A stretch of 64,000 nt of DNA from an uncultured Pseudomonadales bacterium (GTDB lineage Bacteria; Pseudomonadota; Gammaproteobacteria; Pseudomonadales; Porticoccaceae), in assembly GCA_943788895.1 (NCBI GenBank), contig CALSRZ010000001.1, positions 62,001 to 126,000 of the forward strand. Reading direction: 5' to 3'. The position numbers and the translations under genes are program-made. This document shows positions 1 through 64,000 of this stretch, piece by piece. The notes below the pieces were generated by a model that was given only the letters and a program-made list of their open reading frames with translations, ran no database searches and had not been told where the DNA came from. Numbering within the stretch: position 1 is the first letter of the stretch; each line of letters begins with the position of its first letter.

Positions 1-1
1 G

Positions 2-553
2 TCAAAACCCTATGCCCGCTCTCTGTTATTTGATCCACAGGGCAATCAGCGCAGCGCTTATGACAAGATTCATCTATTTGATGTGACGCTGGATAAGTCT
101 GATCTCAGCGATGGTCAGCAGAGCAGCTATCGCGAATCGGATAGTTTTAGCGGTGGTTCTGAGGTTGTGGTGGCACAGACAGATCGTTGCGCTCTGGGTA
201 TGACTGTCTGTTATGACCTGCGCTTTGCCGAGCTCTACCGTCAGCTGGCGGATTTAGGTGCACAGGTAGTGACTGTACCGGCGGCCTTTACCGCAGCCAC
301 CGGCAGGGATCACTGGCTGCTATTGCTGCGCGCTCGGGCAGTGGAAAATCAGCTGTTTGTGATTGGTGCTAATATGGTTGACCGCGAACATCCGCGCCGC
401 GCACTCTGGGGTGGCAGTGCCATTATCGATCCCTGGGGTAATCTGTTGGCAAGTCTCGATGACGAGCCTGGGGTGGCAGTCGCCGAGATTGATTTAACGA
501 TGATTGATAAAGTTAGAGCCAAGATGCCGGTGAGTTTACACCGCAAGTTGTAA
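2..553 (+). CDS. Carbon-nitrogen hydrolase (nitrilase family), 5' end outside window
   Basis: The reading frame is open from base 2, so the start lies left of the window. The visible part carries the catalytic lysine region (YDKIHLFDV) and the nucleophile cysteine in TVCYDLRF of the Glu-Lys-Cys triad; the first Glu would lie upstream. The later RARAVENQLFVIGANM and WGGSAIIDPWG segments are typical of the Nit1/Nit2 (deaminated glutathione or omega-amidase type) branch. In Pseudomonas this gene lies beside tldD and yjgA; here it runs convergently into yjgA with no tldD between. Family is clear, substrate is inference. Confidence 0.88.
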   Translation, partial: SKPYARSLLFDPQGNQRSAYDKIHLFDVTLDKSDLSDGQQSSYRESDSFSGGSEVVVAQTDRCALGMTVCYDLRFAELYRQLADLGAQVVTVPAAFTAATGRDHWLLLLRARAVENQLFVIGANMVDREHPRRALWGGSAIIDPWGNLLASLDDEPGVAVAEIDLTMIDKVRAKMPVSLHRKL

Positions 554-605
554 TTTGTTTTTTCTCGGCGAGGTCTAATTAAACAGCTCTACTCAGACAG
601 CTCTC

Positions 606-1092
606 TTAAATAAGCAAAAATCTTACGCGCGGCAGTGGGGCTTTTTTCTCTGCCAGTTCGCGGCTTGCTTGACGCTGAAGATTGCGCAGCTGTTGGCGAT
701 CAGCCTGGGGATACTTTTCAATCAGCGCTTCGATAGCCGTTGGCCCTTCATTGATAATACGATCGCGCCAGTTTTCCAGTTGCTGAAAGTGCTGTCTATA
801 GGTCTGTGACTGATGATCCATCATATCCAGAGTTCTCTTGAATAAAGCTGATATCGGCGGTGCGCATCAGCTTGCCGATATACTGCAGTTGGCGACGCTT
901 GCCCTCGCGGTTTTTTAACCGTCGAGCTTCATAGATAGCGTCTTTCAAGTTTTCCGGTAATTCGAATTTGTTCAGCTGACCCTCGGGCATCTCTACCAGT
1001 TGGCTGCCCATATCCTGCAGTGCTTGGCTCTCGCGTTTGAGCTGGGATTTGCTGATCAGCTCTTCATCTTCAAATTCATTATTGTCAGTCAT
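606..1092 (-). CDS. yjgA: YjgA/DarP ribosome-associated protein (DUF615), frameshifted
   Basis: Homologous to E. coli YjgA (DarP), a small protein that binds late 50S assembly intermediates. The N-terminal part ([20 protein letters not shown], then [16 protein letters not shown]) and the C-terminal part ([29 protein letters not shown]) lie in different frames. Removing one base at about 833-834 (reading gag-act-ctg instead of gag-aac-tct) joins them into about 161 residues, near the family length. The ATG overlaps the mgtE stop by one base. Family assignment is firm; whether the break is real or a sequencing error is not decided by the sequence. Confidence 0.85.
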
Positions 1093-2436
1093 TAGGTATA
1101 GAACACCGTAGCCAGTCCAAGAAAGGAAACAAAACCGACAATATCGGTTACTGTTGTGAGGATAACCGTACCAGCCAGTGCCGGGTCGATCTTTAATGCG
1201 TCGCAGTATAACTGGCAGCAAGGTGCCGGAAATAGCCGCGGCCATCAGGTTGATACACATAGCCAGGCCGATAATCAGGGCGATGGTCCAGTCGCCAAAC
1301 CAGAGTGATACCAGAGCACCCATTACCAGTGCCCAGAGGATGCCGTTGAGGGCGCCGACAACAAACTCTTTACTCAGCAACCATTTGATATTGTCGCGCT
1401 CGATCTGGCCGAGGGCCATACCGCGAACTACAACGGTCAGGGTCTGGCTGCCGGCAACACCGCCCATGCTGGCGACAATCGGCATAAGGATCGCCAGCGC
1501 AACCACCTTATCCAGGGTTGCTTCAAACATACTGATCGCTGTGGAGGCGAGAATTGCGCTGAGCAGATTGAGCCCAAGCCACAGTGCACGACGAGGTGCA
1601 GTTCGGCCAATTGAAGAGAAGGTGTCTTCGGTATCACTCAAGCCGGCCAGTGCCAAAAGGGAGTGATCGGCATCTTCAACAATAACGTCAACCACATCAT
1701 CAATGGTGATTCGACCAACCAGACGGTGCTGGCTGTCGACCACTGGTGCAGATACCAGATCCTGACGCTGGAATAGCTGGGCAACATCGGAGTCTATAAG
1801 ATCGACGGGTATAGCTTCAATCTCGGTATTCATCACTTCTCTAACCGTGGTGCTGGGGCTGGAGGTAAGCATTTTGCTCAGCGACAGATTGCCCAAAAAA
1901 GTATCGGTACGGCTGACCACAAACAGGGTATCGGTGATATCCGGCAGCTCTTCAAAACGTCGCAGGTAACGCAGCACTACATCGATAGTAATATCTGGAC
2001 GCACCGTGATCATCTCGGTGTCCATAATGCCGCCCGCAGTGTCCTCGGGGTAGGTGAGAACTGATTCTACGCGCTGTCTATCTTGGGCGGACATGGCCTG
2101 GAGTACTTCGGGAATAACCTGGTCTGGCAGTTGCTGAAGAATATCGACAATATCATCGACATCCAGACCCTCGGTTACCGAGGCAACTTCAGCGCCGTCC
2201 ATCTGGTTGAGAAATTCCTGCTGAATATCATCGGAGAGTTCCTGAAGAACTTCACCGGCAATCTCTGAATCCACCAGTTGCCAGAGTACATCCCGTGAAC
2301 GCGGCGGGGCAGTTTCGAGCTGGTGAGCTATATCTGGTGGCGAGAGGCTGTTAAGAATATGGCGCACCTGATTAAGGGTGCCGGGATCGATGCCGGTGCC
2401 GAGCTTGGTCAATAGGCTATTTTCGGTGTTGTTCAT
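1092..2436 (-). CDS. mgtE: MgtE-type magnesium transporter, C-terminus frameshifted
   Basis: MgtE is a Mg2+ channel with a cytosolic N domain, two CBS domains and five membrane helices. All are visible: helical N domain to about residue 120, CBS pair ([20 protein letters not shown], then [21 protein letters not shown]), and the membrane part from about residue 280 with [16 protein letters not shown], typical of the family pore. The frame slips after [10 protein letters not shown]; removing one base in the TTT run at 1192-1194 restores [20 protein letters not shown] and a stop at 1092-1094. ATG at 2436 has a GGAG Shine-Dalgarno; an in-frame ATG four codons upstream does not. Unrepaired, the frame reads through into yjgA. 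Confidence 0.88.
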
Positions 2437-2580
2437 GCATCGCTCCATTGTTCCATAGCTAGGGGCTGAGGGCTGAGCCGAATATTTTCAGCTCGGGCAT
2501 TTTAACCAGCTGTGCGGCAGATCGGTAGTTTTTACTGAGTCTTTGGCATAAACAACCAGACGAGACTGTATTTTTAGCGG

Positions 2581-2852
2581 TTATTCACCCTCGCCAAAGT
2601 AATCGGCAAGCAGTTCAGAGATTGCCTGTCTGGCTTCATCTTCATCTTCGCCATCGAATTCAAAGATCAGAACGGTGCCCTGACTGGCGGCCAGCAACAT
2701 CAGCGACATAATGCTCTTGGCATCCACCAGAGGTTCGATTCGTGCCGGTGCGGATAGTAGCAAAGATAATGCCCTGCGGTGCTGGCCAGCTTGGTGGCGG
2801 CTCTGGCGTGCAGGCCAAGTTTATTAATAATCTCGAGCTCGCAGCGAATCAT
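2581..2852 (-). CDS. ptsO: Phosphocarrier protein NPr (PTS-Ntr), frameshifted
   Basis: HPr-like carrier of the nitrogen PTS, passing phosphate from PtsP to PtsN. Start ATG at 2852 gives IINKLGLHARAATKLAS with the phosphorylatable His at residue 15. The conserved C-terminal half (VDAKSIMSLMLLAASQGTVL) is in another frame. The whole is one base short of 91 codons, so at least one base is missing around 2740-2775. An alternative with two compensating shifts gives a loop (ATIRTGTN) more like other NPr proteins. It follows rapZ by 19 bases, the usual rpoN-cluster order. Family firm; exact sequence of the middle uncertain. Confidence 0.85.
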
Positions 2853-2871
2853 TGTTTAGGTCTCGGCTTGC

Positions 2872-3733
2872 TCACTGAGAGAGCTCTTTGTGCACAACCT
2901 GAACAAAGGGGTGCTGGGTTGAGAAGTGCTCGTACAATCGGTTGGCCAGGTAGACAGATCTGTGCTGGCCGCCCGTACAGCCGATAGAGATGGTCAGGTA
3001 GCTGCGATTGTTCTGTTGAAACTGCGGAATCCAGCGGGTCAAAAACCCGATAATATCGGCGAGCATTGAGGCCACTTCAACCTGGCTCTCCAAAAACTCA
3101 ATGACCCCGTCGTCGTTTCCGGTCTGGTTCTTTAAGCTGCTGCTTCCAATAGGGATTGGGCAGGCAGCGAACATCAAAGACAAAATCTGAATCGGAGGGC
3201 ACGCCGCGCTTAAAGCCAAAGGACTCAAACAGGATAGACATATGTTCCGGGTTATTGGGAACTATGGTGTTTTTAACCAGGTCGCGCAGTTGATGCAATG
3301 TTAACCTGGAGGTATCTATAGAGCGGTCGGCAATATCCGAGATTGGACTGAGCAGTTCCTTCTCAAGATCAATCGCCTCTTTAAGGCCGATGGTTTCGCT
3401 ACTTAGAGGGTGACGGCGGCGAGTTTCGCTGTAGCGGCGCAGCAGGTCTGAGCGTCTCGCATAGAGAAAAAGCACGCTGACGCTAACGCCATCGGCCTCA
3501 ATAATTTTTAGTATTTCAGGGATCTTGCTCAGGTCGCCAACCAGATTGCGGGCATCGATACCCACGGCAATATTCAGCTCTTCATGATTAGTATTACTGT
3601 TGAGTTGGGTAATTAGATTTTGTAGCAGACTGGCTGGCAGATTATCAATACAGGTAAAACCCACATCCTCAAGAATATTGAGTGCCGAGGTTTTTCCGGA
3701 CCCGGAGTGGCCGCTGATAATTACCAGGCGCAT
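2872..3733 (-). CDS. rapZ: RNase adapter protein RapZ (YvcJ family), frameshifted
   Basis: GTP/ATP-binding protein; in E. coli RapZ delivers the GlmZ sRNA to RNase E and so sets GlmS levels. Walker A GHSGSGKTSAL lies near the N-terminus, FVFDVRCLPNPYW in the middle, and the conserved RSYLTISIGCTGGQHRSVYL near the C-terminus. The last part is in a different frame: removing one base around 3126-3134 joins LKE to QTGNDDGVIEFL and yields 286 residues, the family length. It starts two bases after the ptsN stop and precedes ptsO, as in other gammaproteobacteria. Confidence 0.9.
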
Positions 3734-3735
3734 GG

Positions 3736-4203
3736 TTAGGCGCGTCGCTCTAGTTGCAGGGCGGTGTTAAATAACTCTTCGTTATTGTTGCACTGGCGCA
3801 GAGATTGTCGAGACTGGTCATTCTGCATAATGCCGGCGATTCGCGCCAATGTTGCCAGGTGCTCATCATTTTGTTCTTCGGGCACTATAAGTGCAAAGAT
3901 CAGATCGACCGGCTGATCATCCAGAGCGCCAAAATCGACTGGATCTTCCAGTTTGATCAGGCAGCCGTGAATTCGATTGAAGCCGGAGACACGGCAGTGG
4001 GGAATGGCGACGCCTTCCCCTATGCCAGTGCTGCCGAGTCGCTCACGGGCGACCAAGTTGTGGAACAATGTATCTGCCTGCTCAGTATTACCGCCCAGTT
4101 GATCTGTGACAAAGGCGGACAGGTTTTCAAGCACACGCTTCTTGCTGCCGCCAGGCAGGTCGCACTGGGTCATTTTCTGAGTCAGGATATCGGTGATTTT
4201 CAT
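3736..4203 (-). CDS. ptsN: PTS-Ntr IIA protein PtsN
   Basis: EIIA-Ntr, the terminal phosphoacceptor of the regulatory nitrogen PTS; it transports nothing itself but in relatives controls potassium transport and sigma-54 related physiology. The protein has 155 residues, the normal length. The phosphorylated His is seen in GVAIPHCRV at about residue 69, preceded by RERLGSTGIGEG. It sits between hpf (8 bases upstream) and rapZ (2 bases downstream) in the rpoN cluster. The frame is intact. Confidence 0.95.
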   Translation of the reverse strand: MKITDILTQKMTQCDLPGGSKKRVLENLSAFVTDQLGGNTEQADTLFHNLVARERLGSTGIGEGVAIPHCRVSGFNRIHGCLIKLEDPVDFGALDDQPVDLIFALIVPEEQNDEHLATLARIAGIMQNDQSRQSLRQCNNNEELFNTALQLERRA

Positions 4204-4211
4204 CTGTGTAA

Positions 4212-4499
4212 CTAATGGCCTCGATGCTTCTCTTTATATTTGATTAATTGACGGTCGAGTTTGTCAGTCAGCGCATCAATAGCGGCGTACATATCTTCGT
4301 GCTGGGAATTGGCGAATAATTCTCCGCCACTCACATGGACTGTGGCTTCAGCATTTTGTGAAAGTTTATCGACCGAGAGGATAACGGATGTGCTGGTGAT
4401 CTGTTCGTAGTGTCGTTCTAGTTTTGAAAGCTTGCTGGTAACGTAGTCTCTAATAGGTGTGGTAATTTCCAAGTGGTGTCCGCTGATGGTTAGTTGCAT
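4212..4499 (-). CDS. hpf: Ribosome hibernation promoting factor, short form
   Basis: HPF/YfiA family protein of 95 residues. It binds the 30S decoding centre and helps ribosomes dimerise in stationary phase. The start MQLTISGHHLEITTPIRDYV and the segment KLERHYEQITSTSVIL match the family; the length fits the short gammaproteobacterial HPF without the dimerisation tail. The start has an AGGAGAA Shine-Dalgarno. Gene order rpoN-hpf-ptsN is the standard one. Confidence 0.95.
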   Translation of the reverse strand: MQLTISGHHLEITTPIRDYVTSKLSKLERHYEQITSTSVILSVDKLSQNAEATVHVSGGELFANSQHEDMYAAIDALTDKLDRQLIKYKEKHRGH

Positions 4500-4559
4500 G
4501 CAGTTCTCCTTGCTTTTTACTTTATTGAAACTCTACTTAATTAAAACTTTTCTTTTTTA

Positions 4560-6115
4560 CTAAAATCTTTTGCGCTGGCTGGAGGATGGGATGCCCATGC
4601 TCTCTCTGTATTTGGCAACCGTTCGGCGAGCGACCTGAATGCCCTGCTCCTCGAGAAGGGAGGTTAGCTTGTTGTCGCTCAATGGTTTTGCCGGTTGTTC
4701 TGCGCCAATCATTTCTTTTAGGATAGCGCAAACAGCGGTTGATGAACACTCCCCTCCACCAGAGGTGCCCACATGGCTGGAAAAGAAATATTTCAGCTCA
4801 TAAATTCCCTGGGGAGTGGCCAGATATTTGCTGGTGGTCACCCGTGAAATAGTCGATTCATGAAGCTCCAGTTTGCTGGCGATATCCGATAGCACCATGG
4901 GTTTCATGGCTACCGGGCCGTAGTCGAGAAATCCCTGCTGCAAGTCGACGATGGTCATGGCCACGCGCATCAGAGTTTCGTTGCGGCTTTCAATACTGCG
5001 CAGAAACCAGCGCGCCTCGGCGAGATTATCTTTTAAGAACTGGTTTTCATCGCTGCTATCAGAGCGCTTGATCAATGCCGAATAGGAGTCGTTGATGCGC
5101 AGCCGCGGCATATTGCTATCGTTGAGCTGCACTTTCCAGCGGCCTTTAATTTTCTCTACGTAGGCATCCGGGACAATATAGTCAATATCGTTGCTGTTAA
5201 AGGCTTCACCGGGACGCGGGTTAAGGCTGCGAATCAATTGCAGTGCTGCCTGTAACTCATCGGCGCTGAGCCCGGATTTTTTCGCCAGACGGGCACTGTC
5301 GATAGAGGCGATATCTTCGAGGAAATCGCTGGTTAAGAGCAGGGCAGATTGCAGATGCTCAGTCTCTGGTGCCATCTGTTTTAGCTGTATTAAAAGACAT
5401 TCGCGGATATCGCGAGCAAAGACACCCGGCGGGTCGAACTGCTGGAGTCGATGCAGTACAGCGATTAACTCATCTTCCTGAATCTGCTCCTCCTGAGTCT
5501 GTTCTTCTTGAGTTTGTAGCTTGAGTTTGTAGCTGAGAGCCTTCCTGTTGAATATGGGCGACTACATCAAACAGGTCTTCGCTGATAAACCCAGAGCTAT
5601 CAATGGCATCGATAAAGGCCGTGGCAATTTCCCTGTCCCTGTCTGAAAAGGGTGTCAGATTGAGCTGCCACTCCAGATGTCCCTGGAAGGATTCAGTAAC
5701 CTGATGAACCTGCTCCAGATTAACTTCGGCACCGCTGCTGGTCGCTGTTGAAGGATTGTAGACATCGTCCCAATTGGCATCGACCGGCAGATCTTGAGGA
5801 ATCTGCTCGCTCCATTCATAGTCGGAATTCTGCTCGTCGTTTTGCTGCTCGCTATTTAAGTTGGCAGCCTCTCCTCGAGTATTTTCAGAGCCTCGGGCTG
5901 TTATTTTCGCTGGTGGATTGCGATGACTGCGGTGTCTCTGGGTTTGTCTCGCTACTGCTGTCTTCATCAATTTCCAGCAGAGGATTGTTGTAGAGTTGTT
6001 CGATCATCTCCTGGCGCAGTTCCAGTGTCGACAGTTGCAAGAGGCGAATTGCCTGTTGCAACTGAGGAGTCATGGTCAGCTGTTGGCTGATTTTTAACTG
6101 GAGGCCTTGGCGCAT
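4560..6115 (-). CDS. rpoN: RNA polymerase sigma-54 factor RpoN, broken by two frameshifts
   Basis: Sigma-54, which directs RNA polymerase to -24/-12 promoters. Region I is seen at the N-terminus ([20 protein letters not shown]), then an acidic linker, the core-binding domain with [19 protein letters not shown], and the C-terminal RpoN box [10 protein letters not shown]. Two breaks occur: an extra base around 5885-5900 in the linker, and a 13-bp tandem duplication at 5508-5520/5521-5533. Removing both gives 513 residues in one frame, a normal length. Followed by hpf 60 bases downstream. Identity is certain; the state of the gene in the living cell is not. Confidence 0.9.
5508..5533. repeat. 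13-bp perfect tandem duplication inside rpoN
   Basis: The unit TTGAGTTTGTAGC occurs at 5508-5520 and again at 5521-5533. Thirteen is not a multiple of three, so the second copy throws rpoN out of frame; deleting one copy restores [22 protein letters not shown]. It is a direct slippage product in a glutamine-rich linker, either real (reversible) or an assembly artefact. Confidence 0.9.
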
Positions 6116-6267
6116 GCAGTGAATATCACTATCAACTAAAGAGTCTGCAATTTTAGTGCCAATTCACTGTCGCTGGCAATCGGCTATTTGAGAAACAGGC
6201 CTTTATTTGCCGGTAAATGCTTTTTATACAGGCTATTTGGATTAATTAGCTGGCAGGTCTGGGAAGC

Positions 6268-6993
6268 TTAGAGCGTAAAGTTATCGCCCAGATAGGTTTT
6301 TCGAACATTGGCATCGTTGAGAATATCTTCAGTGGTACCTTCGGCAATAACATGACCCTCGCCAATGATGTAAGCGTGCTCGCAGATATCCAGTGTTTCA
6401 CGGACATTGTGATCGGTGATCAAAACGCCAATACCGCTGTCGCGCAGATGGCGAATAATATTTTTGATATCGGTAACCGAGATTGGGTCAACGCCGGCAA
6501 AGGGTTCGTCGAGCAGAATAAACTGCGGGTTTGCCGCCAGCGCGCGAGCGATCTCAACCCTGCGGCGCTCACCGCCAGACAGGCTCATGCCAAGGCTTTT
6601 GGCCAGATGTGAAATATGAAATTCATGCATCAGCTCTTCAAGACGCTGTCGGCGCTGGTCGCCGCTGAGCTGTTTTTGCGTCTCGAGGATTGCCAGAATA
6701 TTATCTTCGACACTCAGCTTGCGAAAAATCGAGGGTTCCTGTGGCAGATAGCCGAGACCGCGGCGGGCGCGACCGTGCATTGGCAGCGCGGTGATATCGC
6801 TGTTATCAATGGTGATGGTTCCATTGTCCTGATTGACCAGGCCGATAATCATATAGAAACAGGTGGTCTTGCCGGCACCATTGGGCCCCAGCAGTCCGAC
6901 AATTTCGCCCTGCTTAACAGACATTGATACATCTTTAACGATCGGTCGTTTGCCATAGGCTTTAGCCAGGTTGCGCGCTTCTAAAGTTGCCAT
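6268..6993 (-). CDS. lptB: LPS export ABC transporter ATPase LptB
   Basis: Cytoplasmic ATPase of the LptB2FGC complex that extracts lipopolysaccharide from the inner membrane. It is 241 residues long with Walker [10 protein letters not shown] near residue 36, Q-loop, signature [11 protein letters not shown], Walker [14 protein letters not shown] and the switch His in LITDHNV. The start overlaps the lptA stop by one base, so the two are co-translated. The 152-base gap to rpoN holds no clear terminator that I can see. Confidence 0.97.
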
Positions 6994-7583
6994 CAGGGGG
7001 TCTCTTCAGGTGGAGTGGATTCCTGCACTGATGGCGGAATTACCAGTTGAATACGTTTTTGTTCTCCGAGATCGTTACCTTTGGCCTTCCATGTCTCTTT
7101 CTTAATATCGTAGTCGATCGAGTCACCTTTAATAATGGTGCCATTTCGAGATAGAACTGCATTGCGCTTAAGGATGATCTGGTCATCCGCAAGCAGGTAG
7201 TCAATATGTTCTGCGCGAGCCACCAGCATAGGTCCCTCTGTCTGGGGTTTTTGCTGGAAGCTTGCCGGTGTGCCTGTGCACTCAATACGACTGATCTTGC
7301 TGCCCTGATAGTGCAGGGTAATCTGCTCTGCTTCGATAAGAATACTACCCTGACTGATAATCACGTTGCCGCTGTAGACAGTCAGGCCGGTTTTTTCATT
7401 GCGTTCCGCCGAGTCGGATTCGATGGAGATAGTTTGCTCACGGTCATTGGGCAATGCTACAGCCGTGACTGAAACAGACAGGCTGAGTGCTGTGAGCATA
7501 ACAAGAGCGGCTGATCTGGAAAATTTAGATAAGCTCGTATTAAATAGGCTTGTACTAAATAGGCTTGTACTAAATAGGCTCAT
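6993..7583 (-). CDS. lptA: LPS transport periplasmic protein LptA
   Basis: Periplasmic beta-jellyroll bridge that carries LPS between LptC and LptD. A signal peptide hydrophobic core ([19 protein letters not shown]) is followed by the OstA/LptA domain ([20 protein letters not shown]). The n-region is unusual: it is built of 15-bp DNA repeats giving [15 protein letters not shown]. The start lies inside the 3' end of lptC (14-base overlap), so coupled translation is likely. The long tail after the domain is variable in the family. Confidence 0.92.
7531..7583. repeat. 15-bp tandem repeats at the lptC/lptA junction
   Basis: AGGCTTGTACTAAAT occurs perfectly at 7546-7560 and 7561-7575. It is flanked by a related unit with three differences at 7531-7545 and the first five bases of another at 7576-7580. 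The repeats contain the lptC stop codon and the first codons of lptA, and being 15 bp long they would add or remove five residues of the LptA signal peptide without changing frame. Confidence 0.9.
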
Positions 7584-8133
7584 GGATTACCCGAACGTTA
7601 GATTTGATAATGAAAGTTTCCTTATTCAGATCGATATGCAGTCCGCTACCGGAAATATCACTCTGCGGTGAGAGCAGTTTAAATGAACTGTCCGTCTTGG
7701 CAATATTGCTGTCTATTAAATAGGTTAAACGCTCGGTTGTGAGCACGGCCAGATCACCATTGCTATTTATATCAGCGCGCACATTGCCATCGAGATCCAG
7801 TACACCCAGATCGCTGTTCAACTGACCCTGAGTTGCCTGCAGGTTCAATGGCTTGCCCAGAGCCTGCTGAGTCAAAAACCGTGGTTCAACAATAGTCAGT
7901 ACTGAAGAGCCTTCAAAGAATTCTATGCGCGGCGAGCTGAGAGAGAACTTCTCGGTGCCCGCGGCGGAAAAACGACGGCTGGTTATCTCGTTCATATAGC
8001 TATCGGCGCGCGGGTCCTTTTCAAATTGACCGCCTTTCTGACGAATAAAAGATTCTGGCGGCGAGTCCCAGATCAGTAGAAAGCCACCGACCATCAGCGC
8101 CAGAATAAATGTCAGTAAAGCCTGTCGGATCAT
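7570..8133 (-). CDS. lptC: LPS export protein LptC
   Basis: Bitopic inner-membrane protein that receives LPS from LptB2FG and hands it to LptA. One N-terminal membrane anchor (LLTFILALMVGGFLLIW) is followed by the LptC/OstA-like periplasmic domain (AAGTEKFSLSSPRIEFFEG, YLIDSNIAKTDSSFKLLSPQ). It is 187 residues, close to the E. coli 191. The start overlaps the kdsC stop by four bases. Confidence 0.93.
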   Translation of the reverse strand: MIRQALLTFILALMVGGFLLIWDSPPESFIRQKGGQFEKDPRADSYMNEITSRRFSAAGTEKFSLSSPRIEFFEGSSVLTIVEPRFLTQQALGKPLNLQATQGQLNSDLGVLDLDGNVRADINSNGDLAVLTTERLTYLIDSNIAKTDSSFKLLSPQSDISGSGLHIDLNKETFIIKSNVRVIHEPI

Positions 8134-8663
8134 TGATAGCTTGCCAGTATTGCGTCCAGTTTATCCTGCGCGGCGAGTATCATCTCGGCGGCTTCGCGAA
8201 CTGCACCACTGCCACCGCAGCGGCTGGTTTGCCAGAGTGCACTGGCGGCGACAGTAGCACTGCCATTGGCCACGGTCATTCCCAAACCGACACGGTTGAT
8301 CACCGCAAGGTCTGGCAGATCGTCACCCATAAAGGCGATTTCGTCCATCTGGATATCCATGGTTTCCAGCAGTTCTCCAAGGGCGGTAAGCTTGTCTTCG
8401 CGGCCCTGAACCACTGGCGAAATCCCCAGCTCGTCGGCGCGGCGCTGCAGCAATTTGGAGACCCGCCCGGTAATAATACCGACCTGTACGCCACCGCGTT
8501 GCAGCAGTTTAATACCCAGACCATCCTGAATATCGAAGGCCTTGAGCTCTTCGCCATTGTTGCCGTAGTAGAGATGACCATCGGTGAGAACGCCATCGAC
8601 ATCGAGCAGCAGCAGCTTAATTTTTTTGGCAGCGCCGATGGCTGCGCTGTTTACATTAGTCAT
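8130..8663 (-). CDS. kdsC: KDO-8-phosphate phosphatase KdsC
   Basis: HAD-superfamily phosphatase removing phosphate from 3-deoxy-D-manno-octulosonate 8-phosphate in KDO synthesis for LPS core. The nucleophile motif LLLLDVDGVLTDG is near residue 20, and later GIITGR and AFMGDDLPDL give the other HAD motifs. The length of 177 residues and the small C0 type without a cap domain fit KdsC. The gene sits between kdsD and lptC. Confidence 0.95.
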   Translation of the reverse strand: MTNVNSAAIGAAKKIKLLLLDVDGVLTDGHLYYGNNGEELKAFDIQDGLGIKLLQRGGVQVGIITGRVSKLLQRRADELGISPVVQGREDKLTALGELLETMDIQMDEIAFMGDDLPDLAVINRVGLGMTVANGSATVAASALWQTSRCGGSGAVREAAEMILAAQDKLDAILASYQ

Positions 8664-8665
8664 TA

Positions 8666-9637
8666 CTAAACAACTCCCGCGCGCAGAATATCATGCATGT
8701 GCAATACACCAATTGGGTGATGATTTTCATCTTCGACAATCAGTGCGGTGATGGAACTGTCTTCCATAATCTTCAGCGCTTGAGCGGCGAGAATTTCGCC
8801 ATTGATGGTTTTTGGGTTGGCCGACATAACATCCGCCATAGTGGCGCTATTAATATCCACTTTGCCATCGACAATGCGGCGCAAATCACCATCGGTGAAA
8901 ACACCTAGCAGCATATTGTCTTCGCAGACCACGGTTGTCATACCAAAGCCTTTTTCGGTCATAACCAGTAGCGCCTGATGCAGTGGCTGGTCAGCCTTAA
9001 CCCGCGGCACCTGACTGTCTTTGTGCATAATATCGCTAACCCGCAGCAGTAACTTGCGTCCCAACGCACCGCTGGGGTGAGAGAAAGCAAAGTCTTCGGC
9101 GCTAAAGCCGCGCGATTCGAGCAGGGCAATGGCCAGGGCATCACCCATCGCCAGAGTGACAGTGGTGCTGGTGGTCGGTGCCAGATTTAATGGGCAGGCT
9201 TCAGTGTCGACACTGACATCAAGATTGGCGCGGGCCGCTTTAGATAGCACTGAATCGGCATTGCCGGTCATGCTGATCAGCGGGATGCCCAGACGCTTAA
9301 TCAGCGGGAGTATGGTGACAACTTCCGCTGTGCTGCCAGAATTTGAGATAGCAATAACCACATCATTTTTAGTGATCATTCCCAGATCGCCGTGACAGGC
9401 TTCGCCGGGATGGACAAAAAATGCCGGTGTGCCGGTGCTCGCGAGAGTGGCAGCAATCTTGTTGCCAATATGGCCAGACTTGCCCATACCGGTAATAACA
9501 ACTCGCCCTTCACAGTCGAGCATAGTTTGGCAGGCAGTTACAAAATTATCGTCGAGGCGGCCTAACAGCTGCTCGACGGCATCGGCTTCCATTTTAATGG
9601 TGCGCTTTGCGGAGGTTAAGAAATCTGTCGCAGTCAT
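8666..9637 (-). CDS. kdsD: D-arabinose-5-phosphate isomerase KdsD
   Basis: Converts ribulose 5-phosphate to arabinose 5-phosphate, the first KDO precursor. An N-terminal SIS domain (GMGKSGHIGNKIAATLASTG, FFVHPGEACHGDLGM, ISNSGSTAEV) is followed by two CBS domains (SDIMHKDSQVPRV; MADVMSANPKTI, GVLHMHDILRAGVV). ATG at 9637 begins MTATDFLTSAK; an in-frame GTG at 9649 is an alternative and neither has a strong Shine-Dalgarno. It is the first gene of the kdsD-lptB run. Confidence 0.95.
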   Translation of the reverse strand: MTATDFLTSAKRTIKMEADAVEQLLGRLDDNFVTACQTMLDCEGRVVITGMGKSGHIGNKIAATLASTGTPAFFVHPGEACHGDLGMITKNDVVIAISNSGSTAEVVTILPLIKRLGIPLISMTGNADSVLSKAARANLDVSVDTEACPLNLAPTTSTTVTLAMGDALAIALLESRGFSAEDFAFSHPSGALGRKLLLRVSDIMHKDSQVPRVKADQPLHQALLVMTEKGFGMTTVVCEDNMLLGVFTDGDLRRIVDGKVDINSATMADVMSANPKTINGEILAAQALKIMEDSSITALIVEDENHHPIGVLHMHDILRAGVV

Positions 9638-9730
9638 AATTTTTATCACTAGTATTTTTTAGGGACGCCATCCAAATGGAATCTGGGGGGCATTATAGAG
9701 CGAAATGCGCAGGTGGCGAAATCTCGCTCT

Positions 9731-10723
9731 TCAGCTATTTACTACATAGGGCCAAAGCAAAACATAGTAGAGGCAGTAGCCGCTGACAAGAATAAATCCA
9801 AAGCGCCGCGACAGTCTTGCCGGCGTGCCAGTTTTAGCGCCTCTAAACAGCGCGAAGGCAACCATGGCAACCAGCAGAATAGTCATTGCGGCGAGGCTTA
9901 AAAAGTCTCTGGAAAAAACTTCCGGGGTCAGCGCTATGGGCGAGATCGCACCCGCCGAAGTCATAACCAACATAATATTAAACAGATTTGAGCCAAAGAC
10001 ATTACCGATAGCAATATCGTGATGGCCGCGCACCGCGCTGACAGCTGAGGCCGCTAGTTCTGGCAGGCTAGTACCTATGGCAACCACCGTGAGTCCAATT
10101 ACCAGTTCGCTAACACCCATGGATTGGGCAATGGTCTTGGCGCTCCAGACAGTCACTTCAGCACTGGCCAGCAAGACGATTAAGCCGACGACAAACCATA
10201 GGCCGGCAGCGGCCATGGTGATATTTGGAATCTCTTCACCGGCGGCAACTTCTTCTGGGCTGGTGTGAGTTTTTTTGTATTTAACTGTAATAAAAATTAA
10301 CGGGAAAATCAGCGCGCCGAGCAGCAGGCTCTCACCGCGACCCAGATAGCCGTTGTAGAGACAGAGTCCGGCACCGGCAGTGATAAGTATTAGAATCACT
10401 GCCTCTTGAGTGAGTAGGTGCTTCTGTACAGGGATAGGCGCGATCAGTGCAGTGATACCCAGAACCAGACCAATATTGGCAAGGTTTGAGCCCAGTGCAT
10501 TGCCGACAGCCAGTTCACTGGCCTGATTGAGAGCTGCATTTACCGAGACTAGAATTTCAGGTGCAGAGGTACCTATAGAAACCACGGTCAAGCCAATAAC
10601 AAGTGGCGAGATACCATAATTTCTAGCCGCGCCCGCACTGCCGGCAACAAACCGATCTGCTCCCCAAAGCAGACCCAGAACGCCAACAATCAGACCTAAG
10701 GCCGGTAGTAACAGTGCACTCAT
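9731..10723 (-). CDS. yrbG: Calcium/sodium antiporter, YrbG family
   Basis: Inner-membrane cation exchanger of the CaCA family, 330 residues with two homologous halves of about five helices. Each half carries the alpha-repeat signature: GLTVVSIGTSAPEILVS with NALGSNLANIGLVLG in the first, GLTVVAIGTSLPELAAS with NVFGSNLFNIMLVM in the second. Beside kdsD as in E. coli. It is divergent from mlaC. The exchanged ions are inferred from the family. Confidence 0.93.
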   Translation of the reverse strand: MSALLLPALGLIVGVLGLLWGADRFVAGSAGAARNYGISPLVIGLTVVSIGTSAPEILVSVNAALNQASELAVGNALGSNLANIGLVLGITALIAPIPVQKHLLTQEAVILILITAGAGLCLYNGYLGRGESLLLGALIFPLIFITVKYKKTHTSPEEVAAGEEIPNITMAAAGLWFVVGLIVLLASAEVTVWSAKTIAQSMGVSELVIGLTVVAIGTSLPELAASAVSAVRGHHDIAIGNVFGSNLFNIMLVMTSAGAISPIALTPEVFSRDFLSLAAMTILLVAMVAFALFRGAKTGTPARLSRRFGFILVSGYCLYYVLLWPYVVNS

Positions 10724-10895
10724 AATTTCTCCATATTACCGCCATATGCACAGCGGGTTCTATTTCTTCAAAAGTTTGGGGATGTTATAGTGCTCGGCGG
10801 TTGTTGTCAGCAAACTTAGCTGCTGAAACTGTACTATTGCTGGCTGGAAAGACGTATAAGCGTTATTGATTTGTAAATACCTAGGGAGCGGGTCT

Positions 10896-11522
10896 ATGAG
10901 AAGAGTGGATATGAGTTTTAAAAAATGGATTGCGGTTGCCTTGCTAACGGTCATGATACCTTTGAGTTCTGCGGCAGATACAGCTACTGACCCCTATAAA
11001 AAAATTGAAAATGTCACGGTTGAATTGCTGGATATTATTGCCACCTACCGGGACTCTTATCCAGAGACTGAAGTCGCTTACTTTGACAAGCTGGATCAGC
11101 TATTGTCCGCGCATGTGGACTTCGGGTTTATTGCCCGCAATGTTATGGGCAGCTATGGCAGATCGGCGAGCCCGGCGCAGCGCGCCCTGTTTGCCAAGAC
11201 TTTTCGCGACGGCCTGGTGGAAACCTATGGGCGAGGCCTGATTGGCTACGAGGATCAAAAAATTGTACTGCTTGAGGCCGCGCCGCTGGCAAAAGGGCTG
11301 AGAAAAGTGACGGTGAAGCAGGAAATTCGCAGCACTGACACTGTCTACCCGCTGGAGTACAGCATGGCACGCAAGAAAACCGGCGAGTGGATGGTGGTCA
11401 ATGTGGTGATCAATGGCATCAACCTGGGCAAGACATTTCGCAACCAGTTTGTGCAGTCCGCCCAGCGATCCGGTGGCGATATTGATCAGGTGATCAGCGG
11501 TTGGCTGTCTGACTCAAAGTAA
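10896..11522 (+). CDS. mlaC: MlaC-type periplasmic phospholipid-binding protein (orphan)
   Basis: MlaC shuttles phospholipids between the outer-membrane MlaA complex and the inner-membrane MlaFEDB transporter. An n-region and hydrophobic core (KKWIAVALLTVMIPLSSAA) form a signal peptide, followed by the Ttg2D/MlaC fold (HVDFGFIARNVMGSYGRSAS, ALFAKTFRDGLVETYGRGLI, WMVVNVVINGINLGKTFRN). ATG at 10896 has AGGGAG eight bases upstream; upstream in-frame TTG at 10866 is less likely. The genes mlaF, mlaE, mlaD and mlaB, usually around it, are absent here: yrbG is immediately divergent and ibaG follows. Confidence 0.88.
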   Translation: MRRVDMSFKKWIAVALLTVMIPLSSAADTATDPYKKIENVTVELLDIIATYRDSYPETEVAYFDKLDQLLSAHVDFGFIARNVMGSYGRSASPAQRALFAKTFRDGLVETYGRGLIGYEDQKIVLLEAAPLAKGLRKVTVKQEIRSTDTVYPLEYSMARKKTGEWMVVNVVINGINLGKTFRNQFVQSAQRSGGDIDQVISGWLSDSK

Positions 11523-11578
11523 AAATTATCCCATGGTGCGCCGCTGTTAAAGGCGCGCCTCTAACAAAAGAGTAATCT

Positions 11579-11821
11579 ATGAATCCTGAAGACGTAAAAG
11601 CACTCCTCGAAAATGGCCTGGCTGATTGCCAGTTTCAAGTTGAGGCTGAGGGCAGCCATTTTAATATTGTTGCCATTGGTGAAATTTTCGAAGGCAAGCG
11701 ACCTGTGCAGCGTCAGCAGGCTATTTATGCGCTGTTAAATGAAAAGATTTCCTCCGGTGCTATGCATGCGGTCAATATGAAAATTTTCACCCCGGCCGAA
11801 TGGTCTGCTCGATCAGCCTAA
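11579..11821 (+). CDS. ibaG: BolA/IbaG family protein
   Basis: Small BolA-fold protein (80 residues), which in relatives binds [2Fe-2S] clusters with a monothiol glutaredoxin (a grxD gene lies at 59.4 kb). Visible are the class-II KH-like core VEAEGSHFNIVAIGEIFEG, the conserved RPVQRQQAIYALL and the candidate ligand His in GAMHAVNMKIFTP. In E. coli ibaG also lies between mlaB and murA. Frame and length are normal. Confidence 0.93.
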   Translation: MNPEDVKALLENGLADCQFQVEAEGSHFNIVAIGEIFEGKRPVQRQQAIYALLNEKISSGAMHAVNMKIFTPAEWSARSA

Positions 11822-11838
11822 TTGCTGTTCTTTTTTAA

Positions 11839-13122
<1,284 letters not shown>

Positions 13123-13180
13123 ATTGAGACTTATTACCAAGCTTAAATAGAAGCAGAGACAAGAGATAGCAGACAGAACA

Positions 13181-13816
13181 ATGACACAGATAACCATAGC
13201 CCTGACCAAGGGTCGAATATTAAAAGAGACATTGCCGCTTTTAGCAAGCGCTGGAATTGTTCCTGCAGAGGATATTTTCTCCAGCCGCAAGCTGGTATTT
13301 CCCACCAATCGTGACAATGTTCGATTAATTATTTTGCGCGGTTCCGATGTGACTACCTATGTGCAGTTCGGTGCTGCAGACATAGGTGTCGCCGGAAAAG
13401 ATATGCTTCTCGAGCATCAGGGTGATGGCTACTACGAGCCCCTCGATCTGGGTATTGCCCGCTGTAAATTGATGACCGCCGTGCCTGTGGGTTCCACCCA
13501 GCAGCACAGCAGACTGCGCGTGGCGACTAAATATATCAATGTAGCGCGCCAGTACTATGCCGAGCAGGGCAGACAGGCCGATTTGATTAAACTCTACGGT
13601 GCCATGGAGCTTGCGCCGATACTCGATCTCGCTCAGGAGATTGTCGATATTGTCGATACCGGCAATACCCTCAAGGCCAACGGTCTTGAAGCGCGCGAAG
13701 AGATTGCCGAAATCAGCTCGCGACTGATCGTCAACAAAGCGGCAATGAAAACCAAATTTACTGAAGTTCAGGCTATTGTCGATGCACTCAAAGAGGCGGT
13801 GGAGAACAAGCAATGA
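13181..13816 (+). CDS. hisG: ATP phosphoribosyltransferase, short form HisG
   Basis: Catalyses the first step of histidine synthesis, joining ATP and PRPP. At 211 residues it is the short form without the C-terminal regulatory domain; short HisG needs HisZ, which is not in this window. Typical segments are [28 protein letters not shown] and the PRPP loop [14 protein letters not shown]. The stop overlaps the hisD start by four bases. Confidence 0.96.
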
Positions 13817-15123
13817 CCGTTGCCATCAGCAAACTATGCGCCAGCGACCAGGGGTTTGATCAAACTCTGGAAAAGCTTATCGCCTGGGATATGGTCTCGG
13901 ATACTGCGGTTGAAGAAACCGTTAGCGGCATTCTGCGTCAGGTTAGAGCGCAGGGTGATCAGGCATTAATTGAATTTACCAATCGTTTTGATCGTCGACA
14001 GGTTGAGACTATCGACCAGCTGTCGATATCCGCCGAGCAACTTCAGGAAGCACTGGCATCGATTGATAGCGACTCCCGGCAGGCACTGGAGACAGCCGCC
14101 ACCAGAATTCGTGATTATCACAATCACCAGGCACAGGAATCCTGGCAGTACCAGGAAGCCGATGGCACAGTTTTAGGACAGCAGATTACCCCGCTGGATC
14201 GAGTCGGTATCTATGTGCCCGGTGGCAAGGCCAGCTATCCCTCCTCAGTGCTGATGAACTGTATTCCAGCACGGGTTGCCGGTGTTAAAGAAGTCATAAT
14301 GATGGTGCCCGCACCGGGTTCAGAGTTGAGTCCTATGGTTCTGGCTGCCGCTGCAATTGCTGGTGTTGATCAGGTCTTCACCATTGGCGGTGCTCAGGCA
14401 GTTGCCGCGCTCGCCTATGGCACTGAGACAGTGCCAAAAGTCGATAAGATTGTCGGCCCCGGCAATATCTATGTGGCTACCGCCAAGCGTATGGTATTTG
14501 GCTCTGTGGGTCTGGATATGGTTGCCGGTCCCAGTGAGATACTGGTGGTCTGTGATGGTCAAACCGATCCTGACTGGATTGCTATGGACCTGTTTTCTCA
14601 GGCCGAGCACGATGAAGATGCCCAATCTATTTTTATCGCTTGGGATGCTGACTATATAGAGGCAGTACAGAGCAGTATAAATAGGCTCTTGCCCGAGATG
14701 GAACGCAAAGACATTATCCGTCAATCTCTAGAGCGCCGCGGCGCGCTAATTGAGGTTGCCGACGAACAGCAGGCTGTTGAGTTAATCAATCGTATCGCTC
14801 CAGAGCATCTCGAATTGTCTGTGGAAGACCCCCAAGCCTGGCTGCCAAAAATCCGTCATGCCGGGGCTATTTTTATGGGTCGCCACACCGCCGAGGCGCT
14901 GGGTGATTACTGTGCTGGACCAAACCATGTACTGCCGACATCGGCGACGGCGCGTTTTTCATCGCCACTCGGTGTCTATGATTTTCAGAAGCGCAGTTCA
15001 TTGATTTACTGCTCAGAGCAGGGTGCATCTGAATTGGGTAAAGTGGCCTCTGTGCTGGGCCGAAGCGAATCGCTGACCGCTCACGCGCGTTCAGCTGAAT
15101 ATCGAATTAAAAGCACAAAATAA
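13813..15123 (+). CDS. hisD: Histidinol dehydrogenase HisD
   Basis: Zn-dependent NAD enzyme oxidising L-histidinol to histidine, the last two steps of the pathway. It is 436 residues. Family signatures are [48 protein letters not shown], the zinc-binding [10 protein letters not shown] and the catalytic [10 protein letters not shown]. It overlaps hisG by four bases and is 32 bases upstream of hisC, forming a partial his operon. Confidence 0.97.
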
Positions 15124-15155
15124 GAGAGTGCTAACAGCTATGGTTTTGAAGAATT

Positions 15156-16223
15156 ATGAGTAAGTACTGGAGTAATTTTGTTGCTAGCCTCGACCCCTAC
15201 ACACCAGGGGAACAGCCGGCTATTAACAATCTGACCAAGTTAAATACCAATGAAAATCCCTATGGACCATCGCCAAAAGTACTGCAGGCAATGGAAGATG
15301 CGGTTAATGGGGATCTGCGTCTCTACCCGCCACCCAATGCAGATCAGCTTAAGCAGACGATCGCTGACTATTACCAACTAAATACAGATCAGATATTTGT
15401 TGGCAATGGATCCGATGAAGTGCTGGCCCATGTGTTTAACGCTCTTTTTCGCCAGACTCAGGGCATACTGTTTCCCGATATCAGCTACAGCTTTTATCCG
15501 GTTTACTGTGGCCTCTACGCCATCCAGTACAGCCAGGTGCCACTGGCAGACGACTTTTCATTAGATCTGGATAAATATTGCCGTCCCAATGGCGGCATTA
15601 TTTTTCCCAACCCCAATGCACCCACAGGTCGGTTGCTGGCACTGGATGCCATCGAGAAACTGCTGCAGTCAAATCGCGACTCGGTAGTGGTTGTGGATGA
15701 AGCCTATATAGATTTTGCCGACAGCGGTTCCAGTGCGGTGGCGCTGGTCAATCAATACGACAACCTTTTAGTGGTTCAAACCATGTCCAAATCCCGCTCA
15801 TTGGCGGGCTTGCGAATTGGCTATGCCATGGGTTCCGCTGAGCTGATCGAAGGTCTTGAGCGGGTTAAAAACAGCTTTAATTCCTATCCCCTCGGCCATG
15901 TGCAAATTGCCGCAGGTGTTGCCGCCTTTAAAGATAATCAATACTTTGAAGAGACTCGCCAGCTGGTTATCAATAGCCGTGTGCAGCTAACTCAACAGCT
16001 TAAAGCTATGGGCTTTGAGATTTTGCCCTCGGCGGCGAATTTTGTATTTGTTCGTCACTGTGACTTCAGCGCCGAAGACTTGGCGCAGTCACTGCGTGAT
16101 AAGAATATTATTGTTCGCCACTTTAACAAGCCGCGTATCAATGAGTTTTTGCGTATCACTGTGGGTAGCGAAGAGCAGAATCAGCTGTTGATCGATAGTC
16201 TAAGCGCTATTTTTGAAGGTTAA
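15156..16223 (+). CDS. hisC: Histidinol-phosphate aminotransferase HisC
   Basis: PLP-dependent fold-type I aminotransferase converting imidazole acetol phosphate to histidinol phosphate. It is 355 residues. The N-terminal [14 protein letters not shown], the segment [12 protein letters not shown], the [10 protein letters not shown] motif and the PLP lysine in [18 protein letters not shown] are all present. It ends the hisGDC group and is convergent with the protease gene nine bases away. Confidence 0.96.
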
Positions 16224-16232
16224 GGCTAGACC

Positions 16233-17390
16233 CTAGTTTCCAGAATTGGTCGGTCTTATTCCGGCCACCGCAGTGACCTCAAAGGTTTCACCCTGTCGCC
16301 AAATCTCTAATTCAATCGGTGTTCCAGGTGCCACATCGGCAATCTGGTTAACACTGCTCTGGCGGTCAGTGACCGGCTCACCGTTAATCGCAATCACTAT
16401 ATCCCCGGGCTGGATTCCCGCCAGATGTGCTGGACTGCTGTTGTAGATGGCGCGAACTAAGAGTCCATAGGAGATGCTTAGATTAAGCCGCTTGGCAATC
16501 TGCGGCGTTAGCGGAAAGGCCTCCATGCCAACCCAGCCACGCACCACATAGCCGTAGCTGATAATATCTTTAAGCACTTTTTCCGCGGTATTCGCTGGAA
16601 TAGCAAAGCTGATTCCCGCCGAGCCAGACTGGTTGAGAATAGCCGTATTGATACCCAGCAGATTGCCATAGCTATCCACCAGTGCACCGCCAGAGTTACC
16701 CGGATTAATATCCGCATCGGTCTGAATAAAGTTTTCAAAGGTATTTAACCCCAGACCATTGCGCCCCTTGGCGCTGATAATGCCCTGAGTTACGGTTTGT
16801 CCAACGCCATAGGGATTGCCGATCGCCAATACCACATCACCGATTTTGGCCTGAGCCGGTTCGCCGATAGAGATTGGCTGCAGATTATTGCTGGCAATTT
16901 TAAGTACTGCTAAATCTGTCTCCGGGTCCTTGCCGACCACAGTGGCTGCCGCTTCGGTCCCGTCGTAGAGCAATACCAGAATGTGGTCAGCGCCATCGAT
17001 AACATGGTTATTGGTCAGAATAAAACCATCGCTCTGCATAATCACGCCAGAGCCCAGTGAGGACTGAATACGCTGCTGGGGTTTGTCGAATAGGCGTCTG
17101 AAATAGGGGTCATCCAACAGCGGATGTTTCGCCGACTTGGTGACTTTGCGCGTGTAGATATTGACGACCGAGGGTGCTGCGCGGGTGACAGCATGGGAAT
17201 AGGATGCCGGCCCTGCCCACTGATTAGCAGAACCGTTTTGCTCCAGATCCATCAGCGACTGATCTGCTGTATCAGTCTGCTGGCGAAACTCCGGAAACAC
17301 CAGCAGCAACAGGGCCGCAACAAATAATCCGAGCAATATCGGCTTACCGATGTAACCAACAATAAACTTTACTGTGCGATTATTTGTCAC
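16233..17390 (-). CDS. algW: AlgW/DegS-type periplasmic serine protease
   Basis: Membrane-anchored trypsin-like protease with one PDZ domain. In Pseudomonas AlgW starts the regulated proteolysis of the anti-sigma factor MucA upon envelope stress. One N-terminal anchor (ILLGLFVAALLLLVF) is followed by the triad His in LTNNHVIDGAD, Asp in DPETDLAVLKI and Ser in NPGNSGGALVD, then a PDZ domain (AHLAGIQPGDIVIAINGEPV). A GTG start at 17390 with AAGG seven bases upstream gives 385 residues; an upstream in-frame ATG at 17528 gives an unlikely N-terminal extension. A hisGDC neighbour also occurs in Pseudomonas. Confidence 0.92.
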   Translation of the reverse strand: MTNNRTVKFIVGYIGKPILLGLFVAALLLLVFPEFRQQTDTADQSLMDLEQNGSANQWAGPASYSHAVTRAAPSVVNIYTRKVTKSAKHPLLDDPYFRRLFDKPQQRIQSSLGSGVIMQSDGFILTNNHVIDGADHILVLLYDGTEAAATVVGKDPETDLAVLKIASNNLQPISIGEPAQAKIGDVVLAIGNPYGVGQTVTQGIISAKGRNGLGLNTFENFIQTDADINPGNSGGALVDSYGNLLGINTAILNQSGSAGISFAIPANTAEKVLKDIISYGYVVRGWVGMEAFPLTPQIAKRLNLSISYGLLVRAIYNSSPAHLAGIQPGDIVIAINGEPVTDRQSSVNQIADVAPGTPIELEIWRQGETFEVTAVAGIRPTNSGN

Positions 17391-17463
17391 GCTGGAACCT
17401 TGGGTTATTGGGCTTAATATTGTGCTCGGACTGCTTTTGATTATGGCACAAAAATTTAGTGGT

Positions 17464-17766
17464 TTAGCGCAATAAGTTGGAAAGTCGTGGGTCTGGTGTT
17501 TTGGCTTTGCGGTAAACCAGAATGACATGGCCTATGGACTGAACTAGCTGGGCACTGTGATCTTTGCAGATAGTCTCGGTCAGCGCTTTCTTGGCATCGC
17601 GATCATCAGCCACCAGTTTAATCTTGATTAATTCGTGGTCATTCAGTGCTCGGGCAATCTCGGCATTGACGTTTTCACTGAGGCCATTGCCTGCAACGGT
17701 CACTACAGGCTTAAGATTATGGCCTAATCGACGTAAATGTTTCTTATCTTCGTTGGAACTTGTCAT
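17464..17766 (-). CDS. yhbY: Ribosome assembly RNA-binding protein YhbY (CRM domain)
   Basis: Single CRM-domain protein of 100 residues that associates with pre-50S particles in E. coli. The start LRRLGHNLKPVVTVAGNGLSE carries the family fold with the GxxG-like loop, followed by ALNDHELIKIKLVADDRDAK. It is divergent from rlmE, the same arrangement as in E. coli. Confidence 0.93.
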   Translation of the reverse strand: MTSSNEDKKHLRRLGHNLKPVVTVAGNGLSENVNAEIARALNDHELIKIKLVADDRDAKKALTETICKDHSAQLVQSIGHVILVYRKAKTPDPRLSNLLR

Positions 17767-17829
17767 AATGCGGGGCTCATTCTATAGGTCGGACTATCTA
17801 AGGTCGGACATTCTAGCGAAAACCACAGC

Positions 17830-18447
17830 ATGGCGAAATCTAAAAATCGTAGTTGGATAAAACAACATGTAAAAGATCCCTATGTGCAACAGTCACAGAG
17901 GGATGGTTACCGATCTCGGGCCAGCTATAAACTGCTCGAAATTATCAGTAAGGACAATATGATCCGCTCCGGAATGACCGTCGTAGACTTAGGTGCAGCA
18001 CCTGGTGGCTGGTCACAGGTGGCCGCAGAGTTAGTCGGTCACGAGGGTAGGGTGCATGCGGTTGACCTGCTGCCAATGGACGGTATTGCCGGCGTCGATT
18101 TTATTCTTGGGGATTTTACTGAGGATGATATCTTGCAGCAGCTGTTAAAACTGATCGATAATCGTCCTGTAGACCTTGTAATTTCGGATATGGCCCCCAA
18201 TTTAACAGGTAGCAAAGCAGTTGATCAGCCGGCGAGTATCTATTTAGTTGAACTTGCTCTTGATCTGGCCTGCCAGGTAATGAAACCCGAAGGGGTTTTT
18301 GTTGCCAAAATATTCCAGGGAGAGGGATTCGATGAATTTGTACGGCATGTTAGAACGTTGTTTAATACTGTCAGTATGCGTAAACCCGACGCTTCAAGAG
18401 CCAAGTCTCGAGAAGTCTATATGGTTGCCAAGGGCCTGAAGGCCTGA
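17830..18447 (+). CDS. rlmE: 23S rRNA 2'-O-methyltransferase RlmE (FtsJ/RrmJ)
   Basis: Methylates U2552 of 23S rRNA in the A-loop, late in 50S assembly. It is 205 residues: [10 protein letters not shown] with the catalytic K region, the SAM-binding [14 protein letters not shown], the acidic motif LGDFTED, the catalytic D in [12 protein letters not shown], and [10 protein letters not shown] with the later Lys/Glu of the K-D-K-E tetrad. Directly upstream of ftsH (16 bases) as in E. coli; in that species both are heat-shock genes. Confidence 0.96.
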
Positions 18448-18463
18448 CACAGAGGATACAAAC

Positions 18464-20377
18464 TTGAACGATATGGCGAAAAACTTAATTGTATGGCTGG
18501 TACTGGCCGCAATTCTTTTATCTGTTTTTAACAGCTTTACCCCCCAGCCTGTAGACAATGAAGTTGTCTATTCAGACTTTGTGGAGGAAGTTCAAAACGA
18601 GCGGGTATCCAGTGTCACTATCAACGGCTTAATTATTGAAGGCGTTAGACGCGACGGCACCAAATTTAAGACGGTGCGTCCTAATGTTCAGGATCCAGGT
18701 CTGATGGACGATCTGCTCAATCACAAAGTCAAAGTGGTCGGCAAAGAGCCCGAGACCCCAAGTCTGATCTCGCAATTACTGCTGGCCGCATTCCCAATAC
18801 TTTTAATTCTCGCGATTTTTGTCTTCTTTATGCGCCAGATGCAGGGCGGTGGCGGCGGTAAAGGCGGCCCCATGAGCTTTGGTAAGAGCAAGGCCAAGCT
18901 GCTTAGTAGCGACCAGATCAACACAACCTTTGCCGATGTAGCCGGTGTCGATGAAGCCAAAGAAGATGTTGGCGAGCTGGTTGAATTTTTAAGCGACCCG
19001 AGTAAATTCCAGCGCCTTGGTGGTCGTATCCCCAAAGGCGTATTGATGGTTGGACCTCCGGGTACAGGTAAAACCCTGCTGGCAAAAGCGATTGCCGGTG
19101 AAGCCAAGGTGCCGTTTTTCTCAATCTCCGGTTCTGACTTTGTCGAGATGTTTGTCGGTGTCGGTGCCTCGCGAGTTCGCGATATGTTCGAGCAGGCCAA
19201 GAAGCAGGCCCCATGCATTATCTTTATCGATGAGATCGATGCGGTCGGTCGACACCGTGGTGGCGGCTGGGGTGGCGGCAACGATGAGCGCGAACAGACC
19301 CTCAACCAGCTGCTGGTTGAAATGGATGGTTTTGAAGGCAATGAAGGCGTGATTGTGATCGCCGCAACCAACCGTCCGGATGTATTGGATAAAGCACTGT
19401 TAAGACCCGGCCGATTCGATCGTCAGGTCTATGTTGGCCTGCCCGATATTCGCGGTCGTGAACAGATTCTTAAAGTCCATGGGCGCAAAGTGCCCCTCGA
19501 CGAGAGTGTCGAGCTAGGTATTCTTGCCCGCGGTACCCCGGGTTTCTCCGGTGCCGATCTTGCCAACCTAATTAACGAAGCCTCTCTGTTTGCCGCTCGT
19601 GCCAACCGTCGGGTTGTCACTATGGAAGAGTTCGAAAAGGCTCGCGACAAAATTATGATGGGTGCCGAGCGCCGCTCTATGGTGATGTCCGATAAGGAAA
19701 AAGCCAACACCGCCTACCATGAGGCCGGCCACGCCATTATTGGTCGTCTAGTGCCAGAGCACGATCCAGTGCACAAGGTCACTATTATTCCCCGCGGTCG
19801 CGCTCTGGGTGTTACCCAGTACCTGCCCGAAGAAGATCGCTACAGCATGAGTCGTCGCCAACTGTTTAGTCAGCTGTGCAGTCTGTTTGGTGGCCGTATT
19901 GCCGAAGAGCTGATTGGCGGTATAGATGGTGTAACCACCGGCGCCTCCAACGATATTGAGCGAGCCACACAGATGGCGCGCAATATGGTTACCAAGTGGG
20001 GCCTGAATGAAAAAATGGGTCCTGTGCTCTACGGCGAAGACGAGTCTCAAGCGCCAGGGGGTGGTAATACCCATTACTCTGAAGATACCTCCAGAGAGAT
20101 CGATCAGGAAGTGCGTCAGATTCTCAATGATGCCTATGCTCAGGCTTCGAAATTGCTTGGAGATAACCGTGATATTCTCGAGGCGATGAAAGATGCCCTG
20201 ATGGAATATGAAACTATAGATGCGGATCAGGTTGATGATCTAATGAACCGACGTAAAGTGCGTCCGCCCCATCAATGGGATGACAATGACTCAGGAACGG
20301 GTTCTGGTGCAGACTCAGGTGGCAGCAAAGATGATGCTACCGAAGGCCCAATTGGTGGCCCTGTCGAAGAAATCTAG
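18464..20377 (+). CDS. ftsH: ATP-dependent zinc metalloprotease FtsH
   Basis: Essential inner-membrane AAA+ protease that degrades, among others, LpxC and sigma-32 in E. coli. Two membrane helices (about residues 8-25 and 103-122) flank a periplasmic domain; then Walker [14 protein letters not shown], Walker [12 protein letters not shown], the SRH and the zinc site HEAGH. It is 637 residues. I prefer the TTG start at 18464, with AGAGGA seven bases upstream, over ATG at 18473. A strong terminator follows the stop. Confidence 0.97.
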
Positions 20378-20395
20378 ATTCCTCTATGCAGGATT

Positions 20396-20435
20396 AGCCC
20401 CGCTGTCAGATTGACTGCGGGGCTTTTTATTTTTT
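20396..20435 (+). terminator. Rho-independent terminator after ftsH
   Basis: The stem AGCCCCGC/GCGGGGCT (eight perfect pairs, 20396-20403 and 20417-20424) with a 13-base loop is followed by a T-rich run. It ends one base before the folP ATG, so folP translation from read-through or from its own start would lack a Shine-Dalgarno. Confidence 0.92.
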
Positions 20436-21305
20436 ATGAACTCAATGACATTAAATTGCGGCAGCAAAGTACTCGACCTATCGCGGCCGGCGGTAATGGG
20501 TATTCTCAATATCACACCGGATTCATTTTCTGACGGTGGTCAGTTATATGCCGGTAGCTCTCTCGACCTCGACAAAACCTTTCACGCTGTGGAAAAGATG
20601 CTTGCTGATGGCGCCGATATTATTGATATAGGGGGTGAATCTACTCGCCCGGGTGCAGCAGCAGTCTCTCAACAGCAGGAATTGGATCGTGTGATGCCAG
20701 TGCTGTTCGGTATTAAAGAGAGATTTGATGCTTTGATATCAGTGGATACCAGTACGGCGCAGGTGATTACTGAGGCTGCCAGTGGCGGCGCGCATATAAT
20801 CAATGATGTGCGAGCGTTGCAGCGAGAAGGCGCCCTTGAGGCCGCCGCGCAGAGTGGTTTGCCGGTCTGTTTAATGCATATGCAGAACCGTCCGGACAAT
20901 ATGCAAGACAGCCCCAGCTACAGCGATGTTGTAGCAGAGGTTATTAACTTTTTATTGCAGCGTAAACAGGCCTGTCTCGATGCAGGTATTGCCAGCGATC
21001 AAATCCTGCTCGACCCCGGATTTGGATTTGGCAAAACCTTGGAACATAATTTGACACTGTTTAAAGCACTGGATCAATTCGCTGCTACCGGTCACCCACT
21101 ATTAGTCGGTGTTTCTCGCAAGACAATGATTGGCCAGCTGCTTAATTCAGATGTTGATCAAAGACTAATTGGAAGTGTTACCATGGCGCTATTATCAGCT
21201 CAGATGGCAGCACAAAATATAAACTCCCAGGGACTGATACTGCGAGTGCACGATGTATTGGAAACTGTGCAGGCATTAACCATCTGGCGACGCGTTAACA
21301 AGTAA
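20436..21305 (+). CDS. folP: Dihydropteroate synthase FolP
   Basis: Condenses p-aminobenzoate with dihydropterin pyrophosphate in folate synthesis; sulfonamide target. TIM-barrel signatures are AVMGILNITPDSFSDGG, DIIDIGGESTRPGA, LMHMQNRPDNMQ, LLDPGFGFGKT and LVGVSRKTMIG. It is 289 residues from ATG 20436, or three fewer from ATG 20445; neither has a visible Shine-Dalgarno because a terminator ends at 20435. ftsH-folP-glmM is the usual order. Confidence 0.96.
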   Translation: MNSMTLNCGSKVLDLSRPAVMGILNITPDSFSDGGQLYAGSSLDLDKTFHAVEKMLADGADIIDIGGESTRPGAAAVSQQQELDRVMPVLFGIKERFDALISVDTSTAQVITEAASGGAHIINDVRALQREGALEAAAQSGLPVCLMHMQNRPDNMQDSPSYSDVVAEVINFLLQRKQACLDAGIASDQILLDPGFGFGKTLEHNLTLFKALDQFAATGHPLLVGVSRKTMIGQLLNSDVDQRLIGSVTMALLSAQMAAQNINSQGLILRVHDVLETVQALTIWRRVNK

Positions 21306-21325
21306 AACGGTGAGATAGAGAGAAT

Positions 21326-22669
21326 ATGACAAGAAAGTATTTTGGAACCGATGGTATCCGTGGTCGAGTGGGCGAAGCGCCTATTACCGCAGAGTTTTTC
21401 CTCAAGCTGGGTTGGGCTGCAGGCATCGTATTAACGCGCAATGCCAAGGGCAAAAAGCGTGTTCTGATCGGCAAGGATACAAGGGTTTCTGGTTATATGT
21501 TTGAGTCTGCACTCGAAGCCGGACTGATCGCTGCAGGTGTCGATGTAGATATGCTCGGCCCCATGCCGACACCCGCCATCGCCTACCTGACGCGCACCTT
21601 TCGTGCCGCCGCCGGTATTGTTATCAGCGCCTCCCACAACCCGGTTGAAGACAATGGCATAAAGTTCTTTGCTGCCGACGGTTACAAGCTGCCCGATGAA
21701 ATTGAACTGGAAATCGAAGCCCTGCTTGATCAGGTATTAGTGACTAAAGAATCCGACCAGTTGGGTAAGGCGCGTCGAGTGACCGATGCAGCTGGCCGCT
21801 ATATTGAGTTTTGTAAGGGAACACTGCCCTCAGGATTTACCCTGTCGGGCCTAAAGGTAGTTATCGACTGCGCAAACGGCGCAACCTACGATGTGGCGCC
21901 CAAAGTATTTAAAGAGTTGAGTGCTGAGACCATCACGATGGGCAATCGACCCAACGGCTTTAATATTAATGATCAATGTGGCTCTACCCATACCACTGCA
22001 CTGGCTGCGGCCGTGCTCGAAGAGAAGGCAGATCTGGGTATCGCCTTTGACGGTGACGGCGATCGGGTACTGTTTATAGATAATCAGGGTCAGTTGGTCG
22101 ATGGCGACGAGTTAATCTTTATTATCGCCCAGCACCGCAAGCAATCTCAGGGTGGCTGTAATGGTGTTGCCGGAACCCAGATGAGCAACCTCGGTTTAGA
22201 GTTGGCACTGGCCGAGATGGATATTCCCTTTGTGCGCACCAAGGTGGGCGACCGCTATGTAGTAGAAGCCATGAAAGAACATGGCTGGGATCTTGGCGGC
22301 GAAGGCTCAGGGCATGTGTTGTGCAGTGACCTCAATAGCACCGGTGACGGCATAGTCTCAGCACTTCAGGTGCTTCGCGCCCTGTCTGACAGTGGTGTGA
22401 CATTGCATAAATTAAAATCCGGTATGAGTAAATTCCCGCAGATAATGATTAATGTACGCCTGCCGAAAAAGGTTGATATCAGTGGTGATGCGGAGATTAA
22501 TAAAGCCGTTGCCGATGCCGAGAAGAAGCTTGATGGTCGCGGTCGTGTCCTGTTGCGCCCCTCTGGAACCGAGCCGCTAATTCGGGTTATGGTCGAGGGT
22601 GAAGACAATGTGCTGGTCAATAGTCTGGCCGTTGATATCGCTGAAATTGTAAAGCAGCGTATTGCCTGA
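21326..22669 (+). CDS. glmM: Phosphoglucosamine mutase GlmM
   Basis: Interconverts glucosamine 6- and 1-phosphate, feeding UDP-GlcNAc to MurA and LPS. It is 447 residues. The start [13 protein letters not shown], the phosphoserine loop [19 protein letters not shown], the Mg-binding [11 protein letters not shown], the sugar loop GEGSGH and the phosphate-binding [14 protein letters not shown] are all intact. It is 20 bases after folP, in the standard operon. Confidence 0.97.
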
Positions 22670-22760
22670 TCGAAAAGCTGATTTGCTTATTGTATCTTAG
22701 CCGCTAGTCGGTTAGGATTTGCGCCCTTTTTGCAAGGCAGCTCTGAGAGGAGTGAAACGG

Positions 22761-23507
22761 ATGTTTAAATCGCTAATTGTGGGCAATTGGAAAATGCACG
22801 GCACAGCTGAGGAGGCGGTTAATTTAGCCAGCCAGCTAGCCGAGGGATGGAATGCCGGTAATGACGCAGTGGAAATGGCTATCTTTCCACCCTTTATTCA
22901 TATTCCAGCAGTTGCAGCGGCAGTTGCAAAAAGCACTATCAGTATTGGTGCACAGAATGTATCTGAGTATTCAGCAGGTGCTTATACAGGGGAGACCTCC
23001 GCAGAGATGCTGGTCGACCAGGGTTGTAAGTATGTGTTGGTAGGACATTCAGAGCGACGAGCGATGCACAATGAAAGCAGCGAAACCGTCGCCGAAAAGT
23101 TTATAGCAGCGCAGAGTGCCGGTTTGATACCGATCCTCTGTGTTGGTGAATCGCTTCAACAGCGTCAGGGCAACCAGACTGTCGAAGTGGTTTCAGCGCA
23201 AATAGCCGCGGTAGTTGAGCGCGCAGGTTTGCACAATGTATGTCGGGCAGTGATTGCCTATGAGCCGGTCTGGGCTGTGGGTACTGGTGAAACAGCAACC
23301 CCGAACCAGGCGCAGCAAGTTCACAGCGCGATACGCGCTCAGCTTGGTGAAGCAGGACAGTCAACACAGCTACTCTATGGTGGCAGTGTAAAGGCAGAGA
23401 ATGCTGCAGAGTTATTTGCCCAGCCGGATATCAATGGTGGACTGGTTGGTGGGGCCTCATTAGAGGCAGTTGAATTTTTAAATATTGCAAAACTTATAGA
23501 AGCTTAA
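22761..23507 (+). CDS. tpiA: Triosephosphate isomerase TpiA
   Basis: Interconverts dihydroxyacetone phosphate and glyceraldehyde 3-phosphate. The N-terminal VGNWKMHGT with the catalytic Lys, electrophile His in LVGHSERR, general-base Glu in AYEPVWAVGTG and phosphate loop LYGGSVKAENA are all present. ATG at 22761 (AGGAG upstream) gives 248 residues; an in-frame GTG lies three codons earlier. Two bases upstream of secG. Confidence 0.97.
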   Translation: MFKSLIVGNWKMHGTAEEAVNLASQLAEGWNAGNDAVEMAIFPPFIHIPAVAAAVAKSTISIGAQNVSEYSAGAYTGETSAEMLVDQGCKYVLVGHSERRAMHNESSETVAEKFIAAQSAGLIPILCVGESLQQRQGNQTVEVVSAQIAAVVERAGLHNVCRAVIAYEPVWAVGTGETATPNQAQQVHSAIRAQLGEAGQSTQLLYGGSVKAENAAELFAQPDINGGLVGGASLEAVEFLNIAKLIEA

Positions 23508-23509
23508 TA

Positions 23510-23860
23510 ATGGAAAATTTTATTTTAATCTTTCACTTCCTGATCGCAGTTGTTCTAGTCGGTCTGGTATTAATTCAGCAGGGTAAAGGCGCAGAAGCGG
23601 GGGCCTCATTTGGTTCTGGAGCTTCTCAGACAGTCTTTGGCAGCGCCGGCAGCTGGAACTTCTTCAGCAAAGCCACTGCGGTTCTCTCGACAGTTTTCTT
23701 TGCTACCAGTATCAGCCTAGCTGTTGTTGCCAAGAACAAAACTGTTGTCGACAGCGACCTGTTGCCAGAGCTTGAAGCGATTCCTTTTGAAGCGTTGCAA
23801 GAGTCTGATGTTCCTGCTGTTAACGAAAGTACAGAAGAGACTTCTGACGTTCCTCAGTAA
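23510..23860 (+). CDS. secG: Preprotein translocase subunit SecG
   Basis: Small two-helix subunit of the SecYEG channel. It is 116 residues: the first helix (LIFHFLIAVVLVGLVLIQQG), the conserved KGAEAGASFGSGASQTVFGS loop, and the second helix (ATAVLSTVFFATSISLAVV), ending in an acidic tail. Its place between tpiA and tRNA-Leu is the standard gammaproteobacterial one. Confidence 0.95.
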   Translation: MENFILIFHFLIAVVLVGLVLIQQGKGAEAGASFGSGASQTVFGSAGSWNFFSKATAVLSTVFFATSISLAVVAKNKTVVDSDLLPELEAIPFEALQESDVPAVNESTEETSDVPQ

Positions 23861-23973
23861 AAACCTCGTTTAGTTTTAAGTTCGGCTCAGATGTTAGAAT
23901 TGGTAGCTACCTTGCGTAGCCTGTTGCTGGTTTTGGCACTAAGTTATTAAGTTTAGAGAGTTAAAATGTTATA

Positions 23974-24059
23974 TGCCCAAGTGGTGGAATTGGTAGACAC
24001 GCTATCTTGAGGGGGTAGTGGCGAAAGCCGTGCCGGTTCAAGTCCGGCCTTGGGCACCA
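23974..24059 (+). tRNA. tRNA-Leu (GAG)
   Basis: An 86-base cloverleaf with an encoded CCA. The acceptor GCCCAAG/CTTGGGC pairs perfectly, the D-arm is GTGGAATTGGTAGACAC, the anticodon stem CTATC/GGTAG carries loop TTGAGGG with anticodon GAG, a long class-II variable arm follows, and the T-arm is GGTTCAAGTCC. Same position as leuU of E. coli after secG. Confidence 0.97.
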
Positions 24060-24068
24060 ACTCAAAGA

Positions 24069-24120
24069 CCAGTAATTTTTTACTGGCAATCAAAAAGCTC
24101 CGCCAGTCGGGGCTTTTTTT
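24069..24120 (+). terminator. Hairpin and terminator after tRNA-Leu
   Basis: A small hairpin CCAGTAA/TTACTGG (24069-24086) is followed by AAAAAGCTCC/GGGGCTTTTT (24092-24101 and 24109-24118) with a T-run. It closes the glmM-secG-tRNA-Leu transcription unit and marks the left edge of the accessory island. Confidence 0.88.
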
Positions 24121-24121
24121 G

Positions 24122-24209
24122 TGTCTAAAAAAAGCCATATAAATGACATCAGTTTGCCATCCAAGCTTCATTTTTGTGTCACTTCATTGTCATTGGAACA
24201 GACTATTTT
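24122..24209 (+). promoter_or_regulatory. PhoB-like array before the TonB receptor gene
   Basis: Half-sites resembling TGTCAT recur every 11 bases exactly: TGTCTA (24122), AGCCAT (24133), TGACAT (24144), TGCCAT (24155), CTTCAT (24166), TGTCAC (24177), TGTCAT (24188). The last two form a good Pho box of the E. coli type (two 7-bp repeats, 11-bp period), in the direction of the receptor gene. A -10-like TATTTT lies at 24204-24209, giving a leader of about 30 bases. The first one or two units are weak and may be chance. Confidence 0.72.
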
Positions 24210-24244
24210 CACCGGACTAAATTTTTAGTCTTTTGGGGAAGATA

Positions 24245-26731
24245 ATGAAGAAGTTAAATTTGTGTTTGGCACTACTTACCGCTTCCAGCGTTATGGCGAT
24301 CTCTGCTGTAGCCCAGGATGCATCATCAATTGAAGAAGTCACTGTAGTGGGCAGCAAAGCTACACTGATCTCTGCTGTAGAAAAGCAGCGTGAATCCAAT
24401 AACCTGATCTCTGTTGTAGATTCGGATGCAATGGGCAGCTTTGCTGATACCACTGCTGCTGAAGCAATCAGAAGACTGCCCGGTATCTCTATCGAAAACG
24501 ACCAGTCAGAAGGCCGTTATGTCACTATTCGTGGCTTGAGTTCAGACCTTAACTCAATCGCTGTCAATGGTGCATCCATGGTGGCACCGGAAAATGGTCG
24601 CAGCGTTATGCTCGACGGCCTGCCCACAGAACTGCTCGATTCCATTACAGTGGCCAAGTCGCTGACCCCTGAAATGGATTCGGATTCAATTGGTGGACGT
24701 GTTGATTTCAACACCAAGAAGCCATCAGAGTTGGAAGACCGACTGCTAAAGCTGAAAGCACAGAACAACTTTAACGAGTACGCCGCAGAAAAGCTCAATC
24801 CAAAGCTGGCCCTGACCTATGGCGATAAGATCAATGACCAGGCTGCCCACGTGATTGGCCTGACCTACTCGAGCAAGGACATTGTTGCCTTTAACAATGA
24901 GACCGGTTTTGGCTGGGAAGATGGCGCAATGAATGACGACTACGAAATGCGCTACTACGAGCTGACCAGAGAGCGTTTCGGTGTGACTTACGATGTGGAT
25001 TTCACCTTCGGTGATGACCGTCTGTTTGCCAACCTGTTCTGGAACCAGTACGACGATTCCGAGCTGCGTTGGAAAGATGAGTATGGCGATATTGGCGACC
25101 AGGTGATCTCAACATCAGCGGATGGCATGGTTGTTAATGAGATTAAACACGATGCTGAAACCCGTGTGCGTGAAGAGACCCGTACCATTGCCGCTTTTAA
25201 CCTGGGCTACGAGACTATGGCTTCCGGTTGGGCAATCGATACTATGGCCAGCTACTCTTTTGCTGAAGAAGATGACAGCAACAATGCTGAAGCCAACTTC
25301 CGAACCAAGTACAGAAATGATGACAAGATCACTACCATCAACTGGGCAGACCCCCAGCATCCTTTCCTGACACCTGCTGATAACTCTCTCTATGATCCTG
25401 CGGAAATGGGCTTTGATTCTTTTGAGAGCACTGCAAATGTTTCCAAGGACTCGGAAGTTGCTTTTGTTTTTAACGCTGAAAAAGAGTTCGATATTGGTGT
25501 TGTTAAAGCCGGTGTAAAAGCCAAGAGCCGTGAGAAAGATGTCGATGATTACATCATTGTCTACGACGGCTGGGGCGACAATACTCTGGCAGATATGAAT
25601 CCACAGACAAATTCTGACTGGTTCTTTGCCAACCAGACCTTTAGCCAGCAGGCTGATCCGGATCTGGTCTGGGCTATGAGAGATCTGGTTTCTGAGATGG
25701 ATCTGGATTTTGAAGATGATAGCAGCCGTGACTTCACAACTACTGAAGATATCTTTGCCGCCTATGTTCAAAACACTTACCAGTGGGAAAAAGGTGTAGT
25801 GATTGCCGGTGTGCGTTATGAAAATACCTCTGTTGATTCACAGGCATATGACGCTGCAACCCTTGAACAGACCACTGCTTCAAGTGATCACTCGTTCTTT
25901 GCACCCAGTGTAAATGTTAAGTACTTCTTCAATGATCAGCTTCAATTGCGTGCAGCAATCTGGAAAGGCCTGTCACGTCCTGGCTTTAAGAAAACTGCGC
26001 CAAAACTGGATGTTGATTATGACGACGGTGGTGCCACTGTCAGTGGTTCAGCGGGTAACCCATTGCTGAAGCCCTACGAAGCGGTTAACTACGATCTGTC
26101 TCTGGAGTTCTACGGTGAAGGCATGACTTTCCTCAGCGCCGGCCTGTTCAGAAAAGATATCAAGAACGCCATTTATCCAACCCTTCAGCAGAATGCCACC
26201 ATTATGGGTATCAGCTTTAATGACGGTGTTGAAACCTGGATTAACGCTGATGATTCGACGATTAATGGTTTTGAATTAAATGGCCAGTACGGTTGGGAAA
26301 GTGGCATGTACGTTACAGCCAATATTACCCTGACCGATGGCGAGAGCACTTTCGCCTACGAAGACGACCAGACGTTCACTACTCCGTTTAGAAAACTGGC
26401 AGATGAAGCAGCCAATGTCAGTATCGGTTACGACAAGGGACCATGGGATGTTCGTCTTGCGGCCAACTACCGCAGCGAATACCTCGATTGGCTGGCCGAC
26501 GAAAATGAAGGTATCGATGATGTCAGTGAAAACAATATGCGCTGGGTTGATGCCCACCTGCAGGTTGACCTGACAGCCAAGTACAAAGTCAGTTCAGCAG
26601 TTGAGGTCAAATTCGAAGCCGTCAATCTGGGCAACCGCCCTGAATACTACTACTGGGGTAATGATTCACAGCTTTCCCAGTACGATATTTACGGTAAGAA
26701 CTACTCACTGGGTATGACTTACAACTTCTAA
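24245..26731 (+). CDS. TonB-dependent outer-membrane receptor, phytase-linked
   Basis: Outer-membrane active transporter of 828 residues. A signal peptide (about 1-22) is followed by a plug domain (AAEAIRRLPGISIENDQSEG, VTIRGLSSDLNSIAVNGASM, DSIGGRVDFNTKKP) and a 22-strand barrel ending in YNF. The plug resembles the TIGR01782 (Xanthomonas/Caulobacter-type) group of polymer receptors, not classic siderophore receptors. ATG at 24245 has GGGGAAG upstream. Next to a phytase gene and behind a PhoB-like array; substrate (phytate or another organic phosphate, or its product) is inference. Confidence 0.9.
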   Translation: MKKLNLCLALLTASSVMAISAVAQDASSIEEVTVVGSKATLISAVEKQRESNNLISVVDSDAMGSFADTTAAEAIRRLPGISIENDQSEGRYVTIRGLSSDLNSIAVNGASMVAPENGRSVMLDGLPTELLDSITVAKSLTPEMDSDSIGGRVDFNTKKPSELEDRLLKLKAQNNFNEYAAEKLNPKLALTYGDKINDQAAHVIGLTYSSKDIVAFNNETGFGWEDGAMNDDYEMRYYELTRERFGVTYDVDFTFGDDRLFANLFWNQYDDSELRWKDEYGDIGDQVISTSADGMVVNEIKHDAETRVREETRTIAAFNLGYETMASGWAIDTMASYSFAEEDDSNNAEANFRTKYRNDDKITTINWADPQHPFLTPADNSLYDPAEMGFDSFESTANVSKDSEVAFVFNAEKEFDIGVVKAGVKAKSREKDVDDYIIVYDGWGDNTLADMNPQTNSDWFFANQTFSQQADPDLVWAMRDLVSEMDLDFEDDSSRDFTTTEDIFAAYVQNTYQWEKGVVIAGVRYENTSVDSQAYDAATLEQTTASSDHSFFAPSVNVKYFFNDQLQLRAAIWKGLSRPGFKKTAPKLDVDYDDGGATVSGSAGNPLLKPYEAVNYDLSLEFYGEGMTFLSAGLFRKDIKNAIYPTLQQNATIMGISFNDGVETWINADDSTINGFELNGQYGWESGMYVTANITLTDGESTFAYEDDQTFTTPFRKLADEAANVSIGYDKGPWDVRLAANYRSEYLDWLADENEGIDDVSENNMRWVDAHLQVDLTAKYKVSSAVEVKFEAVNLGNRPEYYYWGNDSQLSQYDIYGKNYSLGMTYNF

Positions 26732-26765
26732 ATCTATGATCTTGAATTCAGGATTTAAGATACCT

Positions 26766-26800
26766 CCCCGGCAGGGTATTACCTGCCGGGGTTTTTATTT
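26766..26800 (+). terminator. Hairpin terminator between receptor and phytase genes
   Basis: A perfect ten-pair stem CCCCGGCAGG/CCTGCCGGGG (26766-26775, 26782-26791) with a six-base loop is followed by TTTTTATTT. It lies inside the receptor-phytase pair, so it may damp phytase expression relative to the receptor if the two are co-transcribed. Confidence 0.9.
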
Positions 26801-26821
26801 ATCCCAATAAAGGAATTGAAA

Positions 26822-27907
26822 TTGCGTAAATCAAAACTGCTGGTTGAACAAAGAATTTTCCAGCCAAAGGCATTTATGGCGCTGGCCATATCCAGTCTGT
26901 TATTTCTCGGCGGCTGCAGCGACCCGCTTGAAGTATCAGCGCTCTATGAGACTCCCCAAGTTATCTCGCCAGACGATGCGGCTGATGATCCGGCTATCTG
27001 GTTGAATCAGGCCGTTCCGGAACAGTCGATAATTTTGGGTACAGATAAGAAGAGTGGTGTCTATGCCTATAATCTGCAGGGCGAACAAATCGGTTACACC
27101 GAACTGGGCAAGATCAATAATATCGATACCCGCAGTTTGGACTCCGACACTTATATACTAGCTTCAAACCGTACTGACCAGACTGTCGACCTGTGGCGTT
27201 TTGCTGATTTGGCAATGTCTGAAGCTGCCGCCAAAAGTGATTTCTCACTGCCCCTCGAACGCAGTATCCAGGGCCAGTCAGAGATCAATATCTACGGTGC
27301 CTGTATGGGCCTAGACAAGACATTTGGATTGCTGGCATTTATCACTGAAGATGAGGGTCCCCGTGTTGAGGTATGGCAGTATGTGAATAACAGTCTCAAC
27401 CTGATCCACACCTTTAATAATGGCGGTGAGTCTGAGGGCTGCGTCTATGATGATGAAAATCGCACCCTGTTTGTTTCAGAGGAAGAGGTCAACGGTGTCC
27501 TGCGGGCCTATCAGTTATCAGATATTCTGGATTTTTCCTCGCCTGTGGTTATAGATTCCCGCAAAGGTAATATCGGCGGTGATCCCGAGGGCGTTACCCT
27601 GTACAAAACCTCTTCTAGCGAGGGCTATCTGATACTCTCCTCTCAGGGAGATTCCAAATTTAATCTCTACAGCCGCACTGCACCCTATAATTATCTGAGC
27701 AGCTTCAGGGTTGCTGATGGGGAAGTAGTCGATGGTGTCACTATTACCGATGGTATTGCGGCTATTAACTACCCGTTAAACGAGGATTTTCCAGAGGGAC
27801 TTCTGGTGGTTCAGGATAATGACAATACCCATGAGGGTGATCTTCTTCGTCAGAATTTCAAACTGATTTCATTCTCTGAAGTGATTGCTGCTTTACAGCT
27901 AAGGTAG
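26822..27907 (+). CDS. Beta-propeller phytase (3-phytase), lipoprotein
   Basis: Phytases of this class (BPP) remove phosphate from inositol hexakisphosphate with Ca2+. The protein has a lipoprotein signal with lipobox LFLGGC, so it is probably anchored in the outer membrane, followed by blades typical of BPP: VISPDDAADDPAIWLNQ, SIILGTDKKSGVYAYNLQG, GDPEGVTLYKTS and VVQDNDNTHEGDLL. TTG at 26822 with AAGGA seven bases upstream is the likely start; TTG at 26816 and ATG at 26876 are alternatives. Its pairing with a TonB receptor is known from other marine and freshwater bacteria. Confidence 0.87.
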   Translation: MRKSKLLVEQRIFQPKAFMALAISSLLFLGGCSDPLEVSALYETPQVISPDDAADDPAIWLNQAVPEQSIILGTDKKSGVYAYNLQGEQIGYTELGKINNIDTRSLDSDTYILASNRTDQTVDLWRFADLAMSEAAAKSDFSLPLERSIQGQSEINIYGACMGLDKTFGLLAFITEDEGPRVEVWQYVNNSLNLIHTFNNGGESEGCVYDDENRTLFVSEEEVNGVLRAYQLSDILDFSSPVVIDSRKGNIGGDPEGVTLYKTSSSEGYLILSSQGDSKFNLYSRTAPYNYLSSFRVADGEVVDGVTITDGIAAINYPLNEDFPEGLLVVQDNDNTHEGDLLRQNFKLISFSEVIAALQLR

Positions 27908-27944
27908 GCTGCACAGAACAAGCAGCAGTAAAAGTCAAAACAGC

Positions 27945-27980
27945 AAAAGCAGCTGGGTCAGAAGGACTTAGCTGCTTTTT
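27945..27980. terminator. Bidirectional terminator between phytase and glycosyltransferase genes
   Basis: The stem AAAAGCAGCT/AGCTGCTTTT (27945-27954, 27970-27979) with T-rich ends on both strands lies between convergent genes and can stop both. Confidence 0.82.
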
Positions 27981-28014
27981 GCATAGGTCAGGTTCTGGTA
28001 GAGGGTTGTAACAG

Positions 28015-29058
28015 TTATGAAGAGAAGTGCTCTGTCTTGGTAGCATCCCAGAGTTGGGATGAGATATGGGCAATTGACTGGTTTCTGCCTGAAACGATCC
28101 AATCGACCAGATACTGAGCCACATCGGGATAGGTGACTTTGCTTCTGGCTGAGGACGCCAGCCATTTTGCAGTTGCGCTAATATCCAAGGCAGACATACT
28201 GGATCCAAGGTTGAGACGCTCCAGTGCTATGGTATTAGATTGCTGTTCCATCTGCTGGGCAACCGGTTTTACCAGCAGCTTCTTGCCGAGCTGAAGAGCT
28301 TCACTGGGCAACTCAAAGCCCGCATTGCAAATCACCGCCTCGGCACGGTGCAGATCCTCTTGGAAACCGGCTCTGGATGGCGGGCGGAAACTGATATTAC
28401 CTCTCTCACTGTGAGTGGCATCCGGGTGGTAGACAATAAATTTATAGTCGGCAAAACTGCCGAGAAATTGAGCAATACTGTCGAGGTTTTCAAAGGGTAA
28501 ATAAACCAGGTTTAAACCCTTTTCGACACTGCACTCAAAGTGTTCAACGGGTGCGATTGGTGGTAGCACCGGGCAGTTAAATTGATCCCAGTGCAATCCC
28601 AGAGCTATATCCGCTGGGGCCAGGTTGTTCATTACCCAGCGATGCACTGGTGTTGTGCGACACATGGGAACTCTGCTGAAGGTAAAAGCATACTGGTGGC
28701 CGAGGCCTATTACCTTTATCCCGGCGCGCTTTCCGGCTCGGGCAGTGATGGGTTCGTAGTCGCTGATTACCAGATCATAGCTGCTGGCATCCAGTTCGGC
28801 GGTATCCCTGAGTAACTGAAAAAGGTTATTTTTAAGAAGGGTTTTTGACCAGATAACCCTGCCAGAGCCGGTGGCGAATGTAATACCGCGCCTGACCTGG
28901 AAATCACCAAAAGCCTGCATATCAAACAGCTCTTCCCGGGGGCGGCCGGAAAACAGAAAATCAACCTGGATATCAGTTTTTGCAAAGGCTGCGGCCATAG
29001 CACGGGCGCGAGTTATATGGCCATTACCAGTGGCCTGGACACCGTAGAGTATTTTCAT
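28015..29058 (-). CDS. Glycosyltransferase, MJ1255/VC2487 type
   Basis: GT-B fold family transferase of 347 residues. The start ILYGVQATGNGHITRARAMA is the glycine-rich N-terminal loop seen in MGDG-synthase/MurG-like enzymes and the MJ1255/VC2487 group. The C-terminal donor part has CNAGFELPSEALQLGKKLLVKPV, the usual nucleotide-sugar site. No signal peptide. ATG overlaps the PAP2 gene stop by four bases, so they are coupled. The acceptor is unknown; a diacylglycerol acceptor is my inference from the neighbouring lipid genes. Confidence is for the family. Confidence 0.8.
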   Translation of the reverse strand: MKILYGVQATGNGHITRARAMAAAFAKTDIQVDFLFSGRPREELFDMQAFGDFQVRRGITFATGSGRVIWSKTLLKNNLFQLLRDTAELDASSYDLVISDYEPITARAGKRAGIKVIGLGHQYAFTFSRVPMCRTTPVHRWVMNNLAPADIALGLHWDQFNCPVLPPIAPVEHFECSVEKGLNLVYLPFENLDSIAQFLGSFADYKFIVYHPDATHSERGNISFRPPSRAGFQEDLHRAEAVICNAGFELPSEALQLGKKLLVKPVAQQMEQQSNTIALERLNLGSSMSALDISATAKWLASSARSKVTYPDVAQYLVDWIVSGRNQSIAHISSQLWDATKTEHFSS

Positions 29059-29594
29059 AGGATCAGTGTAAGGGCGATCTGGGCACAGCTAAAGCCGAGT
29101 ATGGCTCCGGCAAATGTATCGGATGGGAAATGCACGCCGAGGCAAACTCTCGAGCAGCCGACCATGGCCGCCCAGATATAGATATAGGGTGCGGTTGCCG
29201 GAAAGCAGGTGGTCAGCACGGTAGCCACCAAGAACGCAGCTGATGTATGCCCGGAGGGAAAGCTAAACTGGTCGCCGGGGATAACCATCCCCTTAATATC
29301 TGGCAGGCAGTCTGAGGGACGGTTGCGTTTAAAACCCTCCTTTAAAATTTTGTAGAGAGGGCGCTCGATAGCAAAGGCGCCGAGCATCGCCAGGCCAAAT
29401 TGGTATTCATGGGTAGTGCCCATAAAGAGCAGGGCCAGTAGGATCAGCGGATATAGATAACCGTCGGCGGTTGTGGAGATAACACGGCCAAAAATGGCAA
29501 GCTGGGGAAATAATTCCCTGGTCAGCAGCCAGCGCAGTGCCCGGATATCAAGGCTGCTGAGTCGCTGGATCAATGTATTTTTTTCGATTTCCAT
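29055..29594 (-). CDS. PAP2-family membrane phosphatase
   Basis: Integral membrane phosphatase of 179 residues with several helices. The three PAP2 motifs are complete: KEGFKRNRP (KX6RP), FPSGHTSA (PSGH) and SRVCLGVHFPSD (SRX5HX3D). Enzymes of this type remove phosphate from phosphatidate, phosphatidylglycerol phosphate or undecaprenyl pyrophosphate. Coupled to the glycosyltransferase downstream and preceded by PhoB-like half-sites; formation of diacylglycerol from phosphatidate is a hypothesis. Confidence 0.88.
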   Translation of the reverse strand: MEIEKNTLIQRLSSLDIRALRWLLTRELFPQLAIFGRVISTTADGYLYPLILLALLFMGTTHEYQFGLAMLGAFAIERPLYKILKEGFKRNRPSDCLPDIKGMVIPGDQFSFPSGHTSAAFLVATVLTTCFPATAPYIYIWAAMVGCSRVCLGVHFPSDTFAGAILGFSCAQIALTLIL

Positions 29595-29612
29595 AGTAAA
29601 ACCATAGCTAGC

Positions 29613-29656
29613 TTTTATGACAGTCAGGTTTAGCTAATATGAAATTTTTATGTCAG
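29613..29656 (-). promoter_or_regulatory. PhoB-like half-sites before the PAP2-glycosyltransferase pair
   Basis: Read on the minus strand the units CTGACATAAAA (29656-29646), ATTTCATATTA (29645-29635), GCTAAACCTGA (29634-29624, no match) and CTGTCATAAAA (29623-29613) follow each other on an 11-base phase. The first two together match 15 of 18 positions of the E. coli Pho-box consensus. The site ends about 20 bases before the PAP2 ATG, so the first pair is the likelier activating box. No convincing -10 is seen. Confidence 0.6.
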
Positions 29657-29668
29657 TTAACCCTGTGA

Positions 29669-31393
29669 TTATTCGCCCAGGTATCGCTGTCGGCGACTTT
29701 CTTTAAGCTGCTCTATATCCACCACAATTAACCCGTCGATACAGAGAGCGAAATCGGGATCTATATTAAAAGCCACAAACTCAACACCACCGGGCTCGCA
29801 GAGTTCGCTGTACTGTTTATAGAGTGTTGGAACACTCAGGTTCATTGCCGTCAATCGCTCCTTAAGCAGAGTGAATTCACTTTGGTAATCCTGGCCTGGG
29901 AACAGCTTGTTAAGCTCTTCTGTGCGCTGTGGAGTGATAATGTAGGGCAGCCGCGGGACTGCGTAACAATCTGTTGGCGGAAAGTGGGTGCTGTAAAAGT
30001 GCACCAGCATTTCCATCGCCTGGGGAGGGAAGCTGTTCGATAGGGTAACCGGACCAAACAGATACCTGTATTCAGGGTTTGCACGCAGGAAGGCACCAAT
30101 GCCATACCATAGATAGTCCAGACTTCTGCGACCCCAGTACCTGGGCTGGACAAAACTGCGGCCAAGTTCAATGCCCTGCTGCAGCTTCTTCTGCATTGCC
30201 GGTTGCAGATCGAACAGGGTTGAGCTGTAGAGCTGCGATGCGTGGCTGGCAAGATCAATTTGATCCGTGGGGTGGAATCTGTAGGCCCCGGCAATCTCCA
30301 GTTCATCCTCATCCCAGAGAATCAGCTGGTGATAGTGATAGTCATAGATATCGTTATCGCGGCGCAGACCTGTACCCTCACCGACAGCGCGAAAGGCAAT
30401 CTCTCGCAATCGACCAATTTCCCGCATAATGCAGCAGTCCGCATTCTCGTTACTGCTGCCCTGATAGAGGTAGATATGTTTATTATCTTTGGTCATGCCC
30501 AATAACTGGCAGTTGCGAATATCCCGGCGCAGGCCGGCTCGGTTTTCCGGGGTGGCAATGGCAGAGCTGGTTGGCAGAATACCTTTCCTGTCTTTACCAA
30601 TAGCGTAGAGATGACGACGGAACAGACTGCTCTGTTCATTGATCGATAGGGGTAGTTTGGAATAGTCCTGATAGCTGATTGGATTGCCGATTCGGATATC
30701 CACACAGTTGTGGTTTTGTTTGAACATCTCACGCACCAGCCAGATGGTTGACAGAGGTCGTGCCAATAGCGATAGGGCGTAGAAAAACATGGAATTTCGG
30801 GCGTTGATAAATAGCGGGATAATCGGCGACCCGGTTTTGCTGGCAAAGCGCAAAAAGCCATTGCGCCAGCGGGTGTCGCGAATACCTTTTGCCCCCAGTC
30901 TCGATACCTCTCCCGCCGGAAAGATAATCAGTGCGCCCTCTTTCTGCAGGTGGTCAGTGATGGCGTGCAGGGAATCCCTGGCGGTTTTGCCGTTCATATT
31001 GTCCACCGGCAACAGCACTGGTTGCAGGGGTTTGATTGCCATCAGCAGATCATTGGCCACAACCCGGACATCCGGGCGTACCTCGCGCATTAGCTTTAAC
31101 AGTGCCAAGCCATCCAGTGAGCCGATAGGGTGGTTGGCGACAATAACCACACGCCCCTGGCGGGGAATTTTCTCGCGCTCTGTTTCACGCACAGTGAATG
31201 AGAAGTCAAAGAACTCGAGAACCTGCTCGGCAAATTCAAAGCCCTTTAAGTGGGGGTATTGGGACTCAAAATATTTGAACTGCCGTTCGTTGAACAGCAG
31301 TCTTAACAGCTGGGTCAGCCGTTTGTAGAGACGCGGTCGCTGTGCGCAAAAATTCGGGTAGTTGTCGAGAAGAAATGAATCAACGTCAAGCAT
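29669..31393 (-). CDS. olsF: Bifunctional OlsF-type acyltransferase (ornithine-lipid synthase candidate)
   Basis: Two-domain protein of 574 residues. The N-terminal half is a lysophospholipid (PlsC-like) acyltransferase with VIVANHPIGSLDG (His near residue 88), VLLPVDN and IIFPAGEVSR. The C-terminal half resembles the OlsB/GNAT N-acyltransferase (EIAGAYRFHP, FVQPRYWGRRSLDYLWYGIG, YLFGPVTLSN). This order is that of Serratia OlsF, which makes ornithine lipid alone. It is first in a minus-strand run with PAP2 and glycosyltransferase genes and is preceded by a PhoB-like array. Ornithine lipid as product is inference from family and context. Confidence 0.78.
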   Translation of the reverse strand: MLDVDSFLLDNYPNFCAQRPRLYKRLTQLLRLLFNERQFKYFESQYPHLKGFEFAEQVLEFFDFSFTVRETEREKIPRQGRVVIVANHPIGSLDGLALLKLMREVRPDVRVVANDLLMAIKPLQPVLLPVDNMNGKTARDSLHAITDHLQKEGALIIFPAGEVSRLGAKGIRDTRWRNGFLRFASKTGSPIIPLFINARNSMFFYALSLLARPLSTIWLVREMFKQNHNCVDIRIGNPISYQDYSKLPLSINEQSSLFRRHLYAIGKDRKGILPTSSAIATPENRAGLRRDIRNCQLLGMTKDNKHIYLYQGSSNENADCCIMREIGRLREIAFRAVGEGTGLRRDNDIYDYHYHQLILWDEDELEIAGAYRFHPTDQIDLASHASQLYSSTLFDLQPAMQKKLQQGIELGRSFVQPRYWGRRSLDYLWYGIGAFLRANPEYRYLFGPVTLSNSFPPQAMEMLVHFYSTHFPPTDCYAVPRLPYIITPQRTEELNKLFPGQDYQSEFTLLKERLTAMNLSVPTLYKQYSELCEPGGVEFVAFNIDPDFALCIDGLIVVDIEQLKESRRQRYLGE

Positions 31394-31438
31394 ACGGAAT
31401 TGGCCATATTTTTGTAATTTGTTGCCATTGTGCTAAAC

Positions 31439-31482
31439 AAATATGACTCTTTTCTGACCGCTGGATGACGTTGTTGTGTCAG
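31439..31482 (-). promoter_or_regulatory. PhoB-like array before olsF
   Basis: Four 11-base units stand head to tail on the minus strand: CTGACACAACA, ACGTCATCCAG, CGGTCAGAAAA, GAGTCATATTT. Each has GTCA or GACA at the same place, matching 4-5 of the six TGTCAT positions. Two consecutive Pho boxes of 13/18 and 14/18 matches to the E. coli consensus result. A possible -10 CACAAT follows, and olsF starts 46 bases from the array. Confidence 0.68.
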
Positions 31483-31492
31483 ATTTTTGTCG

Positions 31493-31606
31493 CTAGTCGG
31501 AATTTTCTTCTGTGTTCTTTTTATTGCGCTTGCGATCGTAGAGGTAGTAGGCGAGTAAAACTGATCCCCAGCCAAAAAAGGTGATCAAAAATTCATTTAA
31601 AGACAT
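31493..31606 (-). CDS. Putative 37-residue membrane protein
   Basis: A short open frame from ATG at 31606 reads MSLNEFLITFFGWGSVLLAY then YLYDRKRNKKNTEENSD. It has one hydrophobic helix followed by a basic-acidic tail, a layout common in small inner-membrane proteins. A weak GGGAA lies upstream. It precedes olsF on the same strand, with the PhoB-like array between. I do not recognise the family; no function is proposed. Confidence 0.5.
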   Translation of the reverse strand: MSLNEFLITFFGWGSVLLAYYLYDRKRNKKNTEENSD

Positions 31607-31797
31607 TATCTGTTCCCGAAGTTATCTGTGAAATTTATACCGGCAAGAATAGCAACTGTCCGCTTTATAGTGAATGGCAAAAGCAAAGATAATAAAAAAT
31701 AGATAATCTGCCATAGGAAGCTATTACAATGCCCCATTAACTCCTCGGCGCTAGTTCCTGGAGATATTTATCTGGAAGTTTTTAAAAGGCAGTCAGT

Positions 31798-32595
31798 ATG
31801 TTTGCAGGAAAAATTATCGCTGGATTAATTGGCTTTTCGGCATTGGGGCCACTCGGATTGTTAATCGGGCTCTATGTAGGTCACCAGTTTGATAAAGGGC
31901 TGGGCGGGTTACGTCCCATGTCGGCGCAGCAGCAGGAAGAGGTTCGCGACTCCTACTTTCGAACTGTCTTTAGTTTGTTTGGCAATCTGGCCAAGGCCGA
32001 TGGCCGAATATCAGCGGAAGAGATAGCGCTTGCTGAAGCGCTGATGGGCAAAATGGGTTTAAGCAGTGTCCATCGTAAAGAGGCCATCGAACTATTTAAG
32101 CGCGGTGCCAAGGGTGATTTTTCTGTGGACGACACCCTGCATGCCTTTATGGCTATCTGTGGTCGTCATAACAATCTGAAAAGATCGCTGCTCAATGATT
32201 TGATCTCTCTAGCCATTGCCGATGGCGAGCTGCATCAGGCAGAGCAGGATCTGCTGCGGACCATAGCCAGTCGATTGGGTTTCTCCGCTGCACTCTTTGA
32301 TCAATTTATAGCGATGATCAAGGCCCAGTCCCAATTTAAGGATTCCACTTCTGGAGGTGGCGGCTATAGAGCTCAGACTTCAGCCACTCAGCTCAGTGCT
32401 GCCTACACAGCACTCGGCGTTGAGCAGTCCAGTTCGGATAGTCAGATTAAACGCGCCTACCGAAAATTGATCAGTGAGAATCACCCGGACAAGCTGATTG
32501 GGCAGGGCATGCCGGAGGATATGGTCAAGCTGGCGACAGAGCGCACTCAAGAGATTCAAACCGCCTACGATTTGATTGTTACTAGCCGAAAATAA
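31798..32595 (+). CDS. djlA: Membrane-anchored DnaJ-like co-chaperone DjlA
   Basis: Type III DnaJ of 265 residues. A glycine-rich N-terminal membrane segment (IIAGLIGFSALGPLGLLIGL) is followed by a TerB-like helical domain (LFGNLAKADGRISAEEIALAE, LAIADGELHQAEQDLLRTIA) and a C-terminal J domain (YTALGVEQSSSDSQIKRAYRKL) with HPD in ENHPDKLIG. Matches E. coli DjlA (271 residues), a partner of DnaK, whose gene is at 45 kb. It lies between the accessory island and the tRNA-fMet promoter. Confidence 0.9.
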   Translation: MFAGKIIAGLIGFSALGPLGLLIGLYVGHQFDKGLGGLRPMSAQQQEEVRDSYFRTVFSLFGNLAKADGRISAEEIALAEALMGKMGLSSVHRKEAIELFKRGAKGDFSVDDTLHAFMAICGRHNNLKRSLLNDLISLAIADGELHQAEQDLLRTIASRLGFSAALFDQFIAMIKAQSQFKDSTSGGGGYRAQTSATQLSAAYTALGVEQSSSDSQIKRAYRKLISENHPDKLIGQGMPEDMVKLATERTQEIQTAYDLIVTSRK

Positions 32596-32620
32596 AAGTG
32601 TCCTGATTGTCCGAGTTATG

Positions 32621-32649
32621 TTGACCTAGGGGTGCCCTCTACCTATAAT
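32621..32649 (+). promoter_or_regulatory. Strong sigma-70 promoter of tRNA-fMet / rimP-nusA-infB
   Basis: TTGACC (-35, 32621-32626), a 17-base spacer and a perfect TATAAT (-10, 32644-32649) are followed by a GC-rich GCGCGTCC discriminator. The latter is typical of stable-RNA promoters under stringent control. It drives the tRNA and probably the translation-factor operon behind it. Confidence 0.88.
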
Positions 32650-32697
32650 GCGCGTCCTCTCAAGGGAGGGCGGTTTAAAGATTAACCGTTGTGTCGG

Positions 32698-32774
<77 letters not shown>

Positions 32775-32840
32775 ATTTTATATTGGTGGTTTAAAAGAAG
32801 TAGCCCGATGCGGGCTCGCGTTTTACCTTGTAGGCGCAGC

Positions 32841-32884
32841 CGCACGAAGGACGTTGGTTCAAATCCAGCTCCCGCTACCAATTT
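32841..32884 (+). repeat. Duplicated 3' end of tRNA-fMet
   Basis: From CGAAGG (32845) to ATTT (32884) the sequence repeats 32739-32778 with one difference (GGACG for GGTCG). The whole T-arm and acceptor 3' strand with CCA and the next four bases are copied 106 bases downstream. The sequence before it does not form the rest of a tRNA. It is a tRNA fragment of the kind left by a lost duplicate or by an integrase attachment site. Confidence 0.85.
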
Positions 32885-33047
32885 CTACTTTGTAGAATAA
32901 ACCGATACAAAGATGCTTTTGTAAGATTTAGTTTGTTTGACTATGCTTGCACTAGCGCAGTGGAGAATGGAGTCTCGCTGTCATAGTTACAACAATAGCT
33001 GTGTCAGTTCCACTACAAATTCGCGTCGGGTCCGGCGCAAATCGAGG

Positions 33048-33107
33048 AGCCCCATTTTGGGGCTTTTCTTTAGATGTTAATAAATGGGCCTCTGGCCCAT
33101 TTTTTGT
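33048..33107 (+). terminator. Two tandem hairpins in the rimP-nusA leader
   Basis: AGCCCC/GGGGCT (33048-33053, 33059-33064) followed by TTTC, and ATGGGCC/GGCCCAT (33084-33090, 33094-33100) followed by TTTTTG. Both precede the rimP start by less than 80 bases. In E. coli the metY-rimP leader also has terminators that NusA uses for autoregulation; the same role here is inference. Confidence 0.8.
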
Positions 33108-33123
33108 TTGTCAGGAGATGCCA

Positions 33124-33579
33124 ATGGCTGCGGCCGACAGCAAATTGCGCGAGTTACTGCAGCCGGTAGTTGAGGCATTGGGATGTGAGCTCTGGGGTTT
33201 AGAGTTGCAGTCCGGCGGTAAACGCAAATTATTGCGAATTTATATAGATAAAGAAGACGGTATAGGCGTCGAGGATTGCGAGCGTGTCAGCAGACAGTCA
33301 AGCAGTATTCTCGATGTTGAAGATGCCATTAACGGTGAGTATGTTTTAGAAGTCTCGTCACCTGGTATGGATCGACCTCTCTACGAGCTCGCTCACTACG
33401 AGAAGTTTAAAGGTGAAAATATCACGCTTAAATTGCGTTTTCCCTACGATGGGCAGCGCAATTTTAAAGGTCGCCTGGCAGGTATTGATGGCGATGAAAT
33501 TGTTTTGGTGGTTGCGGATACTGAGTATCTGTTTCCGATTGAAGGAATCGATAGGGCCAATGTGGTGCCGAGATTCTGA
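33124..33579 (+). CDS. rimP: Ribosome maturation factor RimP
   Basis: Assembly factor for the 30S subunit, 151 residues. The segments LLQPVVEALGCELWGLEL, LLRIYIDKEDGIGVEDCERVS and EYVLEVSSPGMDRPL are characteristic. The ATG at 33124 is six bases after AGGAG; the ATG at 33118 is too close, and the open frame further upstream runs through the leader hairpins. It is 19 bases before nusA, in the conserved operon. Confidence 0.95.
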   Translation: MAAADSKLRELLQPVVEALGCELWGLELQSGGKRKLLRIYIDKEDGIGVEDCERVSRQSSSILDVEDAINGEYVLEVSSPGMDRPLYELAHYEKFKGENITLKLRFPYDGQRNFKGRLAGIDGDEIVLVVADTEYLFPIEGIDRANVVPRF

Positions 33580-33598
33580 AGCATGTGAGGTTTGAACA

Positions 33599-35092
33599 AT
33601 GAGTAAAGAAATTTTAATGGTTGCTGAAGCCGTATCCAATGAAAAGGGTGTGGATCCAGAAATCATCTTTCAAGCGATTGAGCAGGCATTGGCGACAGCG
33701 ACGAAAAAGCGCTATGAAGAAGGTGCCAATATTCGTGTGGTAATCGACCGCGAAACCGGTGATTACGATTCATACCGTTTCTGGGATGTTGTCGCTGACG
33801 ACGAGATGGCCGAGTTAGGTACTCAGTTCACCACCGAGGAAGCTCATGAGAAAGATCCTACATTAGCCGTTGGCGATACCTACGAAGAGACTGTAGAGAA
33901 TATTGCCTTTGGTCGAATTGCTGCTCAGACTGCCAAGCAGGTTATTGTTCAAAAGGTAAGAGACGCAGAGCGCGAGCTGATTGTTAACCGCTTCCGTCAC
34001 CGCATCGGTGAAATGTTGAACGGTACAGTTAAGAAAGTCACCCGCGACCATATTATTGTCGACTTTGGTGAGAATGCTGAAGGCCTGCTGCCCCGCGAAG
34101 AGCTTGTGGGTAGAGAGATCTTCCGTATCAATGATCGCACTCGCGTTATTTTAACCAGCATCCGTGAAGAGACCCGCGGACCGCAGCTGTTTATCTCTCG
34201 CGCAGCGCCAGAAATGCTCGTTCAGCTGTTCCAGATCGAAGTACCGGAAATCTCTGAAGGCATTATCGAAATTAAAGGTGCGGCTCGCGATCCCGGCCAG
34301 CGCGCCAAGATTGCAGTCAAGAGCAAAGATGCTCGTATCGATCCAGTAGGTGCCTGTGTGGGTATGCGCGGTGCGCGTGTTCAGGCAGTGTCTAACGACC
34401 TGGATGATGAGCGTATTGATATTATCCTCTGGGATGATAACCCGGCCCAGCTGGTGATCAACGCCATGGCACCGGCAGAAGTAGAGTCGATTGTTGTCGA
34501 TGAAGATAGCCACTCTATGGATGTTGCAGTCAACGAAGAAAACCTCGCTCAGGCGATTGGTAAGGGCGGTCAAAATGTTCGCTTGGCTTCCGAGTTGACC
34601 GGTTGGACGATCAATGTGATGACTCTTGATGAAGCGAAAGAAAAGCAGCATGAAGAATCATCGAGCTTTATCGGCAGCCTGATGACGGCGCTGGATATTG
34701 AAGAAGATATTGCTATGGTATTGGTTGAAGAAGGTTTCACCAGTCTCGAAGAAGTTGCCTATGTGCCACTCGAAGAGATGAGCGAAATTGAAGGCTTCGA
34801 CGAAGATATCGCTGAAGAATTACGCGCTCGCGCCAAAGATGCCCTGTTGACTCAGGCATTGGCGAGTGAAGAGCAGTTGGCCAACGTTGCCCCAGCAGAA
34901 GATCTGCTGACAATGGACGGCATGAACGACGCTCTGGCAAATACTCTGGCAGGTAAGGGTATTGTCACCATGGAAGATTTGGCCGAGCAGGCCGTAGACG
35001 ATCTAATGGAAGTAGATGGAATGGATGAAGAGACCGCTGCGTCATTAATTATGACCGCGCGTGCACCATGGTTTGCGGACCAGGGTGAATAA
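33599..35092 (+). CDS. nusA: Transcription termination/antitermination factor NusA
   Basis: RNA-polymerase-binding elongation factor of 497 residues. N-terminal domain (MSKEILMVAEAVSNEKGVDPE), S1 domain (GTVKKVTRDHIIVDFG), two KH domains (DPVGACVGMRGARVQAV; NLAQAIGKGGQNVRLAS) and two C-terminal acidic repeats (EEGFTSLEEVAYVPLEEMSE; AGKGIVTMEDLAEQAVDDLM), the E. coli-type layout. The frame is intact and the gene is 28 bases before infB. Confidence 0.97.
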   Translation: MSKEILMVAEAVSNEKGVDPEIIFQAIEQALATATKKRYEEGANIRVVIDRETGDYDSYRFWDVVADDEMAELGTQFTTEEAHEKDPTLAVGDTYEETVENIAFGRIAAQTAKQVIVQKVRDAERELIVNRFRHRIGEMLNGTVKKVTRDHIIVDFGENAEGLLPREELVGREIFRINDRTRVILTSIREETRGPQLFISRAAPEMLVQLFQIEVPEISEGIIEIKGAARDPGQRAKIAVKSKDARIDPVGACVGMRGARVQAVSNDLDDERIDIILWDDNPAQLVINAMAPAEVESIVVDEDSHSMDVAVNEENLAQAIGKGGQNVRLASELTGWTINVMTLDEAKEKQHEESSSFIGSLMTALDIEEDIAMVLVEEGFTSLEEVAYVPLEEMSEIEGFDEDIAEELRARAKDALLTQALASEEQLANVAPAEDLLTMDGMNDALANTLAGKGIVTMEDLAEQAVDDLMEVDGMDEETAASLIMTARAPWFADQGE

Positions 35093-35120
35093 TTAATCGG
35101 GGTGTAATAGAGGACAACCG

Positions 35121-37698
35121 ATGGCTCAAGTTACAGTAAGTGAACTGGCAAAAACCGTAGGCGCATCTGTGGATCGTTTGCTTTTGCAAATGAAAGAAGC
35201 AGGCCTAAACCATACGACTGAAGATGCTGCGGTATCTGATGAAGAGAAGCAGACTCTGCTGGCCTATTTAAAAGGCCTGCACGGAGAGAGTGCTCGCGAG
35301 CCGAAAAAGATAACCTTGCGACGTAAAACGCTCAGCACACTAAAGTCTGGCAATCGCAAAACGGTTAATATCGAAGTTCGCAAAAAGCGCACTTACGTTA
35401 AGCGCAGCGACGAAGAAATCAAAGCTCAGGCTGAAGCAGAAGAGCAGGCACTTACCGAAGCGCCAACGCCTGAAGTGTCTTCATCGCCCGTTGATGATGT
35501 TGAATTAAAGCGTCAGGCGGCTACCGAAGCGCGCCGTAAAGCCGTGGAAGATTCTAAATCCAAGGTCGAGGAAGACGAGCAGAAGTTAGCTGAAAAAGCT
35601 GAAGAAGAAGCCCGCAAGGCTGCAGAAGCAGTTGCAGCAGCCCAGGCTGAAGAAGCTAAAAAGCTTTCCAAGCCCGCGCCTGCAGCACCAGCAGTAAAAC
35701 CTGCCGCTGAACCTGCCCACGAAAAAGGCCGTCGCCACGGCAAGCCCGCTGACGACGAAGACAAGGTTGGCAAAAAGGCTAAAAAGCCAGCTGGTAAAGG
35801 CGGTAAGAAAAAAGGTCGTATGGGTCTGCGGGATATGGACGACTCGTCGCGAAAAAGAACTCGCCTGAGTTCCGGCAATGCCGCACCGCTAAAAATGGAC
35901 AATAAGCACACCTTCCAAAAGCCAACTGAAAAGAAAGTGTTGGAAGTTCAGATTCCCGAAGAGCTCACCGTAGCCGATCTCGCGCAGCTAATGCTGACCA
36001 AGTCAGGCGTGGTTGTTAAGCAGCTGATGAAAATGGGTGTGATGGCTTCGATGAATGAAGTGATTGACCAGGAAACTGCTTTCTTAGTGGTTGAAGAGCT
36101 CGGGCATACGCCTGTAGCAGCCAGCACTGAAACCGTTGAAGACGAACTGGCCAAACAGTTTGAAGAGCTTAAGAGCGAAGGCGTTGAAGAAGCAAGAGCG
36201 CCGATTGTTACCGTTATGGGTCACGTTGACCACGGTAAGACCTCGCTGCTCGACTATATTAGAAAATCCCGTGTTGCCTCTGGCGAAGCCGGTGGTATTA
36301 CCCAGCATATTGGTGCCTACCACGTAGATACGCCAAAGGGCATGGTGACTTTCCTCGATACCCCAGGTCACGCAGCGTTTACCGCTATGCGTGCTCGCGG
36401 CGCACAGAGTACCGATGTGGTTATTCTGGTGGTAGCAGCAGACGATGGTGTTATGCCGCAGACTGAAGAAGCTGTTCAGCATGCTCGCGCAGCCGGCGTA
36501 CCTCTGGTTATCGCGATTAATAAAATGGATAAAGAAGGCGCCGATCCCGAGCGTGTTATCAATGAACTGGCCGCCAAAGATGTTATCCCTGAAGAGTGGG
36601 GCGGCGACACACAGTTTATTAAAGTATCGGCGCATACCGGTGACGGTATTGATGAGCTGCTCGAAGCTGTATTGCTTCAGTCAGAGCTGCTTGAGCTAAC
36701 CGCGCCAATCGATGTTCCGGCTCGTGGTGTGATTGTTGAGTCTCGTGTTGATAAGGGTCGTGGTGTTGTTGCCACTGCACTGGTTCAGCAGGGAACTCTG
36801 CGCAAAGGTGACTTTATGCTTGCCGGTGAGAGCGTTGGTAAGATTCGCGCCATGACCGATGAAGCGAAAAAGCCCGCTGCCGAAGCTGGCCCATCGATCC
36901 CTGTAGAGATACTGGGTCTCGATGAAGCGCCAAATGCCGGTGATGAGTTCTTTGTGGTTGCCGATGAGCGCAGAGGCCAAAGAGATTGCCGAAGTGCGTC
37001 AGACTAAAGCTCGTCAGGAGCGTATGTCACGACAGCAGGCCGCCAAGCTGGAAAATATGTTTACCGACATGGGTGCCGATCAGGTCAGCAAGCTCAACCT
37101 GATTGTTAAAACCGATGTTCGCGGTTCTCTGGAAGCGATTAATTCAGCGCTTCACGATTTTGCTACCGATGAAGTTGCGGTGGATATTGTTGCCTCTGGT
37201 GTTGGTGGTATCACTGAGTCTGATGTCAATCTGGCACTGACCACTGGCGCAATTGTACTTGGCTTTAATGTGCGTGCCGGCGGTACAGCTCGTGCATTGG
37301 CTGAGAAAGAACAGATTGAAGTGCGTTACTACAGCGTTATCTACAACCTTCTCGATGAAGTGAAGCAGGCCCTCTCGGGTATGCTGGCACCTGAAACTCC
37401 GGAAGAGATTGTTGGTATCGCCGAAGTTCGCGATGTATTCCGCTCACCCAAGTTTGGCGCTATCGCCGGCTGTATGGTCACTGAAGGTGTTGTCTATCGC
37501 AACAAACCTATCCGTGTTCTGCGCGACGATATTGTTATCTATCAGGGTGAACTGGAATCACTGCGTCGCTTTAAAGACGATGCCCAGGACGTTCGCAACG
37601 GAATGGAATGTGGTATCGGTGTTAAAGATTACAACGATGTTAAGCCTGGCGATCTGATTGAAGTCTATGATGTCACTCAGGTTAAGCGCTCGCTGTAA
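35121..37698 (+). CDS. infB: Translation initiation factor IF-2, frameshifted
   Basis: GTPase that brings fMet-tRNA to the 30S P-site; essential. The N-terminal IF2-N segment is followed by a long lysine/alanine/glutamate-rich linker, then the G domain ([44 protein letters not shown]) and the C-terminal IF2 domains ([38 protein letters not shown]). The frame breaks at about 36971-36973: gatgagcgcagaggcc has one extra base. Removing it joins VVADE to [18 protein letters not shown] and gives 858 residues. A living cell needs this gene, so a sequencing error is likely. Confidence 0.93.
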
Positions 37699-37721
37699 GC
37701 ACTCGGGACTAGAGAGCTACT

Positions 37722-38120
37722 ATGCCAAGAGAATTTACTCGCGCCGAACGCGTATCAGATGCAGTCCAACAGGAAGTTGCTGTACTGATACGCGACGAAG
37801 TGCGCGATCCCCGAGTGGGGATGGTCAATATCACCGACGTCGAAATCAGTCGCGATCTTGCCTACGGTAAAATCTTTGTCACCTTTGTTGAAGAGCGTGA
37901 GCAGCAGCAGATTGATGAAGGTATTGCCGCACTCAATGGCGCTTCCGGTTATCTGCGTAAATTATTGGCCGCCAGTATCAAGCTGCGCATAGTGCCAAAA
38001 TTGACCTTCTACTTTGATGAGAGTGGCCGTCGTGGTCAGCATCTCTCAGCACTGATTGACTTAGCTGTTTCTAAAGAGTCTGTTTCTAAAGAATCTCCCT
38101 CGGACAACGAGGAAAGCTAA
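37722..38120 (+). CDS. rbfA: 30S ribosome-binding factor RbfA
   Basis: KH-fold cold-shock assembly factor for the 16S 5' helix, 132 residues. The start REFTRAERVSDAVQQEVAVLIRDEVRDPRVG and the RIVPKLTFYFDES segment are diagnostic. The C-terminal tail carries a short serine/lysine repeat (VSKESVSKESPS). 23 bases after infB and two before truB. Confidence 0.95.
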   Translation: MPREFTRAERVSDAVQQEVAVLIRDEVRDPRVGMVNITDVEISRDLAYGKIFVTFVEEREQQQIDEGIAALNGASGYLRKLLAASIKLRIVPKLTFYFDESGRRGQHLSALIDLAVSKESVSKESPSDNEES

Positions 38121-38122
38121 GT

Positions 38123-39064
38123 TTGGCTCGCAGACGCAAACGCGGTCGTTCAGTCAACGGTATTTTCCTGCTCGATAAACCTCTGGGATTATCATCCAAT
38201 CACGCCTTGCAGCGTGTCAGGCGTCTATTCGATGCCAACAAGGCCGGGCATACCGGCGCGTTGGATCCACTGGCCACCGGTGTACTGCCCATCTGTCTCG
38301 GCGAGGCAACCAAGTTTAGCCAGTTTCTTCTCGATTCAGATAAGGGTTATCGCAGCACCTTTAGTCTGGGGGTGCGCACCGAAAGTGGCGACTGCGATGG
38401 CGCTGAAGTGTCACGAGTTGATGCTTCAGATATTACTCTTGAGCAGATCAATAGCGCGGTAGATAGTTTTAGGGGTGAAATTCAGCAGGTTCCCTCAATG
38501 TACTCGGCGCTCAAGCACAATGGCCAGCCGCTGTATAAATTGGCCCGTCAGGGTATAGAGGTAGAGCGCGCAGCGCGCAGTATTACTATCTATGACTACC
38601 AGATACTGGACTTCCGCCCCGGTGTAGTTGCCGAGTTGGATGTCGAAGTGCGCTGCAGTAAAGGTACCTATATAAGGTGTTTGGCGGATGATTTAGGCCA
38701 GATGCTTGGCTGTGGCGCCCATGTCAGCGCGCTGCATCGCACCCTGGCCGGCCCCTTCCATGAAACTGAGACTGTTTCACTGCAAGCGCTGCAGGAACTG
38801 CGTGAGAACTGCGAGCCAGAGCAGTTGGACCACCTGTTAAAGCCGATGGATATCGCCGTTGCCGACCGCATGGCCGTGGAATTGAGCGAAGATGTCGCCG
38901 CATACTTCCAGATGGGCCAGGAAGTAATGTCAACACAGGCCTTTCGCAATGGGCAAGAAGGCGATATAGTGCGCGTCTTTCGCGAGGGCGGTGCTTTTCT
39001 GGGTGTAGCTACGGTTACCGAAGACGGCAAAATAGCCCCGAAAAGACTGGTTGTTGAAGACTAA
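38123..39064 (+). CDS. truB: tRNA pseudouridine-55 synthase TruB
   Basis: Makes pseudouridine 55 in the T-loop of tRNAs. It is 313 residues with the catalytic Asp in AGHTGALDPLATGVLP, GYRSTFSLGVRTESGDCDG, and the TruB C-terminal domain. The start is a TTG at 38123 with GAGGAAAG upstream, two bases after the rbfA stop. Confidence 0.95.
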   Translation: MARRRKRGRSVNGIFLLDKPLGLSSNHALQRVRRLFDANKAGHTGALDPLATGVLPICLGEATKFSQFLLDSDKGYRSTFSLGVRTESGDCDGAEVSRVDASDITLEQINSAVDSFRGEIQQVPSMYSALKHNGQPLYKLARQGIEVERAARSITIYDYQILDFRPGVVAELDVEVRCSKGTYIRCLADDLGQMLGCGAHVSALHRTLAGPFHETETVSLQALQELRENCEPEQLDHLLKPMDIAVADRMAVELSEDVAAYFQMGQEVMSTQAFRNGQEGDIVRVFREGGAFLGVATVTEDGKIAPKRLVVED

Positions 39065-39195
39065 TAACCGAAAAATAGCCCCAAAATTCAAGGGTTACTT
39101 TAAAGCGTTCATTGTTTAGAGTGACTCCATTAGGTTGTCTGTAAATATGCGCGGGCATTCTGAATTTTATTAATTCGCATATTGGAGTAAGTATC

Positions 39196-39465
39196 ATGGC
39201 ACTGAGTGCAGAAGAAAAAGCAGCTGTAGTAGCTGAGCATGCAACATGTGAGAACGACACGGGTTCCCCTGAAGTTCAGGTTGCACTGCTAACCGTAAAC
39301 ATCAACAAGTTGCAGGACCACTTTGGCGATCACAAAAAAGATCACCATTCACGTCGCGGTCTGATTCGCATGGTTAACCAACGTCGCAAATTGCTCGACT
39401 ATCTGAAGGGCAAAAATATTGAGCGTTATGGCCAGCTGATCAAGAAGCTTGGTTTACGTCGATAA
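39196..39465 (+). CDS. rpsO: 30S ribosomal protein S15
   Basis: Primary 16S-binding protein of 89 residues, the normal length. Conserved segments are [44 protein letters not shown] and the C-terminal [12 protein letters not shown]. The start has a GGAG Shine-Dalgarno. It lies between truB and pnp as in E. coli. Confidence 0.97.
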
Positions 39466-39475
39466 GTGTTCTCAG

Positions 39476-39502
39476 TGCGGCCCTCAAAAGGGGCCGCATT
39501 TG
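39476..39502 (+). terminator. Hairpin after rpsO
   Basis: The stem TGCGGCCC/GGGCCGCA (39476-39483, 39491-39498) with a short T-containing tail lies ten bases after the rpsO stop. The T-run is poor, so partial termination between rpsO and pnp is likely, as at E. coli t1. Confidence 0.7.
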
Positions 39503-39593
39503 TCTATCTGGGCTATTAAATAATTCCACCTAGATAAAATTTGCGAACACAAAACTAAACTGTTGGACCTTCGACCTTAAATCCGTTGATCGA

Positions 39594-39630
39594 GTTACTG
39601 ATGCATATCCCCAGGGTATTTATCAGTAAC
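39594..39630 (+). promoter_or_regulatory. Stem-loop in the pnp leader
   Basis: GTTACTGAT/ATCAGTAAC (nine pairs, 39594-39602 and 39622-39630) stands 62 bases before the pnp ATG. In E. coli an RNase III-cut hairpin in this leader mediates PNPase autoregulation; the position is the same but cleavage here is inference. The rest of the 227-base rpsO-pnp gap shows nothing else I can name. Confidence 0.6.
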
Positions 39631-39692
39631 CCGAGCAGCGTAAAAAGATTCGAAGCGAAGACGCTAAATGGTAAAAAATACCAAGGAAAATT

Positions 39693-41836
39693 ATGACTCC
39701 TTTAATTAAAAAGTTTCAATACGGTAATCACACCGTAACTCTGGAAACTGGCCGTATCGCCCGTCAGGCGACTGGTGCAGTTCTATGTTCAATCGATAAC
39801 ACTTCAGTACTCTGTACTGTAGTGGGTGCAAGAGAAGCCAAGCCAGGTATGGACTTCTTCCCACTGGGTGTTCACTACGTTGAGAAAGCTTATGCTGCGG
39901 GCAAAATCCCCGGCGGTTTCTTTAAGCGTGAAGGCCGTCCAAACGAAAAAGAGACTCTGACGTCGCGTCTTATTGACCGTCCTATCCGTCCTCTTTTCCC
40001 GAACGGCTTTAAAAACGAAGTACAGGTTGTCTGTACTGTTATGTCTGCTGAGAAAAATATCGATCCAGATATTGCCGCAATGATCGGTACCTCTGCTGCA
40101 CTGTCTATCTCAGGCATTCCTTTTAACGGCCCAGTTGGCTGTGCCCGCGTTGGTTACACCGACGACCAGGGTTACCTGTTAAACCCAACTTACAGTGAAC
40201 TCGCTGAGTCTTCACTGGATATGGTTGTAGCTGGTACTAAGGACGCTGTATTGATGGTTGAATCTGAAGCCAGCGAGCTTTCAGAAGACACTATGCTCGG
40301 TGGCGTACTGTTCGCTCACCAGGAAATGCAATCTGTTATCTCTGTTATTGCAGAGCTGGCTGCTGAAGCTGGCAAGCCACGTTGGGATTGGGAAGCAGAA
40401 GTTGAAAATGCAGATCTGAAATTAGCGCTTAACAATTTGATTGGTACTGATTTAGATGCAGCCTATCAGACAGTTGATAAGCAAGAGCGTGTGTTAAAAA
40501 TCAATGCTCTGCGCGATCGTGCCAACGAACAGCTAATCGCTGAAGATGGCTCCAACTGCCGAAGATATTAAAGATTCGTTCAAGAAACTCGAAAAGAGTA
40601 TTGTTCGCGGTCGTATCATTCGTGGCGAGCCGCGTATTGATGGTCGTGACACTAAGAAAGTTCGCGCGATTAACGTTGAAGTAGGTATTCTCGACAAGGT
40701 TCACGGTTCTTCACTGTTTACCCGTGGCGAGACTCAGGCAATTGTTGCTGCAACTCTGGGTTCAACCCGTGATGCACAGATGATCGATGCTCTTGAAGGT
40801 AAGCGCGACGATCCGTTTATGCTGCACTACAACTTCCCTCCCTACTCAGTAGGCGAATGTGGCCGTATTGGTTTCACTAGCCGTCGTGAAGTGGGTCACG
40901 GTCGTTTAGCCCGTCGTGGTATCAACGCTGTACTGCCTTCTCCAGAAGATTTCCCCTACGCCATGCGCGTAGTATCAGAGATCACTGAATCTAACGGTTC
41001 AAGCTCTATGGCTTCTGTATGTGGCTCTAGCTTGGCACTGATGGATGCTGGTGTACCTTTGAAAGCACCAGTTGCTGGTATTGCTATGGGTCTGGTTAAA
41101 GAAGACGCTGGCTTTGCGGTACTGACTGATATCTTGGGTGATGAAGATCACCTCGGCGATATGGACTTTAAAGTAGCTGGTACAGCTGCTGGTATCACTG
41201 CACTGCAGATGGATATCAAAATTGAAGGTATCACTGAAGAGATTATGGAAATTGCCCTTGAGCAAGCCATGGAAGCTCGTCTGCATATTCTCGGTGAGAT
41301 GAATCAGGTGATTGCTGCTGGTCGTGACGAGGTTGCTGAAACTGCACCGCGTATGGGCGTTATGCAGATCGATTCAGACAAGATCCGTGACGTTATTGGT
41401 AAGGGCGGCGCAACTATCCGTGGTCTTTGTGAAGAGCATAACTCGACTATCGATATCACTGATGATGGCGCGGTTAAGATTTACTCTGAAGACACTGAAG
41501 GCTCTGAACTCTGCAATGGAAGCGATCGCTGCGATCGTTGCCGATCCAGAGCCAGGTACTATCTACGACGGTAAAGTTGTTCGCATCGTTGAGTTCGGCG
41601 CATTTGTTAACTTTATGCCGGGTACTGACGGTCTGGTTCATATCTCTCAGATCGCTCAAGAGCGTGTTGCCAAGGTTAACGATTACCTCAGCGAAGGTCA
41701 GGATGTTCGCGTTAAGGTTCTTGAAATCGACAACCGCGGTCGTGTGAAGCTGTCTATCAAAGAAGCACAGGCGGAAGAGGGTACTGCACCTGAAGCCCCA
41801 GCTGCTCCTTCTGAGGAAGCTGCACCAGAGGCTTAA
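39693..41836 (+). CDS. pnp: Polynucleotide phosphorylase PNPase, two frameshifts
   Basis: 3'-5' phosphorolytic exoribonuclease of the degradosome. The first RNase PH-like domain ([21 protein letters not shown]), a helical linker, the second RNase PH domain ([40 protein letters not shown]), a KH domain ([19 protein letters not shown]) and an S1 domain ([20 protein letters not shown]) are all present but in three frames. An extra base near 40554 lies in the linker, and a shift near 41497-41510 lies between KH and S1. Repair gives about 713 residues against 711 in E. coli. The protein ends in an Ala/Glu/Pro tail. Confidence 0.93.
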
Positions 41837-41862
41837 TGGTCGCTGTTGTTAGAGTATAAAAA

Positions 41863-41891
41863 ATCCCCGATTTTTATCGGGGATTTTTTTT
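41863..41891 (+). terminator. Rho-independent terminator after pnp
   Basis: ATCCCCGAT/ATCGGGGAT (41863-41871, 41876-41884) with a TTTT loop is followed by seven T. It is a textbook terminator of the rimP-pnp unit. Confidence 0.95.
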
Positions 41892-41912
41892 GCCTAAAAT
41901 TTTTAACTGACT

Positions 41913-42400
41913 TGTCATCCCCGCAGAGTCTAGTAACGAGGGATCTTTTGGTTTGGAGCACTGAAACGGCTCACCTACCCTAACCCCCTTTCAAAACACG
42001 CCGTGAATACATCCATGTAGTCTCGAGGCCAGCATCCATGCTGGCCACGGTTTTGAAAGGGGGTTAGGGTAGGTAAGCCTTAGTAATGGAGTGAATTTTA
42101 ATTTTTCTTATTTTTCTGAAAAGGACTTTCCTGAAGGGATAACAAGCTTAAAAACATCCCGCAGATTACTGCACAAGTAAAAACCCAGTCCTTAAGGTAG
42201 ATTTCAGATCAATCAGGGTCCGCTTATGGGTTTATAATTTTCAGATTGAGCGAAGACTTGTTTGAGTGCAACGAGTTGTCTGAGCGCTGAAAATTATAAA
42301 CTCATGGACCCGATCTGAAATCTACCTTAAGGACTGGGTTTTGGGGATCAGTGCTCCAAACCAAAAGATCCCTCGTCACTGCGTTCTGTCGGGATGACAG
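41913..42400. mobile_element. Nested palindromic element between pnp and recN (MITE-like)
   Basis: No gene is seen here. Outer arms of about 52 bases (41913-41964 and 42348-42400) are inverted and nearly identical, sharing GGATCTTTTGGTTTGGAGCA. Inside lie a perfect 25-bp inverted repeat (41973-41997 / 42050-42074) that itself encloses GGCCAGCAT/ATGCTGGCC (42027-42046), and a longer imperfect inverted repeat (42180-42243 / 42286-42342). The outer arm resembles the TCATCCCGACAG..GAGGGATCT family of intergenic repeats common in many bacteria. It has the outline of a non-autonomous, folded element; mobility is inference. Confidence 0.75.
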
Positions 42401-42432
42401 AGTATAAAGATGTACACCAAGAAATTTTAGAT

Positions 42433-44106
42433 CTAAGCTGATGCCAACTTAAGCAATTCAGAAGCATGAGAAAGCGTCTGATCCGTCACCTTGGCGCCGC
42501 CCAACATGCGCGCCAACTCCTCAACCCGCTGTTGCTTATCAAGCGGCGTCATCAACGACTCAGCACTATTGGTTTCAACCACCTTACTAGCACGATAATG
42601 ATGATGAGCATGAGCCGCCACCTGAGGCTGATGCGTCACGCTGATAACCTGCCCGCGATCACCCAGCTGTTTGAGCAACTGACCAACAATATCCGCAGTA
42701 CTGCCGCCAATCCCCACATCCACCTCATCAAACACCAGTGTTGGAATATTGGAGTGCGCCGCCGCAACCACCTGAATCGCCAGGCTGACACGAGACAGCT
42801 CACCGCCAGAGGCAATCTTTTGCAGAGGTTTATGAGGTTGCCCGGGATTGGTCGCAATCAGGAACTCAATATCCTCATTGCCGGTGGCGCGAAACTCGCC
42901 TTCACACAATGGCGATATTGAAACCACCAGCTCGGCACCTTCCATGGATAACAGCTGCAGTTGCTGATTAATTTCATTGGCCATCACCGTAGCCGCTTTG
43001 GTTCTCTGTTTGCTCAGCTTTGCACTCTTGGCACTGTACTTATCGGCCAGCTTACTGAGCTCCTCCTGAAGAGTCTCAATACTCTCACCACCGCCTTTAA
43101 GCGCCTGTAGCTCCGCTTCCAGAGATTCTAGGGTTTCGGCTAGCTGATCGCCATTAACCCGATGCTTGCGGGATAGCTGGAATATCGCCGAAAGTCGCTC
43201 CTCAACCTGTTGCAGGCGCTGGGGGTCGGCCTCAAAACGATCTATATGATTGCTGATCTCATGGATAGCCTCTTCGACCTGAATCATAGAGCTCTGTAAA
43301 AGCTCCTCGGCATTACCAAGGGCTTCTGGCCGGTGCTTTAAGCCGGATAAAATCGTTAGCGCGCGGTTTAAACCTTCGCGAATATTAAAACTTTCGTCTT
43401 GGTCGCAAACTGCCAGCAAACTGTGGCTGTCCTGCAGAATCTGATCGGCATTGGCCAGCGTCTGCTGTTCTTTCTCGAGATTGCCGAGTTCATTGTTCTC
43501 CAGCCCCAGCTGCTGTAGCTCCTGCACCTGAAAAGTCAGCAGATCTTTGCGTGCGGTTAATTCATCGGCGTGCTCGAGAAGATTATTTAACTGTTTGTTG
43601 GCACTGTTCCACTGCTGATAGCTCGCCGCCACCTCTGTGGCCAGCTCGGTGGTATTGGCGTATTCGTCGAGAAGTCTGCGATGGGTCTCGCGACGTAGAA
43701 GAGACTGGTGTTCGTGCTGGCTGTGAATATCGGTAAGCATATCGCCGAGAGTCTGCAGCTGCTGCATGGTGCAGGACTGACCGTTGATATAGCCCCTTGA
43801 GCGGCCCTCTGTGGTGTACAGGCGGCGCAAAATACATTGATCATCGGCATCTAAGTCATTGCTGTGCAACCAGTTTTTAGCTTCTGGGGTGCTGCTGAGA
43901 TCAAAGGTAGCGGTGATTTCGGCGCGCTGCTTGCCGTGGCGAATAGTGTCGCTATCGGCGCGATCACCGAGCGCCATACCCAGAGCGTCGAGCACCAGCG
44001 ACTTGCCGGCACCGGTTTCACCAGTGATGGCAGTGGTGCCTTTTGAGAACTCAATCTCTAGGGATTCAACCAATGTGTAGTTGTTGATATTTATAGATAG
44101 CAGCAA
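42433..44106 (-). CDS. recN: DNA repair protein RecN
   Basis: SMC-like ATPase for double-strand break repair, 557 residues. Walker A in TAITGETGAGKSLVLDAL, a long central coiled coil (about residues 155-365), then the ABC signature region IASGGELSRVSLAIQ, Walker B VFDEVDVGIGG and the switch His in VISVTHQPQVAAHA. Divergent from grpE. No LexA-type operator was found in the 141-base gap by eye. Confidence 0.96.
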   Translation of the reverse strand: MLLSININNYTLVESLEIEFSKGTTAITGETGAGKSLVLDALGMALGDRADSDTIRHGKQRAEITATFDLSSTPEAKNWLHSNDLDADDQCILRRLYTTEGRSRGYINGQSCTMQQLQTLGDMLTDIHSQHEHQSLLRRETHRRLLDEYANTTELATEVAASYQQWNSANKQLNNLLEHADELTARKDLLTFQVQELQQLGLENNELGNLEKEQQTLANADQILQDSHSLLAVCDQDESFNIREGLNRALTILSGLKHRPEALGNAEELLQSSMIQVEEAIHEISNHIDRFEADPQRLQQVEERLSAIFQLSRKHRVNGDQLAETLESLEAELQALKGGGESIETLQEELSKLADKYSAKSAKLSKQRTKAATVMANEINQQLQLLSMEGAELVVSISPLCEGEFRATGNEDIEFLIATNPGQPHKPLQKIASGGELSRVSLAIQVVAAAHSNIPTLVFDEVDVGIGGSTADIVGQLLKQLGDRGQVISVTHQPQVAAHAHHHYRASKVVETNSAESLMTPLDKQQRVEELARMLGGAKVTDQTLSHASELLKLASA

Positions 44107-44166
44107 TTTTTTAGCACCTTATAGCTTGGGTAGATTTATACAGAACAGATTGCCGTTACGCAATCG

Positions 44167-44194
44167 CTTGAAACTGAATAGTTTGTCCCCATAT
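44167..44194 (+). promoter_or_regulatory. Consensus sigma-32 heat-shock promoter of grpE
   Basis: CTTGAAA (44167-44173), a 13-base spacer and CCCCATAT (44187-44194) fit the RpoH consensus CTTGAAA-N13-CCCCATNT without mismatch. It lies 53 bases before the grpE GTG and probably serves grpE-dnaK-dnaJ. Confidence 0.93.
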
Positions 44195-44247
44195 TGAGGG
44201 AGAGCCAAAAATAATGGCCAATATAACCAACGAAGTGAGGAATTGGT

Positions 44248-44859
44248 GTGTCACGCGAAACAGAAACTGACCAACAAAAAGATCAAGATGCCGTTCAGCC
44301 CGATGAAGCAGTTCAGGCTGAAGAAGTAATGGTGAATGAAGCTGGCTCTGAAGAAGTTAGCAACGAAGAAATCGAACAGGAGTTGCTTGAAGAAGAGCAG
44401 GTCTCTGAAACCGAGCAGCTGCAACAGCAGGTGGCAGATGCCAATGACAATGTGCTGAGAATTCAGGCAGAGATGCAGAATATGCGTCGCCGCGCCGAGC
44501 GCGATGTTGAGAATGCGCACAAATTTGCCCTAGATAAGTTTTCTGCAGACCTGCTTCCAGTGGTCGATAACCTCGAGCGTGCGCTCAGTGCTATCAATGC
44601 CGAAGATGAGAGCCAGAAAGCTATAGCCGAAGGTATTGAGCTGACCCTGAAGAGCTTTCTCGATGTGCTGGTGCGTTTCAAGGTTGAAGCAGTAGATCCA
44701 GCCGGTGAGCCCTTTGATGCCAACCTGCATCAGGCGGTTTCCATGGTCCCCAACCCGGATATGGAACCCAATACAGTGATGGATGTGTTTCAGAAGGGCT
44801 ACACCCTTAATGGTCGTCTAATCAGACCGGCAATGGTGGTGGTTTCTAGCGCGGCTTGA
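44248..44859 (+). CDS. grpE: Nucleotide exchange factor GrpE
   Basis: Releases ADP from DnaK. It is 203 residues with an acidic disordered start, a long dimer coiled coil ([40 protein letters not shown]) and the C-terminal beta domain ([32 protein letters not shown]). The start is GTG at 44248 with GAGG seven bases before. It is divergent from recN and 149 bases before dnaK. Confidence 0.95.
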
Positions 44860-44866
44860 TTCAGCA

Positions 44867-44893
44867 GCGGTGGTATTAAATAAATATCACCGC
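44867..44893 (+). promoter_or_regulatory. Hairpin between grpE and dnaK
   Basis: GCGGTGGTAT/ATATCACCGC (one G-T pair, loop TAAATAA) has no T-run, so it is an attenuator or mRNA-stability element rather than a full terminator. A weak sigma-32-like CTTGAAT at 44895 may give dnaK an extra promoter; that is low confidence. Confidence 0.5.
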
Positions 44894-45008
44894 CCTTGAA
44901 TTTATCGAACTAGCACCCACCTATAGAAACATAGGCACAAACAGATTTAACAAACATTAGACAAATCCTGGAAACAGGCTTTAAAGACAAGTAACGGAGA
45001 ATTAATCA

Positions 45009-46940
45009 ATGGGCAAAATTATCGGAATCGACCTTGGAACGACCAACTCATGTGTGTCCGTTCTCGAAGGAGATAAACCCAAAGTCATCGAAAATTCAGA
45101 AGGCGCACGCACCACACCATCGGTTGTTGCGTTCACTGACGAAGGCGAAATCCTGGTTGGACAGTCGGCTAAACGCCAGGCAGTCACCAACCCACACAAC
45201 ACAGTTTATGCGGTAAAGCGCCTGATTGGCCGCCGTTTTGAAGACGATGTTGTACAGAAAGATATCAAAATGGTGCCTTACAAAATTGTTAAGGCAGACA
45301 ATGGCGATGCATGGGTAGAGATCAAAGGCGACAGCAAAGCTGCTCCGCAGATCTCCGCTGAAGTATTGAAGAAAATGAAGAAGACCGCTGAAGATTATCT
45401 CGGCGAGACAGTTGCAGAAGCTGTAATTACAGTTCCTGCATACTTTAACGATTCACAGCGTCAGGCAACTAAAGATGCCGGTCGTATTGCGGGTCTCGAT
45501 GTTAAGCGTATTATCAACGAGCCAACGGCTGCGGCACTGGCCTACGGTATTGATAAAACTGCTGGTGATTCAGTGGTTGCTGTTTACGACCTCGGTGGTG
45601 GTACTTTCGATATCTCGATTATTGAGATTGCCGATGTTGACGGCGAGAAGCAGTTTGAAGTTCTGGCGACCAACGGTGATACATTCCTTGGTGGTGAAGA
45701 CTTCGATATGCGTTTAATCGAATATTTGTCAGCTGAATTTAAATCTGACAGCGGTATTGATATTCACGGCGATCCACTGGCCATGCAGCGTCTTAAAGAA
45801 GCTGCTGAAAAAGCCAAGATCGAGCTCTCTTCAAGTGCTCAGACTGAAGTAAACCTGCCCTACATCACTGCTGATGCAACAGGTCCTAAGCACTTAGTGG
45901 TTAAGCTGACTCGTGCCAAGCTCGAGTCACTGGTTGAAGACCTGATTGAGCGTTCACTACAGCCGCTCAAGACTGCACTGAAAGATGCTGGCAAGTCAGT
46001 TGGCGAGATCGACGAGATTATTCTTGTCGGTGGCCAGACGCGTATGCCTAAGGTTCAGGAGAAAGTTACAGAGTTCTTCGGCAAAGAGCCGCGTAAAGAT
46101 GTTAACCCCGACGAAGCTGTTGCTGTCGGTGCTGCCCTGCAGGGTGCGGTACTCTCTGGCGATGTTACCGATGTACTGCTGCTCGACGTAACACCTCTGA
46201 GCCTGGGTATCGAAACCATGGGTGGCGTTGCGACACCGGTTATTGAGAAAAACACCACGATTCCTACCAAGAAATCACAGATTTTCTCAACCGCTGACGA
46301 CAACCAGACTGCGGTAACTATTCACGTAGTTCAGGGTGAGCGCAAGCAGGCGACAGGCAATAAGTCGCTCGGACGTTTTGATCTGGCTGATATTCCACCA
46401 GCACCACGTGGTATGCCACAGATCGAAGTGACCTTTGATATTGATGCCAACGGTATCCTCCATGTTGGCGCTAAAGATAAGGCCACGGGTAAAGAGCAGT
46501 CGATTATTATTAAAGCCTCTTCAGGTCTTTCGGACGACGAGATCGATGCAATGGTTCAGGATGCTGAAGCCAATGCTGCCGAAGATCAGAAGTTTGCCGA
46601 CCTGGTTCAGGCGCGCAATACCGCTGACGGCCTGGCCCACGCTGCCAAGAAGACGCTTGAAGAAGCCGGCGATAAGGCCTCTGAAGAAGAGAAGGGCGCT
46701 ATTGAAGCTGCTATCAAGCAGGTTGAAGAAGCTGTTCAGGGCGACGACAAAGACGCCATCGACGAAGCCGCTAAGGTACTGTCGGAAGCCTCTTCAGGTC
46801 TGGCTCAGAAAATGTATGCAGAACAGGCCGAAGCTGGTCAGGCACCTGAGGGTGAACAGCCCGCTGGTGACGACGCCATGGATGCCGAGTTTGAAGAAGT
46901 AAAAGAAGATACTGAAGAAGAGAAACAAGACGGCAAGTAA
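45009..46940 (+). CDS. dnaK: Molecular chaperone DnaK (Hsp70)
   Basis: ATP-driven chaperone, 643 residues. The N-terminal ATPase domain ([49 protein letters not shown]), interdomain linker ([19 protein letters not shown]) and substrate-binding domain with helical lid are complete. The tail ends in acidic residues ([13 protein letters not shown]), the usual GrpE/DnaJ-modulating motif. The gene is part of the heat-shock operon with grpE and dnaJ. Confidence 0.98.
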
Positions 46941-47030
46941 GCGATTGTCAGTTGTCTCTACTTCTATTAGGCGCGGGCATTGTTCCGCGCTTAATACTAT
47001 TTGTGCTAGTTAGGAAAAAAGAAACCCGTT

Positions 47031-48152
47031 ATGGCTAAACGCGATTACTACGAAGTATTAGGTGTTGATAAAGGCGCCTCTTCCCCGGAAATCAAAAAGG
47101 CATTTCGTCGCATTGCGATGAAATTCCACCCGGACCGCAATTCAGACGATAAAAACTCCGACGAGAAATTTAAAGAAGCTCAGGAAGCCTACGAAGTTCT
47201 CGGTGATGAAGAGAAAAAGTCTGCCTATGACCGCTTTGGTCACGCCGGTGTCGATGGCAGTGCGGGCGGCGGCGGGGGTGGAGCTGGATTTGGCGATATC
47301 TTCGGCGATGTGTTTGGCGATATTTTCGGAGGCGGTGGCGGCGGTGGTCGCGGTGGCCCATCAAGGGGTTCCGATCTGCGCTATGACCTGCAACTGGATC
47401 TTGAAGATGCGGTTAAAGGTAAGACAGTCCAGATAGATGTACCCACTATGACGCCTTGCGAACCCTGTGATGGTTCGGGTGCGCGCAAAGGCTCTTCACC
47501 GGTCACCTGTACTACCTGTCAGGGTGCTGGTCAGGTGCGTATGGCTCAGGGTTTCTTCTCGGTTCAGCAGACCTGTCCAACATGTCATGGACGCGGCCAA
47601 ATGATCTCGGATCCCTGTGGCAGCTGCCGTGGTCAAGGGGTCAAGGAAGAGCGCAAAACACTCTCAGTGAAGATTCCTGCGGGTGTGGATACAGGTGATC
47701 GAATTCGTCTATCTGGCAAAGGTGAGGCGGGACCCCATGGTGGTCCGGCAGGTGATCTCTATGTGCAGATGGTAGTGCGTGAGCATCCGATCTTTGTTCG
47801 CGATGACAGCAATCTGCACTGCGAAGTGCCGATTAGCTTTGCTCAGGCGGCACTGGGTGGCGACCTTGAAGTCCCAACCCTGTCCGGCAAAGTAAAATTA
47901 AAAATCCCCGCAGAGACCCAGAGTGGCAAGCTCTTCCGTCTGCGTGGCAAAGGTGTTGCCCCTGTTCGTGGTGGCGGTGTTGGCGATCTGCTCTGTCGGG
48001 TTGTGCTGGAGACGCCGGTTAATCTCAGCGCCAAGCAGCGTGAGTTACTGCAGAGCTTTGAAGATAGCCTGGATGGCCAGCGTAAACATTCACCGCGCAG
48101 TTCCGGCTGGTTCGATGGGGTTAAAAAGTTCTTCGATAATTTGACCGGCTAA
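47031..48152 (+). CDS. dnaJ: Chaperone protein DnaJ
   Basis: Type I Hsp40, 373 residues. J domain ([23 protein letters not shown] in KFHPDRNSD), a long Gly/Phe-rich linker, four CxxCxGxG zinc repeats ([32 protein letters not shown]) and the C-terminal substrate domain. 90 bases after dnaK; a GCGCGG/CCGCGC hairpin sits in that gap. Confidence 0.97.
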
Positions 48153-48220
48153 AATCATCTTGCGTACTATAGGTGCACGAGTTGAATTCATTTAATTAAT
48201 AAAAGACAGGATAGGACTAA

Positions 48221-49027
<807 letters not shown>

Positions 49028-49055
49028 TTGTCCGATTATCAGCTAACTTTCTGAT

Positions 49056-49151
49056 ATGAGTGATAGACAAAATAGGCCTCTTTCAATACAATGCACTCCT
49101 AACACCGCGGACACAAATGCGGTCTCATTCCGAGAGGTTAGAGCACAGTAG
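49056..49151 (+). CDS. Possible 31-residue leader peptide before carA
   Basis: An ATG-started frame reads MSDRQNRPLSIQCTPNTADT and then NAVSFREVRAQ, with four Arg codons, and ends 13 bases before a strong terminator in the carA leader. No Shine-Dalgarno is visible. Position and Arg content would suit attenuation of carAB by arginine or general translation, but it may be chance. Confidence 0.3.
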   Translation: MSDRQNRPLSIQCTPNTADTNAVSFREVRAQ

Positions 49152-49164
49152 AATATTTTAATTA

Positions 49165-49199
49165 GCGAGATGAGACGACGAGTTTCATCTCGCTTTTTT
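49165..49199 (+). terminator. Terminator or attenuator in the dapB-carA gap
   Basis: GCGAGATGA/TCATCTCGC (49165-49173, 49185-49193), loop of 11 bases, then TTTTTT. It ends 86 bases before carA. It either closes the dnaJ-dapB unit or acts as an attenuator of carAB; upstream sequences CCTAAC/GTTAG and ACCGC/GCGGT can form alternative stems. The gap is 258 bases and holds nothing else clear. Confidence 0.85.
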
Positions 49200-49285
49200 G
49201 CAAATATTCACAATCGACTGATGCCGTTATCGGAGTTACCTGTTTTCAGGTCAACGTATTATTTGTTAACTAATTAGGAGGCTGT

Positions 49286-50428
49286 GTGAATTCCCATACT
49301 CACCGGGAAGCCGTTCTTGCGCTTGCAGACGGAACAATTTTCAGAGGAACCGCTATCGGTGCAGATGGCTGCTCCGTTGGTGAAGTGGTTTTTAATACAG
49401 CCCTGACCGGGTATCAGGAAATTCTTACTGATCCCTCATATGCTCAGCAGATTGTTACCCTCACTTATCCCCATATAGGCAATGTCGGCGTCAATGAAGA
49501 AGACGCAGAGTCGGATAGAGTCTGGGCCGCTGGTCTGGTTATTCGCGATCTGCCACTGTTAGTCTCTAACTTCCGCAGCGAGCAATCTCTGGATAGCTAT
49601 CTCAAGGATAACAATATCCTCGGCATTGCCGATATCGACACCCGCAAGCTAACGCGCATCCTTCGCGAGAGCGGCGCCCAGAACGGCTGCATTATGGCCG
49701 GTGATATCGATGACGAAACTGCACTGGCTGCGGCTCGAGACTTCGGCGGTCTCAAAGGTATGGACCTGGCCAAAGAAGTCACCACAGAAAAGACTTACCA
49801 ATGGTCACAGCACAGCTGGGAACTTGGCGTTGGTCACAGCGACCAGGATCCAGCCACAACCAAATTTAAAGTGGTTGCCTACGACTTCGGCGTCAAGCGC
49901 AATATTCTGCGTATGCTGGTTGATCGTGGCTGCGAGCTGACAGTAGTGCCGGCTAAAACCCCGGCAAGCGAAGTGTTGGCCATGAACCCCGACGGCATAT
50001 TCCTATCCAACGGTCCTGGCGATCCAGAGCCTTGCGACTATGCTATTGAAGCCATTACTGAAATTCTTAAAACCGATATTCCAGTGTTTGGCATCTGCCT
50101 GGGTCACCAGCTACTGGCGCTGGCCTCAGGCGCTAAAACCGCGAAGATGAAGTTTGGCCACCACGGTGCCAACCATCCGGTTGAAGATATAGACAACAAT
50201 GTGGTGATGATCACCAGTCAAAACCACGGCTTTGCGGTTGATGAAACCAGCTTGCCAGATAACCTGATTGCCACGCACCGTTCGCTATTCGACGGATCGC
50301 TGCAGGGTATTCATCGTACAGATAAACCAGCCTTTAGTTTTCAGGGTCACCCTGAAGCAAGCCCTGGCCCCCATGAAGCAGCAGTGCTGTTTGACCACTT
50401 TATCGAACTTATGGGAGCGCGCGGCTAA
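49286..50428 (+). CDS. carA: Carbamoyl-phosphate synthase small subunit CarA
   Basis: Glutaminase subunit delivering ammonia to CarB for arginine and pyrimidine synthesis. It is 380 residues: N-terminal small domain ([32 protein letters not shown]), then class I amidotransferase with nucleophile in [12 protein letters not shown] and His/Glu in [13 protein letters not shown]. The start is GTG at 49286 with AGGAGG four bases before. It is 21 bases upstream of carB. Confidence 0.97.
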
Positions 50429-50449
50429 TAGCGGCGAGATTGAGACGAC

Positions 50450-53400
50450 ATGCCAAAAAGAAATGATATAAAAAGTATCCTGATCCTCGGTGCAGGGCCA
50501 ATTGTTATTGGTCAGGCCTGTGAGTTTGACTACTCCGGTGCCCAGGCCTGTAAAGCGCTTCGTGAAGAGGGCTTTCGAGTCATCCTGGTCAACTCCAACC
50601 CGGCGACGATTATGACCGACCCGGCGATGGCCGATGCGACCTATATCGAACCGGTCGAGTGGCGCACCGTTGAACATATTATTGCCCAGGAAAAGCCTGA
50701 CGCTCTGCTGCCCACTATGGGTGGCCAGACTGCGCTGAACTGCGCACTGGACTTGGCCAAGCACGGCGTACTGGAAAAGCACGGCGTAGAAATGATTGGC
50801 GCCAATGCCGATGCCATCGATAAGGCAGAAGATCGCGAGCGTTTTGATAAGGCGATGAAGGCGATTGGTCTGGATACACCGAATTCAGGTATTGCCCACA
50901 GCATGGAAGAGGCCGCGCAGATTGCCGACCGCTTTGGTTTCCCATGCATTATCCGTCCCTCATTTACCATGGGTGGCTCCGGTGGTGGTATTGCCTACAA
51001 CCGCGAAGAATTTGAAGAGATCTGCCGTCGTGGTTTGGATCTCTCGCCAACCAATGAGCTGTTGATCGATGAATCGCTGATTGGCTGGAAAGAGTTTGAA
51101 ATGGAAGTGGTCAGGGATCGCAAAGATAACTGCATTATTATCTGTTCGATTGAAAACTTTGACCCCATGGGTATTCACACCGGTGACTCGATTACTGTCG
51201 CCCCGGCACAGACCCTGACCGACAAAGAATATCAAATTATGCGCAACGCCTCGCTGAAGGTATTGCGTGAGATCGGCGTTGAAACCGGCGGCTCCAATGT
51301 GCAGTTTGCGGTCAACCCGGAAGACGGTCGCCTAATTGTTATTGAGATGAACCCGCGAGTCTCGCGCTCCTCTGCACTGGCTTCAAAAGCCACGGGTTTC
51401 CCGATTGCTAAAGTGGCAGCCAAGCTGGCGATCGGTTACACCCTCGATGAGTTGCAGAATGAAATCACTGGCGGTGCTACCCCGGCTTCTTTTGAGCCGA
51501 GCATCGACTATGTAGTCACCAAGATCCCGCGCTTTGCCTTCGAGAAGTTCGAGCAGGCGAGCACAGCACTGACCACACAGATGAAATCTGTGGGTGAGGT
51601 GATGGCGATTGGCCGCACTTTCCAGGAATCCATGCAGAAAGCACTGCGTGGCCTTGAAGTTGGCGTTGCCGGTTTCGATCCAATCCTTACCTCAGAAATT
51701 GAAAATCCCATGGCCCAAATACACCGCGAGTTGGCTGTCGCCGGCCCGGATCGTATTTGGTATGTGGGTGAAGCATTCCGTCACGGCATGAGCCGCGAAG
51801 AGATTTTTGACCTGACCAAGATCGATAACTGGTTCCTGGTGCAGATTGAAGACCTAATTAAAGACGAACTGGCGCTGGCTCAGTCAAGCTTGAGCGATCT
51901 GGATCAAAACAGCCTCTACCGCTTAAAGCGCAAAGGTTTTGCTGATCGCCGTCTGGCAGATATTTTAGGCTGTGCTGAAAGCGCTGTGCGTCAGTTGCGC
52001 AACGACTTGGATATTCATCCGGTCTACAAGCGCGTCGATACCTGTGCCGCGGAATTCTCTACAGATACCGCTTATATGTACTCTACCTACGAGGACGAGT
52101 GCGAAGCGCGCCCCAATGATAAGGATAAAATTCTTGTTCTTGGCGGTGGTCCCAACCGTATTGGTCAGGGTATCGAGTTTGATTACTGCTGTGTTCACGC
52201 CGCTCTGGCAATGCGTGACGATGGCTATGAAACCATTATGGTTAACTGTAACCCAGAGACTGTATCCACGGATTATGACACTTCAGATCGCCTGTTCTTT
52301 GAGCCGGTCACCCTTGAAGATGTTCTCGAAATCGTGCGTATCGAAAAGCCTAAAGGCGTGATTGTGCAGTTTGGTGGCCAGACGCCACTAAAACTTGCCC
52401 GTGCCCTTGAAGCTGCCGGTGTACCCATTGTTGGTACCACCCCAGATGCGATTGACCGCGCCGAAGACCGCGAGCGCTTCCAGCAGATGATCGACAAGCT
52501 CGGTCTGTTACAGCCACGCAATGCTACTGCAAGAAGTGCTGAACAGGCAGTTGAGCTGGCTAAAGAAATTGGTTATCCCTTAGTAGTTCGACCCTCCTAT
52601 GTTCTCGGTGGTCGCGCCATGGAAATCGTCTACAAAGAAGACGAATTGCGTCACTATATGAAGACTGCTGTTCAGGTGTCTGATGACTCCCCGGTACTGC
52701 TCGACTTCTTCCTGCCCAATGCGATTGAGGTGGATGTAGATGCGGTCAGTGATGGCAAGCAGGTGGTTATTGGCGCAATTATGCAGCATATCGAACAGGC
52801 CGGTATTCACTCCGGTGACTCAGCCTGTTCACTGCCGCCCTACAGCCTCAGCGAAGAAATTCAGAACGATATGCGCGAAGTGTGCAGAAAGATGGCGCTG
52901 GAGCTGGGTGTGCGCGGCCTGATGAATGTACAGCTGGCACTTCAGGATGGCGATATCTATGTTATCGAAGTCAATCCACGAGCTTCGCGAACAGTTCCCT
53001 TTGTCTCCAAGTGTATCGGCACATCGCTGGCGAAAATTGCCGCCCGCTGTATGGTTGGCCAGACGCTTGAGTCACAGGGCTTTACCAGTGAAATTATTCC
53101 GCCGTACTACAGTGTTAAGGAAGCGGTATTCCCGTTCAATAAATTCCCCGGCATTGACCCAATTCTTGGGCCAGAGATGAAATCTACCGGTGAAGTAATG
53201 GGTGTGGGTACTACCTTTGCTGAAGCCTATGGCAAAGCAGAGCTGGGTGCCAGCGACGAAATTCCTTCAAGCGGTACGGCCTTTGTCAGTGTGCGTGAGC
53301 GCGATAAAGATCAGGTTCCCGAGTTGGCTAAGCAGCTCTCGGATCTCGGCTTTAAGCTTGTGGCTACCAAAGGTACGGCAAAGATTATCGAACAGGCCGG

Positions 53401-53668
53401 TGTGCCTGTAACCCTGGTCAACAAGGTTCAGGAAGGTCGCCCGCATATTGTCGATATGATCAAGAGCGACAAAATTGATTTGATTATCAATACTACGGAA
53501 GGGCGTCAGGCGATTTCAGATTCCTCTGCCATCCGTTCCAGTGCAGAGCAGCACAGAGTTTATTACACTACTACTATGGCTGGTGGCGGCGCAGTTTGTC
53601 AGGCCCTGAGTTATAAGGGTGATACTGCGGTGCGACGTATCCAAAGTCTGCATCAGGAGATTGTGTAA
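50450..53668 (+). CDS. carB: Carbamoyl-phosphate synthase large subunit CarB
   Basis: Synthetase subunit of 1072 residues with two homologous ATP-grasp halves: [20 protein letters not shown] opens the first and [20 protein letters not shown] the second. Each half has its own [19 protein letters not shown] / [19 protein letters not shown]-terminal MGS-like allosteric domain follows ([20 protein letters not shown]). The frame is intact. Its stop overlaps the greA ATG by one base. Confidence 0.98.
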
Positions 53669-54144
53669 TGCAAAAAACACCAATGACAGTTGAGGGTGAA
53701 GCTGCTCTTCGCGAAGAACTTGAACAGCTGATTAAGGTGGTTCGCCCGAGAATTATCAATGATATTGCCACTGCTCGTGAACACGGCGATCTAAAAGAGA
53801 ATGCCGAGTACCACGCAGCTCGCGAACAGCAGAGTTTTGCCGAGGGCCGTATTCAGGAAATCGAGAGCAAGCTGTCAAATATCCAGGTTATAGATATCAA
53901 TAAAGTTCCCCATGGTGACAAGGTTATCTTTGGTTCCACGGCAACGATTATCAATCTGGAAACCGATCAGACGGTTACCTATAAAATTGTCGGTGATGAT
54001 GAGGCAGATGTTAATCAGGGTAAGATTTCTTACCAGTCACCGATTGCCCGAGCACTGATGGGTAAAGAGATTGGTGAAGTGGTGGTAGTAAAAGCGCCGA
54101 GCGGCGATATTGAATACGAAATTGATCAAGTTGAGTTTATTTAA
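53668..54144 (+). CDS. greA: Transcription elongation factor GreA
   Basis: Rescues backtracked RNA polymerase by stimulating transcript cleavage. It is 158 residues, with the N-terminal coiled coil carrying the acidic tip ([20 protein letters not shown]) and the C-terminal FKBP-like domain ([20 protein letters not shown]). It overlaps carB by one base, the conserved carAB-greA arrangement. Confidence 0.97.
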
Positions 54145-54168
54145 CCTGGGGATTTAGCTACTCCCGTG

Positions 54169-54190
54169 ATCCCAGCGCAGGCTGGGATCG
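54169..54190. repeat. Small palindrome between greA and argF
   Basis: GATCCCAGC/GCTGGGATC with a GCAG loop forms a nine-pair hairpin without a T-run, in the 121-base gap of two convergent genes. It resembles the GTCATCCCAGCGCAGGCTGGGA-type intergenic repeats seen in many bacteria. It may also end transcription on both strands. Confidence 0.6.
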
Positions 54191-54265
54191 CATAAATAAC
54201 TGCCCAAACCTAAAGATACTGGCCTTCGCCAATATGACGAAGGGGAGCAGTTCAGCGGTTTCCCC

Positions 54266-55180
54266 TTACTGACTAGCCCCAAGCAAAAACACCATCAATG
54301 CCTTCTGCGCATGCAAACGGTTCTCCGCCTCATCCCAAACCACCGAAAATTTCTCATCTTCAAACAGTTCCGCAGAGACCTCTTCATCTCTATGTGCTGG
54401 TAAACAATGCATAAACAGCACATCCGCCGCCGCATGGCCGATCAATTGATGATTAACCTGATAGTTGGCAAAGTGTTTTAAACGTTCTTCCTGCTCTTCT
54501 TCCTGACCCATAGAGGCAAATACATCGGTGGTCACCAGATGAGCGCCAGTGACTGCAACCACAGGATCATTAGTTACATTAATGCGCTTTCCAGCTCTGG
54601 CCAGTAACTCGACATCTGGTTCGTAGCTAATTGGACAGGCAATATTCAAATTGAAATCCAAGAGCATCGCCGCGTTGATCCACGACTGGCACATATTGTT
54701 GCCGTCGCCAATCCAGGCTACGGTTTTGCCCTGAATCGAACCGCGATGTTCGACAAAAGTCTGGATATCGGCGAGTAGCTGGCAGGGATGGAACTGATCT
54801 GTCAGCGCGTTGATCACCGGTACTTTTGAATACTCGGCAAACTTTTCAATCTTGTCGTGACCAAAGGTTCTGATCATCACAATATCCACCATGCGCGAGA
54901 TAACTCGCGCCGAATCTTCAATCGGCTCGCCGCGTCCCAGCTGCGTGTCATTGGGCGACAAAAACAGAGCGTCACCGCCCAGCTGTGCCATACCGGCCTC
55001 AAAGGAAACTCTGGTGCGCGTCGAGGATTTCTCAAAGATCATACCGAGCACTTTTCCCGCAAATACCGGTTCCTGGCGGCCTTCGCGATGGGCCGCTTTA
55101 AGCTCTATAGCCAGATCGATAACCTGATGTATTTCATCAGTACTAAGGTCGTGTAGGGTGAGAAAATGTCTGATAGTCAT
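54266..55180 (-). CDS. argF: Ornithine carbamoyltransferase ArgF
   Basis: Makes citrulline from ornithine and carbamoyl phosphate (from CarAB). It is 304 residues. The carbamoyl-phosphate site [13 protein letters not shown], the ornithine-side [11 protein letters not shown] and the catalytic Cys loop [13 protein letters not shown] are present. It follows argD by 16 bases on the minus strand. Confidence 0.97.
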
Positions 55181-55196
55181 GGCAAATTGCTCTGGT

Positions 55197-56375
55197 TTAA
55201 TCCTGTTGGAAATCTTTAATCAGTGGGGCGAGAATCGCCACAACCTGATCTGCTTCAGCGTCGCTCATTACCATCGGTGGCAGCAGTCTGATCACTGAAT
55301 CGGCAGTGACATTAATAATTAGACCTTTAGCCATGGCCGCCGGGAAAAGCGATTTGCACGGCTTGTCTATTTCAATACCGATCATACAGCCCTTGCCGCG
55401 AATCTCTTTTACATGGGGCACATCGGCCAGCGCTGCTTTAAAGCCAGCCATAAGCCTGTCGCCGAGAACCGTTGCACGCTCACAGAGATTCTCTTCTTCA
55501 ATAGTCGTTACTGCTGCCAGCGCAGCTGCACAGGCGAGAGGGTTGCCGCCAAAGGTTGAGCCATGATTGCCCGGCTGCATCAGTTCAGCGGCTTCGCCGT
55601 GGGCCAGGCAGGCGCCAATTGGCACACCATTGCCAAGACCTTTTGAGGTAGTGACAACATCGGGAACTATACCGCTGTGCTGGTAGTAGAAATATTTACC
55701 TGTGCGGCCATTGCCGGTTTGCACCTCATCGAGCATTAGCAACCAACCTTTCTCGGTGCAGAACTTGCGAAGTTCCTGCAGGTAGGAATCTGCAGCGACG
55801 CGAATACCGCCTTCACCCTGAATCGGCTCGACAAATAGCGCGCAGATATTGGGGTTATTTTCGGCAATAGTCTCAAGGGATTTAATATCGTCAAACGGCG
55901 CGCGAGCAAAGCCACGTACCAGGGGTTCAAATCCCGCCTGAACTTTGCGGCTGCCCGAGGCGCTGAGTGTTGCCAGAGTGCGACCGTGAAATGCATTGTC
56001 CATAACCAACACAGTGGGCAGTTTGATGCCTTTCTTATGGCCATGAAGGCGAGCCATCTTGATGGCTGCTTCATTGGCTTCAGCACCGGAGTTGCCAAAG
56101 AACACTTTGTCCATACCAGAGGCCGCGCAGAGCTTGTCAGCGAGGGCAACCTGATTGGGAATGGCAAAGAAATTTGAACAGTGAGTGAGAACTGAGGCCT
56201 GTTCGGTAACAGCCTTGGCAATAGCGGGATGGGAGTGACCCAGCCCGCAGACCGCGATTCCAGAGAGGGCGTCGAGGTATTTATTTCCTTTTGCGTCCCA
56301 CAGCCAGGCGCCTTCTCCCTTAACCAGAGTAGCGGCCTTGGTACCGTAGGTGTTCATTAATGCTTTAGTCGTCAT
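55197..56375 (-). CDS. argD: Acetylornithine aminotransferase ArgD
   Basis: PLP-dependent class III aminotransferase, 392 residues, fourth step of arginine synthesis (often also active in lysine synthesis). [20 protein letters not shown] at the N-terminus, [17 protein letters not shown] and the PLP lysine in [15 protein letters not shown] are typical. It is first in the argD-argF pair. Confidence 0.95.
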
Positions 56376-56415
56376 TGGCTTTCTAGCTTCCTTTGCGTAT
56401 TTCTAACGCAATTTT

Positions 56416-56445
56416 TTAGTACAACAAAAATTAGTACAACAAAAA
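56416..56445. repeat. 15-bp tandem repeat before argD
   Basis: TTAGTACAACAAAAA occurs twice in direct succession (56416-56430, 56431-56445) in the 162-base gap upstream of argD, overlapping the tail of the terminator. It is probably a slippage product. Confidence 0.75.
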
Positions 56446-56462
56446 AAGGCAGCTGCGCTGCC
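56441..56462 (-). terminator. Terminator of the porin/FMN/PepSY operon
   Basis: On the minus strand GGCAGC-GCA-GCTGCC is followed by seven T. It lies 76 bases after the PepSY gene stop and before argD, which runs the same way. Confidence 0.87.
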
Positions 56463-56537
56463 CGTTTGGTAGTAGTTTGATACTAAATAGTATCGCGGTT
56501 TATTTATGCTGGCAATATTGAATTGTAGTTGAAGCCA

Positions 56538-57290
56538 CTATTGCTTGATTTGTCGCAGACGGTTTATCCAGGCCAACAATCCGCTGATTGATAGAATACA
56601 GATCAACAGCCCGACAATATCTATAACCAGAACCCCAAATTGACCAAAGAAACGGCCGCTGTGAAGGTCGAGAATCACGGTTTCCAGAGAAATACTGGGA
56701 CCGCTGTTTTCCAGCTCTTGCTCAAGGGATTCAGGCACAGCTAGCTGATCAGTAATGGCGTTCAGCGAAGCTGGATCTATTCCAGAGACAGGCTTTAGAG
56801 CGAGACTTTCAGGGTTGAATTCAAGCACTGCCGAATCAGTGATCAGATAGAGACTCTTATCAACTGCCGAAATTGCCCGAACGTCGTTTGGCAGGCCATC
56901 CAGCTGACTGAAGCTTTCCAGTAATTGCCCGCTTTCTGTGAGCAGATGCAGTGTCTCTGCACAGAGGGCATAAAGGGTATTTGAACTCTTAGCTACCGAT
57001 AGCAGGGGCGCTGAGCAGGTTGCTACAGCCTGTTTGTCGGCATAGAGTAGATTGCTGCCGTCCTCATAGAGCCATTTATCATCGAGCTTAAAGCCTTTGA
57101 TAAGCGGTTTTTCCAATCCGTACCATGACAGCAGCCAGCTGCTTGAGAGGCTTATTTTATTCAGCTTCAGCGCAGGCGAGTGATTTAGGGCAAAGCCAGA
57201 GATGGCGAGAAAAATCAGCAGCAGAAAAACCGACAGGCCGATACGGCGGTGCCAAATAATATTTGTTTTTATGGAATTGCTAGATTTCAC
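56538..57290 (-). CDS. PepSY-type transmembrane protein
   Basis: A 250-residue inner-membrane protein. An N-terminal amphipathic and hydrophobic segment (HRRIGLSVFLLLIFLAISGF) and a C-terminal helix (VLVIDIVGLLICILSISGLL) enclose a periplasmic region with repeats resembling a small propeller (LLSVAKSSNTLYALCAETLH, RAISAVDKSLYLITDSAVLE). The H-R near the first helix and the C-terminal DLHSGRFFGQFG are typical of PepSY_TM proteins (PiuB-like), some of which are reductases of the iron regulon. It is last in a three-gene operon. Confidence 0.72.
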   Translation of the reverse strand: MKSSNSIKTNIIWHRRIGLSVFLLLIFLAISGFALNHSPALKLNKISLSSSWLLSWYGLEKPLIKGFKLDDKWLYEDGSNLLYADKQAVATCSAPLLSVAKSSNTLYALCAETLHLLTESGQLLESFSQLDGLPNDVRAISAVDKSLYLITDSAVLEFNPESLALKPVSGIDPASLNAITDQLAVPESLEQELENSGPSISLETVILDLHSGRFFGQFGVLVIDIVGLLICILSISGLLAWINRLRQIKQ

Positions 57291-57304
57291 CGAAGCTCGC
57301 TTGT

Positions 57305-57868
57305 CTAGTTTGTGGATTCAGGCTGGGGCAATGCTTGGCTATGATAATACAAAGCCAGCGCCGCTACCTTATTTACCGCCCATACGGAGAGCGTTGCGCC
57401 GGTTATACCGTCAATAGATTTGTCCAACTTGTATTTTTCGGTCAGGGTTGCTCCCTGATACTGCGCCATATAGGCGGGGTAGCGCACTTCACCACCGCGA
57501 CTCTCGCGGTAGGCGAGAATTTTCACCTTGGAAATTTTACCCTGATCGATCACAACGCCTATAGTGATTGGCATCTCCTTGCCAATCTCGTTGAGAATCC
57601 AGGCAGTCTTGCCAGCAGATTGATGATAGCGAACCCGCAGCCCCAGAACCTTACGACCTAATATCTTTTCGGCCTCTTGGCGAATGCTCTTATTGAGCCA
57701 GAGCACACCGGGCTCGGGTTGTTGGGGTGCAAAAACCTCGGCAACAAAATCCGGGCCAGACTGATACACCCCCTTGGCACTCAACTGCGGAGATGCCAAG
57801 AGGGTTGTGGTCAGCAAGCCGGTAAAAATGACTTTGCTCAAAAGGTTGTTGAGAAGGTTGTTAAACAT
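57305..57868 (-). CDS. Exported FMN-binding domain protein
   Basis: A 187-residue protein with a signal peptide (VIFTGLLTTTLLASPQLSA) and an FMN-bind domain (GVVIDQGKISKVKILAYRES). The covalent-flavin motif is DGITGATLS, whose Thr is normally linked to FMN by ApbE. It thus looks like a periplasmic flavin electron carrier, placed between a porin and a PepSY membrane protein (14-base gaps on both sides). The electron route is inference; no apbE is visible in the window. Confidence 0.82.
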   Translation of the reverse strand: MFNNLLNNLLSKVIFTGLLTTTLLASPQLSAKGVYQSGPDFVAEVFAPQQPEPGVLWLNKSIRQEAEKILGRKVLGLRVRYHQSAGKTAWILNEIGKEMPITIGVVIDQGKISKVKILAYRESRGGEVRYPAYMAQYQGATLTEKYKLDKSIDGITGATLSVWAVNKVAALALYYHSQALPQPESTN

Positions 57869-57882
57869 TCAGAGCTATTTTC

Positions 57883-59088
57883 TTAATAAGAGAATCCAAC
57901 ACCGATATTGATGCCATCGCTACCTGTGCCCGCGCTGTTGTCCTGATTCTGGTAATCAATTTTAAACACAACATTGGGGTGTAGCCAGTAGTTCACACCG
58001 AGGTCAATTTGCTCAATTGCACTATCAGCAACGCTGCCAGCAGTGTTGTCATACTCACTGAAGCGGGCGAAGACCCCGAATTTGTCAGTGATTTTGTAAG
58101 AGGGCTCAATATAGAAACCGGTCTGCTCGTCGGCACCGGCTTTAATACTGTTGATAGCATCATCGAAATCCCAGGTAGCGTAGAGCGCGCGCAGCTGGAA
58201 ATCATCCCTCTGCCAGGCAATATGAGTTTCAAACAATGTGCCATCAATTTTCTCACCTTCACCCTGACGCATATCAGTTTGCATTTGCAGAGATGCAGCC
58301 AGTTCCAATCCAGGAATAGCGGTGTATTTTAGACGACCGGTAAAGGCCATATCGTCAGCCTTAGCTTTGCCGACTTTCTGGCGACCATCGCGAGGCTTGT
58401 ATTCACCATCAGCCAGAAACAGTCCCGAATGAGCAGCGACGTCATAGCTAAGACCCGGTGACAGCTCACCGCTCAGTGCGGCGCCGGCTTCCCACCAGGT
58501 GGCTGGAATAATATTTTTCTCAACGGCATTTCGCTCTGTACCGTAAAAAGTATCTGGCTCGTGGGTCTCGTTGAGAATACCGACAGGCATAAGGAACAAG
58601 CCTGCTTTGGCAGTTTTGTTATTAGCCATATCCCACTCTATATAGGCCTGCTCCAGTTCAACTTCACCGACCTGTCCGTCACCGGCAATGCTGTGCTCAA
58701 CTTCCAGCTCGGAGAAAAAACGAATGCTGTCGCTAAACTGGTGAGAGGTAAATAGAACAAAGCGGTGGAAATCGACTTCATCTTTATCGCCGCTGCCATC
58801 ATCTTTTTCCAGGTTGTTATAGTGCAGCTCACCGTAGCCACCGATATGAGTCTTGTTGCTAGCGGCAGGGGTCATAGAGATTTCTTCCACAGCGCTGATA
58901 GTTGCTTCAGCGATAATTTCAGTTTCAGTTATACGTGAATCATTTTTGTTTAACTGATTTTTCAGCGTTGAGATTTCCGCTTGCTGCTTCTGAATGATTT
59001 CCCACATTTCTTCAACACTGGGTGTTGCTGCCTGAGTAGTAGCAGCGAAACTCAAGCCAATTAAAGTGGCGAGAAGTTGCTTCTTCAT
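57883..59088 (-). CDS. Porin with N-terminal coiled coil (OprO/P-like)
   Basis: A 401-residue outer-membrane protein. A signal peptide (LLATLIGLSFAATTQA) is followed by a short coiled coil (EEMWEIIQKQQAEISTLKNQ), then beta strands beginning IGGYGELHYN and ending in GVGFSY with a C-terminal aromatic residue. The body resembles phosphate/pyrophosphate-selective and related porins of gammaproteobacteria. AGGA lies eight bases before the ATG. A Fur-like box is found 112 bases upstream, so iron rather than phosphate control is expected. Substrate unknown. Confidence 0.82.
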   Translation of the reverse strand: MKKQLLATLIGLSFAATTQAATPSVEEMWEIIQKQQAEISTLKNQLNKNDSRITETEIIAEATISAVEEISMTPAASNKTHIGGYGELHYNNLEKDDGSGDKDEVDFHRFVLFTSHQFSDSIRFFSELEVEHSIAGDGQVGEVELEQAYIEWDMANNKTAKAGLFLMPVGILNETHEPDTFYGTERNAVEKNIIPATWWEAGAALSGELSPGLSYDVAAHSGLFLADGEYKPRDGRQKVGKAKADDMAFTGRLKYTAIPGLELAASLQMQTDMRQGEGEKIDGTLFETHIAWQRDDFQLRALYATWDFDDAINSIKAGADEQTGFYIEPSYKITDKFGVFARFSEYDNTAGSVADSAIEQIDLGVNYWLHPNVVFKIDYQNQDNSAGTGSDGINIGVGFSY

Positions 59089-59199
59089 TAGTTAAGTCCT
59101 ATTTTGGAGTCTGTGTTTTGGCCTGAACACTCTTCAGCTGATTGCCGAAGAGACCACGCCTGATCAAATTGAGGCGTCACTATACTTCGGCTTAAATGT

Positions 59200-59226
59200 A
59201 AATGCAAATCATTCTCATTTGCATTT
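59200..59226. promoter_or_regulatory. Fur-like operator upstream of the porin operon
   Basis: A perfect palindrome of ten bases, AAATGCAAAT and ATTTGCATTT, with a seven-base centre CATTCTC. On the other strand the middle reads AAATGAGAATGATTTGC, the pattern of Fur boxes. It lies 112 bases before the porin ATG and 165 before grxD (opposite strands). The remaining 302-base gap shows no other named element. Confidence 0.75.
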
Positions 59227-59390
59227 AATATTAAGTTTGTGTCAATCTGGTCGTCCAGTTGGCGCGTAACTATTGCCAGATAACTATCGGCATCTGTAAA
59301 TAAACGGATTTGATACTGTCGAAAATACGCGTAAACGGTTAAAATAGACCTTATTTTTAGCCGTATCTTAATTCAGAGGAATTTGTCTTT

Positions 59391-59714
59391 ATGGACATTA
59401 TGGAAACCATTCGCGATCAGGTAGAAAACAACTCAATTATCCTTTATATGAAAGGCTCGCCCAATCAGCCGCAATGTGGTTTTTCGGCGCGCACGGTACA
59501 GGCCCTAATGGGTTGTGGGCAGCGTTTTGCCTATGTGGATATTCTATCTAATCCAGAGATTCGCGCTAACTTGCCGACCTTCGGCAACTGGCCAACTTTC
59601 CCACAGCTGTGGGTTAATGGTGAGCTTATCGGTGGCTGTGATATCGTCACTGAGATGCATGAAAAGGGTGAGTTAAAGCCTTTGATTGATGAAGCAGCAC
59701 CAGCAGCAGAGTAA
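59391..59714 (+). CDS. grxD: Monothiol glutaredoxin GrxD (Grx4 family)
   Basis: CGFS-type glutaredoxin of 107 residues that carries [2Fe-2S] clusters, often with BolA/IbaG proteins. The active site is PQCGFSARTV, followed by FAYVDILSNPEIRANLP, the TFPQLWVNGELIGGCD segment and the acidic tail. A Shine-Dalgarno (AGAGGAA) lies nine bases before ATG 59391. The partner ibaG is at 11.6 kb. Confidence 0.96.
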   Translation: MDIMETIRDQVENNSIILYMKGSPNQPQCGFSARTVQALMGCGQRFAYVDILSNPEIRANLPTFGNWPTFPQLWVNGELIGGCDIVTEMHEKGELKPLIDEAAPAAE

Positions 59715-59725
59715 CTCTACGCATT

Positions 59726-59760
59726 AATGCTGCGGGTCAAACGGCCCGCAGCATTTTTAT
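59726..59760 (+). terminator. Terminator after grxD
   Basis: AATGCTGCGGG/CCCGCAGCATT (59726-59736, 59745-59755) followed by T-rich sequence, eleven pairs. Confidence 0.93.
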
Positions 59761-59802
59761 ATATTTATCTTTTTTACTAACCTTTATCACAGGAGCATTT
59801 AC

Positions 59803-60408
59803 ATGGGTGTATTAGTTGGACGGTCAGCACCTGACTTTACTGCAGCAGCAGTGACTGGAAGCGGCGAAATTGTCGAAAATTATAATCTTGCAGAGAGCAT
59901 CAAAGGCAAAAAAGCAGTTATCTTCTTTTACCCTTTGGATTTCACCTTTGTCTGCCCATCTGAGTTGATCGCCTTTGATCACCGCTATGCAGAATTCCAG
60001 AGCCGCGGCGTGGAAGTGATCGGTGTTTCAATTGACTCTCAGTTCTCACACAACGCATGGCGCAACACCGCAATCAATGATGGCGGTATTGGTCAGGTGA
60101 AGTACACGCTGGTTGCCGATGTTAAGCATGAAATCTGTAACGCCTACGACGTTGAGCACCCGGAAGCTGGTATCGCATTCCGCGCCTCTTTCCTTATTGA
60201 TGAAGAGGGCACTGTTCGCCACCAGGTGGTTAATGATCTGCCACTGGGCCGTAATGTTGACGAGATGTTACGTATGGTTGACGCGCTTAACTTCCACGAA
60301 GAGCACGGCGAAGTTTGCCCTGCGGGTTGGAATAAAGGTGATGCGGGCATGAAGGACACCACTGCTGGTGTTGCTGAGTACCTTGCTGAGCACTCTGAAA
60401 AGCTTTAA
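59803..60408 (+). CDS. 2-Cys peroxiredoxin (AhpC/Prx1 type)
   Basis: Thiol peroxidase reducing H2O2 and organic peroxides, 201 residues. The peroxidatic Cys is in DFTFVCPSELIAF (about residue 50), the Arg in AGIAFRASFLID and the resolving Cys in HGEVCPAGWNKGD. The GGxG and C-terminal YF-like regions indicate a typical dimeric 2-Cys enzyme. It has its own strong Shine-Dalgarno (AGGAG) and its own terminator; adjacency to grxD suggests linked oxidative and iron stress roles. Confidence 0.94.
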   Translation: MGVLVGRSAPDFTAAAVTGSGEIVENYNLAESIKGKKAVIFFYPLDFTFVCPSELIAFDHRYAEFQSRGVEVIGVSIDSQFSHNAWRNTAINDGGIGQVKYTLVADVKHEICNAYDVEHPEAGIAFRASFLIDEEGTVRHQVVNDLPLGRNVDEMLRMVDALNFHEEHGEVCPAGWNKGDAGMKDTTAGVAEYLAEHSEKL

Positions 60409-60456
60409 TCACTCAGAGTCAGACCTTAGTTCTTTTTTCTTAAGAACTGAATTTAA

Positions 60457-60490
60457 AAACCTCGTACTAATTAAAGTACGAGGTTTTTTT
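60457..60490 (+). terminator. Terminator after the peroxiredoxin gene
   Basis: AACCTCGTACT/AGTACGAGGTT (60458-60468, 60475-60485) with loop AATTAA and a T-run; a further hairpin AGTTCTT/AAGAACT lies just upstream. Confidence 0.93.
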
Positions 60491-60585
60491 ATGCCTGTTG
60501 ATCGACAGATTTCGGTAGCCTGTCACACCAATTTCTTGGGCTAATCACTATGATGGGCGCAATTTAAACCACCCAGGGAAGAACA

Positions 60586-61335
60586 ATGATTTTATTACGC
60601 AGATTATTAGTTGTAGCAATAACCCTCGCACCATTAACAGTGGCAGCCGATATTATTGGTCTGACTATTGGTGGTGGTAGCTGGCAAGCGAGCCCCGAAG
60701 GTAATATTGGGCGCACCGATATCGACCTTGAATCAACGCTAAATCTCGACGAGCAAAATAACCAGTTTGTTTTTGTCGCCCTCGAACACCCAATACCTGT
60801 ATTGCCAAATATTCGTCTGCAGCACAGTGAGATGGAGTGGACCGGTAATGCATTGGTAACGGCCGGCACCAATCTCAATGGCAATCCCTTTGTCAGCGAT
60901 GAGCAGGTTGATGTGTCTCTGGATTTGAGTCACACAGATGCCACTTTCTATTATGAGATTCTCGATAATGTGGTCGATCTGGATCTGGGTATTACCGCCC
61001 GTGCTTTTGATGGTGAGGCGAGTCTTATCGGTGTCGGTCAGCAGGAATCAATTGATCTGGATGCCGTAGGCCCACTGCTCTATGGGCAGGTTGGAGTAGA
61101 TTTTCCGTTAACCGGACTCTCGGCCCATATGATTGCCAACTGGATTGATGTCGATGAATTCAGGTTAATTGATTGGGCGGCACAGCTAACCTATGAGTTT
61201 GACCTGTTTCCGGCAGTGGATACAGGCTTGATCCTCGGTTACCGTTCGATGCTGGTTGAGCTGGATGATCTCGATGACCTGCAGTCAGATGCTACTTTTG
61301 AAGGCTACTATCTGGCATTTCAGCTGCATTTCTAA
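60586..61335 (+). CDS. Small outer-membrane beta-barrel protein (TIGR04219 type)
   Basis: A 249-residue protein with a signal peptide (LLVVAITLAPLTVAA) directly followed by strands (DIIGLTIGGGSWQASPEGNI) and ending in FQLHF with a terminal Phe, as expected of a Bam substrate. Repeated amphipathic strands and acidic loops give about eight to ten strands. It resembles the TIGR04219 family, which has no known function. Confidence 0.78.
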   Translation: MILLRRLLVVAITLAPLTVAADIIGLTIGGGSWQASPEGNIGRTDIDLESTLNLDEQNNQFVFVALEHPIPVLPNIRLQHSEMEWTGNALVTAGTNLNGNPFVSDEQVDVSLDLSHTDATFYYEILDNVVDLDLGITARAFDGEASLIGVGQQESIDLDAVGPLLYGQVGVDFPLTGLSAHMIANWIDVDEFRLIDWAAQLTYEFDLFPAVDTGLILGYRSMLVELDDLDDLQSDATFEGYYLAFQLHF

Positions 61336-61360
61336 CTTATAGGTTGAAGAGGCTAAGCGG

Positions 61361-61921
61361 TTAAGAAGAGGTAGGGCGCGGGCTTTTCCAGGGGCGTCTG
61401 ATCTCTTCATGGCGGACAACGAACTCTCCGTTCTGACGATCATTTAGAAAGTGGTGCAGGGCCAGCTCGACAACCGGGAAGGCCAGCTCGGACCAGGGTA
61501 TATCTGCCTCATTAAATAAGACGACTTCGGATGACTCGAAGGTTGGGTTAAATACAGGTGCGGCCAGCTCTGCGCGATAGAAAACATAGACCTGGTTAAT
61601 CTGCGGAATATCAAACAGTGCGTAAAACTCTGGCGCTACAACCTGTGCATTGGCCTCTTCTTCACATTCGCGCAGAGCCCCCTGCAATGAGGACTCGCCA
61701 TTCTCCAGAAATCCGGCGGGCAGTGTCCAGAAACCATGGCGCGGTTCGATGGCTCTTCGGCAGAGCAGGATCTGGTCCTGATATGTCGGCAGTACCCCTG
61801 CGATAACCCTGGGGTTTTCGTAGTGAATAATCAGGCAGTGTTCGCAGACGTGGCGTTCGCGATTATCGCCTTCAGGGATTTTTTTTATAACGGACTTGCC
61901 GCAGCTGGAACAAAAATTCAT
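61361..61921 (-). CDS. Nudix hydrolase with N-terminal zinc ribbon
   Basis: A 186-residue protein. Cys at 4, 7, 26 and 29 (FCSSCGK ... VCEHC) form a zinc ribbon; the Nudix box GFLENGESSLQGALRECEEE follows WTLPA. This combination matches the Nudix_N_2 group, whose members include FAD and ADP-ribose pyrophosphatases. The substrate is not decided by the sequence. It is convergent with the outer-membrane protein gene. Confidence 0.88.
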   Translation of the reverse strand: MNFCSSCGKSVIKKIPEGDNRERHVCEHCLIIHYENPRVIAGVLPTYQDQILLCRRAIEPRHGFWTLPAGFLENGESSLQGALRECEEEANAQVVAPEFYALFDIPQINQVYVFYRAELAAPVFNPTFESSEVVLFNEADIPWSELAFPVVELALHHFLNDRQNGEFVVRHEEIRRPWKSPRPTSS

Positions 61922-62003
61922 CAGACTCTCGTTAAGAGCTCATTTAAACTTTAAGAGCTTATTTAAAAATCAGAAATAAAACAGACCTGCGTATAATGCA
62001 CAA

Positions 62004-62642
62004 ATGTTAGAAGCAATTGTTAAAAATCTCGAAAAATTCCCACTTAGCAGACCTCAGCCTGAGGATAACCAGAGTCGTTTATCCGCGGCTGTTCTGGTGG
62101 CCCTAATTGATAGTGGCGATGTACCGGAGATTATTTTAACTCAGCGTGCCCACCATCTTAACAGCCATGCCGGTGAAGTTGCCTTCCCCGGTGGTATGTG
62201 GGATGCCGAGGATGTTGACCTTATGCAGACCGCACTGCGCGAGGCAAAAGAGGAGATCGACTTGGATCCGGCTCTGGTGGATGTTATTGCGACATTACCC
62301 AGCGCCACGCCAAGACGCCGCAATTTGCAGGTAACCCCGTTTGTGGGGCTGCTTGCTGATTCGCCAGCACTGATTGGAGACCCATCGGAGATTGGATCAA
62401 TCTTTACTGTGCCAATAAATTATTTTTTAGATATTGATCGCTACAGCTCTCTTGAGCTGAGCCATCAGGGTGAAGTGCTAAGTTTTCCCTGTCTGGATTA
62501 CCGCGATAATCACAATCGAGAATACCGAATCTGGGGCTTTACCCTGCGGGTTATCACCGATATGTTAAATGAAACTTTAAGTGCCGGGCTGAATTTGAAC
62601 TATCCCAGTCATCAACAAATTCAATTGCTGCGTAATAAGTAG
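62004..62642 (+). CDS. CoA pyrophosphatase, Nudix (NudL/YeaB type)
   Basis: A 212-residue Nudix enzyme. The CoA-type extended motif LTQRAHHLNSHAGEVAFPGG precedes the Nudix box GGMWDAEDVDLMQTALREA-KEE. It probably splits CoA to 3',5'-ADP and phosphopantetheine. The start has no strong Shine-Dalgarno; it is divergent from the other Nudix gene. Confidence 0.9.
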   Translation: MLEAIVKNLEKFPLSRPQPEDNQSRLSAAVLVALIDSGDVPEIILTQRAHHLNSHAGEVAFPGGMWDAEDVDLMQTALREAKEEIDLDPALVDVIATLPSATPRRRNLQVTPFVGLLADSPALIGDPSEIGSIFTVPINYFLDIDRYSSLELSHQGEVLSFPCLDYRDNHNREYRIWGFTLRVITDMLNETLSAGLNLNYPSHQQIQLLRNK

Positions 62643-62683
62643 TCAGTCATATAAAATGACCCCTGCTCTAAAAAGGAATTAAT

Positions 62684-63208
62684 ATGATCTATCGAATTGG
62701 TGACCAAAGTCCGGATATACACTCTTCAGCTTTTGTTGCCCAGAGTGCTGATATTATGGGTCAGGTAACTCTGAGAGAGCATTCCAGCGTTTGGTTTAAT
62801 GCGGTGATTCGCGGTGACTGCGATCATATTGAGGTAGGCGCGCGCAGCAATATTCAAGATGGCGCTGTGCTGCACTGCGATCCGGGCAAGCCGCTGTCGA
62901 TAGGCGAAGATGTCACTGTGGGTCACAATGCGATGGTTCACTGTCTCGAGGTTGGCGATCGAACATTAGTTGGCATAAACGCAGTTATTCTCGATGGGGC
63001 TAAAATTGGCAGTGACTGTATTATTGGTGCCAACAGTCTGGTCAAAGCCAATGCGGTTATTCCCGATGGTTCACTGGTGGTGGGTTCACCCGGTGTTGTT
63101 GTACGCCAGTTGGATGAGCAGAGTAAACAGGCTTTGCTCGGCTCAGCGGCTGGTTATGTTGAAAAAGCTGCCAGGATGGCAAGCGATCTTGTGGAGGTCA
63201 AAGCCTGA
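62684..63208 (+). CDS. Gamma-carbonic anhydrase-like protein (YrdA type)
   Basis: A 174-residue left-handed beta-helix trimer protein. Hexapeptide repeats run throughout (IHSSAFVAQSADIMGQVTLR, GARSNIQDGAVLHCDPGKPL). Zinc-ligand His candidates are in GAVLHCD and VTVGHNAMVHCLE. Many bacterial YrdA homologues bind zinc, but their activity is poorly known. The stop overlaps the next gene's ATG by one base. Confidence 0.92.
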   Translation: MIYRIGDQSPDIHSSAFVAQSADIMGQVTLREHSSVWFNAVIRGDCDHIEVGARSNIQDGAVLHCDPGKPLSIGEDVTVGHNAMVHCLEVGDRTLVGINAVILDGAKIGSDCIIGANSLVKANAVIPDGSLVVGSPGVVVRQLDEQSKQALLGSAAGYVEKAARMASDLVEVKA

Positions 63209-63393
63209 TGGCAAATAAGCCAGTAGCATCACCCTGTAATTCTATCTGCACCTTAAGTGATGAGGATATCTGTCAGGGCTGTTTTAGAACTGCAGATGAA
63301 ATTCGCGACTGGTCTGTGCTCGACAATGATCAGAAGCTGGATGTTCTGATTGCCTGCGGTGAGCGCAACCGCAAGGTCAATCCGTTCTATTGA
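63208..63393 (+). CDS. DUF1289 family protein
   Basis: A 61-residue protein with four Cys (SPCNSICTLSDEDICQGC), the DUF1289 signature, followed by RTADEIRDWSVLDNDQK. The cysteines suggest a metal or cluster site; function is unknown. It is translationally coupled to the carbonic anhydrase-like gene, a pairing I know from other gammaproteobacteria. Confidence 0.88.
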   Translation: MANKPVASPCNSICTLSDEDICQGCFRTADEIRDWSVLDNDQKLDVLIACGERNRKVNPFY

Positions 63394-63428
63394 AGTGCGC
63401 GTCAGGAATAGCAAGCTAATAGCTGTGG

Positions 63429-64000
63429 CTATTCCTTATCCTCCTCCGCGCTTTGCATAGGAGTAACGCGGATCTTCCTAATCATTTTGCCATTGAGCTC
63501 TATCGTCTCGCAGCGGTAATTATTAACCCTAAAGCTAACATTGCCGTCGGGAATGCTTTCCAGCTGTTCCAGAGCTAAACCGTTCAGGGTCTTGGGGCCA
63601 TCTGTGGGTAGACTCCATTCAGTAGCCTTATTGATTTCGCGAATCGTCGCTGCACCATCAATCAGATAGCTGCCATTATCCTGAGCTACCACTTCCTCGA
63701 CCTCGTCGGCGGTATTGGTAGTGAAGTCACCGACAATTTCCTCGAGAATATCCTCAAGTGTTACCAGTCCCATCACCTCGCCGTATTCATCAACCACCAT
63801 TGCCAGACGGTGACGAGTCTTTTTAAAGTTCAGTAGCTGGGTAGTCAGTGTCGTGCTCTCGGGAATAAAGTAGGGTTCATCCGAAAAGCGCTTGATCGCA
63901 TTGTGCGTGACCTGGTCCAGGCGCACTAAATGGTTGGCCTTGCGCATATGGAAGATACCAATAATATTATTGATATCGCCATCGAAGAGGGGCAGGCGGG
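63429..64000 (-). CDS. CorB/HlyC-type CBS and CorC-domain protein, start outside window
   Basis: The frame is open to the right edge (RLPLFDGDINNIIGIFHMRK continues upstream of the first ATG at 63947), so the N-terminal part is missing. Visible are the second CBS domain (LAMVVDEYGEVMGLVTLEDI, LEEIVGDFT) and the transporter-associated C-terminal domain (SYLIDGAATIREINKATEWS, DGPKTLNGLALEQLESIPDG). The match to the tail of YfjD/CorB is closer than to CorC, so a DUF21 membrane domain is expected outside the window. Magnesium or cobalt efflux is inferred from the family. Confidence 0.85.
   Translation of the reverse strand, partial: RLPLFDGDINNIIGIFHMRKANHLVRLDQVTHNAIKRFSDEPYFIPESTTLTTQLLNFKKTRHRLAMVVDEYGEVMGLVTLEDILEEIVGDFTTNTADEVEEVVAQDNGSYLIDGAATIREINKATEWSLPTDGPKTLNGLALEQLESIPDGNVSFRVNNYRCETIELNGKMIRKIRVTPMQSAEEDKE

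Follow-up and report, generated by a model that had tools for sequence, protein, structure and literature searches.

A probable PhoB-controlled gene set for organic-phosphate scavenging and phospholipid replacement between two tRNA genes of a Porticoccaceae bacterium

The locus described here lies in a stretch of 64,000 nucleotides (the window) of contig CALSRZ010000001.1, positions 62,001 to 126,000, from an uncultured marine member of the Porticoccaceae. Five genes, encoding a TonB-dependent receptor, a phytase, a glycosyltransferase (GT), a PAP2 phosphatase and the ornithine lipid synthase OlsF, are found between the genes of tRNA-Leu(GAG) and tRNA-fMet (Table 1), and profile searches agree with the identities given to all five in an earlier note made from the sequence. 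Family cut-offs are exceeded throughout: 471 bits against 310 for the receptor (TIGR01782), 182 against 21 for the phytase (PF02333), 212 against 195.9 for the GT (TIGR00661), 83.6 against 27.2 for PAP2 (PF01569) and 832 against 620 for OlsF (NF052615, residues 1-572). The phytase also matches the solved bacterial phytase 3amr (E=1.7e-41). In Escherichia coli K-12, the sole genome outside the genus read at this interval, argG and yhbX occupy the space between the same tRNA genes. The earlier note had counted a gene for a 37-residue protein as a further member of the block. We rejected this membership since the gene has no PhoB box, stands beside djlA without the block in another genome (G022, locus L106) and shows a nucleotide identity of 72% immediately right of the block edge.

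Table 1. Features of the locus, in window coordinates; PhoB boxes are predicted
Feature	Position	Strand	Basis or remark
tRNA-Leu(GAG)	23975-24059	+	ARAGORN; left edge of shared block
PhoB box array, six registers in 11-bp steps, two weak	24132-24193	+	before TonB receptor
TonB-dependent receptor, 828 aa	24245-26731	+	TIGR01782, PF00593, PF07715
Terminator-like hairpin, receptor/phytase spacer	26766-26791	+	10 pairs, then T-rich tail
Beta-propeller phytase, lipoprotein-type signal (LGGC)	26816-27907	+	PF02333; lipobox from translation
GT-B glycosyltransferase, MJ1255/VC2487 family	28015-29058	-	TIGR00661
PAP2 phosphatase	29055-29594	-	PF01569; 4-base overlap with GT gene
PhoB box, half-sites at 29656, 29645, 29623	29617-29656	-	before PAP2
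OlsF, bifunctional ornithine lipid synthase	29669-31393	-	NF052615
PhoB box array, four half-sites phased by 11 bp	31443-31482	-	before OlsF
37-aa membrane-like protein, open reading frame	31493-31606	-	djlA flank, outside block
djlA, conserved flank, anchor for comparison	31798-32595	+	NF006948, 294 against 162
tRNA-Met(CAT), the tRNA-fMet of the locus	32698-32774		

All three transcription units had been proposed to carry PhoB-like half-sites phased by 11 bp, and a weight-matrix scan and conservation in relatives both bear this out. The matrix, an untrained one written from a consensus, gave best two-half-site scores of 15.97, 13.04 and 10.57 before the receptor, PAP2 and OlsF. The corresponding region-corrected p-values (0.0026, 0.0023 and 0.014, with 392 kb sampled from this genome as background) place the three units above background. 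The three half-sites before PAP2 are spaced by 11 and 22 bp. Five neighbouring non-coding stretches gave p-values of 0.26-0.50, and among 122 intergenic proxies, taken from the 18 sampled stretches that remain of 20 once the phoB/pst stretch and one other are set aside, none scored at least 13 and seven scored at least 10.5. The phoB/pst stretch had been deliberately included in the 392-kb sample, and as a positive control four of the five top sites of this sample are located ahead of phoB or in the interval between pstS and a porin gene. PhoB (335 bits) and PstS are both encoded by the genome.

The box before the TonB receptor was recovered in all seven relatives tested, two of them being copies of the window block. 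Of 23 genomes that could be tested for PAP2, 21 have a box ahead of this gene. A preliminary PAP2 count of 19/19 was flattering because it omitted units aligning only after query residue 25, such as those of L119 and L126, both of which fail in the count of 21/23. For OlsF, 14 of 16 genomes possess a box either before the gene itself or before a PlcP gene ahead of it; G080, G057, G058 and G084 count via the latter, that is by a second chance, and the count excludes a second OlsF copy in G057. No significant box was found before PAP2 in G074 and G051, or before OlsF in G074 and G072. The underlying shuffle p-values hold per genome, are uncorrected for the number of genomes and come from related genomes that are not independent. 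Control genes yielded a box in 0/16 (nusA), 0/8 (secG), 0/7 (glmM), 1/8 (tpiA), 1/17 (djlA) and 3/16 (rimP) cases, and none was found directly before the phytase gene in the window or in relatives (0/8). When 16 of the 24 PAP2 upstream regions were used to control spacing and motif, half-sites were 11 bp apart in 13/16 and 22 bp apart in 11/16, six other spacings occurred in 1-3/16, and the reversed or complemented motif in 0/16. The boxes are weaker in a survey of the class, with p-values of 0.006-0.058 for six PAP2-GT units, 0.086 for the PlcP-GT unit of L172, 0.002 for L175 and 0.008-0.41 for five GT genes devoid of a partner.

Chance matches in A+T-rich spacers would offer a simpler account of these sites, to which the use of an untrained matrix lends some weight, as do the counts over the whole genome, where 1098 PhoB-like sites with at most three mismatches stand against 1357 for a control pattern. 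A genome-wide enrichment was rejected on these counts and the signal is thus local. However, the spacing and motif controls, the conservation across genera and the positive control at pstS and phoB all argue against chance, which we regard as highly improbable. The upstream sequences point to Pho control of the three units, and binding by PhoB with the ensuing induction is very likely.

The five genes had been read in the earlier note as one adaptive module whose members should co-occur in relatives. Pho control and the division between scavenging outside and saving inside are well supported by the conserved boxes and the recurrence of gene pairs, but the single module is supported in part only: the block as a unit is confined to 3/94 genomes, all of them copies of one stretch 95-98% identical, and the G017 copy has a frameshifted OlsF. 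One more genome (G072) contains all five genes, spread over three contigs. Elsewhere the units are separable into TonB receptor-phytase, PAP2-GT and OlsF, the last often with PlcP. Gene content between tRNA-Leu and djlA differs between genomes: among 18 genomes of the genus, six have receptor-phytase, four PAP2-GT, three OlsF and 11 none of these units in the interval.

In the comparison with G017, identity averages 90.9% outside the block and is 96.75% within it. The edges are sharp, one at the tRNA, with a step near 24000 from roughly 90% to 99%, and the other near 31490. This high identity was rejected as proof of a recent transfer specific to the block, since the best 7.2-kb stretch outside it reaches 97.5% and parts of the region at 34-53 kb are equally similar, which makes the window genome and G017 mosaic throughout. 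A classical integrative island was also rejected, since the flanking repeat of the tRNA end is absent, the tRNA 3' end occurring once in the window (at most three mismatches). Among the reading frames of the block, the profile searches covered the five proteins, and these match families other than integrases.

An accidental pile-up at a site of gene turnover, three Pho-regulated units having become adjacent with no joint action, would be compatible with the variable interval, with the near identity of the three full copies and with the scattered genes of G072. Such a pile-up is nevertheless at odds with the renewed association of the units elsewhere: phytase and PAP2-GT are paired in G007 and G016 at another site, where the GT is 41% identical, PlcP lies 2.4 kb from receptor-phytase in G049, and OlsF adjoins PAP2-GT in G074, while in G080 and G086 the two are no more than 3 kb apart. 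We consider it somewhat unlikely. Within the genus, phytase is present in 6/9 genomes with the GT against 3/41 others (p=0.0004); in other genera the two do not co-occur (p=0.46). The presence sets for these tests were compiled by hand from the search results, the phytase fragments of G048 and G091 were dropped before counting, and the GT of G048 was scored as present with its in-frame stop. A TonB receptor adjoins phytase in 13/13 genomes with a full-length phytase, and the receptor of the window is a probable importer of phytate or organic phosphate.

The PAP2-GT pair also recurs among relatives, where PAP2 adjoins the GT in 24/25 GT genomes and the distances of the two proteins are correlated (r=0.82, n=38). 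Outside close relatives the link is looser: PAP2 was found at 11/18 named GT loci, five of the seven others belonging to Gilliamella. In the class survey, 96/369 genomes matched the GT at E<=0.001, of which 14 were taken as real, matches below 87 bits being dropped; PAP2 was present at 7/14 of these loci, window included (6/7 above the family cut-off). At locus L033, where no PAP2 was seen, a diacylglycerol kinase gene (PF01219) is divergent to the GT. The catalytic motifs of PAP2 enzymes are KX6RP, PSGH and SRX5HX3D, and the three are intact in the window protein and in 38/38 homologues. Neither the PgpB model (33.4 against a cut-off of 261) nor that of SepP (50.9 against 250) was reached. 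The AlphaFold model of the GT has a mean pLDDT of 92 and its closest folds are UDP-sugar GT-B enzymes, including the sterol glucosyltransferase Ugt51 and MurG. UDP-GlcNAc 2-epimerases fit as well as glycosyltransferases and no diacylglycerol glycosyltransferase is among the fold matches listed; matches to this predicted structure do not fix an acceptor. The GT profile had 0 matches among PDB sequences, and BLAST returned none between the GT and two Agt-type proteins.

The pair might be Pho-regulated but act on a polyprenyl phosphate or a surface glycan, PAP2 being an undecaprenyl diphosphate phosphatase and the GT adding sugars to an envelope carrier, with phosphate-poor glycans replacing phosphate-rich ones. 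The top NCBIfam match of PAP2 is indeed the undecaprenyl-diphosphatase SepP, with 53.8 and 62.1 bits in two homologues, MurG figures among the fold neighbours, and L121 and L166 have single sugar-nucleotide genes in the vicinity of the pair. Yet all SepP scores fall far under the cut-off, and in the neighbourhoods read, mostly by translation, glycan genes are not recurrent neighbours of the pair, whereas the lipid genes PlcP and OlsF are; we find a glycan role unlikely.

The runs in question are PAP2-GT-PlcP in L123, L124 and L126, PlcP-GT in L172 and PlcP-OlsF in L120, L121, L134, L136 and L138. Across 44 other genera, co-occurrence is significant for GT and OlsF (p=3.3e-5), OlsF and PlcP (p=3.3e-5) and GT and PlcP (p=0.001); OlsF matches of at most 400 bits were dropped from the main table, and a looser set was also computed. 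The GT and OlsF are found together in 11/44 genera, as would be expected if the GT glycosylated ornithine lipid, or if PAP2 only recycled lipid phosphate, the pair then serving OlsF or salvage and making no diacylglycerol glycolipid. We deem this improbable, OlsF above 400 bits being missing in 6/9 GT genomes of the genus and 5/16 outside. In the window genome itself, searches found no PlcP (E<=1e-20) and no Agt (E<=1e-25), and its two PF00149 proteins have a cAMP phosphodiesterase and ApaH as best models; the genome is 93% complete and these absences could reflect missing sequence. PlcP and Agt are likewise absent from G033 and G017 (98% complete). PAP2 as a plain substitute for PlcP was rejected, since both occur in one gene run.

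We regard it as probable that the locus is a PhoB-controlled toolkit combining the scavenging of organic phosphate with the replacement of phospholipids by phosphorus-free lipids. Outside, the receptor and the lipoprotein phytase would take up and cleave phytate-like organic phosphate; inside, OlsF would produce ornithine lipid as a phospholipid replacement, and for these roles our confidence is high. PAP2 would dephosphorylate phosphatidate, or a similar lipid phosphate, to diacylglycerol and so free phosphate, and the GT would transfer a sugar from a UDP-sugar donor onto diacylglycerol, the sugar and acceptor being conjectural; for this glycolipid step the balance is even. Slightly more tentatively, PAP2-GT could give several gammaproteobacterial orders another Pho-regulated way of making glycolipids free of phosphorus. 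The pair would consist of a phosphatidate phosphatase and a probably inverting diacylglycerol GT of the MJ1255/VC2487 type, could operate in the absence of PlcP and Agt, and would often be linked to PlcP and OlsF in a larger lipid-replacement cluster.

Known systems, consulted here in excerpts of the sources cited, offer several parallels. PlcP-Agt remodelling is likewise a Pho-box unit that supplies and glycosylates diacylglycerol in phosphate starvation (PMC4796936, PMC8528852), and PlcP homologues share gene runs with PAP2-GT; the locus differs in having PAP2 beside a GT of UGT/MurG-like fold, with PlcP and Agt not found in the genome. Diacylglycerol must come from either PlcP or phosphatidate dephosphorylation (PMC4796936), and PMC9239053 and PMC8528852 each mention a glycolipid for which the glycosyltransferase has yet to be identified. 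Vibrio cholerae VC0489 is a PhoB-dependent OlsF of the same family (PMC12186959), whereas here OlsF lies beside PAP2-GT and a phytate unit and its PhoB control is deduced from sequence. A marine phytase with a neighbouring TonB transporter in Citromicrobium represents the same gene pair and ecological group, and a phytic acid transporter is reported in SAR92 strain HTCC2207 (both PMC3400609); the conserved PhoB array before the receptor distinguishes our locus from the pair in the excerpts of that paper. The Caulobacter PhoB regulon also unites TonB receptors, phytase, phospholipase C and lipid-replacement enzymes, but its lipid enzymes belong to the ceramide pathway and one gene block is not described in the excerpts of PMC11208175. 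Our searches of open-licence literature found no report of PAP2-GT as a Pho-regulated lipid operon. VC2487 appeared in them in one paper only, as a ChiS ChIP peak (PMC11856585, excerpts).

The phosphorus need of ocean bacteria is partly set by lipid replacement. PAP2-GT, which recurs elsewhere with the same control signal, may be an unrecognised route to sugar lipids, and its conserved Pho-boxed operon provides a named candidate pair that is directly testable. As a marker, it could allow genomes lacking PlcP or Agt to be scored for lipid replacement.

The genome of the window, an uncultured Porticoccaceae bacterium, amounts to 1.95 Mb in 6 contigs and is 93% complete; the closest named relatives of the window are the MAGs X_MB111 (OX044363.1; G017) and Porticoccaceae cluster1_bin.12 (JAQWGK010000055.1; G033). 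Gene order runs folP-glmM-tpiA-secG-tRNA-Leu(GAG)-TonB receptor-phytase > on the left and < GT-PAP2-OlsF < 37-aa ORF, then djlA-tRNA-fMet-rimP-nusA on the right, where GT is a glycosyltransferase of the MJ1255/VC2487 family (TIGR00661) and OlsF an ornithine lipid synthase. Profile searches confirmed djlA and all five block proteins as named in the earlier note; the frame of the 37-aa ORF is open. The GT and PAP2 genes overlap by 4 bases and 74 bases separate PAP2 from OlsF. A strong terminator-like hairpin separates the receptor gene from that of the phytase, which lacks its own PhoB-like box (none in the window, 0/8 in the 200-bp upstream regions of relatives), so the phytase is probably transcribed by read-through from the receptor promoter.

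Predicted PhoB sites were scored with a two-half-site matrix built from a general PhoB consensus rather than trained, and on this matrix the claim that all three transcription units carry PhoB-like half-sites phased at 11 bp was borne out: top scores are 15.97 before the receptor, 13.04 before PAP2 and 10.57 before OlsF (region-corrected p 0.0026, 0.0023 and 0.014), and five other non-coding stretches have no significant site (p 0.26-0.50). The arrays keep an exact 11-bp register, with six registers (two weak) at the receptor, three half-sites and one empty register at PAP2 and four half-sites at OlsF. PhoB and PstS are both encoded in this genome, and four of the five best sites in a 392-kb sample of it are found upstream of phoB or in the gap from pstS to a porin gene. 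Because PhoB-like sites with up to three mismatches are not enriched genome-wide, the Pho claim rests on promoters and not on a global excess. The ORF at the sole exact match in the genome has chalcone-isomerase-like and TonB C-terminal domains; 0.3 kb beyond this site come a 365-aa ORF and the gene of an AcrB-type transporter, and nothing else ties it to phosphate.

Conservation of the boxes was scanned with the PhoB matrix in the 200-bp upstream regions of relatives at p<0.05. Among units whose alignment starts within the first 25 query residues, a box precedes 7/7 receptors, 19/19 PAP2 genes and 8/13 OlsF genes. In the complete set of GT-bearing genomes, 21 of the 23 testable PAP2-GT units have one (G051 and G074 miss). 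By transcription unit, OlsF has a box in 14/16 genomes, 10 directly before OlsF and 4 before a PlcP gene ahead of it, with none at either place in G074 and G072. In the first of these scans, comparison genes give nusA 0/16, rimP 3/16, secG 0/8, tpiA 1/8, glmM 0/7, folP 0/4 and djlA 1/17, that one being the divergent PAP2 box; the upstream regions of the 37-aa gene (0/6) and of GT itself (0/35) contain none. In 16 of the 24 PAP2-GT units, half-sites recur at 11 bp in 13/16 and at 22 bp in 11/16, against 1-3/16 at six other spacings and 0/16 with a reversed or complemented motif.

In the complete set, the 25 GT-bearing genomes among the 94 surveyed, PAP2 is the upstream neighbour of GT in 24. 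All three catalytic motifs are kept in 38/38 PAP2 proteins, and PAP2 and GT distances are correlated (Mantel r=0.82, n=38, p=0.0005). The link is looser further out: PAP2 stands beside GT in 11/18 named loci, the others being five Gilliamella, OCS116 and one Cellvibrionaceae locus, in which a diacylglycerol kinase gene is divergent to GT. A class survey found the pair in 7/14 loci including the window, and in 6/7 of the loci above the family cut-off. PlcP, a member of the known glycolipid route, also adjoins these genes: PAP2-GT-PlcP is contiguous in three loci (L123, L124, L126), L167 reads PlcP-PAP2-GT, L172 PlcP-GT, and in L119 PlcP faces PAP2-GT with OlsF on its other side; PlcP-OlsF runs occur in L120, L121, L134, L136 and L138. 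The metallophosphoesterases of L175, L172 and one Sphingomonas are provisionally named PlcP here: a Pseudomonas aeruginosa protein that precedes a glycosyltransferase, an arrangement described for PA3219-PA3218 (PMC8528852), shares 63, 49 and 56% identity with them, respectively. In L175 (G204) a more distant PF13528 glycosyltransferase, 24% identical to that of the window, adjoins PlcP with a strong PhoB-like site (score 18.2, p=0.002), which suggests that PlcP has partners from at least two GT lineages. The phytase is adjoined by a TonB receptor in 13/13 cases, the G007 contig holding only the receptor's end. In L114 (G049), PlcP lies 2.4 kb from a receptor-phytase pair, with NUDIX and polyphosphate kinase 2 genes in between.

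Among the 94 genomes, GT occurs in 25, PlcP in 18, full-length phytase in 13, OlsF (>400 bits) in 16 and Agt (E<=1e-25) in 6, two of these >300 bits. Outside the genus of the window, with relatedness handled only by thinning to one genome per genus (44), GT-OlsF and OlsF-PlcP each co-occur in 11/44 (p=3.3e-5), as does GT-PlcP (p=0.001). The expected co-occurrence of the five genes in relatives was found in part: they form one block in G000 (the window's genome), G017 and G033 and are spread over three contigs in G072 (receptor-phytase, PAP2-GT, OlsF). The GT-phytase link, present within the genus (6/50 genomes, p=0.0004), is not significant outside it (2/44, p=0.46). GT and PlcP co-occur in 0/50 genomes within the genus. 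G072 lacks a PlcP at E<=1e-20, and its partial PlcP match is possibly a remnant.

Coordinates of the features discussed
Locus	Positions	Feature
Window	24060-31797	With homologous sites, a gene-turnover site in the genus; content differs widely between genomes
Window	31500-31800	37-aa gene and spacer to djlA, 53-72% identical to sister genomes (block 92-99%, djlA 74-91%)
L031 (G017)	about 7140	OlsF frameshifted near residue 490; intact in the other two block genomes
L143 (G000:C1:207126)	7125	Sole exact two-half-site match in the genome, at ORF start
L144 (G000:C5)	6977-7981, 11440-12423	Glyceraldehyde-3-phosphate dehydrogenase and porin genes; in addition to phoB and pstS, these too have PhoB-like sites upstream
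L218 (G072)	7083-7226	Short partial PlcP match ahead of OlsF
L201 (Aureibacter plasmid pAT3)	10-1484	Outside Proteobacteria; 33%-identical GT, partial PlcP match ahead (35-39% over ~140 aa, ended by record edge)

In 18 genomes of the genus, the interval from tRNA-Leu to djlA holds receptor-phytase in 6, PAP2-GT in 4, OlsF in 3 and none of these in 11, where other genes occupy it; tRNA-Leu itself was unseen in 6/15 loci of one part of this comparison. Gene by gene, the three full block copies share 95-98% identity. At four-fold sites the window differs from G017 by 0.07-0.15 within the block, 0.24-0.43 in folP, glmM, tpiA, secG, djlA and rimP, and 0.12 in nusA; block identity breaks off sharply at the tRNA and around 31490. 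Homologous recombination that exchanged the block whole would fit this pattern. A special mobile element was considered and set aside: since similarity matching that of the block is found elsewhere in the window, the region is a mosaic, and no repeat of the tRNA end was found in the window. The genus has two GT lineages; the block's GT falls outside the second and groups with the same-site GT of G046 and near family members.

Every individual element of the block has precedents: phytase-TonB pairs (PMC3400609), PhoB dependence of OlsF (PMC12186959) and PlcP-glycosyltransferase operons with Pho boxes (PMC4796936, PMC8528852). A search of open-licence PubMed Central found no report of PAP2 and an MJ1255/VC2487-type GT as a Pho-regulated lipid operon.
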